Source: Shewanella litorisediminis (lineage in GTDB: Bacteria > Pseudomonadota > Gammaproteobacteria > Enterobacterales > Shewanellaceae). Taken from it: a stretch of 64,000 bases of DNA. Location: assembly GCF_016834455.1 (NCBI RefSeq), contig NZ_CP069213.1:3697501-3761500 (forward strand), written 5' to 3'. The position numbers were made by a program, and so were the translations under genes. The notes below the pieces were generated by a model, which saw only the letters and a list, made by a program, of their open reading frames with translations, had not been told where the DNA came from and ran no database searches. Each line of letters opens with the position of its first letter. Position 1 is the first letter of the stretch. Positions 1-64,000 of the stretch are shown piece by piece.

Positions 1-184
1 GAAAGGTCAGCCCGGTGGCGACCCGGTAATCGCCGAATACATCCATATCAAAAAACTGCGACCTGGGTCTGCCGCTGAATAAATAGTCCACCTCGGCACC
101 GCGCTCGGCAAGGGCCCTTGCCATCACCCTCGCCCGGCTCAAATGGCCATTACCCGTCCCCTGCACTCCGTACAGTATTTTCAT
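1..184 (-). CDS. Glycosyltransferase, MJ1255/VC2487 family (N-terminal part only)
   Basis: Only the first 61 codons lie in the window; the gene runs off the left edge. The start reads MKILYGVQGTGNGHLSRARV, with the Gly-rich T-G-N-G-H-L-S-R motif seen at the N-terminus of GT-B fold glycosyltransferases of the MJ1255/VC2487 type. In that fold this loop binds the nucleotide-sugar side. It sits directly downstream of the PAP2 phosphatase on the same strand, 19 bases after its stop, so the two are probably co-transcribed. That suggests a role in lipid-linked or envelope glycan metabolism, which is inference. Substrate unknown. Confidence 0.75.
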   Translation of the reverse strand, partial: MKILYGVQGTGNGHLSRARVMARALAERGAEVDYLFSGRPRSQFFDMDVFGDYRVATGLTF

Positions 185-203
185 GTTTTCAATGACATCC
201 TTA

Positions 204-716
204 TCAAATGAATTTGTCTGCCCAGACCACAGACAGGCTGCCAAGTGCAGCGCCGGCCAGAATATCCATGGGGTAATGTACCCCCAGCGCCACCCGGGAC
301 AGGCCAATCAGGCTCGCCCAAAGGTACAGGGGCAGTATGGCGGCGGGATAGATGCTGCCGATGGCACCGGCCATCACGAAGGCGGCAGCCGTATGACCGG
401 ATGGCAGGCTGAACTTGTCCGAAGGCTCAAAGCTGCAACCCAGACCTATGGCGCTGTGGCAAGGACGAGTACGGCGAATGCTGTTTTTCAGCAGCAGGTA
501 CAGGGGCAGCTCAAGCAAAAAAGCGGCCAGCGCCAGGCGCAGCAGCTCTTCTCCCCGGCTGTCGAACAGCATCAGGGCAACGCAAAGGTAGATATAGAGG
601 GGGCCATCACCGGATGCAGATACCAGCAAGGCCGGTTTGTTCAACCCGTGCTCACGGGCTCCATCGACGATGAGCAGATAACTGCATCTGTCAAACTCGG
701 CAAGGCGTGCCAGCAT
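204..716 (-). CDS. PAP2-superfamily membrane phosphatase
   Basis: This 170-residue multi-pass membrane protein has the three PAP2 signature blocks in order: K-x-x-I-R-R-T-R-P around residue 77-84, PSGHTAA near 105-111, and SRVALGVHYPMD near 139-150. The last two carry the catalytic histidines. Family members dephosphorylate lipid phosphates such as phosphatidic acid or undecaprenyl pyrophosphate. The ATG at 716 is preceded by GAGGA at good spacing. It lies upstream of a glycosyltransferase gene on the same strand. Lipid-carrier recycling for that enzyme is a reasonable guess, not shown here. Confidence 0.85.
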   Translation of the reverse strand: MLARLAEFDRCSYLLIVDGAREHGLNKPALLVSASGDGPLYIYLCVALMLFDSRGEELLRLALAAFLLELPLYLLLKNSIRRTRPCHSAIGLGCSFEPSDKFSLPSGHTAAAFVMAGAIGSIYPAAILPLYLWASLIGLSRVALGVHYPMDILAGAALGSLSVVWADKFI

Positions 717-821
717 CCAGCGTCCTCAGGATTTAACCAGGATGTCTCGAATGCTAGCTGGGGTGCGTGACGGGCAGGTGACACCCACCCGACACTTTTA
801 TGACATTCGCCGGGGCGAAAC

Positions 822-1070
822 TCAGGCTACAACGGGCTTTTGCGTCTTGGCGCGGTAAATCTTGAAGAGATGGTAAATGTTGATACAGGCAACGAAAGCG
901 TTCATGCCCGCCACCGGCCAGGCCGTGATGGCAACACCGTAGGCAACAAACAGGCTGCAGCCGACGAAGTTCAGCCATCTTAGCCAGATAATATCTTTCA
1001 TCATCAGCGAGATAGCGACCATCACCGAGGCCATGTAGCCGACGATTTCAGTCATGTTCAAAGCTTCCAT
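822..1070 (-). CDS. Small inner-membrane protein (YgjV-like)
   Basis: An 82-residue protein with two to three hydrophobic stretches (about residues 8-25, 30-50 and 52-70) and a basic C-terminus (KIYRAKTQKP). No catalytic motif is visible. Composition resembles small YgjV-like or SemiSWEET-like membrane proteins, some of which were once misnamed uroporphyrinogen decarboxylase. A GAGGTG ribosome site precedes the ATG at 1070; an internal ATG at 1055 is possible. It is the first gene of the minus-strand group at the left edge. Function unknown. Confidence 0.65.
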   Translation of the reverse strand: MEALNMTEIVGYMASVMVAISLMMKDIIWLRWLNFVGCSLFVAYGVAITAWPVAGMNAFVACINIYHLFKIYRAKTQKPVVA

Positions 1071-1410
1071 AAAGGCACCTCGATATAAGGCCCTCTGCCT
1101 TCCCTGAGCTTAATGGGGGGTCCGTGCCCCTAAAGCGATTTGTTAATTGAAACTGGAGTGAGACTGGGGACTATAGTAACAAAAGCCACCACAGAGCTGT
1201 AATAAAAAACCGTCATATGATGACAAAAGTCAAAATATTGCGCCATAAAGATTGGAAGTGATGAAATTAAACTACATAAGTGACTGGAGAGTGAGGCTCG
1301 CCAATACCGTGATTGATAACACTTTTCTTTTCAAGATTCCCTTATATACTGGCCTAAGTTCAGTGTAGAGCTGCCTAACAGCCTGATTTAGGGCGAAACA
1401 GGAGATGACT
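1071..1410. other. Intergenic region upstream of rraA
   Basis: 340 bases between two divergent genes, AT-richer than the neighbouring genes. It should hold promoters for both the small membrane protein and rraA. A TATACT hexamer at 1345-1350 is a possible -10 box for rraA, without a convincing -35 at standard spacing. I see no structured RNA or further gene. Confidence 0.4.
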
Positions 1411-1896
1411 ATGGAATACAACACCTCAGAATTATGTGACATGTTTCTGGACGTCGTGGATGTGGTAGAGCCCATGTTCAGTAATTACGGTGGTGTTAGC
1501 TCATTCGGAGGCGCCATCAGCACAGTCAAGTGTTTCGAAGACAATGGGCTGATTGCCGATGTGCTGGCTGAAGAAGGGGAAGGACGTGTCTTGTTGGTCG
1601 ATGGCGGTGGCTCCCTGCGCCGTGCTCTGATTGATGCTGCCGTGGCTGAAATCGGCGTCAACAATGGCTGGGAAGGCATTATCGTCTACGGCAGCGTCCG
1701 CGATGTGGATGCCCTGGAAGAGCTGGATATTGGTATCCAGGCACTGGCCTCCATTCCCGTGGGCGCCGATAACAACGGCATAGGCGAAATCGATATACCG
1801 GTGAACTTTGGCGGCGTCTCTTTCCTGCCCGGCGACCACATTTATGCCGACAGTACCGGCATTATTCTATCGCCCGAACCTCTGGATATCGAGTAA
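1411..1896 (+). CDS. rraA: Regulator of ribonuclease E activity A
   Basis: RraA binds RNase E in the cytoplasm and inhibits its RNA cleavage, changing mRNA decay globally. The 161-residue product has the family length and its landmarks: SELCDMF near the N-terminus, FGG and VKCFEDNGL around 25-45, [16 protein letters not shown] around 60-77, [19 protein letters not shown] near 94-112, and the C-terminal [15 protein letters not shown]. The in-frame ATG at 1405 directly abuts the GGAG ribosome site. The ATG at 1411 has proper spacing and gives the family length, so it was chosen. A strong terminator follows, so the gene is probably monocistronic. Confidence 0.95.
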
Positions 1897-1918
1897 CGCG
1901 CGTTATTTCTGATTCAGC

Positions 1919-1945
1919 AAAAAGCCGGCCAGTGGCCGGCTTTTT
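1919..1945 (+). terminator. Intrinsic terminator after rraA
   Basis: A perfect AAAAAGCCGGCC / GGCCGGCTTTTT stem with a 3-base loop, followed by a T run. The A run on the other side makes it potentially bidirectional. Confidence 0.9.
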
Positions 1946-2061
1946 CATGCCACAAGAGACAGACTGGATCGCGCTTCCACGCGCCTTTGGCTGCTTTCCC
2001 GTTGCCTTTTTCCCGGCCTTTGCCACAATAACCATCAAACAATCCAAAGAATCCAAACCCT

Positions 2062-3099
2062 ATGCAGCACCTTATCGTTTTTTCTGCCAAAGACATGATC
2101 CCCATCCTCGGCAAACGCCCCGGAGAAACCCGTCTTGGAAACCACTTTTTGCTGCCCGAAGGGCCAACCCTTGCCGCCACCCTTGAGTCGGCCAAGGCAA
2201 ACGGCGCCCGATTTGCACTCCTTGGCGTGGGAGAAGATGCCGGCCCCCGTGCTAACCTGGGCCGCGGCGGCGCAACCAATGCCTTTGAGGCCATGCTCAA
2301 ATACCTGGTTAACCTGCAATCCAATCGTTTCTATCGTGGCGATGACTGCCTGCTCCTTGGCCAGCTGGACTTTGGCGATCTGCTGCCCGGGGAAGATGCC
2401 GATGTAGACAGCCTCAGAGCAGCCGTTGCCGCCATGGATGAGCGGGTCATCGAAGTGGCCACGGCCATTATGGAGGCCGGACTCGAACCCATAGTCATAG
2501 GCGGCGGCCATAACAATGCTTTTGGTTTGTTGATGTCGGTGAAAAACGCCTTCGGCCGCCCGGCCGCCGCGGTAAACCTGGATCCCCACTCGGATTTCCG
2601 ACTGCGGGAAGGACGCCACAGTGGCAACGGCTTCAGCTACGCCGCAGCAAGTGGTGCGCTGGATTTTTACCATGTACTGGGTCTGCATGAGCTGAAAAAC
2701 AGCGAGGCCAATCTCGAGCAACTGGCCACCTTTGGTGGCAGCTGGCACACGCTGCAGCAAATCTGGGTTCGGGGTGAGCTGAGCCTGGATGACGCCCTTA
2801 AGCAAATCGGCAAAAACCTGCGGGCCACCGGACTGCCGGTGGCATTGGAGCTGGATGTGGATGCCATTGCCAATATGCCATCGAGCGCCATGACAGCCGC
2901 CGGGGTCCCGCTGCTGGATGCGGCCAGGTACATCAGCCATATCGCCCGCCACTGTGATTGCGCCTATCTGCACCTGGCCGAGGCAGCTCCTTCCTGCCAC
3001 GATACCGGCGAAGACGCAGGCCTGCGTGAAACGGGGCAGAGCCTCACCGAACTGGTTTACGCCTATATTCGTGGCCGCCATTTGGCTCTCGGCGCCTGA
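2062..3099 (+). CDS. Arginase/agmatinase/formimidoylglutamase family hydrolase
   Basis: A 345-residue ureohydrolase-fold enzyme. Its metal-binding blocks are visible: IGGGHNN near residue 150 (first His ligand), NLDPHSDFR near 172-180 (the D-x-H-x-D pair), and ELDVDAI near 272-278 (the D-x-D pair). All six expected Mn ligands are present, although the usual Asp after the first His is Asn and the usual DP after D-x-D is changed. The family hydrolyses guanidino or formimino groups, releasing urea or formamide. No hut, arginine or polyamine genes adjoin it, so the substrate is open; formimidoylglutamase is the likely automated name. Confidence 0.75.
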   Translation: MQHLIVFSAKDMIPILGKRPGETRLGNHFLLPEGPTLAATLESAKANGARFALLGVGEDAGPRANLGRGGATNAFEAMLKYLVNLQSNRFYRGDDCLLLGQLDFGDLLPGEDADVDSLRAAVAAMDERVIEVATAIMEAGLEPIVIGGGHNNAFGLLMSVKNAFGRPAAAVNLDPHSDFRLREGRHSGNGFSYAAASGALDFYHVLGLHELKNSEANLEQLATFGGSWHTLQQIWVRGELSLDDALKQIGKNLRATGLPVALELDVDAIANMPSSAMTAAGVPLLDAARYISHIARHCDCAYLHLAEAAPSCHDTGEDAGLRETGQSLTELVYAYIRGRHLALGA

Positions 3100-3331
3100 G
3101 TCCTGACATCCAAAGCGCTGGTTTCAGCGCTATTCATTAAATTCGCATATTGTGGTCTAATGCGCAGTCATTGCGCGTACGCCAAAATCCTACCGGGCTC
3201 ACAAGCTTGACATTCCATGGGTCACTGGATAGGCACTGGATCACAAAGCTGGCGGCTCAAGGATTCAGCTGAAGTGCTGCTTTAGCGTACACTCGCGTTT
3301 AAACAGTTTGGGAAACAATAGGAAAGAGCAG

Positions 3332-4087
3332 ATGTCCGACGGCACATCAAATAGTACTCACTTTGGTTTCAAGACAGTCGAAGCCGATAAAAAGGCAGAT
3401 CTGGTTGCCGGTGTATTTCACTCGGTGGCAGCCAAGTACGACATCATGAACGATGTGATGTCTTTCGGGATCCACCGCCTGTGGAAACGATTCACCATCG
3501 AGACTGCGGGCGCGCGCCCCGGCATGAAGGTACTGGATCTGGCCGGTGGCACCGGGGATCTGACTGCCAAGTTTTCCCGTTTGGTGGGTGACCGCGGTGA
3601 AGTGGTTCTGGCCGACATCAACGACTCCATGCTGAAAGTGGGCCGCGCCAAACTCAGAGATCTGGGTGTGGTGGGTAACGTCAGCTATGTGCAGGCCAAC
3701 GCCGAGGCACTGCCGTTTCCTGACAACCATTTCGACATTATTACCATTGCCTTTGGCCTGCGTAACGTCACCGACAAGGACGCCGCGCTGCGCTCCATGC
3801 AGCGGGTGCTCAAGCCCGGTGGCAAGCTGCTGGTGCTGGAATTTTCCAAACCCCAGCACGAGGTGATGCGCAAACTATACGACCTCTACAGCTTTAAGAT
3901 TCTGCCCAAAATGGGGGAACTTATTGCCCAGGATGCCGGTAGCTACGAGTACCTGGCCGAATCCATCCGCATGCACCCGGATCAGGACACCCTCAAGGGC
4001 ATGATGCAAGACGCAGGCCTCGAACAGGTGGACTACATCAATATGACCGACGGCGTGGTTGCGCTGCACCGGGGTTACAAATTCTGA
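3332..4087 (+). CDS. ubiE: Ubiquinone/menaquinone C-methyltransferase UbiE
   Basis: SAM-dependent C-methyltransferase of both ubiquinone and menaquinone synthesis. The 251-residue protein equals the E. coli length when started at 3332, where GGAAAGAG provides the ribosome site. Key segments: [19 protein letters not shown] near 30-48, the SAM motif [12 protein letters not shown] near 67-78, [13 protein letters not shown] near 140-152 and LVLEFSKP. It is the first gene of a tightly packed ubiE-ubiJ-ubiB operon; its stop overlaps the ubiJ start in TGATG. Confidence 0.97.
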
Positions 4088-4704
4088 TGGTCAAGCGGGA
4101 GCTGGCACTGATTCTTTGCGGCGCCGTGGAACTCGGCTTTGAAAAACTATTGGCCCAAACGGGTGTCAGCCCCAGACAGTACGGCCTCTATGGCAAACGT
4201 ATCGCCATCACCCTGTCTGAGCTGCCTTTTGCCCTGCACCTGATTTTCGATGACAGTGTTACTGTACTCAGCCGGGATGAAGCGCAGGCCGATGTGTCTG
4301 TCAAAGCTTCAATATCTGCGCTCTATGCCCTCAGTCAGGGCGAAAGCCTGAGCCTGCTCATCAAGAGCGATCGCCTCGATATCGATGGCGATTTAAACGT
4401 GCTCCAGGGTTTCAGCCGCCTGCTCAAAGAGCAGCAGTTTGATATTGGCGAGCCCCTGTCACGCTATATCGGCGATGGCCCTGCCCACATGTTGCAATCG
4501 GGCGGACGCAAACTCGGACAGGAACTGCAGCGCGTGGGCCACAAAACCCTCAGTCATCTCGCACAGCTTTCCACCGAAGAGTATAAGCTCGCGCCACATC
4601 GTATTGATTTTATTCATCTCAAGGACAATATTGACACCCTGGTTCAGGCCGTAGACGCCATGGAACACAGAGTCAATCAGTTAAGGGACCGCCTCACACC
4701 ATGA
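4087..4704 (+). CDS. ubiJ: Ubiquinone biosynthesis accessory factor UbiJ
   Basis: A 205-residue SCP2-domain protein. UbiJ binds hydrophobic ubiquinone intermediates and holds the soluble Ubi complex together with UbiK. The N-terminal two thirds form the SCP2 lipid-binding part (for example [20 protein letters not shown] around 100-118). The C-terminus (residues 165-205) is helical and charged, consistent with the coiled coil that pairs with UbiK. Start and stop overlap ubiE and ubiB by 1 and 4 bases, so translation is probably coupled. Confidence 0.92.
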
Positions 4705-6350
4705 CCTTCGCCAGTCTTCGCCGTGGATATCAGGTGATTCGGACACTGCTCCACTATGGCCTGGATGACGTACTGCCACCCACCCTGCTTCCTGGGTATT
4801 TCAAACTGCTGCGTCTGTGCCTGTTCTGGGTACGCAACCGCCATAAAGACAAGTGCGGCGGTGAGCGACTCAAACTCGCCATGCAGGAACTTGGGCCTGT
4901 GTACATCAAGTTTGGCCAGATGCTCTCCACCCGTCGCGATCTGCTGAGTGACGAATGGGCGGATGAATTGTCTATGTTGCAGGACAGGGTGCCACCTTTT
5001 GATTCTGCATTGGCACGTGAGGCCATCGAGGCCGAACTTAAAGCCCCCATCGACAGCCTGTTTGATGATTTCGACGATACCCCACTGGCTTCGGCGTCCA
5101 TCTCTCAGGTGCATACTGCCACCCTCAAGTCCAATGGTCAGCAGGTCGTGCTCAAGGTGCTGCGCCCCAATGTGGAGGCCAACATCAAGGCCGATCTGGA
5201 TCTGATGCTGCAGGTGGCCACCTGGGTCAATCGCTTGCTGGGCGAAGGCAATCGCCTGCGGCCGGTGGAAGTGGTGCAAGACTACCAAAACACCATTCTG
5301 GGCGAACTTAACCTCAAACTCGAGGCGCTCAATGCCATCAAGCTGAGGAATAACTTTCTCGACTCAGACGCGCTCTACATCCCCTACGTGTATGAAGAGC
5401 TGTGCCATCCCAGACTCATGGTGATGGAACGCATCGACGGCATCCCGGTATCAGACGTAGAGTCCCTCAATGCCCAGGGCACCAACCTGAAGCTGCTGGC
5501 CGAGCGTGGCGTGGAGCTGTTTTTCACCCAGGTATTCCGCGATAACTTTTTCCATGCCGATATGCACCCCGGCAACATCTTTATCAGCCGCGAACACCCT
5601 GAGAATCCATTCTACATCGGGCTCGACTGCGGCATTATGGGGAGCCTGAATGAAGAGGATAAGCGCTATCTGGCGGAAAACTTCCTCGCCTTTTTCAACC
5701 GGGATTATCATCGCATCGCCCAGCTGTATGTAGAATCGGGTTGGGTTTCAGCCGATACCGACATCCTGGCTTTCGAGCAGGCGGTCAAGCTGGTGTGCGA
5801 GCCCATGTTCAATAAGCCACTGAATGAAATCTCCTTTGGCCATGTGCTGCTGGAGCTGTTTCGCACCGCGCGGCGCTTCGATATCGTGGTTCAGCCGCAA
5901 CTGGTACTGCTGGAAAAAACCCTGCTGTATATCGAAGGTCTGGGCCGCCAGCTCTATCCTCAGCTGGATTTATGGCAAACCGCCAAGCCCTTTTTGGAGC
6001 GCTGGATGGCAGAACAGGTGGGGCCCAAAGCGATATTCAAAAAAGTGCAAACAAATTTGCCCTTCTGGTCTGATAAACTCCCGGAGTTTCCTGAACTTAT
6101 TTATGACAATCTCAAGCTTGGCCGCAAGCTTCTGGGCAGTCAGCAACAGATGCTCGACAGGTATCTCAAGTATCAGCAAAAGGCGCACAAGAGCAACTTC
6201 CTGCTTATCACCTCTGCTGTTTTGTTGATCTGCGGCACTATTTTGTTTGCCCAAACAGATACACTGTGGCTCGCATCTGCTTGTCTTGGTTCCGGCGCAC
6301 TGGTTTGGGGAGCCGGATGGAGATCCAGACCAAAGAATCGCAAATTTTAG
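4701..6350 (+). CDS. ubiB: Ubiquinone biosynthesis kinase-like protein UbiB
   Basis: Atypical ABC1/ADCK-family kinase-like ATPase needed for ubiquinone synthesis, anchored in the inner membrane by C-terminal helices. The 549-residue protein shows the family KxGQ motif ([15 protein letters not shown] near 70-84), the Ala-rich loop [12 protein letters not shown] near 130-142, VMERIDGIP, the catalytic HADMHPGN near 287-294, and GLDCGIMG in place of DFG. Two hydrophobic helices occupy about residues 497-540. The ATG overlaps the ubiJ stop (ATGA). Confidence 0.97.
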
Positions 6351-6412
6351 CTAGCACTAAATAATCACAGGTTCATAATAGAACCACTTAATTTTGTAGA
6401 GAGGAATCCTTC

Positions 6413-6646
6413 ATGGGTGGTATCAGTATTTGGCAATTGCTCATCATCGCACTTATCGTGGTTCTGCTGTTTGGTACCAAGAAGTTGCGTTCTCTGGGTG
6501 GCGACCTCGGTGGCGCTATCAAGGGATTCAAAAACGCCATGTCTGATGAAGAAAAAAAGGCATTGGAAGACAAAGAAGCCTCTGCTCAAACCACACAACA
6601 GGCAACTGAAAAGAAGCCTGAGGCCGACAAGAAAGAACAGGCGTAA
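6413..6646 (+). CDS. tatA: Sec-independent translocase subunit TatA
   Basis: TatA oligomers form the pore of the twin-arginine export system for folded proteins. The 77-residue product starts [20 protein letters not shown], the short N-terminal membrane helix, followed by the [14 protein letters not shown] hinge and amphipathic helix, then a charged, disordered, Lys/Glu/Ala-rich tail. A GAGAGGAAT site precedes the ATG. It starts the tatABC operon, six bases before tatB. Confidence 0.96.
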
Positions 6647-6652
6647 TTCCTT

Positions 6653-7030
6653 ATGTTTGACGGTATCGGCTTTATGGAGCTTCTGCTCATCGCCATCATA
6701 GGTTTGGTGGTGCTTGGGCCGGAGAGATTACCTGTTGCAGTGCGTACCGTGTCCGGCTGGATCCGGGCCATGAAACGCATGGCCAATTCGGTCAAAGACG
6801 AACTGGAACAGGAATTGAAGATAGAGCAGTTACATGCCGATCTGAAAAAGGCCGAAAGCAAGGGGCTTTCCAATCTGTCGCCAGAGCTGCAGGAATCAAT
6901 CGACCAGCTCAAGCAGGCCGCACAGGAGGTTAACCGCCCCTATCAGGTCAGCGAGCCAACCCCGGAAACACCGGCGGCGACCGAAGCGACCAAAGATCCA
7001 GGCGTCGAGCCCCCTAAAGCCAACGGATAA
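6653..7030 (+). CDS. tatB: Sec-independent translocase subunit TatB
   Basis: TatB forms the signal-peptide receptor with TatC. The 125-residue protein opens MFDIGFMELL-like (here [20 protein letters not shown]), then the conserved LGPERLP hinge and an extended amphipathic helix (residues 25-95). It ends in a Pro/Glu/Ala-rich tail. It lies between tatA and tatC with gaps of six and three bases. Confidence 0.95.
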
Positions 7031-7033
7031 TTC

Positions 7034-7786
7034 ATGTCGTCACATCAACAACCTCTGATCAGCCACCTGCTTGAGCTGCGCACCATACTGCTCAAGTGTA
7101 TTGCCGGTGTCATGCTGGTATTTGTTGCTTTGGTCTATTGGGCCAACGATATCTACCACTACATGGCCATCCCTCTGATGCAGGCACTGCCAGAAAGCTC
7201 AAGCATGATTGCCACCGATGTGGCCGCGCCCTTCTTTGCGCCCTTCAAGCTGACCTTGGTGCTGTCGTTTTTCATCGCCGTGCCCTATGTGCTTTATCAA
7301 ATCTGGTCATTTGTGGCTCCGGGGCTCTATAAACACGAAAAGCGCCTGGTGGTCCCTCTGCTTGTCAGCAGTACCTTGCTGTTTTATCTGGGTATTGCCT
7401 TTGCCTACTTCGTGGTGTTCCCCGTGGTATTCGGCTTTTTCACCAGTGTCGCCCCGGAAGGGGTCACGGTGGCAACTGACATCAGCAGCTACCTGAATTT
7501 TATTCTGAAACTCTTTTTTGCCTTTGGTTTGTCCTTTGAGATCCCCATTGCCGTGGTGCTGCTGTGTTGGGCGGGGGTAACCAGTGTCGAAGACCTCAAG
7601 GCAAAACGCCCCTATATTGTGGTTTCCGCCTTTATTATCGGAATGCTGCTGACGCCGCCGGACGTGATTTCACAAACCATGTTGGCCATTCCCATGCTGT
7701 TGCTGTTCGAAGGCGGATTGCTTGCGGCCCGCTTTTACAGTAAAAAGAGCGAAGACGAACAAGAAGAACAACCACACGCCGATTGA
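7034..7786 (+). CDS. tatC: Sec-independent translocase subunit TatC
   Basis: Six-helix inner-membrane receptor that recognises the twin-arginine signal. The 250-residue protein has the N-terminal cytoplasmic block [13 protein letters not shown], the periplasmic stretch between helices 1 and 2 with FFAPFKL, and conserved [16 protein letters not shown] near residues 88-103. [21 protein letters not shown] near the last helices is also conserved. The tail is acidic. It ends the tatABC operon. Confidence 0.97.
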
Positions 7787-7810
7787 ACGATTGGCCTGTG
7801 ACCGTGTTTT

Positions 7811-7845
7811 ATCGGCCTGTCCCGTCTGGGTTGGGCCGATTTTGT
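7811..7845 (+). terminator. Probable terminator after tatC
   Basis: ATCGGCC at 7811-7817 pairs with GGCCGAT at 7834-7840 and is followed by TTTTGTTATT. The 16-base loop makes it weaker than the other terminators in the window. Confidence 0.55.
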
Positions 7846-7879
7846 TATTAATGCCAAGGTAGAAATACAAGGAATAATT

Positions 7880-8422
7880 ATGCGCAGCTTTTGGCTTCTG
7901 GCCCTCGGCCTGACTTCTCTCTCTGCATCCGCGTCCGTTGAACAAGGTCTGGCCCAGTGTGCTGCGGTTCAGGACAAGCTCGACCGTCTTATCTGTTATG
8001 ACAAACTGGCCGAAAGCGTGGCCAGCAACCCTGCTGCCGCAACAGTTACCCAGCCTCAGGCTGGCGCGCCAGCGGCCGTGGTAGCCGCGACGCCGGCTGC
8101 AACAGCAGTGAGCGCCGCCCCTGTTGCTCCTGTTGCCCCTGTGTCTCAACCCGCCCCGGCTATGGAAGATAGTTTTGGCAAGGTGAAAAAGACCGAGGCA
8201 GAACCTGAGCGTATTGAACTGGTGATTTCCGCACTGGAAACCGATGCCTATAACAACCTCAAGATAAGCTTTACCAATGGCCAGGTGTGGAAACAAACCG
8301 ACGGTCGCAAATTCAAGCTGAAAACCGGTGAAAACGTCTACATCGAAAAAGGTGCCCTTGGCGCTTTCTATCTGGGCCTTGAGAGCCGCAACACCACCAT
8401 CAGGGTAAAACGTCTTAAGTAA
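7880..8422 (+). CDS. Secreted protein of unknown function
   Basis: A 180-residue protein with a signal peptide (MRSFWLLALGLTSLSASAS). A cysteine pair follows in QCAAVQDKLDRLICYDKLA (about residues 26-44), then a low-complexity Ala/Val/Pro linker (50-95) and a compact C-terminal domain (105-180). The two-cysteine segment resembles the start of VasI/TagO-like type VI-associated proteins, but no secretion genes lie nearby and the likeness may be only local. It follows tatC and precedes tatD. Confidence 0.7.
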   Translation: MRSFWLLALGLTSLSASASVEQGLAQCAAVQDKLDRLICYDKLAESVASNPAAATVTQPQAGAPAAVVAATPAATAVSAAPVAPVAPVSQPAPAMEDSFGKVKKTEAEPERIELVISALETDAYNNLKISFTNGQVWKQTDGRKFKLKTGENVYIEKGALGAFYLGLESRNTTIRVKRLK

Positions 8423-8445
8423 CTATCTCATTACCTTAAGTGAAT

Positions 8446-9241
8446 ATGCCCCGTTACCTGGACATTGCCGTCAACCTGATAGGCAGTGCGCTCGAGAGCG
8501 ATATTGAAGCTGTGATTGCCGGCGCTGATGCCGCCGGCGTATCACCGCTTATCGTCATTGGCAGCAGCCTCGAAGAGAGCGAGGCGGTTTTGGCCGCCTG
8601 CCAGCGTTTCCCCGGCAAGCTTTATGGCACGGCCGGAGTGCATCCCCATCACGCCTCAACCTGGCATCAGCAAAGCACGGCACTGCAGCGCCAACTGTGC
8701 GGTGACAGCGCCATAGTCGCCGTGGGTGAGTGTGGCCTCGACTATAACCGCGATTTTTCTCCCCGCCCCAAACAGCGTGAAGCCTTTGCGGCCCAGCTGG
8801 CGCTTGCCTGTGAGCTGGGAAAGCCTGTATTGATGCACGAGCGCGATGCCCACGATGACTTTATCGCCATTGTGAGAGAGCATTGCAGCCAGCTCGGCGG
8901 CGCCTTGCTGCACTGCTTTACCGGCACCGCCGTCCAGATGGAAGCCTACATAGAACTTGGGCTTCACCTGGGTATCACTGGCTGGGTCTGCGATGAGCGC
9001 CGGGGCCTGGAGCTGGCCGAACTGGTGAAAGACATCCCCATCGAGCGGCTACTGATTGAGACCGACAGCCCTTATCTGCTGCCAAGGTCGATGCGCCCCA
9101 AACCCAAGTCAGGCAAAAACCTGCCACAGTACCTGCCCTATATTGCCAACGAAATTGCTCGCCTCAGAGGGGAAGACCCCGGTGACTTTGCCCGGCAGGT
9201 GTACGACAACAGCCTGGCGTTCTTTGGTCTGGACAGGGCCC

Positions 9242-9249
<8 letters not shown>
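8446..9249 (+). CDS. tatD: TatD-family metal-dependent DNase
   Basis: TIM-barrel metal-dependent hydrolase with 3'-5' exonuclease activity in E. coli. Visible motifs: LDIAVNLIGSAL at the N-terminus (the usual D-x-H-x-H pair is altered, as in E. coli TatD), AVGECGLDYNRDF near 90-102, PVLMHERDAHDDF near 125-137, LLHCFTG, and LLIETDSPYLLP near 202-213. ATG 8446 was chosen; a GTG six bases upstream is equally in frame, and neither has a good ribosome site. It sits close to tatABC but does not take part in export. Confidence 0.93.
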
Positions 9250-12141
<2,892 letters not shown>

Positions 12142-12157
12142 CCCTCTGTCTCCAGCC

Positions 12158-12184
12158 AAAAGCCACCCCGCGGGTGGCTTTTTT
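12158..12184 (+). terminator. Intrinsic terminator after hemB
   Basis: AAAAGCCACC pairs with GGTGGCTTTT around a short CCGCG loop, followed by six T. Confidence 0.9.
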
Positions 12185-12310
12185 GTTTTCAGCACAAAAG
12201 GTGATCCAGCCCAAAGCCTCGGACACCCGTACTTCCCTTGTGCTCACAACCATGGTTGGATAACCCCATAATGCGCGGCCAGGTTGCTGCCCCTTCGCTT
12301 GTGAGGAAAC

Positions 12311-12850
12311 ATGATGCACAATAACGTTAAAGCTTTATTGGCCACTACAGCCCTGTTTTTTACTGCGCCCCTGCTGGCGGACTCAGGCTGTGGTTTCGAG
12401 AATAAATCCGGTGGTGTGTTTGCCACCTGCAGCGAGGAGAAACAGGAAGTGATCCTGACCGGCATCGTTGAGGCCCAGCGCCTCGTGACCGAATTACCCG
12501 AATTTGCCGAGGGTTATAAAACCTATGAGGTGAATACTGCGGCCCTTGACCCCATCAAGGCCGAAACCGAAGCCACCGAAATTGTGGTGATCATCGGCAC
12601 CTGGTGCCCCGACTGCCACCGTGAAACCCCGCGTTTTATCCGTATTATGGAAGACGTGGCCAACCCCAATATCAAGGTGACCTACATTGGGGTGGACCGC
12701 GCCAAGGCCGACCCTGAGGGCCTGGCCGCCAAGTATGATTTCAAGCGCATTCCCACCTTTATCGTGATGCAAAAAGGTGAGGAAATCGGCCGTATCGTCG
12801 AGCGCCCAACAGAGTCACTGGAAATCGATTTGGCGAACATTCTGAAGTAG
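12311..12850 (+). CDS. Periplasmic thioredoxin-fold protein
   Basis: A 179-residue protein with a signal peptide (residues 1-24) and a thioredoxin fold with the redox motif GTWCPDCHRETP near residues 97-108. Cis-proline is in RIPTFIV. CPDC rather than CGPC suggests a specialised reductase or oxidase of the TlpA/ResA kind. Two further cysteines (SGCGF and FATCS) lie just after the signal peptide and may form a structural disulfide. ATG codons at 12311 and 12314 are both possible after GAGG. Partner unknown. Confidence 0.8.
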   Translation: MMHNNVKALLATTALFFTAPLLADSGCGFENKSGGVFATCSEEKQEVILTGIVEAQRLVTELPEFAEGYKTYEVNTAALDPIKAETEATEIVVIIGTWCPDCHRETPRFIRIMEDVANPNIKVTYIGVDRAKADPEGLAAKYDFKRIPTFIVMQKGEEIGRIVERPTESLEIDLANILK

Positions 12851-12862
12851 CCTCAAAGACAC

Positions 12863-12890
12863 AAAAAGGCCGGCAATTGCCGGCCTTTTT
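12863..12890. terminator. Bidirectional terminator between convergent genes
   Basis: A perfectly symmetric AAAAAGGCCGGC / GCCGGCCTTTTT stem with a minimal loop. It should stop transcription of the thioredoxin gene (+) and of the TonB receptor gene (-). Confidence 0.92.
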
Positions 12891-12917
12891 CGTTCTCCAA
12901 GATAATCCGTAGCGCTA

Positions 12918-15900
12918 TCAGAACTCGTAGCGAGCAATCAGCGACATGTAGCGCGCTTCCTGACGGCCGGTCACCATGCCGTAGTCCGGATTCAGCTCCA
13001 GGCCCGAGGCGGTATCGGCGTAGCGGGTACGCTCTTCCCACACCGAAGTGGCGCTGTCGGCATTGAGCAGGTTGTACACTGTGCCCTTGAGCATCAGGTC
13101 ACCGCCAAACAGCTCTGTGTTGTAGGTCAGCGACAGATCCACATTGGTCACCCAGGGCAGATTGCCTGCGCTGCCGCGGGGTGATGGGTTGCCGTTCTCA
13201 TCATAGTGCGACACATGGTCGTAGTAACGGCTGATACAGTCTTCCCATGGGCTGCCTGCGGCGCAGCTGTCCACGCCCTCTGGGTGCTGGGAGAAGTAGC
13301 TCTGCGGACGGCCCGAGGTGGTGCGCGCCACCAGCCCCAGCACCAGGCTGTCGGTGATGTTGTAAGCACCACTTACCTTGAACGCGTGGCGGTGATCGTT
13401 CGGCAGATTACCATAGCCATGGTCCATCAGATCGGCATAGTCGTAGGAGGTGGTCCAGCCCGGATCGGCCTGATCGTTGTCGGTCTTCACCAGGCCTTCG
13501 GTATTGCCGTAGCTGTGTGACCAGGTGTAAGAGCTGTTGATGGTCAGGTCATCATTTACACGCCCATCCAGGGTCAGCTCCACCGCCAGATAGCGGCGCT
13601 TGGCCTCGGGCAATTGCAGCTCATCCTTAGTGAGAGTGACATTGTCGACCTGACCATCGCCATCGAAGTCGTAGGACATGGTGATGTCTTCACCGGGGTT
13701 ATTGAGCACGTAATACGAGCCCTGCCCGACGTTATCGTCGATACCCAGCTCGGCCAGCTTCTTCGCCAGCACAGGGCCGACGTCTGTGTCTTCCACACTG
13801 CGGCCAAGGTCGCGGTAGATAAAGCGCACGCCGCCGCTCATGGTATCGAACAGCTCCTGCTGATAGCCCAGGGTAAACTCGTCGCTGTACATGGGCTTTA
13901 AGCTGCTCGAAGCAATCAGGCCAGGCTCAGTGATACCACGCTGACGCCAGTAGCGGTCACGCAGCATATCGCCGCGGCTCGGCGAGCCGTCAGGCAAGAG
14001 TACAGGAGCGCCGCTGCCATCCACCTGATCAAGGGCGAAATACTCAAACCACTCAATGGAGGACGAGCCCTGGGTGATGTTCATGTTGGCCGACACCGGC
14101 TGAAAGTAGCGACCATAGGTGGCGTACACCTTGGCAGAGCCATCGCCGTGCAGGTCGTAAATGGCCTGTAGGCGCGGCGCAATCTGGTTGTCGATGGACA
14201 CGTAGGCACGGCCATCGGATACCGTGTTTTCAAAGCCGCTGTAACGCAGACCGAGATTCAGCACCAGCTGGTCAGTCACCTGCCAGGAATCATTGGCATA
14301 AAACGCCAGTGAGGTGATTTCAGAGTCGGTGTAACGGGTACGGACACGGCGCTCGATATAATCTTCCCCCGGCGCGGCGCCAGAGACACTGTTGTTACCG
14401 GCGGTCTTCACCCCCCACCAGCCCTGGGCATCACCAATGCCGTTCTGGGCCGAGGTGTAGTCCACCAGCACCCGGGTGTAATCCACACCAAACTGCAGCG
14501 AGTGGTTATCCAGATCCCAGTTAAAGTCCACCCGAGCCTGATCGCGGATAAACTCCTGCTCAGACACCGACGAGTTGGTGTGCTGGCTGAGGGTGGTGCT
14601 GGTGCGGTAGTCGTATACCGACGGGTTGGTTGAGGCCACCACGTTATCAATGTTCTCAGAGGTACGGCCCACCACGGCAGACACCGAGAAGCTGTCGGTG
14701 AAGTAGCCGTTGTAGTTCAGGCTGTATACCTTGCCGCCGTCGCGGCCGGGGGCGGTTTCACCAATCTGATCGCCCACTTCGTTGGTTTGCCAGTCGTAGG
14801 CGAAGGTGCCGGTATCCCAGGTACGCTCGTTGCTCATGGCCGAGAGGCCAATAGAGTGGTTTTCTGAGATATACCAGTCAAGTTTGGCAAACCAGCGGTC
14901 TTCTTCGCGCTCCATTTGGCCTGCGGTTGTCTGCCCTGCCCAGTCGCTGTCATCGCGGCGGGGATTGAACAGACCATAGTAGAACAGCTTGTCCTGCACG
15001 ATGGCACCGCTCGCCCACAGTTGCAGCTCGCGGAAGTCATAGCCGTTTTGCATGGTGTTGGTGGAAATATTGCCGGCACTGTCGAAAATCGAGTCGTGAT
15101 TGGCGCGCAGGCTGTCCGGCTCCCAGCGTACCTGGGTACCAAACTTGAATTCATTGTCACCGGACTTGGACACGGCATTGACGATACCGCCCATGGCGCC
15201 GCCAAACTCGGGGCTCACGCCGCCGGTCATCACCTGGGTCTGGCTGATGGCTTCCCACGGCAGGTTGATGGAACCCAGGCCGGTGCGAATGCTGGTGACG
15301 TTCATGCCGTTGAAGTAATAGCCGTTCTCAGCAGATGACGCACCGCCGAAGCTTGAGGCACCACGGAACGACGAGCCACCGGGTGCAGCCGTACCCGGCG
15401 CCAGCAGGGCAATGCTTTCAAAGCCCGAGTTCACCGGCATCTGATTCAAATCATCCTGGGTGAAGGTGACACCCGAGGTGGAAGACGCCATATCCACCCG
15501 GCGGATCATGCTGCCGGTTACTGCCAGACGCTCCATGGCCGCATCACCTGCGCCATAAAGCTGACCGTCGAGGATCAGCGCCTGCCCCACCTCCACCCGC
15601 ACGCCGGACTCTTTGGAGTCACTGTAGCCGTCCTTGTGGATTTCGATGTCGTACTCGCCCACGGGCACGTTACGCAGCAGGTATTCACCCTTATCGTTGG
15701 TGGCTACCCTGTACACCAGGCCTTTGGTTTTGTGTCTTAAGGTGATGGTGGCGCCGCCAAGGCCAGCCCCATCGGCGCTGACAACCTGCCCCTTAACGAT
15801 ACTGGAGCCATCCACGGCCACGGCGGGGGCTGACAGCATCAAGGCCGCACCTACGGCCGCTGCAGCCAGCGTTTTACGGGCATAAAAGGCACCTTTGAGG

Positions 15901-15923
15901 GCCCGGTTATGTATTTGATTCAT
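12918..15923 (-). CDS. TonB-dependent outer-membrane receptor, Oar-like with carboxypeptidase-regulatory domain
   Basis: A 1001-residue receptor. It has a long signal peptide (cut near AVAVDG, residue 37), a carboxypeptidase-regulatory-like beta-sandwich (about 40-112, including VKGQVVSADGAGLGG), a plug domain (about 130-265; ERLAVTGSMIRR, NLPWEAISQTQVMTGG), and a C-terminal beta-barrel ending in an aromatic residue (LIARYEF). Family members import large or scarce substrates using TonB-ExbBD energy; Oar-like ones often handle peptides or adhesion. The ATG at 15923 gives the signal peptide start. No transport or enzyme gene is adjacent, so the substrate is unknown. Confidence 0.9.
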   Translation of the reverse strand: MNQIHNRALKGAFYARKTLAAAAVGAALMLSAPAVAVDGSSIVKGQVVSADGAGLGGATITLRHKTKGLVYRVATNDKGEYLLRNVPVGEYDIEIHKDGYSDSKESGVRVEVGQALILDGQLYGAGDAAMERLAVTGSMIRRVDMASSTSGVTFTQDDLNQMPVNSGFESIALLAPGTAAPGGSSFRGASSFGGASSAENGYYFNGMNVTSIRTGLGSINLPWEAISQTQVMTGGVSPEFGGAMGGIVNAVSKSGDNEFKFGTQVRWEPDSLRANHDSIFDSAGNISTNTMQNGYDFRELQLWASGAIVQDKLFYYGLFNPRRDDSDWAGQTTAGQMEREEDRWFAKLDWYISENHSIGLSAMSNERTWDTGTFAYDWQTNEVGDQIGETAPGRDGGKVYSLNYNGYFTDSFSVSAVVGRTSENIDNVVASTNPSVYDYRTSTTLSQHTNSSVSEQEFIRDQARVDFNWDLDNHSLQFGVDYTRVLVDYTSAQNGIGDAQGWWGVKTAGNNSVSGAAPGEDYIERRVRTRYTDSEITSLAFYANDSWQVTDQLVLNLGLRYSGFENTVSDGRAYVSIDNQIAPRLQAIYDLHGDGSAKVYATYGRYFQPVSANMNITQGSSSIEWFEYFALDQVDGSGAPVLLPDGSPSRGDMLRDRYWRQRGITEPGLIASSSLKPMYSDEFTLGYQQELFDTMSGGVRFIYRDLGRSVEDTDVGPVLAKKLAELGIDDNVGQGSYYVLNNPGEDITMSYDFDGDGQVDNVTLTKDELQLPEAKRRYLAVELTLDGRVNDDLTINSSYTWSHSYGNTEGLVKTDNDQADPGWTTSYDYADLMDHGYGNLPNDHRHAFKVSGAYNITDSLVLGLVARTTSGRPQSYFSQHPEGVDSCAAGSPWEDCISRYYDHVSHYDENGNPSPRGSAGNLPWVTNVDLSLTYNTELFGGDLMLKGTVYNLLNADSATSVWEERTRYADTASGLELNPDYGMVTGRQEARYMSLIARYEF

Positions 15924-16029
15924 TGTTAAGATTTCCTTCTTCCCTTGCCTGAAAAAGCTTTCGGCCTCAGTCCTTCTGACGGGCATTTTCTGACCGAAAA
16001 CGGGAAAAACCTTAACACCATTTACATAA

Positions 16030-16058
16030 TGTATACAATCTATTTTATTCTATTGTAA
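16030..16058 (-). promoter_or_regulatory. Sigma-70-like promoter for the TonB receptor
   Basis: Reading the minus strand, TTACAA (16058-16053) and TATACA (16035-16030) are separated by exactly 17 bases of AT-rich DNA. This gives an untranslated leader of roughly 100 bases. Confidence 0.55.
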
Positions 16059-16114
16059 TGACCAAAAATGCGGTTTCTGATAAAAACCCACGGGGAGAAT
16101 CAAAGGAGATAGAA

Positions 16115-16140
16115 AGAAAAAACGCCGCTAAGCGGCGTTT
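16115..16140 (-). terminator. Intrinsic terminator after the gppA-like gene
   Basis: On the minus strand AACGCCGC / GCGGCGTT with a short TTA loop is followed by TTTTTTC. The stem begins immediately after the stop codon of the gppA-like gene. Confidence 0.85.
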
Positions 16141-17057
16141 CAGTCGAGGAGTTTTTGCGAGAGTTCCAGCAGCACACCCTCTCGCAGGGCGCCGCCGGAC
16201 AAAGACAGGTTTTCAAGCCCAAGTAATCGGAACAACGCCAGCAAAATCGCAATGCCTGCCGCAAAGGTGGGTGCTCTTTCCGGGCACAGACCATGGATAC
16301 CCAGAAGGCTGGCATCTTCATGGAGCAATATTTCCCGCTTGAGCCCTTCGAGGACGGCCAGGGTAATGACTTGAGACTCGCCTCTGTGCCCCAGTAACTC
16401 AACCACTGACTGAACCGTGCCTGAAGCGCCCACCACAGTGTGCCAGCCAAGGCGTTTCAGCTCAGCTTCGGCGGGCCCCAGAATACGGTGCACCTCGGCC
16501 TCGGCGTCGTCAAAGTCGCGCTCCTGCAGCGGCAAATCGGTGAAAAACAGCTTTTTAAAGGTCACACAGCCCATGGGCAGGCTGGTCTTGAACAAGAGCT
16601 TATCGCCATCGCCGACGATAAATTCGGTACTGGCACCGCCGATATCGATAACCAGACGGCGGCCATCTCCCACGGTGGTGGCTACCATGCCGCGATAGAT
16701 AAGTTCCGCCTCGCGCATACCGCAAATCACCTCAATGGGGATACCCAAAATAGGCAAAGCGCGGGACTTGAATTCGTCGGCATTGGTAATGGCACGCAGG
16801 GTGGCCGTAGCCACAACGGCCACGTTTTCGGCGGCAATATGGTGCCTGGACAGCATCTCGGCAAACATCGCCAGACAATCCAGACCCCGCTGCATCACGC
16901 TCTCACTGAGCATGCCATCACAGCCGATCCCTTCGGCAAGACGCACCTTGCGTTTGTATTTGGCTTCAACCCTGGGCTTTCCGGCCACTGTGGTGGCCAC
17001 CAACATATTAAAGCTGTTGGAACCCAGGGTGATTGCGGCGTATGCGGGTGTCTGCAT
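16140..17057 (-). CDS. gppA: Ppx/GppA-family phosphatase, short form
   Basis: Family enzymes remove phosphate from polyphosphate or convert pppGpp to ppGpp. The 305-residue protein has the actin-like ATPase-fold signatures: AAITLGSNSFNMLVA near 6-20, RLVIDIGGASTEFIVGDGDK near 132-151, and SGTVQSVVE. It lacks the C-terminal HD-like domain present in the ~500-residue E. coli GppA and Ppx. The position next to rhlB matches the gppA locus of gammaproteobacteria, which supports the symbol, but activity on pppGpp versus polyphosphate cannot be decided here. Confidence 0.8.
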   Translation of the reverse strand: MQTPAYAAITLGSNSFNMLVATTVAGKPRVEAKYKRKVRLAEGIGCDGMLSESVMQRGLDCLAMFAEMLSRHHIAAENVAVVATATLRAITNADEFKSRALPILGIPIEVICGMREAELIYRGMVATTVGDGRRLVIDIGGASTEFIVGDGDKLLFKTSLPMGCVTFKKLFFTDLPLQERDFDDAEAEVHRILGPAEAELKRLGWHTVVGASGTVQSVVELLGHRGESQVITLAVLEGLKREILLHEDASLLGIHGLCPERAPTFAAGIAILLALFRLLGLENLSLSGGALREGVLLELSQKLLD

Positions 17058-17068
17058 CTGCGACTGTC

Positions 17069-18388
17069 TTATGAGTGTCTGCGGGTCCTGTCGTGACGAG
17101 GGGGACGACCACCACCGCTGCGATGTGCACCGGATGGACGTGGTGCGCCATTGCGATCGCGCAGGTTACGGCCACCGAGATGGGGCTTGCGATGGATTTT
17201 CACCGGTGGGGGAATATCAACCAGGGCTTCACGATCGTAAGAAGTCACAGGGATGCTGTGCTTGATGTAGTCTTCGATGGCCGGCAGGTTGAGGGCATAT
17301 TCCTCACAGGCAAAGCTCACCGATACCCCTTTCTGACCCGCACGACCGGTACGACCGATACGGTGTACATAGTCTTCGCAGTCATCGGGCAGGTCGTAGT
17401 TGTACACGTGGGACACATCGGAAATGTGCAAGCCACGGGCAGCTACGTCGGTGGCAACCAGAATATCCAGCTCACTCTGGGTGAACTGCTCGAGGATTTT
17501 CAAGCGCTTCTTCTGCGGCACATCGCCTGTCAGCAGGCCTACGCGGTGGCCATCGGCCTCCAGGCTCGCCCACAGCTTTTCACACTGATGCTTGGTGTTG
17601 GCAAACACAATGGCTTTTTCGGGCCAGTCTTCTTCAATCAGTGAGTGCAGCAGTTTGAGTTTGTCTTCCATGGAAGGGTAGAAGATTTCTTCTTTGATAT
17701 TGCGGGAAGTCTTTTCTTCCGGGGCAATCTCTACCTTCACAGGGTCGTTCATATGATCGTACGCCAGTTCCTGCACCTTCATAGACAGGGTGGCAGAAAA
17801 CAGCATGTTCAAACGCTCTTTGGCGCCGGGCATACGGTTGAAAAGAAAACGAATGTCTTTGATAAAGCCGAGATCGAACATGCGATCGGCTTCATCCAAT
17901 ACCACGGCCTGGATGGCCCCCAGGTTAATCACACCCTGGCGAACATAATCGATGATGCGGCCTGTGGTACCGATAAGTACATCCACGCCCTTGTCCAGCA
18001 CCTTACGCTGGGCTTCATAGCCTTCACCGCCGTAAACAATGCCCACCTTGAGTCCGCTGTGCTTGGACAGCAGAGTCGCATCTTTGGCAATTTGAATCGC
18101 CAATTCGCGGGTGGGTGCCATCACGATGGCACGGGGCTGATTGAGTTGGCGGTTTTCGGGGATGGGGGCTGTCAGCAGGTGGTTAAAGGTGGCGACCAAA
18201 AAGGCGAGTGTCTTGCCGGTACCCGTTTGGGCCTGGCCTGCGATGTCTTTTTTCTCAAGCAATACCGGGAGGGAAAGCGCCTGGATGGGCGTGCAATGCT
18301 CGAAGCCGTTTTCGTTAAGTGCCTGTTTGACCTCGTCACACAAGGGCAGGTCGGCAAACTTCTGTTGGGTTAAATGTGTTTCGCTCAT
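17069..18388 (-). CDS. rhlB: DEAD-box RNA helicase RhlB
   Basis: ATP-dependent RNA helicase of the RNA degradosome. The 439-residue protein carries the Q motif ([19 protein letters not shown] to [10 protein letters not shown]), [28 protein letters not shown], and [10 protein letters not shown]. Its tail is Arg/Gly/Pro-rich and basic (residues 395-439). The ATG at 18388 gives the RhlB N-terminus; the ribosome site is weak. It is divergent from trxA and followed 11 bases later by the gppA-like gene, the arrangement known around rhlB-trxA-rho. Confidence 0.96.
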
Positions 18389-18539
18389 AGCGGCAGCATA
18401 CCAGTTAGGGTTGCAATAAGATACTCGATCGTTTGAAATAGCGACAACAAGTAGGTGGGCACTTGAATTCCTGTAAATCCGCCTCAATATACATGCTAAG
18501 CCATTCACAGACCAGCGATGGCATCAATTGGAGAACATC

Positions 18540-18866
18540 ATGAGCGACAAAATTGTAACCCTGAGCGACGACAGCTTTGAAAACGACGTACTGAAGTCTG
18601 AACTGCCAGTTCTGGTAGACTTCTGGGCAGAATGGTGCGGCCCTTGCAAAATGATCGCCCCGATTCTGGACGACGTAGCTGCCGAATACGAAGGTAAGGT
18701 TACAGTTGCCAAGCTGAACGTTGACCACAACAACGCCTCTCCCGCCAAGTACGGCGTACGTGGTATCCCAACGCTGCTGATGTTCAAAGGCGGCGAACTG
18801 GTGGCTACCAAAGTTGGCGCTCTGTCCAAGACTCAACTGAAAGAGTTCATCGACGCTCAGCTCTAA
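18540..18866 (+). CDS. trxA: Thioredoxin 1
   Basis: General cytosolic disulfide reductase. The 108-residue protein has [14 protein letters not shown] at residues 28-41 and the cis-proline in RGIPTLLMF. The ATG at 18540 follows GGAG at ideal spacing and gives the standard length. It lies upstream of rho, as in E. coli. Confidence 0.97.
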
Positions 18867-18886
18867 TCTTCGCCTCTGGCGTGACG

Positions 18887-18921
18887 CCCGGCACAGCTTT
18901 TGGGCTAAAATGTGCCGGGCA
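18887..18921 (+). other. Hairpin between trxA and rho
   Basis: A 10-bp perfect stem (GCCCGGCACA / TGTGCCGGGC) with a 15-base loop. There is no T run, so it is not a canonical intrinsic terminator. It sits at the head of the rho leader, a region where other enterobacteria use autoregulated attenuation. Confidence 0.6.
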
Positions 18922-19081
18922 GCCCTAAAAATCTGGACGCACCCCTGCTTAGGTGCTACTTTAATAGCCAGATTCTTATCGATTAACCCACTTCTTCGCA
19001 CTTCAATCTTTTCAATACCCTCTGTAAGCATTGCAGATTGAATGCGACAAACTTTTCTCGCGTACAAAAAGACCCATCAAC

Positions 19082-20344
19082 ATGAACCTAAATGAACTGA
19101 AAAACATGTCCATCGCCGACCTGGTGGCCTTGGCGGAGAGCATGAATCTCGAAAATATGGCCCGCGCCCGCAAGCAGGACATCATTTTCTCCATCCTCAA
19201 AGCCCATGCCAAAAGCGGTGAAGACATCTTCGGTGGCGGTGTGCTCGAAATTCTTCAGGACGGCTTCGGCTTCCTGCGCAGCGCCGATGGGTCTTACCTT
19301 GCAGGCCCGGACGACATCTATGTGTCTCCCAGCCAGGTCAGACGCTTTAACCTGCGAACGGGCGATACCATTGCCGGTAAAATCCGTCCTCCCAAAGAAG
19401 GTGAGCGCTACTTTGCCCTGCTGAAAGTCAACGAAGTTAACTTCGATAAGCCTGAAATCTCCCGCAACAAGATCCTGTTTGAAAACTTAACGCCCCTGCA
19501 CGCCGAAGAGCGTCTGCGCATGGAGCGTGGTAATGGCTCTACTGAAGACATTACCGCCCGTATCCTGGATCTGTGCTCCCCTATCGGTAAAGGTCAGCGT
19601 GGTCTGATTGTGGCCCCGCCAAAAGCCGGTAAGACCATGTTGCTGCAAAACATTGCCCAGTCCATCAGCTACAACAACCCCGAAGTGGTGTTGATGGTGC
19701 TGCTGATTGACGAGCGCCCTGAAGAAGTAACCGAGATGCAGCGTCTGGTACACGGCGAAGTGATTGCTTCTACCTTCGATGAGCCAGCCAGCCGCCACGT
19801 GCAGGTTGCCGAAATGGTCATCGAAAAAGCCAAGCGCCTGGTTGAACACAAGAAAGACGTGGTGATTCTGCTCGACTCCATCACCCGTCTGGCCCGCGCC
19901 TACAACACAGTAGTACCTTCCTCCGGTAAGGTACTGACAGGTGGTGTGGATGCCAACGCCCTGCACCGTCCAAAGCGTTTCTTCGGTGCTGCCCGTAACA
20001 TCGAAAACGGCGGCTCCCTGACCATCATCGCCACCGCCCTTATCGACACCGGCTCCAAGATGGACGAAGTGATTTACGAAGAATTCAAGGGCACAGGTAA
20101 CCAGGAGCTGCACCTGTCTCGCAAGGCCGCCGAAAAGCGCGTGTTCCCTGCGATTGACTTCAACCGCTCCGGTACCCGTCGTGAAGAGAAACTCACCACC
20201 AGCGACGAGCTGCAGAAGATGTGGATCCTGCGTAAGATTTTGAACCCCATGGACGAAGTTGCCGCCATGGAGTTCCTCATCGACAAGCTGGCGATGACCA
20301 AGACCAACGACGAGTTCTTTACCGCCATGAAGCGCGCCAAGTAA
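19082..20344 (+). CDS. rho: Transcription termination factor Rho
   Basis: Hexameric RNA-dependent ATPase that ends transcription. The 420-residue protein matches E. coli Rho nearly throughout. Visible parts are the N-terminal helical bundle, the cold-shock-like RNA site (DGFGFLRS near 62-69), Walker [13 protein letters not shown] near 177-188, Walker [11 protein letters not shown] near 262-271, the Q-loop [20 protein letters not shown] and the R-loop GTGN. The ATG at 19082 gives the MNLNELK start. There is a ~215-base leader after trxA. Confidence 0.98.
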
Positions 20345-20374
20345 GCGCCAAATGTTCAGGTAAAGCCAACCCGT

Positions 20375-20405
20375 AAAAAAGCCGCTCAATGAGCGGCTTT
20401 TTTTA
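20375..20405. terminator. Bidirectional terminator between rho and lysR
   Basis: AAAAAAGCCGCTCA / TGAGCGGCTTTTTTT stem with a minimal loop. It lies between two convergent genes and has T runs on both strands. Confidence 0.9.
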
Positions 20406-20463
20406 TTGCTTTAATCTCTACCCGGGCTGAGCCTTGGCTCTGGTCTGATTGAAAGCCTGGGAC

Positions 20464-21438
20464 TCAACCCCATCCCTCATCAGAGGCTGCACTGCCCGTC
20501 ATTGCCTTATCCAGCATGGCTTTATCCAACATAGCCTTATCCAGTTGGGCCAAACGCTCAGCCACCTTGGCCCTTAACATATCCCGCAGGGCCAGCACCG
20601 CCGGCGTCACCTGCGCCCGTCCGGGGCAAAGCAGATAGAGCTCCAGCGGCTCGGTGCCGTATTCCGTCAGTAAGGGGACCAGTCGACCATCGAGTAAGTC
20701 GGTGGCCAAATCCAGCCGCGATTTATACACCAGTCCCTGCCCCGCCACGGCCCATCGCCGGGCGATTTCGGCATCGTTGCAACTGCGTCTGCCACTGACA
20801 CGCACCCTGTGCTCTTCGTCGCCACTGAAAAAGTGCCACAGATCGTGGGTCTTGTCGGCACGCTTGTACAGCAGGCACTGGTGCGCAGCCAGTTCATCGG
20901 GCGTGGTAGGCGTGCCCTCCCGTGCCAGATACAGAGGTGACGCCGCAAGCTGACGATACAGGTGCCCAATGGAGAAGGCCACCGCTTCCGAGTCCTGGGG
21001 CATGCCATAGCGCAGTGCTACATCGATATTGCTGCGAAACAGGCTGCTGACCTTGTCTCCCAGCTCCAGCTGTACCTCAAGCCCAGGGTGCTGTTCCATC
21101 AGCTCATCGAGCCAGGGCAAAAAGATATTGCGGCCAAAATCCGACGACACCGAAATCCGCAGTGTACCTTCCACAGTGCCGCGCTCGCTGGACAGCGCCA
21201 TGCGGCCCAGTTCGAGTGCGCTGAGCGCCTCGCGGCAATGGCCAAGATAACGCTCACCTGCCTGTGACAGCCTGAGGCTGCGGGTGGTACGGATAAAAAG
21301 CGCCGAGCCCAGTTGTTTTTCCAGCCGCTTGATGGCGGCGCTGGCCGATGCCGGCGTCATATCCAGTTCGGCGGCGGCCGCACTGATACTGCCGGCCTCT
21401 GCCACCCGAACAAACAGCGCTAAATCTGTGGTCAGCAA
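20464..21438 (-). CDS. LysR-family transcriptional regulator
   Basis: Winged helix-turn-helix regulator with a periplasmic-binding-like effector domain. The HTH covers about residues 1-60 (ISAAAAELDMTPASASAAIKRL). The effector domain follows (about 88-295; FIRTTRSLRLSQAG at the linker). A TTG start with AGGA six bases upstream seems best; no ATG is available. The C-terminus holds the pentapeptide LDKAM three times in a row, an odd tail. It is downstream of and co-directional with the frd cluster but separated by a terminator. Regulation of frd is possible but unproven. Confidence 0.85.
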   Translation of the reverse strand: MLTTDLALFVRVAEAGSISAAAAELDMTPASASAAIKRLEKQLGSALFIRTTRSLRLSQAGERYLGHCREALSALELGRMALSSERGTVEGTLRISVSSDFGRNIFLPWLDELMEQHPGLEVQLELGDKVSSLFRSNIDVALRYGMPQDSEAVAFSIGHLYRQLAASPLYLAREGTPTTPDELAAHQCLLYKRADKTHDLWHFFSGDEEHRVRVSGRRSCNDAEIARRWAVAGQGLVYKSRLDLATDLLDGRLVPLLTEYGTEPLELYLLCPGRAQVTPAVLALRDMLRAKVAERLAQLDKAMLDKAMLDKAMTGSAASDEGWG

Positions 21439-21492
21439 TTGCAATCCTCGCCTGATATTTACCGGCTAACACTAACCCCAAATTAACCCTAA

Positions 21493-21527
21493 AACAAAGC
21501 CCGCGCGGGAATTTCCGGCGCGGGCTT
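21493..21527 (-). terminator. Terminator after frdB
   Basis: Stem AAGCCCGCGC / GCGCGGGCTT with an 11-base loop. On the minus strand it is followed by TGTTTTAG. It closes the fumarate reductase operon. Confidence 0.75.
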
Positions 21528-21542
21528 ACGGGTCAGCCACAG

Positions 21543-22271
21543 TTACAGCAGGGTCGAGGCCATCTTACGGCGCAGATAGGCAATTTGCTGCATGTGGGGC
21601 AAGTCTTTGGGGCAATTGTCCTGACAGCCCAGCAATGTCATACAGCCAAACACCCCGTCCTGATTGCCAATCACATGGTAGAAGTCATCGGCGCTGCGAC
21701 CATCGCGGCTGTCGAGTTCAAATCGGGCAATCTTCATCATGCCCACGGCCCCCACAAAGGTATCGCGCATCTGCTTGGTGGCACAGGCGGATACACACAC
21801 CCCACATTCCACGCAGCGCTCCAGCTCATACAGCCTGGCGGCCTCCTCCGGATCCATGGGGTCTTCCAGCCGGTGAATATTCAAATCGTCACTCTTGGGA
21901 TGCAGCCACAGCTTCAAACGCTCGGCCAGCTCACGCATAAACTTGCCGGTGTTCACCGACAGATCGCCAATCAGCTCAAAGCCCGGCAGCGGCATCAGCG
22001 TGATTTCCCCCTTGGGGTACTTGGCAGTAAGGGTACGGCACGCCAGCGTGGGGAAACCGTTGATCACCATGGCACAGCTGCCACAAATCCCGGCGCGGCA
22101 CACAAAGTCGAACTGCAGCGAGGGGTCCTGCTCCTGACGGAGCTTATTGAGGGCAATAAACACCGTCATGCCACTGGTCTCTTCCAACTGGTACTTGACC
22201 ATTTTGGGCTTATCACCGGCGTCCTGAGGGTCGAAGCGGAAAATATTGAATGTCAGAATGCGGCCGCTCAT
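21543..22271 (-). CDS. frdB: Fumarate reductase iron-sulfur subunit
   Basis: Electron-transfer subunit of quinol:fumarate reductase, 242 residues. The [2Fe-2S] ligands are in [21 protein letters not shown] (first Cys near residue 59). The [4Fe-4S] ligands are in [11 protein letters not shown], and the [3Fe-4S] region in [16 protein letters not shown]. It overlaps the frdA stop by four bases (ATGA) and is the last gene of the operon. It should pass electrons from the heme anchor to the flavin of FrdA on the cytoplasmic face of the inner membrane. Confidence 0.95.
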
Positions 22272-24307
22272 GAATTATCGTCTCCGGCAATGTTGGGCAT
22301 AGATGGGCTGCCTGTGGTTTCAGTGTTCACCAGCCCGTTGAGGCGGTCGGCCAGTCGTTCGTTGGCCGGTGTCAGTGATTCGGGTAACTCAAACGGCATC
22401 AGGGCCTGCTGGCGTGCTTCACGGCTGGCATTGGGGCCAAGGGCAGCAAGCAGCTCAGCAATTTCGGCCTCGCGCTTGGCAGTATCCGGGTGGGCGATGG
22501 CATTGTCGGCGCCATAACCGCGATAACCCGGTGGCAGCTCCATTTGCATCACGTCCAACGGCTCGTAGCTGAGCTTCGGTTCCAGGGCATTGGCATCGGG
22601 CCAGCTTGCCAGAGTACGGCACAGCCAGTCTTTGTCGTTGCGCTGTGGGAAGTCTTCCCGCGCGTGGGCACCACGGCTCTCGGTGCGGGCCGCAGCGCCG
22701 CAGGCCACGGTGAGCGCGACTTTCAACATGCGCCGTACCCGCAGCGCTTCCACCAGCTCAGGGTTGGCATGGCGTTTTTTACAGCTCACTCCCAGATTGA
22801 CCGAGCGCGCCAGCAGCGCCTTGAGTTGTTTCACCGCTTCGTCGAGTTCGGGGCCATTACGGAAAATGCCCACATAGTCCATCATCACACGCTGCATGGC
22901 ATACTTGAGCTCCCAGGGGTTCTCAGTCCCCTTGCCTTCAATCAGCTCATCGATTTCGGCGCGCACCTTGTCCACATAACGTTTGGCCAGGCCGGTATCC
23001 AGCACCAGGTCGTTGTCGTCACAAAAATCCGCCACGTATTTGCCGATGATCATGCCGCCCACCACGGTTTCGGCCAGCGAGTTGCCACCGAGGCGGTTAA
23101 AGCCGTGCATGTCCCAACAAGCGGCCTCTCCCACCGCAAACAGGCCCTTGAGCTGGGGGCTCTGGCCGGTGGGTGTGGTGCGGATACCGCCCATGGAGTA
23201 GTGCTGGGTTGGCCGCACCGGAATCCAATCCTTCGCCGGGTCTATGCCGAGGAAGTTTTCACAGATTTCTTTTACTTCCCGCAGGTTGGTCTCAATGTGT
23301 TTTCGCCCGAGCAGGGTGATATCCAGCCACAGGTGCGGGCCGTATGGGCTGTCGACCCCCTTGCCCTTGCGCATATGCTCTGTCATGCGGCGCGACACCA
23401 CGTCGCGGGAGGCGAGTTCCTTTTTTTCCGGCTCATAGTCCGGCATAAAGCGGTAACCGTCTTTGTCACGCAGCAAACCACCGTCACCGCGACAGCCTTC
23501 GGTGGTGAGAATGCCCACGGGCACAATGGCGGTGGGGTGAAACTGCACCGCTTCCATGTTGCCCAGGGTGGCAACACCTGTCTCCAGCGCCAGCGCCTGA
23601 CCTATCCCCTCACAGATGATGGCATTGGTAGACACCTCATAAATACGGCCATAGCCACCGGTGGCTATGGTGGTGGACTTGCCGATGTAGGCACGCAGTT
23701 CGCCTGTGATAAGACAGCGGGCCACAACACCATGGCAGCGCTCACCATCGTGAATAATCGACAGCGCCTCGACCCGCTCGTGTACCGGAATGCCAAGGGA
23801 AATGGCCTTGTTGTCCACCGCATACAAGAGCGAGTGGCCGGTGCCATCGGCTGTGTAGCAGGTGCGCCATTTTTTGGTGCCACCAAAGTCGCGGGCGTTA
23901 ATCAGCCCATGGGCGGCTTCGGCTTCTTCGATGGTAATGCGCTCGGCATTCACCACCACTTCACGGGGGCCCTTGGTCACCCGGGTCCAGGGCACGCCCC
24001 AGTTGGCCAGCTCCCGCACCGCCTTGGGGGCACAGTGGGCAAACATGCGCGCCACGGTTTGGTCACAGCCCCAGTCAGAGCCTTTTACCGTGTCCTGAAA
24101 GTGCACATCTTCATTATCGCCAAGGCCCTTGACCGTATTCCCCAGACTCGCCTGCATACCGCCCTGGGCCGCAGCCGAATGGCTGCGCTTGGCCGGAATG
24201 AGGGATAACACCAAGGTATCGTGGCCCCTTTCTTTGGCGGCGATGGCAACCCTGAGGCCCGCGAGGCCCGCGCCCACCACAAGACAGTCTGTATAAATGA
24301 GTTTCAC
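22268..24307 (-). CDS. frdA: Fumarate reductase flavoprotein subunit, Wolinella type
   Basis: Catalytic FAD subunit, 679 residues, closely similar throughout to Wolinella FrdA and longer than the E. coli enzyme. Motifs: [15 protein letters not shown] dinucleotide fold near 9-23, [14 protein letters not shown] with the FAD-linking His, [38 protein letters not shown], and HYSMGGIRT. The GTG at 24307 follows AAGGAG and gives MKLIYTD. It reduces fumarate (or oxidises succinate) with electrons from quinol via FrdB and the diheme anchor. Shewanella also has a periplasmic fumarate reductase elsewhere, so the physiological direction here is uncertain. Confidence 0.95.
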
Positions 24308-24387
24308 GTTTACTCCTTGGCACACTTTTGCAAAGTACAGCTTAATCAGTGGCAGTTATCTGCCTTATTTTTAACACTTTTTACGAC

Positions 24388-25062
24388 TTACGCCGGAGTG
24401 TGGGGAATAAAGGCCAGCAAGGCTGCCAGCCCTATACCCACAAACAGCACACTGAGTACCGTCTTGATGGTTCTTAATCTTGCCCGTGTATTGAGATCCC
24501 GCGCCGCGCCCCACTTAAGCGCCACCCGGTAAAGACCAATGGCGGCGTGAAGCTCAACGGTGAGCAAGAGCGGCAGGTAAATCACATACCCATATTCGCC
24601 CCAAATTCGCTGGGCACTGCCCACAGGGCCTATGGTTTCGGGGGCGCTGCCCACCAGCCACAGATGCACAGGCAGCAGCATTAAAATCACTATGCCGGTA
24701 CCGGCCTGCCAGCTCCACAGGCGGGTATCGCTGTGATTGATCACCTGCATCTGGCTTTTCAGTGCCCTTTGCTGACGCAGGCTCAGGGGTAATTTATGAA
24801 TGGCCACCAGCACATGAAAGGCGGCGAGGGCCGCCACGCCTATGGCTATCAGGCTCACCACCCAGGGATAGCCATGGCCATCGTCAGACAAAAAGGCCAG
24901 CTCCATATTGCGGGCCACCCAGGTCATGGCCTCGGGCCCCAGCAAAATGGACGACACCAGCAATAAGTGGGTCCACAGAAAGAGTGCCAGCACCACCCCG
25001 CTGATGCTCTGCCCCAAATCCAGCACGCCACTCCAGCGTCTTATGTCCAGTTTGCCAGCCAT
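24388..25062 (-). CDS. frdC: Diheme cytochrome b anchor of fumarate reductase, copy 1
   Basis: A 224-residue, five-helix Wolinella-type FrdC. Candidate axial heme histidines align with that family: LWTHLLLVSS, AFHVLVAIHKLP, VINHSDTRLW, LPVHLWLVG and VELHAAIGLYRVALKWG. The quinol-site Glu equivalent is in NMELAF. ATG 25062 was chosen because AGAGGG lies six bases upstream; the ATG at 25068 touches the ribosome site. It lies 80 bases upstream of frdA on the same strand, the canonical position for the anchor gene. Confidence 0.9.
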   Translation of the reverse strand: MAGKLDIRRWSGVLDLGQSISGVVLALFLWTHLLLVSSILLGPEAMTWVARNMELAFLSDDGHGYPWVVSLIAIGVAALAAFHVLVAIHKLPLSLRQQRALKSQMQVINHSDTRLWSWQAGTGIVILMLLPVHLWLVGSAPETIGPVGSAQRIWGEYGYVIYLPLLLTVELHAAIGLYRVALKWGAARDLNTRARLRTIKTVLSVLFVGIGLAALLAFIPHTPA

Positions 25063-25226
25063 GTTCATCCCTCTTTACCTGTTATTCTTGTGTCGGTTAT
25101 GAGTGCCAATGTCGCTCACAAAACCAAGCTAAACCCTGATGCAAATCAACACAATGTTCGTTAATTCATCTGTTGCTGAATCAGGATCTGCATCACCCTT
25201 TGGCACAGAGGTCATGCCAGTTTGGC

Positions 25227-25958
25227 TTAGCCCGCCGGTGAGAAGGGCGTGACCGGCAATGTGAGGCTGGCACCTATCAGCAGGTACGCCACCAGGCTCG
25301 ATGTGCCCAAGCACAAAAGATAGACGATAAGCAGCTTGACCACTTTGCGAAGCGGCCTGCGACGCACCACCCAGCCCCACTTCACCGACACCCGGTAAAG
25401 ACCAATCATGGCGTGTACCACCACCGCCGGCAGCAACAGGGCATAGAGCACCCAGGCGTTGTCATGAAACACGCGCTCGGCCGACAGATGGGGGCCAATC
25501 TCGGGATTCAAAATCATGGTAAACAGGTGCACAGGCACCAGGAAAAACAGCACAAAACCGGTAACGAGCTGCCAAAACCAGGCGTGGGTATCCTTGTGGG
25601 CGATGGAGCCCAGATGGGAGCGCAGCAGGCGCCACTGACCAAGTTGGGTCGGGAAGCGGCGCAGGGCCAATGCCGCATGCAGACACACCACTATCAGCAC
25701 CAGCACAGAGAACGCCTTGGTCACCCAGGGAAAGCCGTGGCCCGTACTGGAAAACATGCCTCCTTCCAGCAGCTGCACCACCTGATAAAACACCTCTTTG
25801 CCCAGCAGAATGCTCGACTCAAAGTGCATATGCAGCAGTAAAAAGCCCCCCAGCATGAGTCCCGTAAGGCTCTGCAACTTATCGGCACGCGCCGACCAGG
25901 GGTGCCCTGCCGTACGTGGGTTTAACGTGTGTTCTGTGAGTGTTCGTGCGCTGTTCAT
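25227..25958 (-). CDS. Diheme cytochrome b anchor of fumarate reductase, copy 2
   Basis: A second, diverged FrdC-like protein of 243 residues, first gene of the operon. It keeps the same histidine pattern: LLLHMHFESSILLG, LHAALALRRFP, SIAHKDTHAWFW, VPVHLFTM and VVHAMIGLYRVSVKWGW. The Glu equivalent is in LLEGG. It has an extra ~20-residue N-terminal extension compared with copy 1. ATG 25958 follows GAGGCAAGC. Two anchor genes for one frdAB pair suggest alternative quinone partners, a heterodimeric anchor, or functional replacement. Confidence 0.85.
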   Translation of the reverse strand: MNSARTLTEHTLNPRTAGHPWSARADKLQSLTGLMLGGFLLLHMHFESSILLGKEVFYQVVQLLEGGMFSSTGHGFPWVTKAFSVLVLIVVCLHAALALRRFPTQLGQWRLLRSHLGSIAHKDTHAWFWQLVTGFVLFFLVPVHLFTMILNPEIGPHLSAERVFHDNAWVLYALLLPAVVVHAMIGLYRVSVKWGWVVRRRPLRKVVKLLIVYLLCLGTSSLVAYLLIGASLTLPVTPFSPAG

Positions 25959-26299
25959 GCTTGCCTCTTCCCCTGTGCCGCGCCCGGGCGACATTACCGA
26001 GGAGAACACAATATCAGCTGTAAAAACTGTGGCGAGACGGGCAGAAGCAAAGCGTGAGGCATCTCACCGCCACTGTGGTCATTATTGGAAGCGGATCACA
26101 AACAAAGGGCGAAAAACAAACAGAGGTCATACCATTTAACCGCATTAAATCATGGCGTTAAATGGCTTTTAAAACAAAAAAGTATAAGCAGCAACACGAA
26201 AAACCACCCCTAAAGGGGTAATTAATGAGCAAAAAGTGATCCTGTTTCATGCCGTTACTCGTAGTTAATAACGCCAATCACCAGCTAAGAGGAAACAAC
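25959..26299. other. Divergent promoter region, frd operon / DUF4397 gene
   Basis: 340 bases separating the first frd gene (-) from the DUF4397 lipoprotein gene (+). It is AT-rich toward the right. An inverted repeat CCATTTAAC (26132-26140) / GTTAAATGG (26157-26165) is a candidate regulator site. No gene is visible. Confidence 0.45.
26132..26165. promoter_or_regulatory. Inverted repeat in the frd/DUF4397 intergenic region
   Basis: Nine-base arms CCATTTAAC and GTTAAATGG separated by 16 bases, with CGC/GCG extending the pairing imperfectly. It could be an operator or a short hairpin upstream of the DUF4397 gene. Confidence 0.4.
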
Positions 26300-27709
26300 A
26301 TGAAAAGGATCACTGGCATCATCTTACCGCTAATGGCAACCACATTCATCTTCGGCTGTTCAGACGACGATGACAAACACACAACCGAGCCTGAAACACC
26401 CGCGGCCTTGGCCTCAGTGCGGGTAATCCACGGTAGTGCCGATGCCCCCATGGTCAATATCAAAGCCAATGGCGCGCTGTTTGCCGGGCTTGAAAAGGTC
26501 GACTACCTGCAGGGCAGTGGCTTTATCGACGTCACAGAAGGCAGTTACGATCTGGCCGTGGATGCCGTTTTGCCCGATGGCACCGCAGCCGAAGTCTTGT
26601 CACTCAATGATGCAGCTCTCGCAGGCGACACCCAGTACACGGTGCTTGCCCACGGCACAGTGGCAGAGGACAACAACAGCGACAACGACCTGGGACTGCT
26701 GGTAATTGCCAATCCCAAGCAGGCCATCAGCAGTGGCAATATCCGCTTGCAGGTGGTCCATGCCGCCCCCAACGCCCCCACAGTGGATGTGCACCTTACT
26801 GCGCCCGGTGCTGAGCTTGGCGCCAGCGCCGCGACCCTGGGTTACGGTGAGTACACCCAACCCATTGAAGTCGCCGCAGGCAGCTATCAGGTGAGGCTGG
26901 TACTGCCACAGGGCAGCGAAGGGGCGGGCACGGTGGCCTATGACCTTGACCTGCCACAACTCGATGCCGGTCAGGACTGGTTTATTGCCGCCCTGCCAAA
27001 CACAGGTGTCGCCACCTCTCCTGTGGTGCTGCTTGCCAACAACGGCACAGATACCCTGGTGTTCAATGACAAGCGCACCGAGGCCAGCGTCCGGGTTGCC
27101 CACAGCGCTGCCGATGTCCCCCAGGTGGATATTCTGGCCGATGGCACCAAGGTAGATGCCCTCAGTGGTGCCGCCTTTGGTCAGGCCAGTGACTATCTGA
27201 ACATTGAACCCGGCGAGTATCAGGTTGATACCGTACTGACCAGCGACAACAGCGTAGTGGGCATCAGTGAGACGCTTGCCTTAAGCGCCAACCAGATGGT
27301 CACCGTGGCCGCCATTGGCACCCTGGCCACCGAGTCGCCCGATGTGCCCCTGGAGTACCTGCCATTGGATGACAGCCGCCGCCGGGTTGCCACCGAAGCG
27401 CAGCTGCGCCTCACCCACGCCCATCCTGCGGTGGGCAATGTGGACATTTATGTCACCGCAGACGGCATGATAGACAACGCGACCCCAGCCTTCACCGATG
27501 TGGCCTACAAGGCGACTACCGGTTGGGTCAGTGTGGCCCCCGGTGACTACGTGGTCAGCGTCACGGCCGCAGGCACCAAAACGGTGGCGATTGAAACCCC
27601 AACCCTGAGCCTGGCCGCCCTTGGCAAATACTCGGCCCTGGCCGTGGATAACCCCGGCGCCATGCCTGCCAACCTGCTGCTGATGGACGACTTCGTCAGC
27701 GCCAACTAA
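26300..27709 (+). CDS. Lipoprotein with four DUF4397-like repeats
   Basis: A 469-residue secreted lipoprotein. The signal peptide ends in IFGC (Cys20), followed by an acidic DDDDK linker. Four beta-rich repeats of about 100 residues each open similarly: SVRVIHGSADAP (near 40), RLQVVHAAPNAP (near 160), SVRVAHSAADVP (near 270) and RLTHAHPAVG (near 375). The DUF4397 family is extracytoplasmic and of unknown function. The ATG at 26300 follows AGAGGAAACAAC. It is low in cysteine and rich in Ala, Asp and Val, as in surface proteins. Confidence 0.85.
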   Translation: MKRITGIILPLMATTFIFGCSDDDDKHTTEPETPAALASVRVIHGSADAPMVNIKANGALFAGLEKVDYLQGSGFIDVTEGSYDLAVDAVLPDGTAAEVLSLNDAALAGDTQYTVLAHGTVAEDNNSDNDLGLLVIANPKQAISSGNIRLQVVHAAPNAPTVDVHLTAPGAELGASAATLGYGEYTQPIEVAAGSYQVRLVLPQGSEGAGTVAYDLDLPQLDAGQDWFIAALPNTGVATSPVVLLANNGTDTLVFNDKRTEASVRVAHSAADVPQVDILADGTKVDALSGAAFGQASDYLNIEPGEYQVDTVLTSDNSVVGISETLALSANQMVTVAAIGTLATESPDVPLEYLPLDDSRRRVATEAQLRLTHAHPAVGNVDIYVTADGMIDNATPAFTDVAYKATTGWVSVAPGDYVVSVTAAGTKTVAIETPTLSLAALGKYSALAVDNPGAMPANLLLMDDFVSAN

Positions 27710-27741
27710 CCCACCTGCTGTGACGATAAGGTGACAATCAC

Positions 27742-27779
27742 GGTGACGATAAGGTGCCACAAGTGGCCTTATCGTCACC
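27742..27779. repeat. Long inverted repeat downstream of the DUF4397 gene
   Basis: GGTGACGATAAGG (27742-27754) and CCTTATCGTCACC (27767-27779) are perfect 13-base arms around a 12-base loop that itself contains CCAC/GTGG. A third copy of TGACGATAAGGTG lies at 27721-27733. Without a T run it may work as a Rho-independent-like stop, an mRNA stabiliser or a mobile repeat. Confidence 0.6.
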
Positions 27780-27844
27780 CTTGATGCCAGCCAGACGCTT
27801 GTGGGGTAGAATAGGGCTTTTCCCATTCAGCCACAGGATTATCC

Positions 27845-28732
27845 ATGCCCTGGATCCAATTGCGCCTGCATTCAAGCAGCGATCACGCCGATGTCATCAG
27901 CGATCTGCTGATGGAGGAAGGCTCTGTCTCCATCACCTTTGAAGATGGTAAAGACCAACCCATTTTCGAACCCAAGCTGGGCGAAACCCCGCTGTGGAAC
28001 GATACCGTGGTGGTGGCCCTGTTCGATGCCGACTTCGATTTGGCCCCGGTGGTGGAACTGCTCAAGGCGCAGCCCTTCCTCGGCAGCGAGCTCAAATACA
28101 AGATTGAACAAATCGAAGACAAAGACTGGGTACGCGAATGGATGGACAGCTACCACCCCATCCAGTTCGGCAAGCGCCTGTGGATTTGCCCAAGCTGGCG
28201 CGACGTGCCGGACCCAGAGGCCGTTAACGTGATCCTCGATCCGGGCCTGGCCTTTGGCACCGGCACCCACCCCACCACGGCCCTGTGCCTTGAGTGGCTC
28301 GACAGCCTGGATTTGGCCGGAAAAGAGATTATCGACTTTGGCTGTGGCTCAGGCATCCTCGCCGTGGCCGCCCTTAAGCTGGGCGCTGCCAAAGCCACCG
28401 GTATCGACATCGACTATCAGGCCATCGACGCCTCACGCGACAATGCCCAGCGTAATCAGGTAGAAGACCGTCTGGCCCTGTATCTGCCCGAAGACCAACC
28501 CGCCGGTCTCAAGGCCGAGGTGCTGGTCGCCAACATTCTGGCCGGCCCACTGCGCGAACTGGCGCCGCTTATTCAGGATCTTGTTCAGCCCGGCGGCAAG
28601 TTAGCCCTCTCGGGTTTGCTCAAAGAGCAGGCCGAAGAAATCCGTGAATGTTACGCCCAGTGGTTTGACATGGACGAACCTGCCCACAAAGACGACTGGA
28701 GCCGCTTGACAGGGGTACGCAAATCGCTGTAA
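27845..28732 (+). CDS. prmA: Ribosomal protein L11 methyltransferase
   Basis: SAM-dependent enzyme that methylates lysines and the N-terminus of ribosomal protein L11. The 295-residue product has the PrmA N-terminal substrate domain ([16 protein letters not shown] to about 60). The methyltransferase part includes [14 protein letters not shown] near 137-150, [19 protein letters not shown] near 162-180, GIDIDYQA and VANILAGPL. It is followed by its own terminator, then dusB-fis. Confidence 0.97.
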
Positions 28733-28800
28733 AAGGCGCGCCAACCCGCATTGGGGCGGGAAACCCCGCCCCGTAAAAGTCAAGCAAAAAAGTTGTGCTC

Positions 28801-28824
28801 AGGTCATTTATTGACCTTTTTTTC
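28801..28824 (+). terminator. Terminator between prmA and dusB
   Basis: AGGTCA / TGACCT stem with a TTTAT loop and a run of seven T. A second GC-rich hairpin (GGGGCGGG AAA CCCCGCCCC) lies just upstream around 28755-28773. Confidence 0.8.
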
Positions 28825-28837
28825 CCTCACAAAAAGA

Positions 28838-28858
28838 CGTACTATAGCGCCCCTTTGA
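28838..28858 (+). promoter_or_regulatory. Candidate dusB-fis promoter with GC-rich discriminator
   Basis: TACTATAG at 28840-28847 is followed by GCGCCCC before the presumed start. A GC-rich discriminator is a hallmark of stringently controlled promoters, as known for dusB-fis in E. coli. No good -35 is visible at 17 bases, so activation by upstream factors would be needed. Confidence 0.4.
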
Positions 28859-28879
28859 CGCACAAGGTGAAACGCAACA

Positions 28880-30171
<1,292 letters not shown>

Positions 30172-30196
30172 GAATTCATTCTTAATTCGTTGTATT

Positions 30197-30231
30197 AAAA
30201 CGGGCTTTTCAGCGATGAAAAGCCCGTTTTT
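30197..30231 (+). terminator. Terminator supplied by the island downstream of fis
   Basis: AAAACGGGCTTTTC / GAAAAGCCCGTTTT around a short AGCGAT loop, with T runs. It lies inside the element, and it now terminates the fis transcript. Confidence 0.85.
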
Positions 30232-30237
30232 GCGTAT

Positions 30238-30260
30238 ATGTACCCCCATATGTACCCCCA
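30238..30260. repeat. Left copy of a 23-bp repeat (putative integrase arm site)
   Basis: Made of two tandem units of ATGTACCCCCAT, the second lacking the final T. An exact, same-orientation copy lies at 46051-46073, just inside the opposite end beside the integrase gene. Confidence 0.7.
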
Positions 30261-30350
30261 CCGTTTTGTTGCCCCTCCTATTTGCCCGTCGTTTTGGCCC
30301 TTAAAAAATGTCATGCAAAAAGTTTTGGCTGATACGTTTTAAGCTCATTT

Positions 30351-30370
30351 GCTAAAACCCCCGAAAATTT
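30351..30370. repeat. 20-bp upstream element of AlpA module 1
   Basis: GCTAAAACCCCCGAAAATTT, matching 31025-31044 at 19 of 20 positions. Each copy lies 73-90 bases upstream of an AlpA-type gene, so it is a candidate promoter element or regulator site. Confidence 0.65.
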
Positions 30371-30440
30371 CGTGTTTGCTTGCCCCGCCCTCAACAATCA
30401 CTCCCGCGCAATCAAGCGCAATGAATACGAGGGGAAACGA

Positions 30441-30701
30441 ATGACAAACGTTAATTTAGCTATGATGGATACAGACACGGCCAGTGAATGTGTGTTCGAC
30501 CGCATAGTCAAAGAGCAAGAGCGTCGACTCATTACTTCTGTCAGCAGAGCCGAGGCCTTTCAACTCGAACGCAAAGGGTTGTTCCCTCGACGTAGACGAA
30601 TATCAAATCGCTCTGTGGGATGGTTGCTCTCCGAGCTACTCGATTGGGTCAAGTCAAGAGAGGCCGTCATCTCAAAAGACAGCCCAGGGAAGGCGCTGTG
30701 A
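30441..30701 (+). CDS. AlpA-family regulator, module 1
   Basis: An 86-residue AlpA/MerR-like helix-turn-helix protein. The core RRLITSVSRAEAFQLERKG and the GWLLSELLDWV end are typical of AlpA regulators, which control excisionase or integrase expression in P4-like elements. The ATG at 30441 follows GAGGGGAAACGA. It ends in a TGATG overlap with the next HTH gene. Its closest relative in the window is the gene at 31117-31356, indicating local duplication. Confidence 0.8.
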   Translation: MTNVNLAMMDTDTASECVFDRIVKEQERRLITSVSRAEAFQLERKGLFPRRRRISNRSVGWLLSELLDWVKSREAVISKDSPGKAL

Positions 30702-30925
30702 TGCAGGACAATCGCGTGAATTCCTCCTTCGATTTAGACATCACTCCGCTGATAAGCATCGCTGAGATGTGCGCGATACTGCAAAAGAGCCGGGCCACAG
30801 TACATAGATGGGTTAGAGCACAAAAGCTCATCACCCCTATTCGTCGCAATCAACGCACCCTGGGCTGGTGCCCGGATGAATTTAAACGCTGGCAGTCCGA
30901 CCAGGGCAACCTCCCCCTTAACTAA
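30701..30925 (+). CDS. Small helix-turn-helix protein, module 1
   Basis: A 74-residue protein with an excisionase/MerR-like fold: ISIAEMCAILQKSRATVHRW then RNQRTLGWCPDEFKRWQ. It overlaps the preceding AlpA gene by one base, so the two are translationally coupled. It is paralogous in layout to the gene at 31353-31604. It may be a DNA-binding partner of AlpA or an excisionase. Confidence 0.7.
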   Translation: MQDNRVNSSFDLDITPLISIAEMCAILQKSRATVHRWVRAQKLITPIRRNQRTLGWCPDEFKRWQSDQGNLPLN

Positions 30926-31024
30926 TCCACCAATACGTTGCTGGTGGCCAAAAGCCACCAGCCAACATGCTTCACTTATTGACCACAAATAACACCCCCA
31001 CCAGCCCAAACTCGACCTCAAAAC

Positions 31025-31044
31025 GCTAAAATCCCCGAAAATTT
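31025..31044. repeat. 20-bp upstream element of AlpA module 2
   Basis: GCTAAAATCCCCGAAAATTT, the second copy of the element at 30351-30370; similarity continues weakly for about 13 bases beyond it (T-rich, ending TTGC). Confidence 0.65.
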
Positions 31045-31116
31045 AGTTTTTAGTTGCATCTTAAGCAAACTCCTCGACGCAAACGCCAACATCCCTTTGA
31101 AGCCGAGGAGAAACCA

Positions 31117-31356
31117 ATGGATACATCCTTCTTTACGCCAGAGTCTGAACCCAACGACATTGTCATAAATGAGCAACAGCGCCGATTCATTACATCGGTA
31201 AGTCGAGCACAAGCCTTTCAATTGGAGCGAGAGGGCCGATTCCCCAAACGCATCAAGCTAAACGCGCATACCAACGGTTGGAAGCTAAGCGAAATAGTCG
31301 CATGGCTGCGTGCCTGCCCTGTGGTGGATCTGAAGCACCTGGAGGGCAATCAATGA
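31117..31356 (+). CDS. AlpA-family regulator, module 2
   Basis: A 79-residue AlpA-type protein. QRRFITSVSRAQAFQLEREG and GWKLSEIVAWL align closely with module 1 (RRLITSVSRAEAFQLERKG, GWLLSELLDWV), while the N-termini differ. The ATG at 31117 follows GAGGAGAAACCA. It overlaps the next HTH gene by four bases (ATGA). Duplicated AlpA genes may give dose control or separate promoters within the element. Confidence 0.8.
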   Translation: MDTSFFTPESEPNDIVINEQQRRFITSVSRAQAFQLEREGRFPKRIKLNAHTNGWKLSEIVAWLRACPVVDLKHLEGNQ

Positions 31357-31604
31357 CTCAATCAACCGAGGCCAACGGCAAACACACACAGAAACCCCGT
31401 CTATGTCAAATCATTGCGGCAACCCATACCGTTGAGCCTGTGCTGACCTGCGCTCAGATCGCCAAGCGACTGGGCCGGAATGCTAAAACCGTGAGGCAAT
31501 GGCTGCAACAGGGCCAGGATGCGCCCAAAGCCTTTAAGGACCAAAACAGATGGATGGTACGGGAATCAGAGTATCAACGCTGGGAGCGTCAAGCGAAGCG
31601 TTAA
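31353..31604 (+). CDS. Small helix-turn-helix protein, module 2
   Basis: An 83-residue protein with LTCAQIAKRLGRNAKTVRQW and a downstream DQNRWMVRESEYQRWER wing-like segment. It has the same order and length class as the module 1 partner, though sequence identity is low. A basic tail (QAKR) ends it. Role probably DNA binding within element control. Confidence 0.7.
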   Translation: MTQSTEANGKHTQKPRLCQIIAATHTVEPVLTCAQIAKRLGRNAKTVRQWLQQGQDAPKAFKDQNRWMVRESEYQRWERQAKR

Positions 31605-31783
31605 CCAGTCGATGGTTCGAGGGCAATGCGTTGCCCTTTTCTTAACGCAGACGTGAGACAACCTGGGCTGTTCCAGTGGGTTCTCGAACTGAATAAATTG
31701 AAAAAAACACCAGCAAAACACAAGTAAAACAGCAGGCTACAAGTTTGTTAGTGCGATTTTTTGCTAGGTAATTAAATATTATT

Positions 31784-32416
31784 ATGTCCGAAGCTTTTAT
31801 GAAAAGACCTGCTGTGACTATTTCACCAGGTACTGAGTCAGCGCTGTCGCATGCTAACACACCAACGGAAGACGTCGTGATAAAAGGACGCGTTTGGAAA
31901 ATCATGTCATTTCCCGAAGGGATCAATCGACCACTGCTTAACAGGCTATACGACCAGCTAGACGCTTTCCTATCTCGGCATTCTAAGGTTTACATGATCC
32001 GTTTCGATATTTCACTATACGACTCATCACCTCACAATCATGAAATCAGCAAACTTAGAAGCTTTGTCGTCAAATCACTGAAGTCACACTACAAATCGTC
32101 CGTGGACTTCGGCTGGGTAAGAGAACAGAACACCACTGACGACAAATGCCATTATCACTGTTTTGTGCTACTCAATGGCCACAACGCCGATAGCACCAAT
32201 ACTACCTTCGACATTGTGCGACACGCCGTGGAATTGGTGGTAGACATCAATGCTCATTTTCCTGAAAACTGCGGCTATATGATTGAACGTCATTCACCTG
32301 AAAGCTTCCAGGCAGCCCTGTTCAGACTCAGCTATCTCGCTAAAAATGCCACGAAAGAGGGCAAGCCAGGCGCCGCCAAAGGTTATTACTTTAGCCGCAT
32401 TAAACGTAAAGGATAA
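31784..32416 (+). CDS. YagK/YfjJ-type (inovirus Gp2-like) protein
   Basis: A 210-residue protein resembling the YagK/YfjJ C-terminal domain family found in prophages and P4-like islands, related to inovirus Gp2 replication proteins. The segment KCHYHCFVLLNGH near residues 122-134 contains an H-x-H of the kind used for metal binding in HUH rolling-circle initiators. A Tyr/Lys-rich end (GYYFSRIKRKG) closes it. The first ATG was used; the gene has no strong ribosome site. Repeated GTGATCA motifs lie just downstream. Replication initiation is a hypothesis. Confidence 0.7.
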   Translation: MSEAFMKRPAVTISPGTESALSHANTPTEDVVIKGRVWKIMSFPEGINRPLLNRLYDQLDAFLSRHSKVYMIRFDISLYDSSPHNHEISKLRSFVVKSLKSHYKSSVDFGWVREQNTTDDKCHYHCFVLLNGHNADSTNTTFDIVRHAVELVVDINAHFPENCGYMIERHSPESFQAALFRLSYLAKNATKEGKPGAAKGYYFSRIKRKG

Positions 32417-32954
32417 ATTCGCTGGCTTTCAGCCCGTTCCATCATTTCGCCGACGAATCGTAGCTTTGCAACAAAATATGTTGCAAAAAGGTTAACCGTC
32501 TTATGTTTTTTGTGATCATCTAGCCTGCTGGCGCAACTTCTGATCAAGCCGCCCTGGTAATTACTGCTTTTTTTCAACGGTTTAAATTTTTACTGGTGCA
32601 AGTGAGTGATCAAAAAAGCTCGTCCACCAGCGAGTGATCACTTTTTGTGATCACCCAATCAAGCCACTCCCCTGGCGTGAGCCCAGGGTTTGAAATGAAA
32701 GCCACTTTCAGCGGATTACAAAATGCAGGTTAGAACGAGTGTCACAACGCAATATCCAGGCCTACAACCAGTAAGCCTGTAGGGTCGATGTCTCACCTAT
32801 TTTCATATCGCTGGTGGACAATGCCGCAATTAATGAGGTAACGGCTTGGTGAGAGCCGCTCTCTGGAGAGGAGCTACTCGAATGGGAAAAGGGTTTATCC
32901 GACTGTCTATGCAGATGGCCCGGTCGAGGGTATGGGGTGCCGCTCAGGTTTGGA
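32417..32954. other. Non-coding region with repeats, possible origin
   Basis: 538 bases without a supported gene. It contains a dyad TTTGCAACA / TGTTGCAAA (about 32464-32485) and four GTGATCA heptamers at 32512, 32605, 32634 and 32647, the last two in near-inverted arrangement around a CTTTTT spacer. These follow a putative replication gene and lie at the border between plus- and minus-strand operons, where an origin or regulatory region would be expected. Confidence 0.45.
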
Positions 32955-33314
32955 CTAATAGACCCTATCGTCTAGCGGCTCTATACTCTGCTGCGATTCC
33001 CGCGCTTCCAGGCGTTCATATTCCGGCGAGGGTATAACGGTATAGCCCATGCCCTCCATGACGGCTTTCAACTGCCTTGGCGCAGCGATAAGAGGCTCAT
33101 CCGAGTCGTACATTATGTTCCCCTCCAGCATTTTGCCATCCAATACCGTCTTCAGCGGTTCAAGCAAGCTTTGCGGCAGCACATCAACCATACAAGGGAA
33201 TGCCAGCATCGGTTGGTCAGTGACATCTTCTACCAATGGAGTAAAACTCAACTCAAACGCATCCGCATCGCCCAAAATCATCAGGCCAATTCGATCGTCA
33301 TTAACAACACTCAT
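32955..33314 (-). CDS. Hypothetical protein at the tail of the restriction operon
   Basis: A 119-residue acidic soluble protein, not recognised. It begins MSVVNDDRIGLMILGDADAF and has a Pro/Leu-rich middle and an acidic tail. The ATG at 33314 follows GGAGGG; the TTG just upstream is also possible. It is on the same strand as the hsd genes, 212 bases past the M48 peptidase, so it may or may not belong to the operon. No enzyme motif is evident. Confidence 0.55.
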   Translation of the reverse strand: MSVVNDDRIGLMILGDADAFELSFTPLVEDVTDQPMLAFPCMVDVLPQSLLEPLKTVLDGKMLEGNIMYDSDEPLIAAPRQLKAVMEGMGYTVIPSPEYERLEARESQQSIEPLDDRVY

Positions 33315-33526
33315 CAAGCGCTCCCTCCTAAAACGGCGATTCCTTAAACAGGCCTGGCAGTTCGCTGTTCAGCCTATTTGCCATAGCTCAGACCTCATCA
33401 GACTGTTGCCGGATTAGGACCAAAAGAATGCAGCATACTGTATCTGATTCACTGCCAATCAAATCCAGGCTGTAGTTCCCCCGTTGAAGCAGGGCTTACA
33501 GCACCTTGGCAGGAGCTACGTTTGCG

Positions 33527-34252
33527 TTAAATATCCAACTCTGCACCGCGTCGTCTCAGCCACTCTTTTCTTTCTCTGAAATCCGGGAGCACCTTATCCA
33601 CTTCATTCCAGAATGCATCGGAGTGATCACGATGGTGAAGATGGCAAAGCTCGTGAACAATGATGTAGTCGATGATGGTTAAGGGGGCCATTAGGCACTT
33701 CCAGTGGAAATGTAGATCACCGCGTTTGGTGCACGATGCCCATCGGTAGCCGAGGTCTTTAATGAATATATCACCCGCCGTCACGCCAACCTTTGCAGAG
33801 AAGTAAGCTACCCGCTTTTGCAGGCGAGGCAAACCTTTGGCTCGGTAGAAGGATTCAAACACTTGGTGTGCTGCATCTTGACCGCCATGTTCAACCAACT
33901 CACGCAGCAAACAGAATCGCCCTTCTTTCAGCTTCAATGGCTCATCCTGCTCGGCCACTAATTGAAGACGGTAGCGACTACCTAAATAGAGAAAGCTTTC
34001 GCCGCTGACCCATTCCCGAGTAACTCGAGTGGCGTTGAGATCGCGCCACTCGGCCAGGTTACGGTAGATCCACATGCGTTTGGCGAATACGGTTGCATCT
34101 ACCTGCTCGGGTGACATCCGTTTCGGCGGGCGAACAGTAATGATGCCATCGCGTTCGATCACGATATCCGTGGTCTGCCGATCAGACCCGGGTAGTAAAT
34201 GATATTCAATATCTCGTATCTGTCGCAATTGATGTTGGCGTAGTTGCATCAT
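33527..34252 (-). CDS. YgjP/SprT-like M48-type metallopeptidase of the hsd operon
   Basis: A 241-residue DUF45/YgjP-type zinc peptidase. The zinc site is HELCHLHHRDHSDAFW near residues 199-214 (H-E-x-x-H). IKDLGYRWASCTKRGDLHFHWK precedes it, as in the family. Such genes often ride at the end of type I restriction-modification operons, where their role is unsettled. The start overlaps the hsdR stop by four bases. Confidence 0.85.
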   Translation of the reverse strand: MMQLRQHQLRQIRDIEYHLLPGSDRQTTDIVIERDGIITVRPPKRMSPEQVDATVFAKRMWIYRNLAEWRDLNATRVTREWVSGESFLYLGSRYRLQLVAEQDEPLKLKEGRFCLLRELVEHGGQDAAHQVFESFYRAKGLPRLQKRVAYFSAKVGVTAGDIFIKDLGYRWASCTKRGDLHFHWKCLMAPLTIIDYIIVHELCHLHHRDHSDAFWNEVDKVLPDFRERKEWLRRRGAELDI

Positions 34253-37200
34253 TCGCTCCCCGCTCGTGCCATGTTAATCAATTCATCGTGGCGGTTTCTT
34301 GCCAGTTTCATGACTTCGACAGCCACGCGCTCACGATTGAGCTTCAGCTCTTCAATACCCGTTTTGGCAATCTCGGTCTTGATCAGGCCGCGCACGCGTT
34401 TTTGTTTGTCGGGGTTCTGCCAGAAATCGATGCTGGCAATGGTTTCTTGCAGTATTTCCACCGTGGTTTCCATCAGCGCCTTAAAGGCAGGCTTGTCTTC
34501 ATCATTGACTGAACCGCTGGAGAAGCCAAGCTGAACAATATATTCGTAAAAAGTTGTGGCTTCTTTGCTCATGCCTTCTTCGCCTTGCTGGCGGCCTGCA
34601 ATGGCTTCTTTGCGCAGCTCAGCTAGCTTTTCGGCCAGTAGCTCCCATTCGTCGTGGTGTTTCTCGATCAGCGCATCCACTTTTTCTGACAGGCTCTTGT
34701 AGAAGGCCGGATCTTCATCATGGTGAACGGTACAGTGCTTGCGAATGGCGTGTTCCATTTCGCTGGCTTTGGCTTCGTTGTTTTGGCCTGCGTGGGCGGC
34801 CAATTTGTCGAGGAAGTCTTCGGCCAACAGTTCCACCGGCGGCACCTTGGGGTTGATGCCCAAACTAATCAGGTGCTCGTTGATCAGCGCCTTCACCTTT
34901 TCACCCGCACTGCCCAAATCAAGGCTGCTGTCCTTATAGCGTTCTTTGGTCACCTGCAAAATGTAGCCGAAGCGTTTGGCAGGCACACGATAGGTTTGTG
35001 CAGATACGTTAGGCAGGATGATGTCCAAACTCATCAGGAACTTCTTCAGATACACCTCAAAGTCAGCGCGCTTTTTGTCATCCTTGAGCGCCTTCACCGC
35101 CTCATGCACCACGGCGGCTTCGGCATCCAGATCGGGCAATTCGCCGTTCACAAAGGCCTGAATCTGTTTGATGCCCAACGCCGTGAAATGCTGTAGCAAC
35201 CGCTGGTAGCGCTCTTCCAGCACAGGCAGTTCCGATGCAAGATTTCTCATTCCATCGTGCAGTTCTTGTAACTCATCGCTGGCGGCATAGAGGGTTAAGG
35301 CGTCGGTCAGGTGGTTAGCCAGGCCGATATAATCGACGATGTAACCTCGTTGTTTGCCCCTCTTCACCCGATTGGTACGAGCAATGGCTTGCAGCAGGGT
35401 GTGCTCGCGCAGTTTTTTGTCGATGTACATCACCTGCTCGATAGGTGCGTCAAAGCCAGTGAGCAGCATGTCGCACACGATAAGGAAAGCAATGCCGGTG
35501 TATTCCTTGTCCGGGTCTTCAAAGTCAAAGCTGCGGCAGAAGTTCTCTACCGCGTTCATACGCTGGGCTTCTTTGCGCGCCTGGGTGATGTAGGCCGCTT
35601 CATTGGTGCCGTCCGACGACACCACGACAGCAGTCTTGAGAAAACGCAGACGCTGAATCAAATCGCTATCCGGCGAGGCCTTGTCCTCCTCACGGGCCAA
35701 GCGCTCTGCCAATGCGGCCTTGATACCGTTCTGATAGCGGATGCACGCCAGCTTCGAGTGGCACACCACCTGCGCCTTAAATCCGTTAGGCAAGATGTTG
35801 TCGACGTAGTGCGCCACCATGTCACGCGCAATCGCATTGATGCGGTTCTCGGCCTCCAGAATGTCGCCGGTCGCGCCGTACTTCTTTTTGATGGCCAGCA
35901 GCTCTTCTTCGCTGCGGTCGCGGAACAGATCTTCAAAAGCTTCGTCGAACGCGTGTTTTTCGTTCAGTGCGCTGTCGGCGGTTTTACCTTCGTAGAGAAT
36001 TTGCAGCGTGGCGCCATCCTCCACCGCATCCATCAGACGGTAGGTATCGATGTACTTACCAAAACGCTTGTGGGTTTTCTTTTCGCCGTGGCGCTCGGTA
36101 ATCAATGGCGTGCCGGTGAAGGCAATGCGCGTGGCATTGGGGAAGGCCTCGAACAAGTTGTCGCCCAGGTCTGAGCTTTGGGTGCGATGAGCCTCGTCGA
36201 TCATCAGGATGATGCGATCCGAGGTATTGACCACGCCGAAAGTCTTGCCCGCAGGCATGGCCAAGTATGTACCCAAGGCTTCCGCCACCGTGTTGGTCAG
36301 CGTCTGCTTGTGCTCCTGAAACTTGTGGATCATCACCATGCTGATGTCCGAGCTGTCTGTCGCCAGGTGCTGGCGCAGCCCCGCCCGGGTTTCGATCACA
36401 TTCACCCGCCCGCCAATCAGCGTGGCGGTGTCGCCCAGTTGTTCCTCCAGGTCTTGCCGGTCGTTCACCAGCACGATCTTGTAGTCGGCCAGGTCGCGGC
36501 TGGCGCGCAGCATTCGCGCTAAGAACACCATGGTCAGGGATTTACCCGAACCCTGCGTGTGCCACACCACACCGCTGCGCTCGGTGGCTGTTTCACCCGT
36601 GCGCAAGCGTTCAACGATCTTGCTGGCCGCGCGGAATTGCTGATAGCGGCACACCACCTTTACCCGTGGGCCGCCGTCGGTATCCATGAATACCGCGCTG
36701 GTGCGCAAAATCTGCAGCAGGTTGGCCTTGTTCAACATGCCGGCAATTAACTGCTGCTGGGCATTCAGGCCTTCGAGTGCGGCATCGTCGGCGGGGTGGA
36801 GCGTTTTCCAGGCATAGAAATGTTCTTCGCCCGAGGTGATGGTGCCGTAGTCGGCTTCCAGGCCACAGCTACGCACCAGCATCAGGCTGCTGTGGAACAA
36901 CCGGGGCTCGCCTTCCTTCAGGCCAGAGGCTTCGGTTTCTTTGCGGCGGCGCATGTAGCGCTGCAGTTGCACAAAGGCTTCCTGCATCGGGTTAGCACAG
37001 GTTTCCGAACCCTTTTTGCATTCCACCACCACCAGCGGGATGCCGTTCACGAACAACACGATGTCGGGAATGATAAACGCCTTCACGCAGCCGGGTGTAT
37101 CAATACGGAACTGGTTGATGGCGTGGAACTGGTTGTTCTCGGGGTTATGGAAGTCAATCAGCCGCACCACTGGGTCGGCTTCGCCGGTCAGCTCGTTCAG

Positions 37201-37512
37201 ATCAGCTTGCGCTTTAAACAGCAGCGCCTGCACCGCCTCGTTGGCTTCCAATAGCGTACGGTTGGGGTGGCGTAACAATTGGCTGCGTAGTTCTTCCAGT
37301 TGGCGCGCTGTCAGCCATTCCCGTCCATCGTCGGTACGATTGATGGTGCTTACGGCGCGGTCGAACACCTCTGGTAATAACCATTGGCGGAAGTTGCCGC
37401 GTAGGCTTGGGGCTGCGTCATGTGGCACGCCGGTGCCCTGGTCGATCACCGTCCACCCTTGCTCGGCCAGTTGTTGTAAAAAGGGGCGTTCAACCTCCGT
37501 GTATTCGCTCAC
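34249..37512 (-). CDS. hsdR: Type I restriction enzyme, R subunit
   Basis: Motor and nuclease subunit of the type I complex, 1087 residues. The N-terminal nuclease site is LVVVECKKGSE near residue 157. The SF2 translocase has WHTQGSGKSLTMVFLAR (Walker A, near 315-331), MIDEAHRTQ near 437, and later helicase motifs (FTGTPLI). The C-terminal assembly domain is helical. A GTG start at 37512 follows GAGGG. It lies ten bases downstream of darG and depends on HsdM and HsdS for site choice. Confidence 0.94.
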   Translation of the reverse strand: MSEYTEVERPFLQQLAEQGWTVIDQGTGVPHDAAPSLRGNFRQWLLPEVFDRAVSTINRTDDGREWLTARQLEELRSQLLRHPNRTLLEANEAVQALLFKAQADLNELTGEADPVVRLIDFHNPENNQFHAINQFRIDTPGCVKAFIIPDIVLFVNGIPLVVVECKKGSETCANPMQEAFVQLQRYMRRRKETEASGLKEGEPRLFHSSLMLVRSCGLEADYGTITSGEEHFYAWKTLHPADDAALEGLNAQQQLIAGMLNKANLLQILRTSAVFMDTDGGPRVKVVCRYQQFRAASKIVERLRTGETATERSGVVWHTQGSGKSLTMVFLARMLRASRDLADYKIVLVNDRQDLEEQLGDTATLIGGRVNVIETRAGLRQHLATDSSDISMVMIHKFQEHKQTLTNTVAEALGTYLAMPAGKTFGVVNTSDRIILMIDEAHRTQSSDLGDNLFEAFPNATRIAFTGTPLITERHGEKKTHKRFGKYIDTYRLMDAVEDGATLQILYEGKTADSALNEKHAFDEAFEDLFRDRSEEELLAIKKKYGATGDILEAENRINAIARDMVAHYVDNILPNGFKAQVVCHSKLACIRYQNGIKAALAERLAREEDKASPDSDLIQRLRFLKTAVVVSSDGTNEAAYITQARKEAQRMNAVENFCRSFDFEDPDKEYTGIAFLIVCDMLLTGFDAPIEQVMYIDKKLREHTLLQAIARTNRVKRGKQRGYIVDYIGLANHLTDALTLYAASDELQELHDGMRNLASELPVLEERYQRLLQHFTALGIKQIQAFVNGELPDLDAEAAVVHEAVKALKDDKKRADFEVYLKKFLMSLDIILPNVSAQTYRVPAKRFGYILQVTKERYKDSSLDLGSAGEKVKALINEHLISLGINPKVPPVELLAEDFLDKLAAHAGQNNEAKASEMEHAIRKHCTVHHDEDPAFYKSLSEKVDALIEKHHDEWELLAEKLAELRKEAIAGRQQGEEGMSKEATTFYEYIVQLGFSSGSVNDEDKPAFKALMETTVEILQETIASIDFWQNPDKQKRVRGLIKTEIAKTGIEELKLNRERVAVEVMKLARNRHDELINMARAGSE

Positions 37513-37522
37513 GTCATCGCCC

Positions 37523-38599
37523 TCACATCAGCGCCGTGGCCGGTTGGGTCAGGCGCTCCAGGGCAATGCCCAGCGCCCGGTCGTCAAACAGCCGGTCTTT
37601 ACGGGCTGCCGCATCTGCGCCGCCGCGCCAGTGGCGCAACCCTTCACGCAAGGCCGGCACAGTGGGCGCAACGCCTTCGCGGGTTAGTAGCCAGTCTACG
37701 GTGGCCAGCAGCTCCATACCAAAGGGCGATTCAAAGCCATCAATCAGCGCGGCAGTCGCTTCCAGTGCTTGGCTGTATGCTTTGGCCTCGCTATTCAGAT
37801 AGGTTTGCACCAGGGTTTTGCGTTCATCGTCAAACCAGATCACATCCAGCGGGTCGGCGTCGCTGATGCGTTTGTCGGCATGCAAATAACTGCCATCCAG
37901 ATTGTTCAGCAGGTGGTCGAGCCGGTTGGCATAGGGGCCATATTTGTGCGCCACAAACTGTAATTTGAGCGGGTTGTCATTCGGGTTATAGCGTTCGATG
38001 GCGCGCTCCAGAAACCACGCCAGTTTTTGTATTTCCAACAAACTGCATTCCATACCCAGCACCCAGTAACGGCGCACCAGTTCGGCAATCAGCGCGCGGG
38101 CCGGGGTCAGTTTTTCTACCCCGGTACGCTTGGCCACGTTCTGGTACTGGAGGGTGGGCTCAAATATTTGAATATCGGTGTCCAAATCACCCAAGGCCCG
38201 CTCAATCTGCTTGCGCACTTCATCCCACTCCAGGCCGCCATTGCCAGCACCCAGCGGCGGGATGGCGATGGATTTCACCTGTTGTTCAATCAAAAAGTGT
38301 CGTAGGTCTTGCAGGCCTTCCACCACCCACGCCATCTGCGACTTGGCGCGCCAGTGCTGTTTGGTGGGGAAGTTAACAATCCAGCGCGGGCCATCCAGCT
38401 CATACACGTCGGTGACGAACATTTTGCCGGTCTGCACCTCTTTGGCTTTGCATGCAGCCACGTACAGGCGGAAGTTTTCGCCAAAGCGTTCTTTGAACAT
38501 CAGCGCGATGCCTTTGCCCATCACCCCGACGGTGTTCACGGTGTTCACCAGTGCCTCGGCGCGGGCTTCCAGTAAATTGCCTTGTGTGTATGTAATCAT
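37523..38599 (-). CDS. darG: DarG, macro-domain DNA ADP-ribosyl glycohydrolase antitoxin
   Basis: Antitoxin that removes ADP-ribose from thymidine in DNA and also binds DarT. The 358-residue protein has an N-terminal macro domain (1-150): [20 protein letters not shown] near 4-23, [12 protein letters not shown] near 24-35, the catalytic lysine region [12 protein letters not shown] near 75-86, and [10 protein letters not shown] near 118-127. A C-terminal domain of about 200 residues follows. The start overlaps the darT stop (TGATG). Confidence 0.92.
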
Positions 38600-39249
38600 C
38601 AGAAGTACCACTGTGGCATCACCCGAACATCCATGGTCAAGCCTCTGGCTTGAATCTGGTTGTCGAGTGTGTTTTTAACGTTATCTGTGTAGCAGATGAT
38701 GCCCACCAGCCCAGCGACCGGTAAATGGTGATGCACCAAAGCCTCGGCCTGGTAGCGCTCAATCTGCTCCGGATCATCCGGGTTGCGCTGAAAATTGCGG
38801 GCCTGCAACAGCGGCCAATCAATTTCATGCAAACTCTCAATGCGATTAAAGTACCGAGCAAGCGGCGGGTAGGCGTGCCGATCGGTAAACACAAAGGGCA
38901 AACCCAACTGGTGCACCTTGTGCAGCGTGGACACCAGAATGCAAATGTCCTCATTGCGCCGCTTTGTTACCTCGCCGCGCCCGGTATGGATGTTGTACAT
39001 CATGGGCGAAAAGGGTGTGAAGTAAAACGGCACATAATCGGAGAGCACCCCGCCCGGTGCGATCGGCACCCCTCGGTGAGTGCGCCGATCAATCAAATCG
39101 GCATTACCAATGGGCACAAAGTTCGGGTCCTGCACGGCAGCGCTTTTGCAATGCACGCCGTTATCCAGAATCCACGGCAGATTGTCGCGGTGGACAATGC
39201 GCCAGATAAGCGCTTTCTGTGGGTTGAGGTTGGGATAGTGGTTAACCAT
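38599..39249 (-). CDS. darT: DarT, ssDNA thymidine ADP-ribosyltransferase toxin
   Basis: Toxin that ADP-ribosylates thymidine on single-stranded DNA using NAD. The 216-residue protein (former DUF4433) shows [17 protein letters not shown] near 15-31, the [16 protein letters not shown] loop near 72-87, and the catalytic glutamate in [12 protein letters not shown] near 168-179. It overlaps the end of hsdS by eight bases and darG by one. It is built into the restriction operon between hsdS and hsdR. Confidence 0.93.
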
Positions 39250-40561
39250 CGACTGCCTCGGGTGTTTCGACCTTGACCGGCACTTTGCCGGTTAGAAGGT
39301 CGTGCATCAATCCTTGCTTCTGCTTCCCAAGCTTCGCATGTTGATCTCTGAGTTTTGCTAGCTGGTTGTCCACAACTGTCAGTCGCTCTGAAATTCTCCC
39401 TTGCTCATCTCTGGCTACCTTGACGCACATCATCTTGGCGAATCGGTCAGCGCCCAAGTGCGCCACCGACGTTGTCTGCTTTGCAATTCGTTGAAACGCA
39501 CCTTCATCAAGGAACTTCTTGAATAAGTGAGCGAAGAAGTCAGGCAAGTTTTCGGGGTTGCAACGAAACCTGACTAGCGTGTTTTGGAAGCAATACACAC
39601 CGGACTCACCACGATAGATTGAACTGCGTCCAACCAACTCAAGGCTCTGGCCTTCATTGAGCAAAACGTCACCATCATTGACTGCGAAAGTCTCCCTTTC
39701 AGAAGGAGTGAAATCCATCTCAAGAACATCGGAAACGTCGATGAATCCGTCAAAAACATTGGCCACTCTAAGGTAAGGCTTCGACCACTTCCCGGAATGT
39801 TGATCAGGACTGCGTTGTCGACCGAGCTTTACATCCCCGCAGTCACTAATTCGGCAGACATCCCACTCCCTCGGAATCCATCCAATCGCTGTTTCCTGAT
39901 ACAGCTCCGGGGCCTGTTCACGGGGCGGGCGCAGTTGGCCGTTGGGCAGCACGCCACGGGTGAACAGGTCGTGCATAAGGCCAGCCTTGATCTGCTGGTA
40001 TTTGGCAATCAGGGCTTCGGTTTTTTCGATGGCGGTGTCGATGCTGTCCAGAATATCGGCAATTCTTGACTGCAGATTTACGTCCACAGGAATGCGAACT
40101 GAAATGCTGGGCACCTTCTTCGTGTCGAGGTGCAGAACTGTTGAGCCAGCGGCATAGGCGACCATCTGCCGACGCACATCAGAGAGCATCAAGCTGTGAT
40201 AGAGGAATCGTTTATCACAGCGGTTGGCTATCGGATCAATGCGCATACAATCCATCGAAGCGAGTGCCGGCTTTGTGCTGCCAAAGTCGGGGACGCGTAA
40301 TGGGCTGCCAACGATATCTCCTGCGCGAGTCAGGTCGGTGACTGAAAAAAGCAAATCGCCAGGCGACAGATGATCGGCCGTGGTTGAGAAGCCATCGTAG
40401 AACTTAATCCCTGTCGGTTCGTAGCCACCACCCTTTACAAAGCATTTGATTGTGATGAACGGATGGCCAGAGTGCTCGTCTCCGTAGTCTTCTGACTTGT
40501 AATTGATGCCCTTCCTCTGTGTGGAGAGATGGCCAAGTGTGAGAGCTTTCCACTCACTCAT
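39242..40561 (-). CDS. hsdS: Type I restriction-modification specificity subunit
   Basis: A 439-residue subunit with two target recognition domains. Each is followed by a conserved helix, [20 protein letters not shown] near 200-219 and [20 protein letters not shown] near 405-424; this repeat is the spacer architecture that sets half-site distance. The two recognition domains differ, so the DNA target should be an asymmetric bipartite site. The start overlaps the hsdM stop by eight bases. Confidence 0.93.
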
Positions 40562-43325
40562 ACCCCAACTCCACCAAAAAGCCTTGCAGCATCTTCGCCG
40601 CATCATCCCGCTCGGCTTCAATCTGTTTGGCCGTAACGGCGTACTTGCCCCACAGGTTTTCAACCGCTGCAATGCAAGCGCGCTGATCCGCCCGCAGGTA
40701 TTGCCGGTAGCTGTTGAACAGCAGCTTGCCCAGACGCTCGACGATAACCTGCCGTGCTTCGTCTTTGCTGATCTTGAGGCGTGCCTGCTCTACCAGATCG
40801 TCCTTCTTCGCTTCGGTGGACTTGATGGCGGCTTTCAGAGCTTTGGCTTCATCTTCCAGTGCCTTGTGGGTAGTCAGTTTGGCTTCGATGCGCTCAGAAG
40901 TGGCCTTGGCTTGCTGGCCCGCAGCCATGGCGGCTTCAATAGCTGCCGTAAACGTTGAGCTGTGATTTACCTCTGCGGCAAGGTCGAGCACGCGCTGGCC
41001 GTTGCCAAATTGGGCATCGCCCTGGGCCAAACCTTCAGTGCAGTAAAAGGTTTTTTTCGCGCCCTTGGGTAACAAGCCAGCCACTTTGATTTCGGTAAAC
41101 AGGTCGCCCGCTACGCCCTTGAGGGTTTTGAGCTGGGCCTTCCACTCGGCGTTGACTTCTTTGAGTTCGTCTTTAAGTGTTTTCACCTCATCGGCAGGCA
41201 GCACGCCGGTGTCGTCGGTATCTTCAAAATCGTCTTCACTGGCAGCGGCAAACAGGGCTTGCAACTCCGCGAGGCGAGCGTGTTGTTGTTCCAGTTCTGC
41301 CAATACCTGCGGGAACTGGCTTTGCAGAATGTCTTCGTCCGGGATCAGCTCCGGCCCCCAACCGCTGGCGGCGATGGATTTGAAATCGGACACCAGCCCT
41401 TTGTAGTAATTAGCGAACGCGCCGCGTACCTGATAGCGGTTCAGCAGGTGCTGCCCAGCAAACGTGCGTTCGATGCTGTCGAGCAGCGTGGCGCGCACGG
41501 CGTACACATTACGGCCTGTGGCATGTTGGTTGTCGGTATCCGGCGCCAGCGCTTCGATCACAGGCAGGTGCTGTTGCCACCAGTCAGCCAGATCGGTCAT
41601 GAACTGGGCGTGGCGCTGGGTGACGCTGGTGTGGCTGTTGATGTGCGGGGCAATATCACGCTTGTCACTAAGCTCGGCTGCGAAGTCGGCATACCAAGTA
41701 CCGTGTGCGGCCGTGGCACGAGGCACAAAAATACTGTCGCGCAGGCCGGCGTAGTTCTGCCAGAAATGGCCCAGCGCATCGACCTCGCTGACGGGTACAC
41801 CACCGTGCAGATGGGCGCGCACGTCGTGCGGTTCCGGTGGCGGGGCGTTATCCACATAGCGACGGATATTGCAGTTGTATTCTTCGGCTTGAATGTCGGC
41901 CACCGGCACGCGCTTGGCGTAACCATCGATATTTTTGCCATCGCGGTAGGCATGCACGATCTTGTCGATGTCTTCCGGCCGCAGGTGGTTTTGTGCCTTG
42001 CCTTCGCGGTATTCGCGGTCGGCATTGATAAACAGTACATGGTCGCGCTGCTGGGCGCCGTCTTTGTTCAACACCAGAATGCAGGCGGGGATGCCGGTGC
42101 CGTAGAACAGGTTGCTGGGCAGGCCGATAACGGCTTCCAGGTAGCCCCGCTCGATAAAGTACTGGCGCGCCTCGCGCTCTTCACCCCCTCGAAACAGCAC
42201 GCCGTGCGGCATCACGGTGGCCATGCGGCCATTGCTCTTGAGCACGGCCAGCATGTGCTGCACAAACATCAGATCAGCCTTTTTGCCTTTCTCAGGCATC
42301 CAGACGTGGAAGCGGCCGGGGTAAGCGATGGGCTCTTTCTTCTTGGCACCGCTGCCGTCGTCTTTGGATTTGGTCTTGGCGTAGTTCTGGCTGAACGGCG
42401 GGTTGGCTAGCACGCGGTCGAAGCGGCGCAGTTCGTTGTTTGCATCTTTGTGCTGCGGGTCGGCCAAGGTGTCAGCGTTGCGGATGTCGGCGTGGGAGAT
42501 GCCATGCAGCAGCATGTTCATCTTGCAGATGGACCAGGTGGTGCCCATTTTTTCCTGCCCGTTGAGCGATAACTCGGCAGCATCGGCCCCACACTCGCGC
42601 AGGTAGTCCCGCGCCTGGATCAGCATACCGCCTGAGCCAACGGTCGGGTCATAAACACTCATCCCCTCTTTTGGATCGCAAATTTCCACACAAATGCGCA
42701 CCACCTCGGCCGGGGTATAAAATTCGCCAGCCTTTTTACCCGCCGAATCAGCGAAATGCTTAATCAGCCATTCATAGGCCGCTCCTAGCAGGTCAGGGAA
42801 TTCGAAATCGTCATCGTGTAGTGGGATTTTTTCGAAGTTCTGGATGAAATCGACCAAGGTGTCGTCATCCAGCGTGTTCTGACCAATTTTGCGGTTGAAG
42901 TTGATGGTACCCTTGAGCACATCTTGTAAGGCATCGACGTTTTCTTCTTCCAACGCTTCCAGTGCTTTATTGAGGGCTGTGCCGACGTTTTCTTTGACGT
43001 GCTTGAGCGCTGGCTGCACGTCGCCTGTATCATCAACCCATGGTTCGTTCCAGCGGGCGCGAGGCGGCACATAAAAATATTTACCGGAGTACTGATCGGG
43101 GTCTTCTAGATTGAGAGCAATATCAGCGTCCGACAAGCCAGCCGCTAGACCTTCCTTCTTTATCTCTTCTCTGCGCTGGTCAAACAGATCACTGGCGCGC
43201 TTGAGGAACAACATGCCAAAGATGTATTCCTTGTACTCGCTGGCATCCATGTTGCCGCGCAGGTCGTCGCATGCAGTGAGTAGCAGGCTTTCCAGGCGGG
43301 CGAGTGTGAGTTTAGCTCTAGCCAT
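40554..43325 (-). CDS. hsdM: Type I restriction-modification DNA methyltransferase subunit
   Basis: Adenine-N6 methyltransferase subunit. Landmarks are the N-terminal HsdM helical domain (1-150), [15 protein letters not shown] near 194-208, the SAM motif [17 protein letters not shown] near 223-239, and the catalytic NPPFSQNY near 310-317. At 923 residues it is long for HsdM because of a large C-terminal, Lys/Glu-rich, coiled-coil region (about 690-900). It is the first gene of the operon, with a candidate promoter 12-41 bases upstream. Confidence 0.95.
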
Positions 43326-43683
43326 TGTTTAATCTATACCTACGTTTGAGTTACTTTTACAGTCAATCCAGTACTGTGCTGCACCAGAAAGAACAATGCG
43401 ATAGCGAAACCGCAGCACAAACCTGTGATTGCTGAGATATTTATTTTTCCACGAGGATTCTATCCCAAGGAACATTCAACTGGAACTCCGTGGCATAGTT
43501 CTAACCTATAGCGAACCCGGCTTTTGGTCACACATTGCGTTTTGAAGATACCTAATCTTTCCTCAAGACAATTGAGTTGCTTTTTTACGAGCCCTCAACT
43601 TACCGAACCTTCAACAAGGTCAGGTTCTTGGTTTGTCGGCATCAAAGTCAGGTCAGAATTGGACTGAGCTAGTACAGAGCATG
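43326..43683. other. Upstream region of hsdM
   Basis: 358 bases without a gene, between hsdM and the hipA remnant. A candidate promoter for hsdM lies at its left end; nothing else is recognised. Confidence 0.4.
43337..43366 (-). promoter_or_regulatory. Candidate promoter of the hsd operon
   Basis: On the minus strand TTGACT (43366-43361) is separated by 18 bases from TAGGTA (43342-43337). The leader to the hsdM ATG would be very short, and no ribosome site is visible there. Confidence 0.4.
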
Positions 43684-44103
43684 CTAACGGCTCGCCTGCC
43701 AGATATTTTCTGCGGTCAGGCGCGTTGCCCGTTCGGTAAGCCCGCCCATTATTGACTCGCGTATGTGCTCAGGGAAGTCGGCAGGAAGCTCAGCCCACAC
43801 TTTGGCGACCACGGGTTCCAACATATCAGCCAATCCCAGCATGATCCCAGCCATGATATCGGTATCAAAACCCACCGCTTTGGCTGTTTGAATAAAGTGC
43901 CTGGGAAAAATGGCATCCAGCTGCGCCTTTTTACCCTTGCTCGCTTTAACGCCATCGCGAGTTTCACCTCGCGTATGTTGGGGCCTTGCCCTCCAAGGGC
44001 GGGGTAAATCGACAGAATGTCGTAGAGGGGCGCCAAGCGATAGCCGCCACCAGCTTCAAGAAAAATGGAGATAGCCATTCATATACACATCCAGGACTGC
44101 CAT
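43684..44103 (-). pseudogene. hipA: hipA remnant (internal deletion and frameshift)
   Basis: The ATG at 44103 overlaps the hipB stop as in intact hipBA operons and encodes MAVLDVYMNGY, a HipA start. The reading frame then stops after 15 codons. In another frame, sequence jumps straight to the HipA C-terminal region: SIFLEAGGGYRLAPLYDILS, then VKLAMAL. After a further shift near 43955 it continues as VKASKGKKAQLDAIFPRHF to the end at 43684. About 300 residues, including the kinase core, are missing, so no toxin can be made. Confidence 0.88.
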
Positions 44104-44372
44104 CACCATTCCTCTTTCCAATCCTGAGTGTCTGGCGTTGTGTCAGCGGAGTCTGCATCCGATGCTCTTGGCCGAACCTCAAGCTCAAGATTGAGTGATG
44201 AGAGCAGCTTGAAAAGGGTCTCTAATTTGGTTGAGTCTGGATTTTGCTCAAAACTCGACACTGTATCCTGGCGGATCCCCACTTTGCTTGCAACCTTGCT
44301 CTGCGACAGTTTCATCGCCAAACGGGCATCTTTTAAATAGTTGCTTAACTGCTTTGAGGTGGTCACTTTCAT
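44103..44372 (-). CDS. hipB: HipB-like antitoxin / XRE-family repressor
   Basis: An 89-residue Cro/C1-type repressor. The HTH is LSQSKVASKVGIRQDTVSSFEQ near residues 23-44, and the C-terminal part (LNLELEVRPR) resembles HipB. In intact systems it neutralises HipA and represses the hipBA promoter. Here the downstream hipA is destroyed but hipB is open and its upstream operator array is present. The ATG at 44372 gives MKVTTSKQ; an ATG at 44390 is less likely. Confidence 0.85.
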   Translation of the reverse strand: MKVTTSKQLSNYLKDARLAMKLSQSKVASKVGIRQDTVSSFEQNPDSTKLETLFKLLSSLNLELEVRPRASDADSADTTPDTQDWKEEW

Positions 44373-44786
44373 GTCGCGCCTTCGATTCACTTAACGGTAC
44401 CTGGACTCAGTCTACACGCTATAACAGGTAAATAAAATTTCACACGCTGTAGCCGTTAAAATTTGCTTTACACTCTACAACAGGTAAGTTGAGTCTGACA
44501 CGCTGAGGCAGGTAAGCACGAATAGTCAAGGAAGCCACCACTGGGTAAGATGTCATCCAGAAAGCAACGCCAGCCCGGTTGAGCGATATCATCGAAAATA
44601 GCTAACAAGATTGCTCAGTGACACTGGATACCTGTCATCTTTATCCAGCCAGGTTCGCCGCTCGTAGTTCAGCCTGAACAGCCGACGGTGACCTCGCGCG
44701 CTTTGCTGAAACGAGATTTGAGCACCGCCTGTCCATTGACGATGAAAGCAACCACTTCTGCATGGCGCTACGCCAGCAGCCTCAGA
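44373..44786. other. hipB upstream region
   Basis: The first part holds four 28-bp repeats (44414-44525). The remaining ~260 bases up to the integrase stop contain no intact gene that I can recognise; short degenerate reading frames on the minus strand suggest old coding DNA. Confidence 0.45.
44414..44525. repeat. Four tandem 28-bp repeats, putative HipB operators
   Basis: ACACGCT-like starts occur at 44414, 44442, 44470 and 44498, an exact 28-base period. Each copy has a 17-18 base conserved core close to ACACGCTRTARCAGGTAA; the rest of each unit drifts. The core has weak dyad symmetry (CTRTARCAG). It lies directly upstream of hipB. In E. coli the hipBA promoter also has four HipB operators. 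Confidence 0.75.
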
Positions 44787-46010
44787 CTATCCGGCTTTAA
44801 GGGGATTGATGAGGACCACGTTATCAGCTGGGTTAAGCAAGCGATCAAGCCACTCACACCACATATCGAGGGCAATGGCCTTTTCCGGTAAATACTGACT
44901 GCGATTATAGATAGCCATAACGCCCCCTAAGGTATGGCCCAATAACTGCTCGACAACATAAGGCGCCACACCGAGATCGTTCAGTTTGGTCGTGAAAGTT
45001 CGACGTAAGTCATGCAATGACCACGACTCCTTATGCTTTAGACGCCCACAGATACGCCCACCAGCAAAACTGACCGTTTCTCGACTTTTGAGCTCACCAA
45101 GAAGATAGCCGCTATTTCCATGCCGCTTATATAAAAACTCAATGATGGGCTTCACCTTCGCGGGTATCGGCCTGATGATGATTTTGTCAGTCTTGCTATG
45201 GGCTTTGGGCACAGTCCACAGATTGCGCTCCAGGTCCCACTCATCAAAGGTTGATAAGCGTAATTCTTGTGTACGAGCGCCAAAAATGACTAATAGCTGA
45301 CACAGATAGCGCATATAAAAGGCCCCTTGACGCTGTTGAATTGAGCGGAGCAAATCGTATAACTCAACGTCGGTCAGCACCCGGTCTTTTTGTCGCTGCT
45401 TTTTACCGACATCGGCAGCATTTAAGTCATCAAGCTCACGACTGATGGCATAGCGACGGACACGGCAAAACCTCAGAGCCTGTTTAGCATTTTGCAGAAT
45501 TTGACCTGCGGCTACCGGAGCGGGTCTCTGTTTCCCCTTTATCCCTCGACGAATACGGTCAAAGCATTCAATCCAATGCCTGGTTTCTGTTTGTTCCAGG
45601 GGGAAATGGCCGATATAGGGATAGATATGGCGCTTAAATTGAGCAAGGGTTTTATCCACGTTCACCCGATGGTCTTGGGCATATTCGTCTATCCAATAAT
45701 TGAGTGCCTGGGCAACGGTCACTGGGGCCAGTGACTTTTCCCGCTCCATACTGCGCTTAATTTTGGGGTCGTGACCTTCCGCAAGCCATGTACGGCATTC
45801 CTCTGCAATATCACGCGCTTTACTGAGGGATAAGTCCGGATAACTGCCCAGGTCCACTCGCTTATTTTGGCCCTGGATTTTATAGCGATATTGAAAGCGG
45901 ATTTTGCCTTGTTTGGACACGCGCACGCCAAGGCCCCTGCCATCAGAAAGCTCCTGGTTCTTGAGTTGGGGCTTGCAGTTTAAAGCACGCAAACTGGTTT
46001 CGTATAACAT
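44787..46010 (-). CDS. int: Tyrosine-recombinase integrase, P4 type
   Basis: Site-specific recombinase that should catalyse integration of the island. From ATG 46010 it has 407 residues: an N-terminal DUF4102-type arm-binding domain (LYETSLRALNCKPQLKNQEL, SDGRGLGVRV), a core-binding domain (about 95-185) and the catalytic domain. Catalytic residues lie in ARTQELRL (Arg), HDLRRTFTT (His-x-x-Arg), LLGHTLGGVMAIYNRSQY (His and nucleophile Tyr). ATG codons at 46052 and 46091 extend it through the putative arm repeats and fit the family less well. Confidence 0.92.
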   Translation of the reverse strand: MLYETSLRALNCKPQLKNQELSDGRGLGVRVSKQGKIRFQYRYKIQGQNKRVDLGSYPDLSLSKARDIAEECRTWLAEGHDPKIKRSMEREKSLAPVTVAQALNYWIDEYAQDHRVNVDKTLAQFKRHIYPYIGHFPLEQTETRHWIECFDRIRRGIKGKQRPAPVAAGQILQNAKQALRFCRVRRYAISRELDDLNAADVGKKQRQKDRVLTDVELYDLLRSIQQRQGAFYMRYLCQLLVIFGARTQELRLSTFDEWDLERNLWTVPKAHSKTDKIIIRPIPAKVKPIIEFLYKRHGNSGYLLGELKSRETVSFAGGRICGRLKHKESWSLHDLRRTFTTKLNDLGVAPYVVEQLLGHTLGGVMAIYNRSQYLPEKAIALDMWCEWLDRLLNPADNVVLINPLKAG

Positions 46011-46050
46011 GGCATTTATCACTTCTAAAGGCAGAAAAAGGGTCAAATCC

Positions 46051-46073
46051 ATGTACCCCCATATGTACCCCCA
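46051..46073. repeat. Right copy of the 23-bp repeat (putative integrase arm site)
   Basis: Exact copy, same orientation, of 30238-30260. It lies immediately upstream of the likely integrase start and about 130 bases inside the right attachment core, so it might also be part of the integrase promoter. Confidence 0.7.
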
Positions 46074-46202
46074 TCTCACCATAGGAACCAATACGCCTCA
46101 ATACAAACCAGAACGCTAAAAACCTCTTATCTGTTGATAACTAAGAAAAACTTATGCAAAACAGAGACATCTAAAAACCACTGGAAACACCAAAATGCGA
46201 TC

Positions 46203-46217
46203 TACGGCATGAACTAA
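46203..46217. other. attR core
   Basis: TACGGCATGAACTAA identical to the last five codons of fis at 30157-30171. Downstream DNA (46218 on) is expected to be the original flank of fis. Confidence 0.85.
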
Positions 46218-46241
46218 TCAAAATTCGTATTTGATTGTTTT

Positions 46242-46276
46242 AAAAAGGGTTTTGCACAACTTGCAAGACCCTTTTT
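46242..46276 (+). terminator. Original fis terminator, displaced by the island
   Basis: AAAAAGGGTTTTGCA / TGCAAGACCCTTTTT with a short CAACT-type loop, ending in T-rich DNA. It sits 25 bases beyond attR, where the fis transcript would have ended before integration. Confidence 0.7.
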
Positions 46277-46283
46277 CATTTTA

Positions 46284-47376
46284 TACCAATCCCATTAAAC
46301 ATCATGCCAATCTTGCCCACTCCCGATGACACAGCGATTTGACCCGCTCTGTATCCGCTATAAAGCTTCGCCAGGCCGCACTGCAGTCATCGACTATCCC
46401 TTGAACGTGCGATTCGCCAGCACATGGTGTCACAACCAACTCCAGACCTGCTCCACCGGATTTAGCTCGGGCGAATCGGGCGGCAATTTAACCAGCGTCA
46501 GGTTGGGATAGGCTTGTGCGCATGTTTCCGTATGCCAGCCTGCCCCATCCATGATGACCACGGCGTGGCGACCCGCTGGCGTTCTGGCCGAGAGCAAGGC
46601 TAGGTGCTGTTTCATGGCTTCCTGATTGACCACCGGGCTTATCAGGGCTTCCGTCTCTCCCGTAGCCGGACAGATCGCCCCAAACAGATAGGCATACTCG
46701 AATTGCTGCTGGCGCACTGCTCGGGGGCGGGAGCCCTTGCGAACCCACAGTCGGGTCGTGGTGTTTTGCTGGCAAAAGCGGGCCTAATCCTGAAGCCAGA
46801 TATCAATGTTTTCCAGAGGGATCTGGGTCGGCACGTTCAGGATCGTTTCCAGCGGGAAGTTTTTAAACGCTTGCTGCGCTTGGCTATCTTGCTTTGGGTG
46901 CCTTGAGCGGCTGGTGAGCCAGGAGAATCCCATCTGCTTGAGTAGACGGTAGATGTTTGACTGTTGGTAGGTCACGCCAAAGTGCTGGGCTACGTAGGCC
47001 TGAATATCGTGCCCCGTTAAGCGGCCGCCGGTCGTGCGCCGACTTTGCTCATCAATTAAAGCATGCAGTTGCGTACATTGTTGGGGCGTGAGCTTAGCGA
47101 TGCGGCCGGCAGGGCGAACCAGCATCAGGCCCTCCAGGCCGCGAGCATGAAACTGTGCAACCCATTTATTGACGCTGGCGCGGCTGACCTTGAGGAAGAG
47201 GGCGATTTGAGTACGGTTATGACTCTTTTGGAAATGGGCGAGTGAGAGCAGGCGGATGCACATCCTGGCATGAGTTTGAGCCTTGGCAAGGGCAAGGAAA
47301 TCGATGGGTTGAGACATGATCGCAAGCTCGAGATAGGTAAGTCCCTCATTAGATCACATCATTAATGGGATTGGTA
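46284..47376 (-). mobile_element. Degenerate IS630-family insertion sequence
   Basis: About 1.09 kb bounded by perfect 15-base inverted repeats TACCAATCCCATTAA (46284-46298) and TTAATGGGATTGGTA (47362-47376), beginning and ending in TA as expected for an IS630-type target. It encodes one mutated transposase. It lies eight bases past the displaced fis terminator, outside the island. Confidence 0.85.
46302..47317 (-). pseudogene. IS630-family transposase, inactivated
   Basis: The N-terminal 177 codons (MSQPIDFLALAKAQTHARMC, then HTH domains) run to IDIWLQD and then an amber codon (46786-46784) replacing the Glu after the first catalytic Asp. The same frame continues RFCQQNTTTRLWVRKGSRPR, then VVIMDGAGWH (second Asp) and SPELNPVEQVWSWL (catalytic Glu). 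It meets an opal codon (stop ending at 46430) and, near 46400, a frameshift before the C-terminal IVDDCSAAWRSFIADTERV. Three lesions make it non-functional without suppression. Confidence 0.88.
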
Positions 47377-48232
47377 TTACATACCAGGTGCTCTACACAT
47401 CCTTAAGCGCTGAATTTAGCATCTAAATTTTATAGCTTTTATTGACATGCTTGGTAGTAATACAAGCGGTTGATAAAAATATATTTTCATGTCATCCCTT
47501 ATTGTCATTGCTGTTTTTTTACCCAGTGCTAATCTAATTTTGCTGGGCAGATTTTTCACCAGCAAAATGGCAACAATCGATTTGGGAGGGCATGCAGAGA
47601 AAAAGACAGTTGCTTCCAAGTAAGCCGAAAAAGCTGCGAGAAAAATCAAGCAAAGCGACCTAGCAGCTCGTGTATTAGGTTGAGCGATATCTGAGCATAA
47701 GTCATCGTTCGAATGTAATGAGCTGGTTTCACTAAGAAATATCATGAGCATTGCTGTGATGTCGCAACTTTTTGTTCTGGAAAGTTCGTGCTTTGGCTGC
47801 AATGATTAAATCCCTACAAAGCTATTATTGATGTGCGATCAAGACGCTATATTCATCTTTAGTAAGGACGATTTGTCCTCACAAATATGACTAAGCCTAT
47901 GCTTGTATGGAATAAATCGTGTCATCCGTTCGCGTTTATGACCCACGGTCAGTCAAAAATGACGTACTGTTAGCAAATAATGTTGAGAGGACGAACTTGA
48001 ACGCAAACAAAAATGTAGTAATCCAAACATAAGCTGGTGCTCATTGAGTTCTGGCAATGTTCATGATGGGAAATTGTTGGTACATCTAAGATCACAATGT
48101 GACTGATGAGATGGTAAAAAGAGATTTCGATTGGTGTAATTGTTAAAGCGACCATCATTCGCGACGCATTCGCCATTACGAAAGGCTATGATTAAACTTT
48201 GATTGATTTAACTCTTTCAGTGTGGAGGCGTT
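47377..48232. other. AT-rich stretch without a supported gene
   Basis: 856 bases of markedly lower GC than the surroundings. Reading frames here are short, use poor starts and resemble no family. A plus-strand frame near 47591 (MQRKRQLLPSKPKKLREKSS) is broken by several stops and may be a decayed gene. No tRNA, terminator or repeat is recognised. Confidence 0.4.
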
Positions 48233-48568
48233 ATGCTAAAAATCAGTTCAAGCCTGTTGTTGTGCGTTGTTTTATTCGCTTGCAGCTCGGTTCCCAAAGA
48301 TTGGTCTGGTATGAGTGCAGATGAAATTTCTGCATGGAAGGCGGCAGGATTCAGCTCTCAGATTGCACAAAAGTGGCAACAACAAGGCTTTAGTGCTGAA
48401 GATGCCGCGGATTGGAATCGTGCCGGTTTCAATCTGAAAGATGCGTCCAAATGGGGCGAAGAAAAGTTTACCGCGCAAGAAGCAAAAAAATGGCGTAGTT
48501 CAGGGTTCGACCTGGATGATGCAGTAAAAAGCCGCAGTAAAGGATTAACCCCCATAGAAGAGAAATGA
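48233..48568 (+). CDS. Lipoprotein built of 13-residue W-x3-GF repeats
   Basis: A 111-residue lipoprotein: signal peptide with lipobox LFAC (Cys17). The mature part has five consecutive units of exactly 13 residues (W-x3-G-F-x4-A-x2): WKAAGFSSQIAQK, WQQQGFSAEDAAD, WNRAGFNLKDASK, WGEEKFTAQEAKK and WRSSGFDLDDAVK, then a degenerate sixth. Each unit should be a short helix with a turn at G-F. No named family is recognised. A terminator follows at 48602. It is flanked by AT-rich DNA, suggesting acquired sequence. Confidence 0.8.
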   Translation: MLKISSSLLLCVVLFACSSVPKDWSGMSADEISAWKAAGFSSQIAQKWQQQGFSAEDAADWNRAGFNLKDASKWGEEKFTAQEAKKWRSSGFDLDDAVKSRSKGLTPIEEK

Positions 48569-48933
48569 TCTCAACATCAATTCTCGTCTCAGCAAACAGT
48601 GAAAAGAGCATACTCAGTATGCTCTTTTTATTTAGACTAGCTCATCCAGCTGCATAGCTTCGCTGGCAATACAGTAACTAACGATGCCCAGACCTGAGCA
48701 TACCGAGGCAGAGGTAAATCAACATAAGTCGTAAGCAAAATGCAGATACACTGAAGGCCTGCACTAGTACTGACAAATAGGAACCCATCAGGTAAGCCTG
48801 CGCCAAGTAACCCACGCACCCAAAAAATACGGGGCTTTTGCCTGCATCACCCTGAGGGTGGAGAGCATCTTACTCTGGTATCTGTCGTGAGCCAGAGAAT
48901 GGTTACTTCAACCTGAGCCTGTTATCGCCGCTA
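48569..48933. other. Intergenic region with terminator
   Basis: The first 60 bases contain the terminator of the repeat lipoprotein gene. The remaining ~300 bases hold no supported gene. Confidence 0.4.
48602..48629 (+). terminator. Terminator of the repeat-lipoprotein gene
   Basis: AAAAGAGCATACT / AGTATGCTCTTTTT stem with a minimal loop and a T-rich tail. Confidence 0.88.
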
Positions 48934-49329
48934 TCAGTTATCCTGGGCGCCCTGGTCTATCCACAGCTTGATGGTGTCTATCTGCTCCTGGCTTAAGGGT
49001 TTACCCTCCCCCTGAGCCATTCTGTCTGAGTGATGTGGCGGCATCTGAATTTTCGGGTCCACATTGTGGGAAATCACCAGATATAGGGTACTGGATGCGG
49101 CGCTGCCGGGCACTATCACAGGCCCCATCTTGGTGCCTGCCATCATGCTGCTGTGGCTGCTCAGAATTAAGCCCGCATTCTGTGCGCCTTCACCCGCCAC
49201 ATGACAACTGAAACAGGAGCCCTGCAGGATGGGCAGTACATCGTTTTGATAGCTGACCTGACGACTGCAGCCGCTCACGACCATGCCCGCCCCCAGCAGC
49301 AGTATCAGCGTAATATTTTTCAGTAACAT
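48934..49329 (-). CDS. c-type cytochrome lipoprotein
   Basis: A 131-residue lipoprotein with lipobox VSGC (Cys21). A single heme site CFSCH at residues 39-43 sits in VSYQNDVLPILQGSCFSCH, typical of planctomycete-type (PSCyt1-like) cytochrome c domains. A candidate distal Met lies in IQMPPHH. The C-terminal helix (LSQEQIDTIKLWIDQGA) also matches that family. It should be an electron carrier in the periplasm, anchored to a membrane. Partner genes are not adjacent. Confidence 0.85.
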   Translation of the reverse strand: MLLKNITLILLLGAGMVVSGCSRQVSYQNDVLPILQGSCFSCHVAGEGAQNAGLILSSHSSMMAGTKMGPVIVPGSAASSTLYLVISHNVDPKIQMPPHHSDRMAQGEGKPLSQEQIDTIKLWIDQGAQDN

Positions 49330-49698
49330 AACGCCTCCTTAGTCAAGGACTTCAGTAGCAGGAGTGGGAGTGGGCAAGCCCGAGTCGACCGCAAAGGGCC
49401 AGCACCTCGAAAAATCACCCCATGCCATAGCCTTAAGTGTAGTTGTAAAGCACCTTTAACCACACTTTTTTCATGGGCTAATTTCAGGTAAGAGGAAAGT
49501 GATGGCTGCGTACCGCCCTGGACCCAGAGACTCTGGTTTGCGGGTCTTGATTGACTCTCTACATCAGTACGCCTGCTTAGCGGCAGATTGCCGCAAGCGG
49601 CCAACCGGGCCGGGGATGCCAGTCTTAATCGTGTATCCCTTGCTCAATTGGCAGCACAAGATCGCTGCACAGGCACTTTATTATCACAAGGAACACAG
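49330..49698. other. Region between the cytochrome and the 49699 gene
   Basis: 369 bases. The left part should hold the cytochrome promoter (minus strand). The right part contains the small reading frame at 49502-49702, listed separately with low confidence. Nothing else is recognised. Confidence 0.4.
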
Positions 49699-49702
49699 AT
49701 GA
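49502..49702 (+). CDS. Possible small protein overlapping the next gene
   Basis: A 66-codon frame from ATG 49502 with a good AGAGG site six bases upstream. Its stop overlaps the following start in ATGA, the pattern of translational coupling. The product (MAAYRPGPRDSGLRV...) has no recognisable domain and mixed codon use. It may be a real leader peptide or chance. Confidence 0.3.
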   Translation: MAAYRPGPRDSGLRVLIDSLHQYACLAADCRKRPTGPGMPVLIVYPLLNWQHKIAAQALYYHKEHR

Positions 49703-50199
49703 ACGGACTATTGAAACTCGTATTGGTGGCGGCGCTGGCCTACGGCGGCTACGACCTGTATCAAAAGCACTATGCCGTGAAGGCCGAGCCCGAGGTGGTT
49801 TGGCAGCCCTATGTGCTGGACACAGTGAACATCAGTGTGATGTTTCCAAAGGCGCCCAGGGTGGAGCGGCGCTCGGTAGAGGGACACACGGTGGAATGGC
49901 AAGGCTCCCGCCACGCCGCTGCCGAGTACACCCTGACTGTGATACAAAACCCGGATGTGACCCTGGGTGACTATTACCCCAGCTCCCTTATCAACATGGG
50001 CGCCCGCCTCAAAGACAAGCGCTTTATCATGGTGGATGGTTACGATGGCTACGAGTTCATCCTGGACTTTAACGACAAGCTGGTCACCCAGCGGATGATA
50101 AGCTTCCACAACGCCATGGTGACCCAAACCGCCATCTATACCGACCACGAGGCCAACAATGGCGACACCGAGAAGTTTCTGTCCTCACTGTCGCTGTAA
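49699..50199 (+). CDS. Membrane-anchored hypothetical protein
   Basis: A 166-residue protein with one N-terminal membrane helix (MNGLLKLVLVAALAYGGYDL) and an extracytoplasmic domain of about 140 residues. That domain has VNISVMFPKAPRVERR near 47-62 and EYTLTVIQN near 76-84. Similar folds occur in proteins annotated only as hypothetical. The ATG at 49699 follows AAGGA. Function unknown. Confidence 0.75.
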   Translation: MNGLLKLVLVAALAYGGYDLYQKHYAVKAEPEVVWQPYVLDTVNISVMFPKAPRVERRSVEGHTVEWQGSRHAAAEYTLTVIQNPDVTLGDYYPSSLINMGARLKDKRFIMVDGYDGYEFILDFNDKLVTQRMISFHNAMVTQTAIYTDHEANNGDTEKFLSSLSL

Positions 50200-50235
50200 G
50201 CTGCACTGCGGTTGGCTTGGCACCGCGCCTTAAAT

Positions 50236-50508
50236 TCAGCGTCCAGCCCTGTCCGATACCTGCCCGTCCTCTGCGGCCGGGCGTTTGGCCATTTCCTCGC
50301 GGCGAACAAACACAAAGGTGAGATACATCTTGGTGGGCAGGGAGAGCGCCATGCCAACGGCCACACACAGGGCGCTGAGGATAATACCCTTTACCCCCAT
50401 CGCCTCGACCGTCTCATTAAAGTTGTGCAGGTAGATCCCGAGCAAAATTAACGAGATGCCAAGCAGCATCAAGGTTTTCAGCACTCGAATGAGCGTCTCA
50501 TCGCGCAT
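50236..50508 (-). CDS. Small two-helix membrane protein
   Basis: A 90-residue protein with two hydrophobic helices (about 9-27 and 40-58) and a basic then acidic cytoplasmic tail (FVRREEMAKRPAAEDGQ). No motif is recognised. It is convergent with the preceding gene, 36 bases apart. Confidence 0.7.
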   Translation of the reverse strand: MRDETLIRVLKTLMLLGISLILLGIYLHNFNETVEAMGVKGIILSALCVAVGMALSLPTKMYLTFVFVRREEMAKRPAAEDGQVSDRAGR

Positions 50509-50609
50509 CTGTGGTTACCTGCATCTCCTGCAGTGCCCGCCTTTCGGGGTGGGAGCCGCATAAGCTCAATCTGATACAGCCCAAGCTAACCTATTACGAC
50601 AGATTTACC

Positions 50610-50623
50610 CTGATCTGGATCAG
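50610..50623. promoter_or_regulatory. FNR/EtrA-like dyad
   Basis: CTGATCTGGATCAG is a perfect 6+6 dyad around TG; the FNR-type consensus is TTGAT-N4-ATCAA. It lies about 100 bases upstream of the small membrane protein gene at 50508. Confidence 0.3.
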
Positions 50624-50672
50624 TGATGCGCTTGTCCTTTCGTCCCTTTATTTCCTTATTCCCTGATTCCCC

Positions 50673-50780
50673 TTACTCCCTTACTCCCTTACTCCCTTAC
50701 TCCCTTACTCCCTTACTCCCTTACTCCCTTACTCTCTTATTCCCCTTATTCCCCTTATTCCCCTTATTCCCTTTAATCCC
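50673..50780. repeat. Octamer/nonamer microsatellite
   Basis: Seven perfect tandem copies of TTACTCCC (50673-50728) and one variant are followed by three of TTATTCCCC and related units to 50780. One strand is purely pyrimidine apart from the A in each unit. Copy number is likely to vary by slippage. Confidence 0.9.
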
Positions 50781-51145
50781 TTTAATCGCTCTTTATCCCG
50801 GAATGCATCACAGCCCACGGTGAACGACGCAGGCAGCACTGGGCTGGCTCAGGCGGCACAGCCTTCAGCAGGGCCGCACCGGCGACAGGTTTCAGCCCCT
50901 CGCAGATGTTAAATCTGTTTCCGGTGACATTTGCAGACACATCTGCTTACTCAGCGACACTCGGCAATACAGAATTTCCATTCAGATACAAGTCTCCTAC
51001 AAGCGCTTACAGCTTTTCCATGCAGAAGTTCCTACAGTGAATGTGCACTGAGCGCACCTGATTGGGGCGGCGCTCACAGGCAAAGCCTTACAGAGCCCAT
51101 CACAGGGCCGGGAAACTAACAGGTCATCATTGAAGGAACAAACTA

Positions 51146-51532
51146 ATGAAAGCTCGCATCATATTGATACCCGCATTACTGCTGGGATTAACCGCCACAG
51201 CAGGCGCCACCGAATACCGCTTTATCGCCGCCGACAACAGCCCAGAAACCCTGATGTGTGTGGCTGCTGGCAGTAACAAGCTGACCAAGCTGAGGATGCA
51301 GATCACTGAGTCCAATGCCAGTGCCCGCTACCATGCCAACAGTATTCGCTGCAACGACAAGAGCATTGCCCAGTTTGCCTACGCCTATGGCGCCGACAAG
51401 GCCTATGACTATTTGGCCTCTCACTCACGGGATAAAAACCGGGTGATAGAAAGCGTGACCATTAAAGATCTGTCCGCTGCCGCAAGCCAAAACAGCGACG
51501 AGATAGTGTACGTTCAGGTGTCTTCCCGCTAA
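51146..51532 (+). CDS. DUF3718-domain secreted protein
   Basis: A 128-residue periplasmic protein with a clear signal peptide (MKARIILIPALLLGLTATAGA). Its mature domain fits DUF3718, common in Shewanella: FIAADNSPETLMCVAAGSNK near 26-45 with one cysteine, and a second in NSIRCNDKS near 66-74, probably disulfide-linked. Function unknown. The ATG follows AAGGAACAAACTA. Confidence 0.8.
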   Translation: MKARIILIPALLLGLTATAGATEYRFIAADNSPETLMCVAAGSNKLTKLRMQITESNASARYHANSIRCNDKSIAQFAYAYGADKAYDYLASHSRDKNRVIESVTIKDLSAAASQNSDEIVYVQVSSR

Positions 51533-51939
51533 GCGGTTGCTTTATCTGGCAAGGTCCCCACCGGGTTTTGCCCTGCATGGTTGCGTTCTGACCGGCAGGG
51601 TCCCGGCGCACCTGATACGCCAACCGCCTCACATCCAAGCCCTTTTTGGTTTTCTCATTGCCATTTGTACACGCTCACATCCCAGACTCGCTTTAGGTAG
51701 TCTCAAATGGCCTGCTGATTGCGAAAAGGTGGGCGCCTTATCAGCGCAGCGCTGACACAAGATGCGTAAAGCACACTGGCAAACCCCGTTTTACCGAGTG
51801 TTAACCGCCCCTTGGCTACTCCTTTTGGCATAAATTGGCCCCCATCCTGTGATTAACCCAGCAAAATACTCAGGCTTATATTGCCGCCATCGGCGTGGGT
51901 TTTTAACATGCATACAGATTGCAGCTAAAGGAGCGCATT
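51533..51939. other. Region upstream of the YtfE-like gene
   Basis: 407 bases without a gene. The only notable feature is the NsrR-like dyad near the right end (51903-51926). Confidence 0.4.
51903..51926 (+). promoter_or_regulatory. Possible NsrR-type operator upstream of ytfE
   Basis: ACATGCAT and ATTGCAGCT form an imperfect inverted pair resembling NsrR half-sites (ATGCAT-type). The pair ends 13 bases before the ytfE start. Nitric-oxide control of ytfE by NsrR is established in other gammaproteobacteria; here the match is partial. Confidence 0.35.
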
Positions 51940-52644
51940 ATGTATTCACAGGCTTTACTCGAATGTTCAGTTGGTGAATTGGTGGCACAGGACTACAGGC
52001 GCGCCCATGTGTTTTCCCGCTTTGGCATCGATTTTTGCTGTGGCGGCGGTCGCCCCCTCAAAGAAGCCTGTGACAGGGCTGAAGCCGACCCATCCGAGGT
52101 GATGCAGGCATTGTTACACAGCGCTGCCAATGGCACTGCCGAAGACCAGCTGGACAAGCTGCCTCTGCCGGAACTCATTGACTATATCGAGGCCACCCAT
52201 CACACCTATGTGAGAGAAAAGGCGCCCCTGCTGCTGGAGTATGCGGCCAAAATGGTTCGCGCCCATGGCGAAAACTACAGCGAAATCAAACCGCTGGCAG
52301 GTTGGATCCGGGCACTCGTGGACGACCTGATGCCGCACCTGCTCAAAGAGGAGCAAATCCTCTTTCCCGCCATTCGCGCCCTCGCGGCCGGTGAGCAGGT
52401 CAATGGCTGTTTCGGGCATATTGGCAATCCGGTCAGGGCCATGGAGTATGAGCATGAAGACGCGGGCAACGTGTTGAAAAAGCTCAGGGAGTTAACCGAT
52501 GACTTCACCCCGCCACCCCATGCCTGCACAACCTGGCGCATCTGCTACCACACGTTGGCCGAGTTTGAAGTGGATCTGCATCGCCACATCCATCTGGAAA
52601 ACAATGTGCTGTTTCCAAAAACACTGAAGCTCACCCTGGGGTGA
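51940..52644 (+). CDS. ytfE: Iron-sulfur cluster repair di-iron protein, YtfE/ScdA type
   Basis: Cytosolic di-iron hemerythrin-like protein that restores iron-sulfur clusters after nitrosative or oxidative stress. The 234-residue product has the N-terminal ScdA domain with FGIDFCCGGGRPL near 24-36. The hemerythrin-type part has ligands in ATHHTYVREKAPLL, HLLKEEQILFPAI, YEHEDAGN and HRHIHLENNVLFPK. The ATG at 51940 follows AAAGGAG. A possible NsrR-type operator lies just upstream. Confidence 0.93.
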   Translation: MYSQALLECSVGELVAQDYRRAHVFSRFGIDFCCGGGRPLKEACDRAEADPSEVMQALLHSAANGTAEDQLDKLPLPELIDYIEATHHTYVREKAPLLLEYAAKMVRAHGENYSEIKPLAGWIRALVDDLMPHLLKEEQILFPAIRALAAGEQVNGCFGHIGNPVRAMEYEHEDAGNVLKKLRELTDDFTPPPHACTTWRICYHTLAEFEVDLHRHIHLENNVLFPKTLKLTLG

Positions 52645-52648
52645 GCTT
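52627..52648. other. Hairpin overlapping the ytfE stop codon
   Basis: AAGCTCACCC / GGTGAGCTT around the stop codon, without a T run. It lies between convergent genes and may slow transcription or protect mRNA ends. Confidence 0.45.
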
Positions 52649-52668
52649 CATCGAGCTTACACAGTGAA

Positions 52669-53133
52669 TCAGGGCGCCACTTGCCAGGGGACGACCGGGG
52701 TAGCGGCTGACTGCTTTTGTGCCAGCAGCTGCTCAATCAGTTCACGGATTTTGGGCTCGGCGTCGATAAACTTACTCATATTGGCGCCGCCCATGCGGGC
52801 GTCATAGATTGCCTCACCATCCAGCTTGCCCTGATGGAATACCTTGATTTCGGCGTAGACCAGATACAGCGCCAGATCCCAGGCCCAGCTGGCAGTGTAA
52901 GTGGCCGTCCATTCGCAGCCATCCCGGGCATCCAGCTCTTTTACCACCCGATAGTTGATTTGCTTTTCCCGCAGTACCTTCTCCATCTCCAGCAAAAATC
53001 CTTCCCGCACATCCGGATTTTCCAGGATACAGATGGCGGCCTGCTTATCGAGATTGACGGGATCGACATGCTGCTTGATGGTGCACCCCGCCAGCACCCC
53101 AACGGCTAAAACCAAGGTCATGATCTTTTTCAT
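52669..53133 (-). CDS. Sbal_3080-type lipoprotein
   Basis: A 154-residue lipoprotein with lipobox LAGC (Cys17) and the family start CTIKQHVDPV, then AICILENPDVREGFL near 30-44. A tryptophan-rich middle (CEWTATYTASWAWDLALYL) follows, ending in a Gln/Ala/Pro tail. The group is known mainly from Shewanella and has no assigned function. The ATG at 53133 gives the signal peptide. Confidence 0.75.
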   Translation of the reverse strand: MKKIMTLVLAVGVLAGCTIKQHVDPVNLDKQAAICILENPDVREGFLLEMEKVLREKQINYRVVKELDARDGCEWTATYTASWAWDLALYLVYAEIKVFHQGKLDGEAIYDARMGGANMSKFIDAEPKIRELIEQLLAQKQSAATPVVPWQVAP

Positions 53134-53250
53134 TATTACCCCCAGAAACACTGAGTTCCCCGACTATCCGGGTCAGGGCTTCTCAGGCATAGCCTGAAAA
53201 GCCATGTAACAAATATAAAACAAGAACAACTTCCGCGTAGGACTTTGATA

Positions 53251-54189
53251 CTAGAGCGCAAGACCAATCTGACCACGGTCAGAGTCGGCCCGATTCAGCG
53301 TCACCGATGGCAAGGGCAACCCGGGGTGCAACGCCTGCAGATGCTCTGCGACCCGCGCCACCAGTTCGGCAGCAAGCAGCGGGGCGTCACTGTTATCCGG
53401 CGTATGGATAAAAAGATAAGGGGAGCGACCTTCGGCCAGCCAGCCGGCGAGTTTGCCAAGCCAGGGGGCAAAGAAAGCCTGATTATCGGCGCAACCAGGG
53501 TCGGCAGGTTTGCCACCCACCCCCCATGCAGCAGGGCTATGGGGCTGGGCAATAAAGCGCACCACCGGATGGGCACCCGTGGCGATGGGATGTACCGGCA
53601 CCCGTGGCTTTTTTTGGTGGGCATCGATAATGGCCTCATTGATGGGTGGCAGCGCAAACACCGGTCGGGTATCCATGATGATGCGATTGATGCCCTTGTC
53701 CATCAACAGGCGATTGAAGCCTCGCTCTGCCTCCCCCTTGGCAAAAAAGGCGCTGTGTCGCACCTCCACCCCAAGGCAAATGCCTTCAGGCAGCAGCGAT
53801 AAAAACCGCTCCAGTACCGGTAAAGACTCCGGCCCAAAGCGGGCTGGCAGCTGGATTTTCCACACCCCGGTTTTCGCCATCAAGGGTTCAAACAGCTGAA
53901 AAAATTGCAATACTTCCTCACGGCAATCGCGTAGTGAAAGCTCGTGGGTGATACGTCTTGGCAGTTTGAAGGTAAAGCGAAACCCATCCGGCGTTGCCCT
54001 TTGCCAAATACTCACCTGCTGCGCCGATGGCAGCGCATAAAAGCTGGTGTTGCCTTCCACTGTGTCAAATACCCGGCCGTAGGCGGCCAGCCGCGCTTCG
54101 GCATCGATACCGGGAAACAGGCTTTTCCAACCGGGATGGGACCACATGGCCATACCAACGCGGATATGGGGTATTTCGGGGAGTAACAT
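53251..54189 (-). CDS. DUF72 (YecE-like) protein
   Basis: A 312-residue TIM-barrel protein of the DUF72/YecE family. Typical segments: IRVGMAMWSHPGWKSLFPG near 8-26, VEGNTSFYALPS near 42-53, FTFKLPRRITHE near 73-84, LGVEVRHSAFF near 142-152, and the late IHTPDNSDAP. The biochemical role is unknown. The ATG at 54189 fits the family N-terminus. It stands alone, without operon partners. Confidence 0.88.
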   Translation of the reverse strand: MLLPEIPHIRVGMAMWSHPGWKSLFPGIDAEARLAAYGRVFDTVEGNTSFYALPSAQQVSIWQRATPDGFRFTFKLPRRITHELSLRDCREEVLQFFQLFEPLMAKTGVWKIQLPARFGPESLPVLERFLSLLPEGICLGVEVRHSAFFAKGEAERGFNRLLMDKGINRIIMDTRPVFALPPINEAIIDAHQKKPRVPVHPIATGAHPVVRFIAQPHSPAAWGVGGKPADPGCADNQAFFAPWLGKLAGWLAEGRSPYLFIHTPDNSDAPLLAAELVARVAEHLQALHPGLPLPSVTLNRADSDRGQIGLAL

Positions 54190-54282
54190 GTCGGCTGAAG
54201 TATTGAAAGGGGTGGCCCACCTTAACCAAAGCGGCGGGGCTTGTCACGGCGAAGGCTTAAATCCAAGAGGTGGTGCAGAGAA

Positions 54283-54321
54283 GGAAAAAGTGGCCGTCGG
54301 TGAAGAGGCGCCCGACGGCCA
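54283..54321 (-). terminator. Terminator downstream of the porin gene
   Basis: On the minus strand TGGCCGTCGG / CCGACGGCCA with a ~11-base loop is followed by CTTTTTCC. It closes the pgtP-porin transcript. Confidence 0.8.
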
Positions 54322-54394
54322 TTGCCCAGGGTGAAGGAGCAATCACGAGCCAATGCCCGCTTGAGATAGCTGTTACAGTGGAAACAAGCTGAGG

Positions 54395-55417
54395 TTAAAA
54401 GTCGTAGCGAACCCCCAGAGTGATAAGGTCGTCATCGAGGGACACATTCACACCGCCAAGCAGCAGGTCGCCATCGAAGCGGGTGTAATGGCCGTAAAGT
54501 TGGGTGCTCTTTGCAAGCTTGTAGTTGGCGCCCACACTCAGCTGACTCAGGTCAACCTCGCTGACGTCACTGAGCTTGCCGTCGGTTTGCGACTTGATAA
54601 AGCGCGACACATATTTGCCAAGGCCGGCATCATCCTGGCCGTACTCCAGCTTCAGCCGTGTCTTACCCAGGTCCCAGGCGAGGTTCACAAACCAGCTGCG
54701 ACCATCGAGGGCGGCAAGTTGCGGGTCCTGATGCTCGCTCTGCTGGAAGATACCGCCCAGCGTCCAATCACCCAGTTTTACCTGAGTCACGGCGCGGCTG
54801 GCGTCGATGTTGTCGATGCCGCTGTTGTAGGCAAGGGCCAGATACCAGGGCTGCTTCTTGAGGGATGCATCACCGGCAGTGGCCGAGACCGCATAAGCCG
54901 CCTCATCGGCGCCATAGTTATCGCTCAAAAGATAAGTGCCGTTAAGCTGCACCCATCCTGCCAAACTGGGCGACTGATAAGTGAGGCTGTCGCCAAAGCG
55001 GCCCTGACCCGGCAACAGGCGATCGATATCCGAGTTGCTGGTGCCGAAAATATCCACCTTGCCTTCGGCGGTTTTGAACACGCTGTCATTGCGGCCAAAG
55101 GTCAGGGCGCCGAAATCGGTTTTCACCCCAATGTAGGTGTTACGGGGTTTGAAGGTTTTGCCTGAGTTATCGAAGTTATCAACCCCAAACTCCAGCTTGT
55201 AAAACACTTCCAGCCCTTCGCCTATGGCTTCGCTGCCTTTCACCCCGATGCGGGATGAGTTGTTTTCCAGTACGGTACCTGCCTTGCCATTTTGGGCGGC
55301 CACACCGAGGCCAGAGTCGGTAACCGACAGATTGATACGACCATAGAAGTCAGCGTCGGCGGCCAGGGCGGCGCTGCCGGGAGCAAGCAGAGCCAGTGCA
55401 ATAAGCGTCTTGTTCAT
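54395..55417 (-). CDS. Gram-negative porin, linked to pgtP
   Basis: A 340-residue outer-membrane general-porin-type beta-barrel. It has a signal peptide (MNKTLIALALLAPGSAALA), an N-terminal strand DADFYGRINLSV, ENNSSRIGVKGSEAIGEGL near 49-67 and the C-terminal strand ITLGVRYDF ending in Phe. The ATG at 55417 gives the signal peptide. It lies 59 bases downstream of pgtP on the same strand and shares its terminator, so a role in letting phosphorylated C3 compounds into the periplasm is plausible. Confidence 0.88.
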   Translation of the reverse strand: MNKTLIALALLAPGSAALAADADFYGRINLSVTDSGLGVAAQNGKAGTVLENNSSRIGVKGSEAIGEGLEVFYKLEFGVDNFDNSGKTFKPRNTYIGVKTDFGALTFGRNDSVFKTAEGKVDIFGTSNSDIDRLLPGQGRFGDSLTYQSPSLAGWVQLNGTYLLSDNYGADEAAYAVSATAGDASLKKQPWYLALAYNSGIDNIDASRAVTQVKLGDWTLGGIFQQSEHQDPQLAALDGRSWFVNLAWDLGKTRLKLEYGQDDAGLGKYVSRFIKSQTDGKLSDVSEVDLSQLSVGANYKLAKSTQLYGHYTRFDGDLLLGGVNVSLDDDLITLGVRYDF

Positions 55418-55447
55418 GATGAAATTCCTTACGCGTTTGGTTTGCTT

Positions 55448-55471
55448 CGGGCCACCCGCTGGTGGCCCGGC
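55448..55471 (-). other. Intercistronic hairpin between pgtP and the porin gene
   Basis: CGGGCCACC / GGTGGCCCG with a CGCT loop and no T run. It may set relative expression of pgtP and the porin by mRNA processing or partial termination. Confidence 0.55.
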
Positions 55472-55476
55472 CGTTA

Positions 55477-56814
55477 TCAGTAATCCACGACTTTCTTGGC
55501 GTTCCACACACTCATGGCGAGGAACATGGACACCACGGCAGCGGCGAGCCAGAAGTACTGGGCGGTGGCAAAGTCATAGTGTTTTACGCCATCCACTTCA
55601 TGGATTTTGATAAGAGACGCAGACACGATTTCCTGAGCAGAGGCGGCGATGTATGAACACAGGCCAATAAAGCCTTTCACCGCGCCAACGGCTGTCTTGG
55701 GCATCAGGTCACAGGCAGTAAGACCGGCCAGGAACACCACCAGACCACCGATGGCATAGCCAATCAGACCAAGAGCAACCGCATCCACCACCCGGCTTTG
55801 AGGCCCCCAGAACATCAGGCACAGACCGGCGATGTTGGCCAGACCGTACAGCAATGTTGGGATGTGACGATTGGCGTTAAACAGCTTGTCAGAGATGATC
55901 CCGGCGAGGATAGCACCGGCGAAACCAGCAATGGGGTAAGCCGACATGGCAAAGCCCGCATCAATCAGACTGTAGCCTTTGGACTCCTGCAAATAGAGCA
56001 CGGCCCAGGAGCTCATGGCATAGCGTGAGATATACATGGCAGCACAGGCAAGGGCGATGATCCACACGGTAGGCTGCTTGAGGATAAACAGCTGGGCGCG
56101 GCGGATTTCCTTGGGATCGACCTTCTTTTTGATCTCGGCTTCTTCGCCATAGGCAACCGCTGGTTCTGGCAGACCATAGGTTTGGGGTCTGTCTTTGAGC
56201 GCAAAGTACATGGCGATGGCAGCGGCAAAGGTGGCAATACCTGCACCCACAAAACCGGCTCTCCAGCCAAAGAAGCTCACTACGGTGGCGGTCAGAATCC
56301 AGGTGATACCCTCACCGATGTTGCGCGAGCCACCCCAGATGGAGTACACAGAGCCCCGCTGTTTCGGCGAGAACCACTGGAAAATCGACACGCACGACGG
56401 CGCACTGCCCACCGACTGAAACCAACCATTCATCGCCCACAAGAGGATGAAGAAGAAGGTGGCAGTGTTCATACCCATCATCAAACAGGTGATGGCCGAC
56501 AACCCCAGCGACACCGACATAAAGCGGCCGATGTTGGCGTAGTCCGACAGGAAGCCGTTGGAAAACTTACCCACTGCATAGGTTAAGAAAAATGCCGAGC
56601 CTATGATCCCCAGTTCCTCCAGGGTCACAATGCCGGCGTCCAGCATAGGTTTCTTTGCGACGTTCAAACTCATGCGGGCGACGTAGAACATGGCATAACC
56701 CAGCACCAGTCCCAAGAACACCTGCCATTGATATTTCTTATAAATAGAGCGGATTTTTTCCGGTGTCCCTTCAATCAGGGGCTGATCCGGCCGCGTTTTG
56801 AAAAAGTCCAGCAT
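55477..56814 (-). CDS. pgtP: Phosphoglycerate transporter (MFS, organophosphate:phosphate antiporter)
   Basis: A 445-residue, twelve-helix MFS protein of the GlpT/UhpT/PgtP family. Hallmarks are KKYQWQVFLGLVLGYAMFYV near 26-45, RMSLNVAKKP, and the GSAPSCVSIFQWFSPKQRGS loop near 138-157. Members exchange phosphate for organophosphates across the inner membrane. The adjoining pgtC-pgtB-pgtA genes point to PgtP, which takes up 2- and 3-phosphoglycerate and phosphoenolpyruvate. The ATG at 56814 follows GGAGGAAGGCAG. Confidence 0.9.
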   Translation of the reverse strand: MLDFFKTRPDQPLIEGTPEKIRSIYKKYQWQVFLGLVLGYAMFYVARMSLNVAKKPMLDAGIVTLEELGIIGSAFFLTYAVGKFSNGFLSDYANIGRFMSVSLGLSAITCLMMGMNTATFFFILLWAMNGWFQSVGSAPSCVSIFQWFSPKQRGSVYSIWGGSRNIGEGITWILTATVVSFFGWRAGFVGAGIATFAAAIAMYFALKDRPQTYGLPEPAVAYGEEAEIKKKVDPKEIRRAQLFILKQPTVWIIALACAAMYISRYAMSSWAVLYLQESKGYSLIDAGFAMSAYPIAGFAGAILAGIISDKLFNANRHIPTLLYGLANIAGLCLMFWGPQSRVVDAVALGLIGYAIGGLVVFLAGLTACDLMPKTAVGAVKGFIGLCSYIAASAQEIVSASLIKIHEVDGVKHYDFATAQYFWLAAAVVSMFLAMSVWNAKKVVDY

Positions 56815-56913
56815 CTGCCTTCCTCCCACGTTAAGTTGCTCGTTCGCCGGGATCCGGCTCCCGACTCGCCAGCATCTTTTCAGGCACAATTGCCGGATAC
56901 AAAAGCGGCAAAC

Positions 56914-56931
56914 TGAGTCAGAATTAACTCA
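56914..56931. promoter_or_regulatory. Putative PgtA operator 1
   Basis: TGAGTCAGAATTAACTCA, an inverted repeat TGAGT-N8-ACTCA. It lies 100 bases upstream of the pgtP start. Its twin is at 57010-57027. Confidence 0.7.
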
Positions 56932-57009
56932 AAAGGCAGAATTTCCGGGTCAAATTTGGAATGGCTACACTCACCCTTGAGCACAGATTGTTGGAAAATA
57001 GGCCAACCT

Positions 57010-57027
57010 TGAGTCAGTTCCGACTCA
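57010..57027. promoter_or_regulatory. Putative PgtA operator 2
   Basis: TGAGTCAGTTCCGACTCA, same design as operator 1 and identical at 8 + 5 outer positions. It lies 46 bases upstream of pgtC, so the regulator may control both transporter and its own signalling genes. Confidence 0.7.
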
Positions 57028-57072
57028 GCAGGTTGTAAAAAACGTTAAGAATTGATTAAAAAGTTTTGAGCC

Positions 57073-58332
57073 ATGACACAAAAATCCCTGCTCGTCCTAC
57101 TGCTGATGCTCTTGGTTGGCTGGCCGCTAAACGGCCAGGCAAAAGAAAACTGCCTGGTGATCCTCACCTCTTTTTCCGAGCTGCCCTTTAAAGGACTGGT
57201 CGATAAGTTCTCGGCGCGGGAGCAGTGCGACGTGCGGGTGATTTATCGCCGTACCCTGCCCGCCATCCGGCTGCTGACCGATGAGAATCAGCCCCGCATC
57301 GATTTGGTGGTGTCATCTTCCCCCACCCTGTTCCAGACTCTGCATGAGCAAAATCTGCTGGCGCCACTGGGTGAGCTGCCCGCCGCCCCCGCCTGGCTCA
57401 AACGCCACAGCCTGCCCGCCGCCGATTATGTGCTGCCGGTGGCCTATTCAGGGATTGGGCTGATGTTTAATCGCGACTATCTCAATAAGCACGGGCTGCC
57501 ACAGCCCAAAAGCTGGCAGGATCTCGCAGAGCCCGGTTTTAACGGCCATGTGATGATGAGCTCCCCCAGCCATTCGGGCACGACCCATATGATGGTTGAA
57601 AACATATTGCAATCAGAAGGATGGGATGAGGGATGGGCGCTTTTAATGCGCATCGGCGGTAACCTGGCCTCCCTGTCGGCCCGAAGCTTTGGGGTGAGTG
57701 ATGCCATCAGCCGGGGGTTGGTCGGTGCCGGGCCCGTGATAGACAACTACGCCAGCGTGGCCCGCAGCCATTTTGATTATCTGGGCTTTACCTATTTGCC
57801 CGACACAGTGATTTTGCCCACCTATTGTGGCCTCACCACCAAGGCTGAACACGCCACCAAAGCGCGGCAGTTTTTAAGCTTTTTGCTGTCGGCCGAAGGC
57901 CAGACCATTCTCACCGAACCCGAATTTGCCAAAATCCCCCTGAGTGATGACAAGCTCGCCAACAGCACGGCCTTTGTTATCGAAAAGCAACAGCTGTTTT
58001 TACGCAACAACGTTATCAAGGCGGTGTTTGAACAGGCCATTGCGCAGCAGCTGCCCAAACTCCGCTACACCTGGCTTGCCATCATCAAGGCCCAGGGCGC
58101 CATGAAAGACTCCCCGAAAAACCATGACATATTGCGTCAGGCGATGACTCTGGCCAGTCGGGTGCCCATCAGTGAAGCCGAGGCCATGTCCCCCGATTTG
58201 CAGGCGGTGTTTGCCGACTATGAGCAGCAGCCCTCGGCGCAAATGGAGCGCACCATGCAGGACTGGCGTATGCAGGTAGCTCAGCAGCTGGAGCAGGCCA
58301 TGGCACTGGTTCGCACCCTGGAGTACCCCTGA
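57073..58332 (+). CDS. pgtC: PgtC-like periplasmic binding protein of the phosphoglycerate sensor
   Basis: A 419-residue periplasmic protein with a signal peptide (1-23, cut after GQA) and the two-lobed fold of ABC-type solute-binding proteins: CLVILTSFSELPFKGLVDKF near 27-46, YVLPVAYSGIGLMFNRDYL near 117-135, and PKSWQDL near 142-148. A charged helical C-terminus follows. In Salmonella PgtC works with PgtB to sense phosphoglycerates and induce pgtP. It begins the pgtC-pgtB-pgtA operon; its stop overlaps the pgtB ATG. Confidence 0.87.
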   Translation: MTQKSLLVLLLMLLVGWPLNGQAKENCLVILTSFSELPFKGLVDKFSAREQCDVRVIYRRTLPAIRLLTDENQPRIDLVVSSSPTLFQTLHEQNLLAPLGELPAAPAWLKRHSLPAADYVLPVAYSGIGLMFNRDYLNKHGLPQPKSWQDLAEPGFNGHVMMSSPSHSGTTHMMVENILQSEGWDEGWALLMRIGGNLASLSARSFGVSDAISRGLVGAGPVIDNYASVARSHFDYLGFTYLPDTVILPTYCGLTTKAEHATKARQFLSFLLSAEGQTILTEPEFAKIPLSDDKLANSTAFVIEKQQLFLRNNVIKAVFEQAIAQQLPKLRYTWLAIIKAQGAMKDSPKNHDILRQAMTLASRVPISEAEAMSPDLQAVFADYEQQPSAQMERTMQDWRMQVAQQLEQAMALVRTLEYP

Positions 58333-60707
58333 TGTCCCAGTCCCATTCACCCTTGGGCAGACGGCTCTTTATTGCCTTTTCGGCCATGTTGGGACTGACC
58401 TTGTTGGTGGGCCTCACCAGCCTGCTGATGTGGGACAGGCTCAGTGCCCAGGTCAGCAGTATCGTCAGTGAAAGCGTGCCCACGATTAATGCCACCTACA
58501 AACTTGAGCGCGCCAGCAACCGGCTGTTGCAACTCCTTGGGCAACTGCCCGGCGCAGAGGACGAAATCACCCTGCTGACACTGGAGCGGCAGGTAGCCGA
58601 GGCCATGGGCGAGCTCGAGAACGCCTATCTGGTGAACCTGCACAGTGACGATGAACTGGCCCTGCAGCAGGCCCGCTTTGCCGACCTGGAGGCGTTGATT
58701 CAGAGTCAGAGTGAGCTGCTGCGCCACCAACTGACACTGGCGCAGCACCTCTCGTCGCAGCAAAAACAGCTGGCGCGGCTGCATCAGGACTTAACCGATG
58801 AAATGACGCCTCTGCTGCAGGAAGTGGCCTGGCACCTGAGCGCACAGCTTGGCAACCGCACCTCGGTTAACACCATCAATTCGGTGCTGCAGGAATTTTC
58901 GGTGCTGCAGAATATCGCATTGAAAGAAAATGAAATTCATCAGCTCAGTGTCGAGATTATCAACCAGCGCCATCAGCGGGAGCTGGAACATGCCTTCTCG
59001 TTTATAGGCTTTCAAATTGATGAATTGAAGCTGCTCACCACCCAGCTCGCGGCCTACCCCTCTACCGTGAGCCATCGCCAGATTCTGCAGGAACTGGTTG
59101 AGCTGGTGAAACCCGATGGCGCCCTGCATCAACTGCTGACAGAAGATGTGGAAAATCAGCGTCAAATCAGAGGGCTGCAACCCAAAATTAATGAGCTTAT
59201 CCAGCCCTATCATGCTCAGGTGGTCACGGCAGTAACCCAGGCGAACACCCGTCTGGAGTCCTTGGTGCGGGCGACCAACCGCCAGGTGAGTCAGGGCAAG
59301 GCCTGGTTGCTGCTTATCCTCACCGGGGCGCTGATTTTAAGCACTTTCGTGCTCACAGGCCTTATCTCGCGGCGCCTGATTGGCCGCCTGAACCTGCTCA
59401 GCGAAGATTTGGCCAAGGTATGCAACAACGACCTGTCGAGCCCCTTAAGCGTGCGTGGCAATGATGAGATTGGCCGTCTGGGTGAACAGCTGCTGCAGTT
59501 TCGTGCCCAGCGGCAACTGATGGACAAGACCAACGCGCTCAACCTGATTAACAACACCCAGGCATGCCTGATTACCTGCCTGATGGACGGCACCATAGAA
59601 TCGGTTAACCCCACCGCGAGGGAGCTGTTGCCCCTGGGAAATGAACCGGAGCAATCGCTGCTGTGGCAAGCCTTTCCCCCGGCGGCCGCGCAGCAACTGG
59701 CTGACCAGTTTGCCCCGGGCAGCAGCTTACAGGTGCTCGGCCAGAGCGACTGTCTGCTGGAGCTGGGAGGCAACGAGGAGCAGGCCTTCTGGCACTTTGA
59801 TTTTCGCCGCTACGAACAGGCGGGGGAGCTTAAAACCATTATCACCATCACTGACATGACACGGCAGGAGCTTAATGCCCGCGAGCTGTCTGAACGGGTT
59901 GCCGAGCGAACCCGGGATCTTAAAGAAAAAAATCAGCAACTTGAGCAGGAAGTCGAGCGTCGTACCCAGGCCCAGAATGATCTGCTGCGCGCCCAGGATG
60001 AACTCATTCAGGCCGCCAAGATGGCAGTACTGGGCCAGGCAATGACCAGCATGGCCCATGAGCTGAACCAACCCCTGTCGGCCATATCCACCTTCCTCTA
60101 CACCAGTCGTCTGGCCGCCGAGCAGGGCGATACCGCAATGCTGACCGATAATCTCGAGCGCATAGGTCAGCTCAGTCAGCGGATGCACCGCATTGTGGGC
60201 GCCCTGAAGGAATTTGCCCGCAAAGGCCCACAAGTCCGGGTCCGGGAAGCCGTTTCGCTGGGCGAAATAGCCGATAATGCCCTGCTGCTGCTCGCCCCAA
60301 GGATAAAACGCGAGAACGTGCAGGTGGAGAGCCACCTCGACACCAATCTCAGCGTTATCGGCGATCCGGTCGAGATAGAACAGGTACTGATTAACCTTTT
60401 GGTCAATGCACTCGATGCCATTGCAAGCTGCGAGCAAAGGCAGATTCTTATAGAACAGCTGCCGCAGCCCGGCAGCACCCTGATTGCGATACAGGACAGT
60501 GGCCAAGGCTTCCCTGAGGCCGTGCTGCAAAAGCTCTTTTCACCTTTTGTCACCACCAAGGAAGTGGGTTTGGGGCTTGGGCTGTCTATTTGCCGAACCC
60601 TGATGGAGCGCCAGGAAGGCGATATCCGCCTTGCCTGCTCCATGGAAGGCAATACCCTGATGCTGCTGGAGTTTAATCATGTCCCATCTGCTGAAACCCA
60701 AGCCTAA
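58332..60707 (+). CDS. pgtB: PgtB-like sensor histidine kinase
   Basis: A 791-residue inner-membrane kinase. In order: TM helix (about 9-30), large helical periplasmic sensor (35-322), second TM (323-345), HAMP (346-400; LSSPLSVRGNDEIGRL), a PAS-like domain (about 405-510), coiled coil (515-560), and dimerisation domain with phospho-acceptor His in MAHELNQPLSA near 575. The ATPase has NLLVNALDAI (N box), DSGQGFP and GLGLGLSICRTL. It is longer than many kinases because of the sensor. It should phosphorylate PgtA. Confidence 0.92.
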   Translation: MSQSHSPLGRRLFIAFSAMLGLTLLVGLTSLLMWDRLSAQVSSIVSESVPTINATYKLERASNRLLQLLGQLPGAEDEITLLTLERQVAEAMGELENAYLVNLHSDDELALQQARFADLEALIQSQSELLRHQLTLAQHLSSQQKQLARLHQDLTDEMTPLLQEVAWHLSAQLGNRTSVNTINSVLQEFSVLQNIALKENEIHQLSVEIINQRHQRELEHAFSFIGFQIDELKLLTTQLAAYPSTVSHRQILQELVELVKPDGALHQLLTEDVENQRQIRGLQPKINELIQPYHAQVVTAVTQANTRLESLVRATNRQVSQGKAWLLLILTGALILSTFVLTGLISRRLIGRLNLLSEDLAKVCNNDLSSPLSVRGNDEIGRLGEQLLQFRAQRQLMDKTNALNLINNTQACLITCLMDGTIESVNPTARELLPLGNEPEQSLLWQAFPPAAAQQLADQFAPGSSLQVLGQSDCLLELGGNEEQAFWHFDFRRYEQAGELKTIITITDMTRQELNARELSERVAERTRDLKEKNQQLEQEVERRTQAQNDLLRAQDELIQAAKMAVLGQAMTSMAHELNQPLSAISTFLYTSRLAAEQGDTAMLTDNLERIGQLSQRMHRIVGALKEFARKGPQVRVREAVSLGEIADNALLLLAPRIKRENVQVESHLDTNLSVIGDPVEIEQVLINLLVNALDAIASCEQRQILIEQLPQPGSTLIAIQDSGQGFPEAVLQKLFSPFVTTKEVGLGLGLSICRTLMERQEGDIRLACSMEGNTLMLLEFNHVPSAETQA

Positions 60708-61959
60708 TCTGCTGCTTATCGATGACGATGAAGACGTGCTGGACGCCTGCCGTCAGCTGTTTAGTCTGTCCGGGTATCAGGTGCGGGCAACCAGCTCACC
60801 GCAAAAAGCGCTGGAGGTGTTGAGCCGCGACTGGAACGGCGTGGTGGTGAGCGACATCTATATGCCCGCCATGCACGGGCTGGAGCTGCTTGCTGCCGTG
60901 CACCACATTGACCCGCAGATCCCTGTCATCATGATAACAGGTCATGCCGATATTCCTCTGGCGGTGAAGGCCGTCAAACAAGGGGCAGCCGACTTTATCG
61001 AAAAACCCCTGGACCCGCCGACGTTTCTTGCCCTTGTGAAAAAAGCGGCCACCCAGCGCCACCAACTGATTGACCTGCGGCAAAACATTCAGGACTCCCT
61101 GGCCGGTCAGCTCCTTGGCAGCAGCGCCCAAATCAATGACCTGCGTGAGCAGCTTGGGCAGCTCGCCTTAACCGACAGAGACGTGATGCTGGAAGGCCCC
61201 CGCGGGGTGGGTCGCAATACCCTGGCGGCCCTGCTGCATAAACTCGGGCCCCGCTGTGACGGCCCACTGCAACAGCTGGAATGCGCTCTGGTGGAAAGCC
61301 CGGAGAAACTGCAGCAGGCGGTGGAGGCAAGCCGCGGCGGCACCCTGATCTTACGGGAGCTTGAGCACCTTGCCACCGACAGCCAGCGCTGGCTGGCGAG
61401 TTTCCTGCTGGATCAGGAACGCAGGGGCAACAAGGAAGTACGCACCATTGCCATTCTGGAAAGCCAGCCCGAAGCCCTGGTGCAGGAGCAAACCCTTACC
61501 CCCGAATGCTTTTACTATTTCTCTCAGGTCAGGCTGCGTCTGCCGGCACTTTGCGAACGGCCAAGCGATATAGTGCCCCTGTTTATGGCCTTTTTGAAAG
61601 AAAGCTGCCGCCGCTTGTCCCGCAAGATGCCCGCGGTGGAAAACCGCTATCTGGACAACCTCAAGCAGCACAGCTGGCCCGGTAATGTGCGTGAACTCAG
61701 AAACGTGGCCGAGCTCTATGCGGTCGGTATCGTCAAGCTGGCCAATGTACAGCGGATTGCCACCGCGCCGTCGGTCAAAGGCCCATTGGATGAACTGGTG
61801 GACGACTATGAAAAGCGCCTGATTGAAGATGCGCTGTTTCTGTTCTCTGGCCGGGTATCAGAGGCGGCGGACTACCTGAATGTGCCCCGTAAGAAATTGT
61901 ATTTGAGGATGAAAAAGTACGGTCTCGATAAGGAGTGTTTTAAGCCGGGACGGGGCTAA
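60679..61959 (+). CDS. pgtA: PgtA-like response regulator (NtrC family, degenerate AAA+)
   Basis: A 426-residue regulator. Receiver 1-125 has the acidic pair in IDDDED, the phosphorylation site Asp59 in VVVSDIYMP, and the lysine in FIEKP. The central region is NtrC-like in length and end (WPGNVRELRNVAELY near 336-350). But Walker A is altered (EGPRGVGRN) and the GAFTGA loop that contacts sigma-54 is absent. The C-terminal Fis-type HTH is SEAADYLNVPRKKLYLRMKK. So it should act as an ordinary DNA-binding activator. It overlaps pgtB by 29 bases. Confidence 0.9.
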   Translation: MSHLLKPKPNLLLIDDDEDVLDACRQLFSLSGYQVRATSSPQKALEVLSRDWNGVVVSDIYMPAMHGLELLAAVHHIDPQIPVIMITGHADIPLAVKAVKQGAADFIEKPLDPPTFLALVKKAATQRHQLIDLRQNIQDSLAGQLLGSSAQINDLREQLGQLALTDRDVMLEGPRGVGRNTLAALLHKLGPRCDGPLQQLECALVESPEKLQQAVEASRGGTLILRELEHLATDSQRWLASFLLDQERRGNKEVRTIAILESQPEALVQEQTLTPECFYYFSQVRLRLPALCERPSDIVPLFMAFLKESCRRLSRKMPAVENRYLDNLKQHSWPGNVRELRNVAELYAVGIVKLANVQRIATAPSVKGPLDELVDDYEKRLIEDALFLFSGRVSEAADYLNVPRKKLYLRMKKYGLDKECFKPGRG

Positions 61960-62022
61960 TGGCGCTGGCCATGGAGTAAAACCCGTGTTATATCAGGGAA
62001 AAGTGCAGTTCAAGGACAGCCC

Positions 62023-62514
62023 ATGACCCAGTTCGCCCTCGATGACATTCAGCATCTGCGTGAGTCGGTGCAGGTGGAGTTTAAGCTGGCAGCAGGCCGG
62101 GATGGCAAGGGACAGCTGCCTGAAGGCATGTGGGAGAGCTACAGCGCCTTCGCCAATACATTGGGCGGCGAGATTATTTTGGGTGTGCGGGAATCTCAGG
62201 GCGAGTTCACTATTGAAGGCATAGCCAACCCGCTGCCGATGCTGGAAGACATCTGGCGTATTCTCAAGGACCCGCGGCGGGTGTCCTGTAATGTACTGTC
62301 ACCAACAGATGTTCAAATTATTGAGCTCGCGGGTAAAAAGCTCATTCGCCTGCACGTGCCCGAGGCCGCCGCCCACCAAAAGCCGGTATTCCTCGGACCG
62401 GATCCCTATACAGGCACTTTTTTCAGGGTGGATTCGTCAGACATGCGCGCCAGCCGTCGTCAGGTCAGCCAACTGCTGAAAAAGCAGCGCCGCCTCTGTC
62501 CGCCGGAACAATAG
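62023..62514 (+). CDS. AlbA_2 (Schlafen-like) domain protein
   Basis: A 163-residue protein consisting almost wholly of an AlbA_2 putative DNA-binding domain: VQVEFKLAAGRDGKG near 16-30, SYSAFANTLGGEIILGVRES near 39-58, and later KPVFLGPDPYTGTFFRV near 119-135. Many relatives carry extra helicase or HTH parts, which are absent here. It follows pgtA by 63 bases on the same strand but no functional link is evident. Function unknown. Confidence 0.8.
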   Translation: MTQFALDDIQHLRESVQVEFKLAAGRDGKGQLPEGMWESYSAFANTLGGEIILGVRESQGEFTIEGIANPLPMLEDIWRILKDPRRVSCNVLSPTDVQIIELAGKKLIRLHVPEAAAHQKPVFLGPDPYTGTFFRVDSSDMRASRRQVSQLLKKQRRLCPPEQ

Positions 62515-62534
62515 GCCGCAGAAAGCTCGGCGTC

Positions 62535-63122
62535 TCAGAAGAACCACAGCAACAAGCCCAGGGACGTGATTATCCCTCCAAGCCCACGCAGCAAGGGTTT
62601 TGGCGTTTCTATCAGGCTCAGATACCAGGCTACCGCACCGCCAAACAACATAATGGCCACAGTACCCATACTGATCCCCAGGGTATACCAGACGGGGTTT
62701 GCCCCCATGGGAATTTCAGCGCCATGGGCATGGCCATGGAACAGGGCAAAAATGCCTACCAGAGCCTGAGCAAACGACAGCGGCACTTCGCGCCCCATCA
62801 GCAAAGCCAGCCCCAGAAGAATCCCTGACAGTGCTATGCCCGGCTCCACCCAGGGCATGGGCACCTGCAGCAAGCCAATAACGTCACCAAAGATAAAAAA
62901 CAATAAAAATGCCACCGGCACGGAAATCTGCGCCCTTCCGCCAAGCTGCATGCCGATAAGGCTGGCCGCAAAAATGGTCAGGAGATGATCCAATCCGAGA
63001 AAGGGATGGATTACACCGGCCAGAAATCCTTCGTTGGCGTAAATATCGTGGGCAGCAGCAGGCCATGCCACCATGGTTAAGATGACAAATACTAACGAAA
63101 ACATGACTTTTGGCCTGAGCAT
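62535..63122 (-). CDS. HupE/UreJ-family membrane protein
   Basis: A 195-residue protein with a signal-like first helix and about six membrane helices. The family signature is HPFLGLDHLLTIFAASLIGMQ near 39-59 and FHGHAHGAEIP near 133-143; its histidines are thought to bind Ni or Co for secondary transport into hydrogenase, urease or cobalamin pathways. ATG 63122 follows AAGGG; ATG 63146 and an intervening GTG are also possible. It stands alone here. Confidence 0.85.
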   Translation of the reverse strand: MLRPKVMFSLVFVILTMVAWPAAAHDIYANEGFLAGVIHPFLGLDHLLTIFAASLIGMQLGGRAQISVPVAFLLFFIFGDVIGLLQVPMPWVEPGIALSGILLGLALLMGREVPLSFAQALVGIFALFHGHAHGAEIPMGANPVWYTLGISMGTVAIMLFGGAVAWYLSLIETPKPLLRGLGGIITSLGLLLWFF

Positions 63123-63238
63123 GCGCTTCACCCTTCCCCTTTCCATTGAGGAGGTTATAGGCTAACAGGTTAAGAATGTTAAAGAAATGATAAGTTCAGA
63201 CTGAATTTGTATCGGGGCTCGCTTTAGTGCTTCGCGAT

Positions 63239-63955
63239 TTACAGCAGAGCCAGCAAAGCATCCAGCTTCTGAATTTGCAGGTGAGGCAAAGGCGATGCAA
63301 GGGGGCGCGGCTGTGTTCCTCCATGTGCAGGGTTGAGCAGCACCGCCTGGCAACCAGCCTTGAGCGCCCCCACCACATCGGCGCTGTGGCTGTCCCCTAC
63401 ATGGAGCAACTGCTCAGAGGCTATGCCAAGGCGATTGCATCCCATCCGGAACAAATCGTCCACCGGCTTCATCCGCACCCCACTGCCCGCAGCGAGCACA
63501 AAGGCCAGCCGGTCCCCCAGGCCTATGCGCACCGGGTCAACATTGCCGTTGGTGAGACCTATCAGGGGGTATTTTTGCCCGAGTTTTGCCAGTAGCTGTA
63601 ACGAGCTATCTGGTACCCGAAAATGGCTGCGAGCCCGGATAAATTCATCCATGACGGCGCGGGCAGCCATTGTGGCTTCTGCTTCCGGCAGACCAAAATA
63701 TAGCAGCCCCGAATGCAGGGTCAGTAATCGCAGTGCCGTGGGGTCGTGGGCCAGCATGGGATGATGGGCCAATACCCGAAGCTTGTGATGACGCCATTCA
63801 TCCCGCCCCCAGGCCTTGGTCACCGGATAATGGCGGGCAAGATACATGAGCTGTGCAAGCTCCGCCGCCATAATCACGGGCCGGTTGTCATACAGGGTGT
63901 CATCCAGGTCAAAACTGATGGCGGCAATGGGTTTCAGGCGGCGAAATATCTGCAT
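63239..63955 (-). CDS. yigB: HAD-family phosphatase, YigB-like
   Basis: A 238-residue haloacid dehalogenase-type phosphatase: motif I SFDLDDTLYDNRPVI near 14-28, motif II LIGLTNGNVDP near 130-140, lysine in RMKPVDDLF near 161-169, and motif III HVGDSHSADVVGAL near 184-197. In E. coli YigB dephosphorylates the riboflavin intermediate 5-amino-6-ribitylamino-uracil phosphate and FMN. Its ATG overlaps the xerC stop (TGATG), the same xerC-yigB order as in E. coli. Confidence 0.9.
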   Translation of the reverse strand: MQIFRRLKPIAAISFDLDDTLYDNRPVIMAAELAQLMYLARHYPVTKAWGRDEWRHHKLRVLAHHPMLAHDPTALRLLTLHSGLLYFGLPEAEATMAARAVMDEFIRARSHFRVPDSSLQLLAKLGQKYPLIGLTNGNVDPVRIGLGDRLAFVLAAGSGVRMKPVDDLFRMGCNRLGIASEQLLHVGDSHSADVVGALKAGCQAVLLNPAHGGTQPRPLASPLPHLQIQKLDALLALL

Positions 63956-64000
63956 CAATCCCCCTTCTTGCGCGCCCGGGGGTGAGCACCGTCGTACACC
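63955..64000 (-). CDS. xerC: Tyrosine recombinase XerC (C-terminal end only)
   Basis: Fourteen codons at the right edge, VYDGAHPRARKKGD then TGA, matching the usual XerC end VYDxAHPRA. The gene continues beyond the window. XerC acts with XerD at dif to resolve chromosome dimers. The stop overlaps the yigB start by one base. Confidence 0.8.
   Translation of the reverse strand, partial: VYDGAHPRARKKGD

Follow-up and report, generated by a model that had tools for sequence, protein, structure and literature searches.

The spacer between a putative organophosphate transporter gene and a divergently transcribed pgtC homolog in this 64-kb stretch of Shewanella DNA (hereafter the window) carries two similar dyads, raising the question of which regulator they serve and what that regulator controls. 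The analysis presented here makes it very likely that these dyads (A and B), together with a third, degenerate site (M), form a three-site array for the locus's own PgtA homolog, controlling both divergent transcripts. The coordinates of all the features discussed are given in the table below.

Features of the transporter-pgtCBA locus, in window coordinates
Feature	Position	Strand	Description
Porin gene	54395..55507	-	3' of the transporter gene, adjacent and on the same strand, possibly one operon; the long ORF is listed
Transporter gene	55477..56814	-	MFS, organophosphate:phosphate antiporter family; 'pgtP' of the earlier note, not PgtP by sequence
Predicted transporter promoter	56874..56902	-	-35 TTGTAT (56902-56897), 17-bp spacer, -10 AAAGAT (56879-56874)
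Putative operator A, TGAGTCAGAATTAACTCA	56914..56931		Lies between the two divergent promoters, candidate upstream site for both; matrix rank 2 in 64 kb
Site M, CGGGTCAAATTTGGAATG	56946..56963	+	Degenerate dyad, one half intact, 32 bp from A
Predicted pgtC promoter, -10 GAAAAT	56994..56999	+	Conserved offset from A
Putative operator B, TGAGTCAGTTCCGACTCA	57010..57027		Predicted just downstream of the pgtC transcription start; matrix rank 1 in 64 kb
pgtC homolog	57073..58332	+	Periplasmic solute-binding-type sensor partner; SBP_bac_6/SBP_bac_11 matches; relatives at 7 other Shewanella loci
pgtB homolog	58332..60707	+	Membrane histidine kinase; best NCBIfam match PgtB, 301 bits (cut-off 1000)
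pgtA homolog	60679..61959	+	Response regulator; AAA+ domain without GAFTGA, Fis-type HTH; Pfam Response_reg, Sigma54_activ_2, HTH_8

The two 18-bp dyads that the earlier note had reported in this divergent region are present as described, with their centers 96 bp apart in a spacer of 258 bp; the start codon of pgtC (ATG at 57073) is 45 bp away from B, and that of the transporter gene (ATG at 56814) is 99 bp away from A. The rule under which they had been paired, TGAGTCAG-N5-ACTCA, fits both sites, but it represents a local form of a symmetric consensus, TGRGTCA-N4-TGACYCA, obtained from 45 non-Shewanella pgt loci; the window thus has an 18-bp dyad of this type in the spacer that separates pgtC from the transporter gene. 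A genome scan for the rule, proposed in the same note, returned A and B as the only exact matches in the 64-kb window, and single exact matches at a rate of about 0.5 per Shewanella genome, with at least one in 46 of 127 genomes. The rule alone is therefore not rare, and the weight of the argument rests on the pair and on its conservation. A matrix trained on the 45 non-Shewanella loci, and hence blind to the genus of the window, placed B (22.5 bits) and A (21.5 bits) above every other position of the 64 kb, the third-best match (31834) being located within an ORF. When the spacer was resampled with a Markov model, just one of 40,000 resamples contained even a single site that good. The matrix scan covered the window, and the rest of the genome was searched by pattern: four of the five exact or near-exact matches checked elsewhere fall within long open frames, and a genome-wide regulon was rejected because the box showed no enrichment at up to two mismatches (51 matches, against 61 for the control).

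Genes of the pgtC type at this locus were identified in 8 of 129 Shewanella genomes, one of them that of the window; two more weak matches in the genus are partial and concern other binding proteins. All eight loci present two dyads in the spacer. Among the five closest, none of the 24 core columns is variable, as opposed to 75 of 222 columns outside the core (p=1e-4), while 7 of the 12 degenerate columns vary; in the three more distant loci the spacer has diverged and still contains two dyads, 105 bp apart. The loci collected outside the genus come from Vibrio, Aliivibrio, Proteus, Plesiomonas, Klebsiella, Salmonella, Providencia, E. coli plasmids and further families; some of them are closely related, and both the training set and the enumeration set excluded near-duplicates. 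Given that the matrix fit was seeded with the consensus, we also enumerated, without a seed, every hexamer dyad with a gap of 0-12; TGAGTC-N6-GACTCA came first, present in 35 of 43 non-Shewanella loci (15 at most in shuffled sequences). Overall, 55 of 61 pgt-type loci contain a site scoring 15 bits or more, so that the outcome which the earlier note had named as fatal to its proposal, the absence of the dyads from other genomes with pgt genes, did not materialize. In an Aliiroseovarius locus (L033:5600-5850), two similar dyads, CGGGTCAGAATTAACCCA and CGGGTCATTACTGCCCCA, lie 23 bp apart between pgtC and a pgtA homolog lacking GAFTGA, and the box therefore reaches the Alphaproteobacteria.

The initial picture of two operators holds insofar as both are conserved, but it missed the degenerate site M, with which the array comprises three sites. 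M is weak in the window when scored with the full matrix (1.9 bits). Across loci, the half-site score peaks at A+33 in the Shewanella, Vibrio and aeromonad-type loci (group I; z=5.0) and at A+32 in the enteric and Pasteurellaceae-like loci (z=6.1), in each case as the top offset; M was not seen in two of the Shewanella loci (L106 and L107). The spacing between A and B is also structured. The 37 pairs fall into two classes, 95-98 and 105-109 bp, which differ by one helical turn, with none at 99-104 bp; in enteric loci the distance is larger, 161 to 219 bp, and B has diverged there. The possibility that A and B are chance palindromes, which draws on how common single rule matches are in the genus, is practically nil in view of the held-out ranking, the dyad enumeration, the conservation of the core and the spacing classes, and is refuted by conservation across families.

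The earlier note had pointed to PgtA as the obvious binder. The product of the pgtA homolog in the window combines a receiver domain, an AAA+ domain that lacks GAFTGA, and a Fis-type HTH with the helix PRKKLYLRM, as does Salmonella PgtA. Its best family match is NCBIfam NF047793, at 450.5 bits; since this is below the curated cut-off of 650, we refer to it as a PgtA homolog and not as a confirmed equivalog. Wherever a good box and the regulator are encoded on the same contig, the helix PRK(K/R)LYLRM is present (K/L changes occur rarely, close to its end) and GAFTGA is absent, as it is from PgtA at all the gammaproteobacterial loci examined. At two loci (L015 and L086) the helix is changed to QRKKLY and there is no good box, in keeping with PgtA as the binder although such cases number only two; a search for more changed-helix loci in the genus of genome G241 yielded no further pgt locus. 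Likewise, two alphaproteobacterial loci (L071 and L072) encode a PgtA relative that has RKTLYLKM and keeps GAFTGA, and lack a good box. In Salmonella, a PpgtP reporter fragment (-435 to -25) responds to 3PG through PgtA (PMC11077982), and in this analysis we located sites A (-90/-107), M (-122/-139) and B (-309/-326) within it. We found no PgtA consensus or binding site in the accessible literature, the Salmonella work of 1988-1995 being outside its coverage. The near-invariant helix, the missing GAFTGA loop and the three sites in the 3PG-responsive Salmonella fragment make PgtA the best candidate by far, and we infer with high confidence that the dyads are PgtA operators.

Linkage alone does not name the binding protein, and the dyads could in principle be operators of another, widely shared regulator that also controls the pgt loci. 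Such an arrangement appears quite improbable. The two-site array pattern turned up in four of the 395 genomes searched in the order, always beside pgtC, and the box shows no enrichment elsewhere in the genome. Furthermore, box and PgtA helix go together across families, up to and including a locus in the Rhodobacterales, and the box is absent from precisely those two alphaproteobacterial loci in which both the helix and the GAFTGA status differ.

The arrangement of the sites suggests how PgtA might operate. Toward pgtC, 25 of 32 loci have a -10-like hexamer between A+79 and A+81 (no more than 9 in shuffles). On the minus strand, 28 of 29 loci have TTTG at an identical distance from A, the best other offset accounting for 2, and a weaker -10 follows it seventeen bases on. 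A scan for sigma-70-like sites in the region returned none, and these promoter elements are weak consensus matches. On these predicted positions, the transporter promoter would have A at around -56, the pgtC promoter would have M at around -50, and B would follow shortly after the pgtC start; the predicted starts lie near 56867 (minus strand) and 57006 (plus strand). Once PgtC has bound an external phosphate ester, PgtB would phosphorylate PgtA, and a PgtA dimer would then bind A through its Fis-type HTH and, with the help of A, also M, the weak site three turns further on. With A and M both occupied, a sigma-70 promoter for the transporter, and with it the porin, could be activated from about -56 and that of pgtCBA from about -50. 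The detailed promoter model stands at roughly even chances of being right, and the part given to B in the array is guesswork, offered tentatively. We also considered, and rejected, conservation of an RNA structure in the leader of the transporter: the fold in the window is no better than that of shuffled sequences, and only mildly better in some relatives. In some vibrios, CCUCCGUG in the leader is able to pair with the Shine-Dalgarno region CACGGAG (L019:5666-5731, minus strand; z ~-1.9), a pairing seen neither in all relatives nor in the window.

It is conceivable, and would be only a moderate surprise, that PgtA binds the array and that A and M alone activate, with B acting as a separate element, for instance in self-repression only, and not as part of a cooperative unit. 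The predicted position of B just downstream of the pgtC start agrees with this possibility, as do its divergence and its distance from A in enteric loci. The quantization of the A-B spacing by one turn (95-98 or 105-109 bp) points instead to joint action of the sites.

The nature of the transporter under this control is a separate matter. Its designation as PgtP did not withstand comparison with reference proteins: the protein is 28% identical to Salmonella PgtP, 31% to GlpT and 33% to E. coli UhpC, and is thus no closer to PgtP than to the other two, UhpC being the closest reference. It also scores below the cut-offs of both models for PgtP, NF047787 (169 bits; cut-off 750) and TIGR00881 (243 bits; cut-off 407.75). 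The transporter is therefore not PgtP by sequence, and 3-phosphoglycerate is not established as its ligand. It belongs to a tight group, with members 74-98% identical to that of the window in Shewanella, Vibrio, Photobacterium, Proteus, Plesiomonas and others of the order, and is the only transporter of this group found in the window's genome; a search of an E. coli genome with the transporter DNA gave no match. In the non-Shewanella members of this group, PgtC is only 33-54% identical. The downstream porin gene is also present in most Shewanella pgt loci, and its true start is likely the internal MNKTLIALALL, past the transporter stop. In most non-Shewanella loci of the group, including those of vibrios, Proteus and Plesiomonas, a pyruvate kinase gene lies 3' of the transporter on the same strand (e.g. 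L066:2726-4189), which hints at PEP or a phosphoglycerate as the transporter substrate.

Enteric loci encode a true PgtP and carry the box, and one Pasteurellaceae-like locus with the box encodes a GlpT-like protein (57% identical to GlpT). Three Pasteurellaceae-like loci (L098, L101 and L109, in the small genomes G385, G486 and G461) have pgtCBA and box-like sites, with either a GlpT-like transporter or no adjacent MFS gene found. The Salmonella pgtP-pgtCBA locus matches that of the window in gene order, in divergence and in its PgtC, PgtB and PgtA homologs, and we found the same three-site array in its intergenic region (TGTGTCAAAATTGACTCA, M at +32, and B). It differs in its PgtP transporter, in an A-B distance of 219 bp instead of 96 bp, and in having no porin gene after the transporter. 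The presence of the same box in front of a true PgtP in Salmonella and its relatives indicates that the regulatory circuit was retained while one transporter took the place of another. It seems somewhat more probable than otherwise that the three-site grammar, with A and M 32-33 bp apart and the A-B distance shifting by a whole turn in most lineages, was kept across several families during this exchange. A similar measure of belief attaches to the range of transporters behind it, which would comprise UhpC-like MFS proteins, PgtP, GlpT-like MFS proteins or, in some Pasteurellaceae-like loci, no adjacent MFS protein.

Known systems offer partial parallels. TyrR is a regulator with a Fis-type HTH that acts at sigma-70 promoters. 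Its boxes, TGTAAA-N6-TTTACA, occur as strong and weak sites at the divergent akr-ipdC region of Enterobacter cloacae (PMC4374768). Like the pgt box, they are dyads of 18 bp in which a G and a C spaced 14 bp from each other are invariant, and both systems combine strong and weak sites; the pgt half-site is instead TGAGTCA, and PgtA is a phosphorylated response regulator, whereas TyrR binds a ligand. PgtA shares its receiver, AAA+ and Fis-type HTH domains with enhancer-binding response regulators of the NtrC/DctD type but, unlike these, lacks the GAFTGA loop, so activation of sigma-54 is not expected. The E. coli UhpABC-UhpT system similarly induces an organophosphate antiporter in response to an external substrate, and UhpC is the nearest reference of the window's transporter; it differs in that UhpA is another type of regulator, the sensor partner in the window being a PgtC-type binding protein.

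In Salmonella, PgtA was recognized as an activator as early as the 1980s, and the box and its geometry make its binding, cooperativity and promoter choice directly testable. Because the circuit is conserved and the transporter, perhaps together with its substrate, is not, the neighboring transporter cannot safely be annotated as PgtP. Among these results, the operator itself is less surprising than the exchange of transporters behind an operator that stayed fixed. If true, the sensor-operator unit would constitute a portable control cassette for the uptake of phosphate esters.
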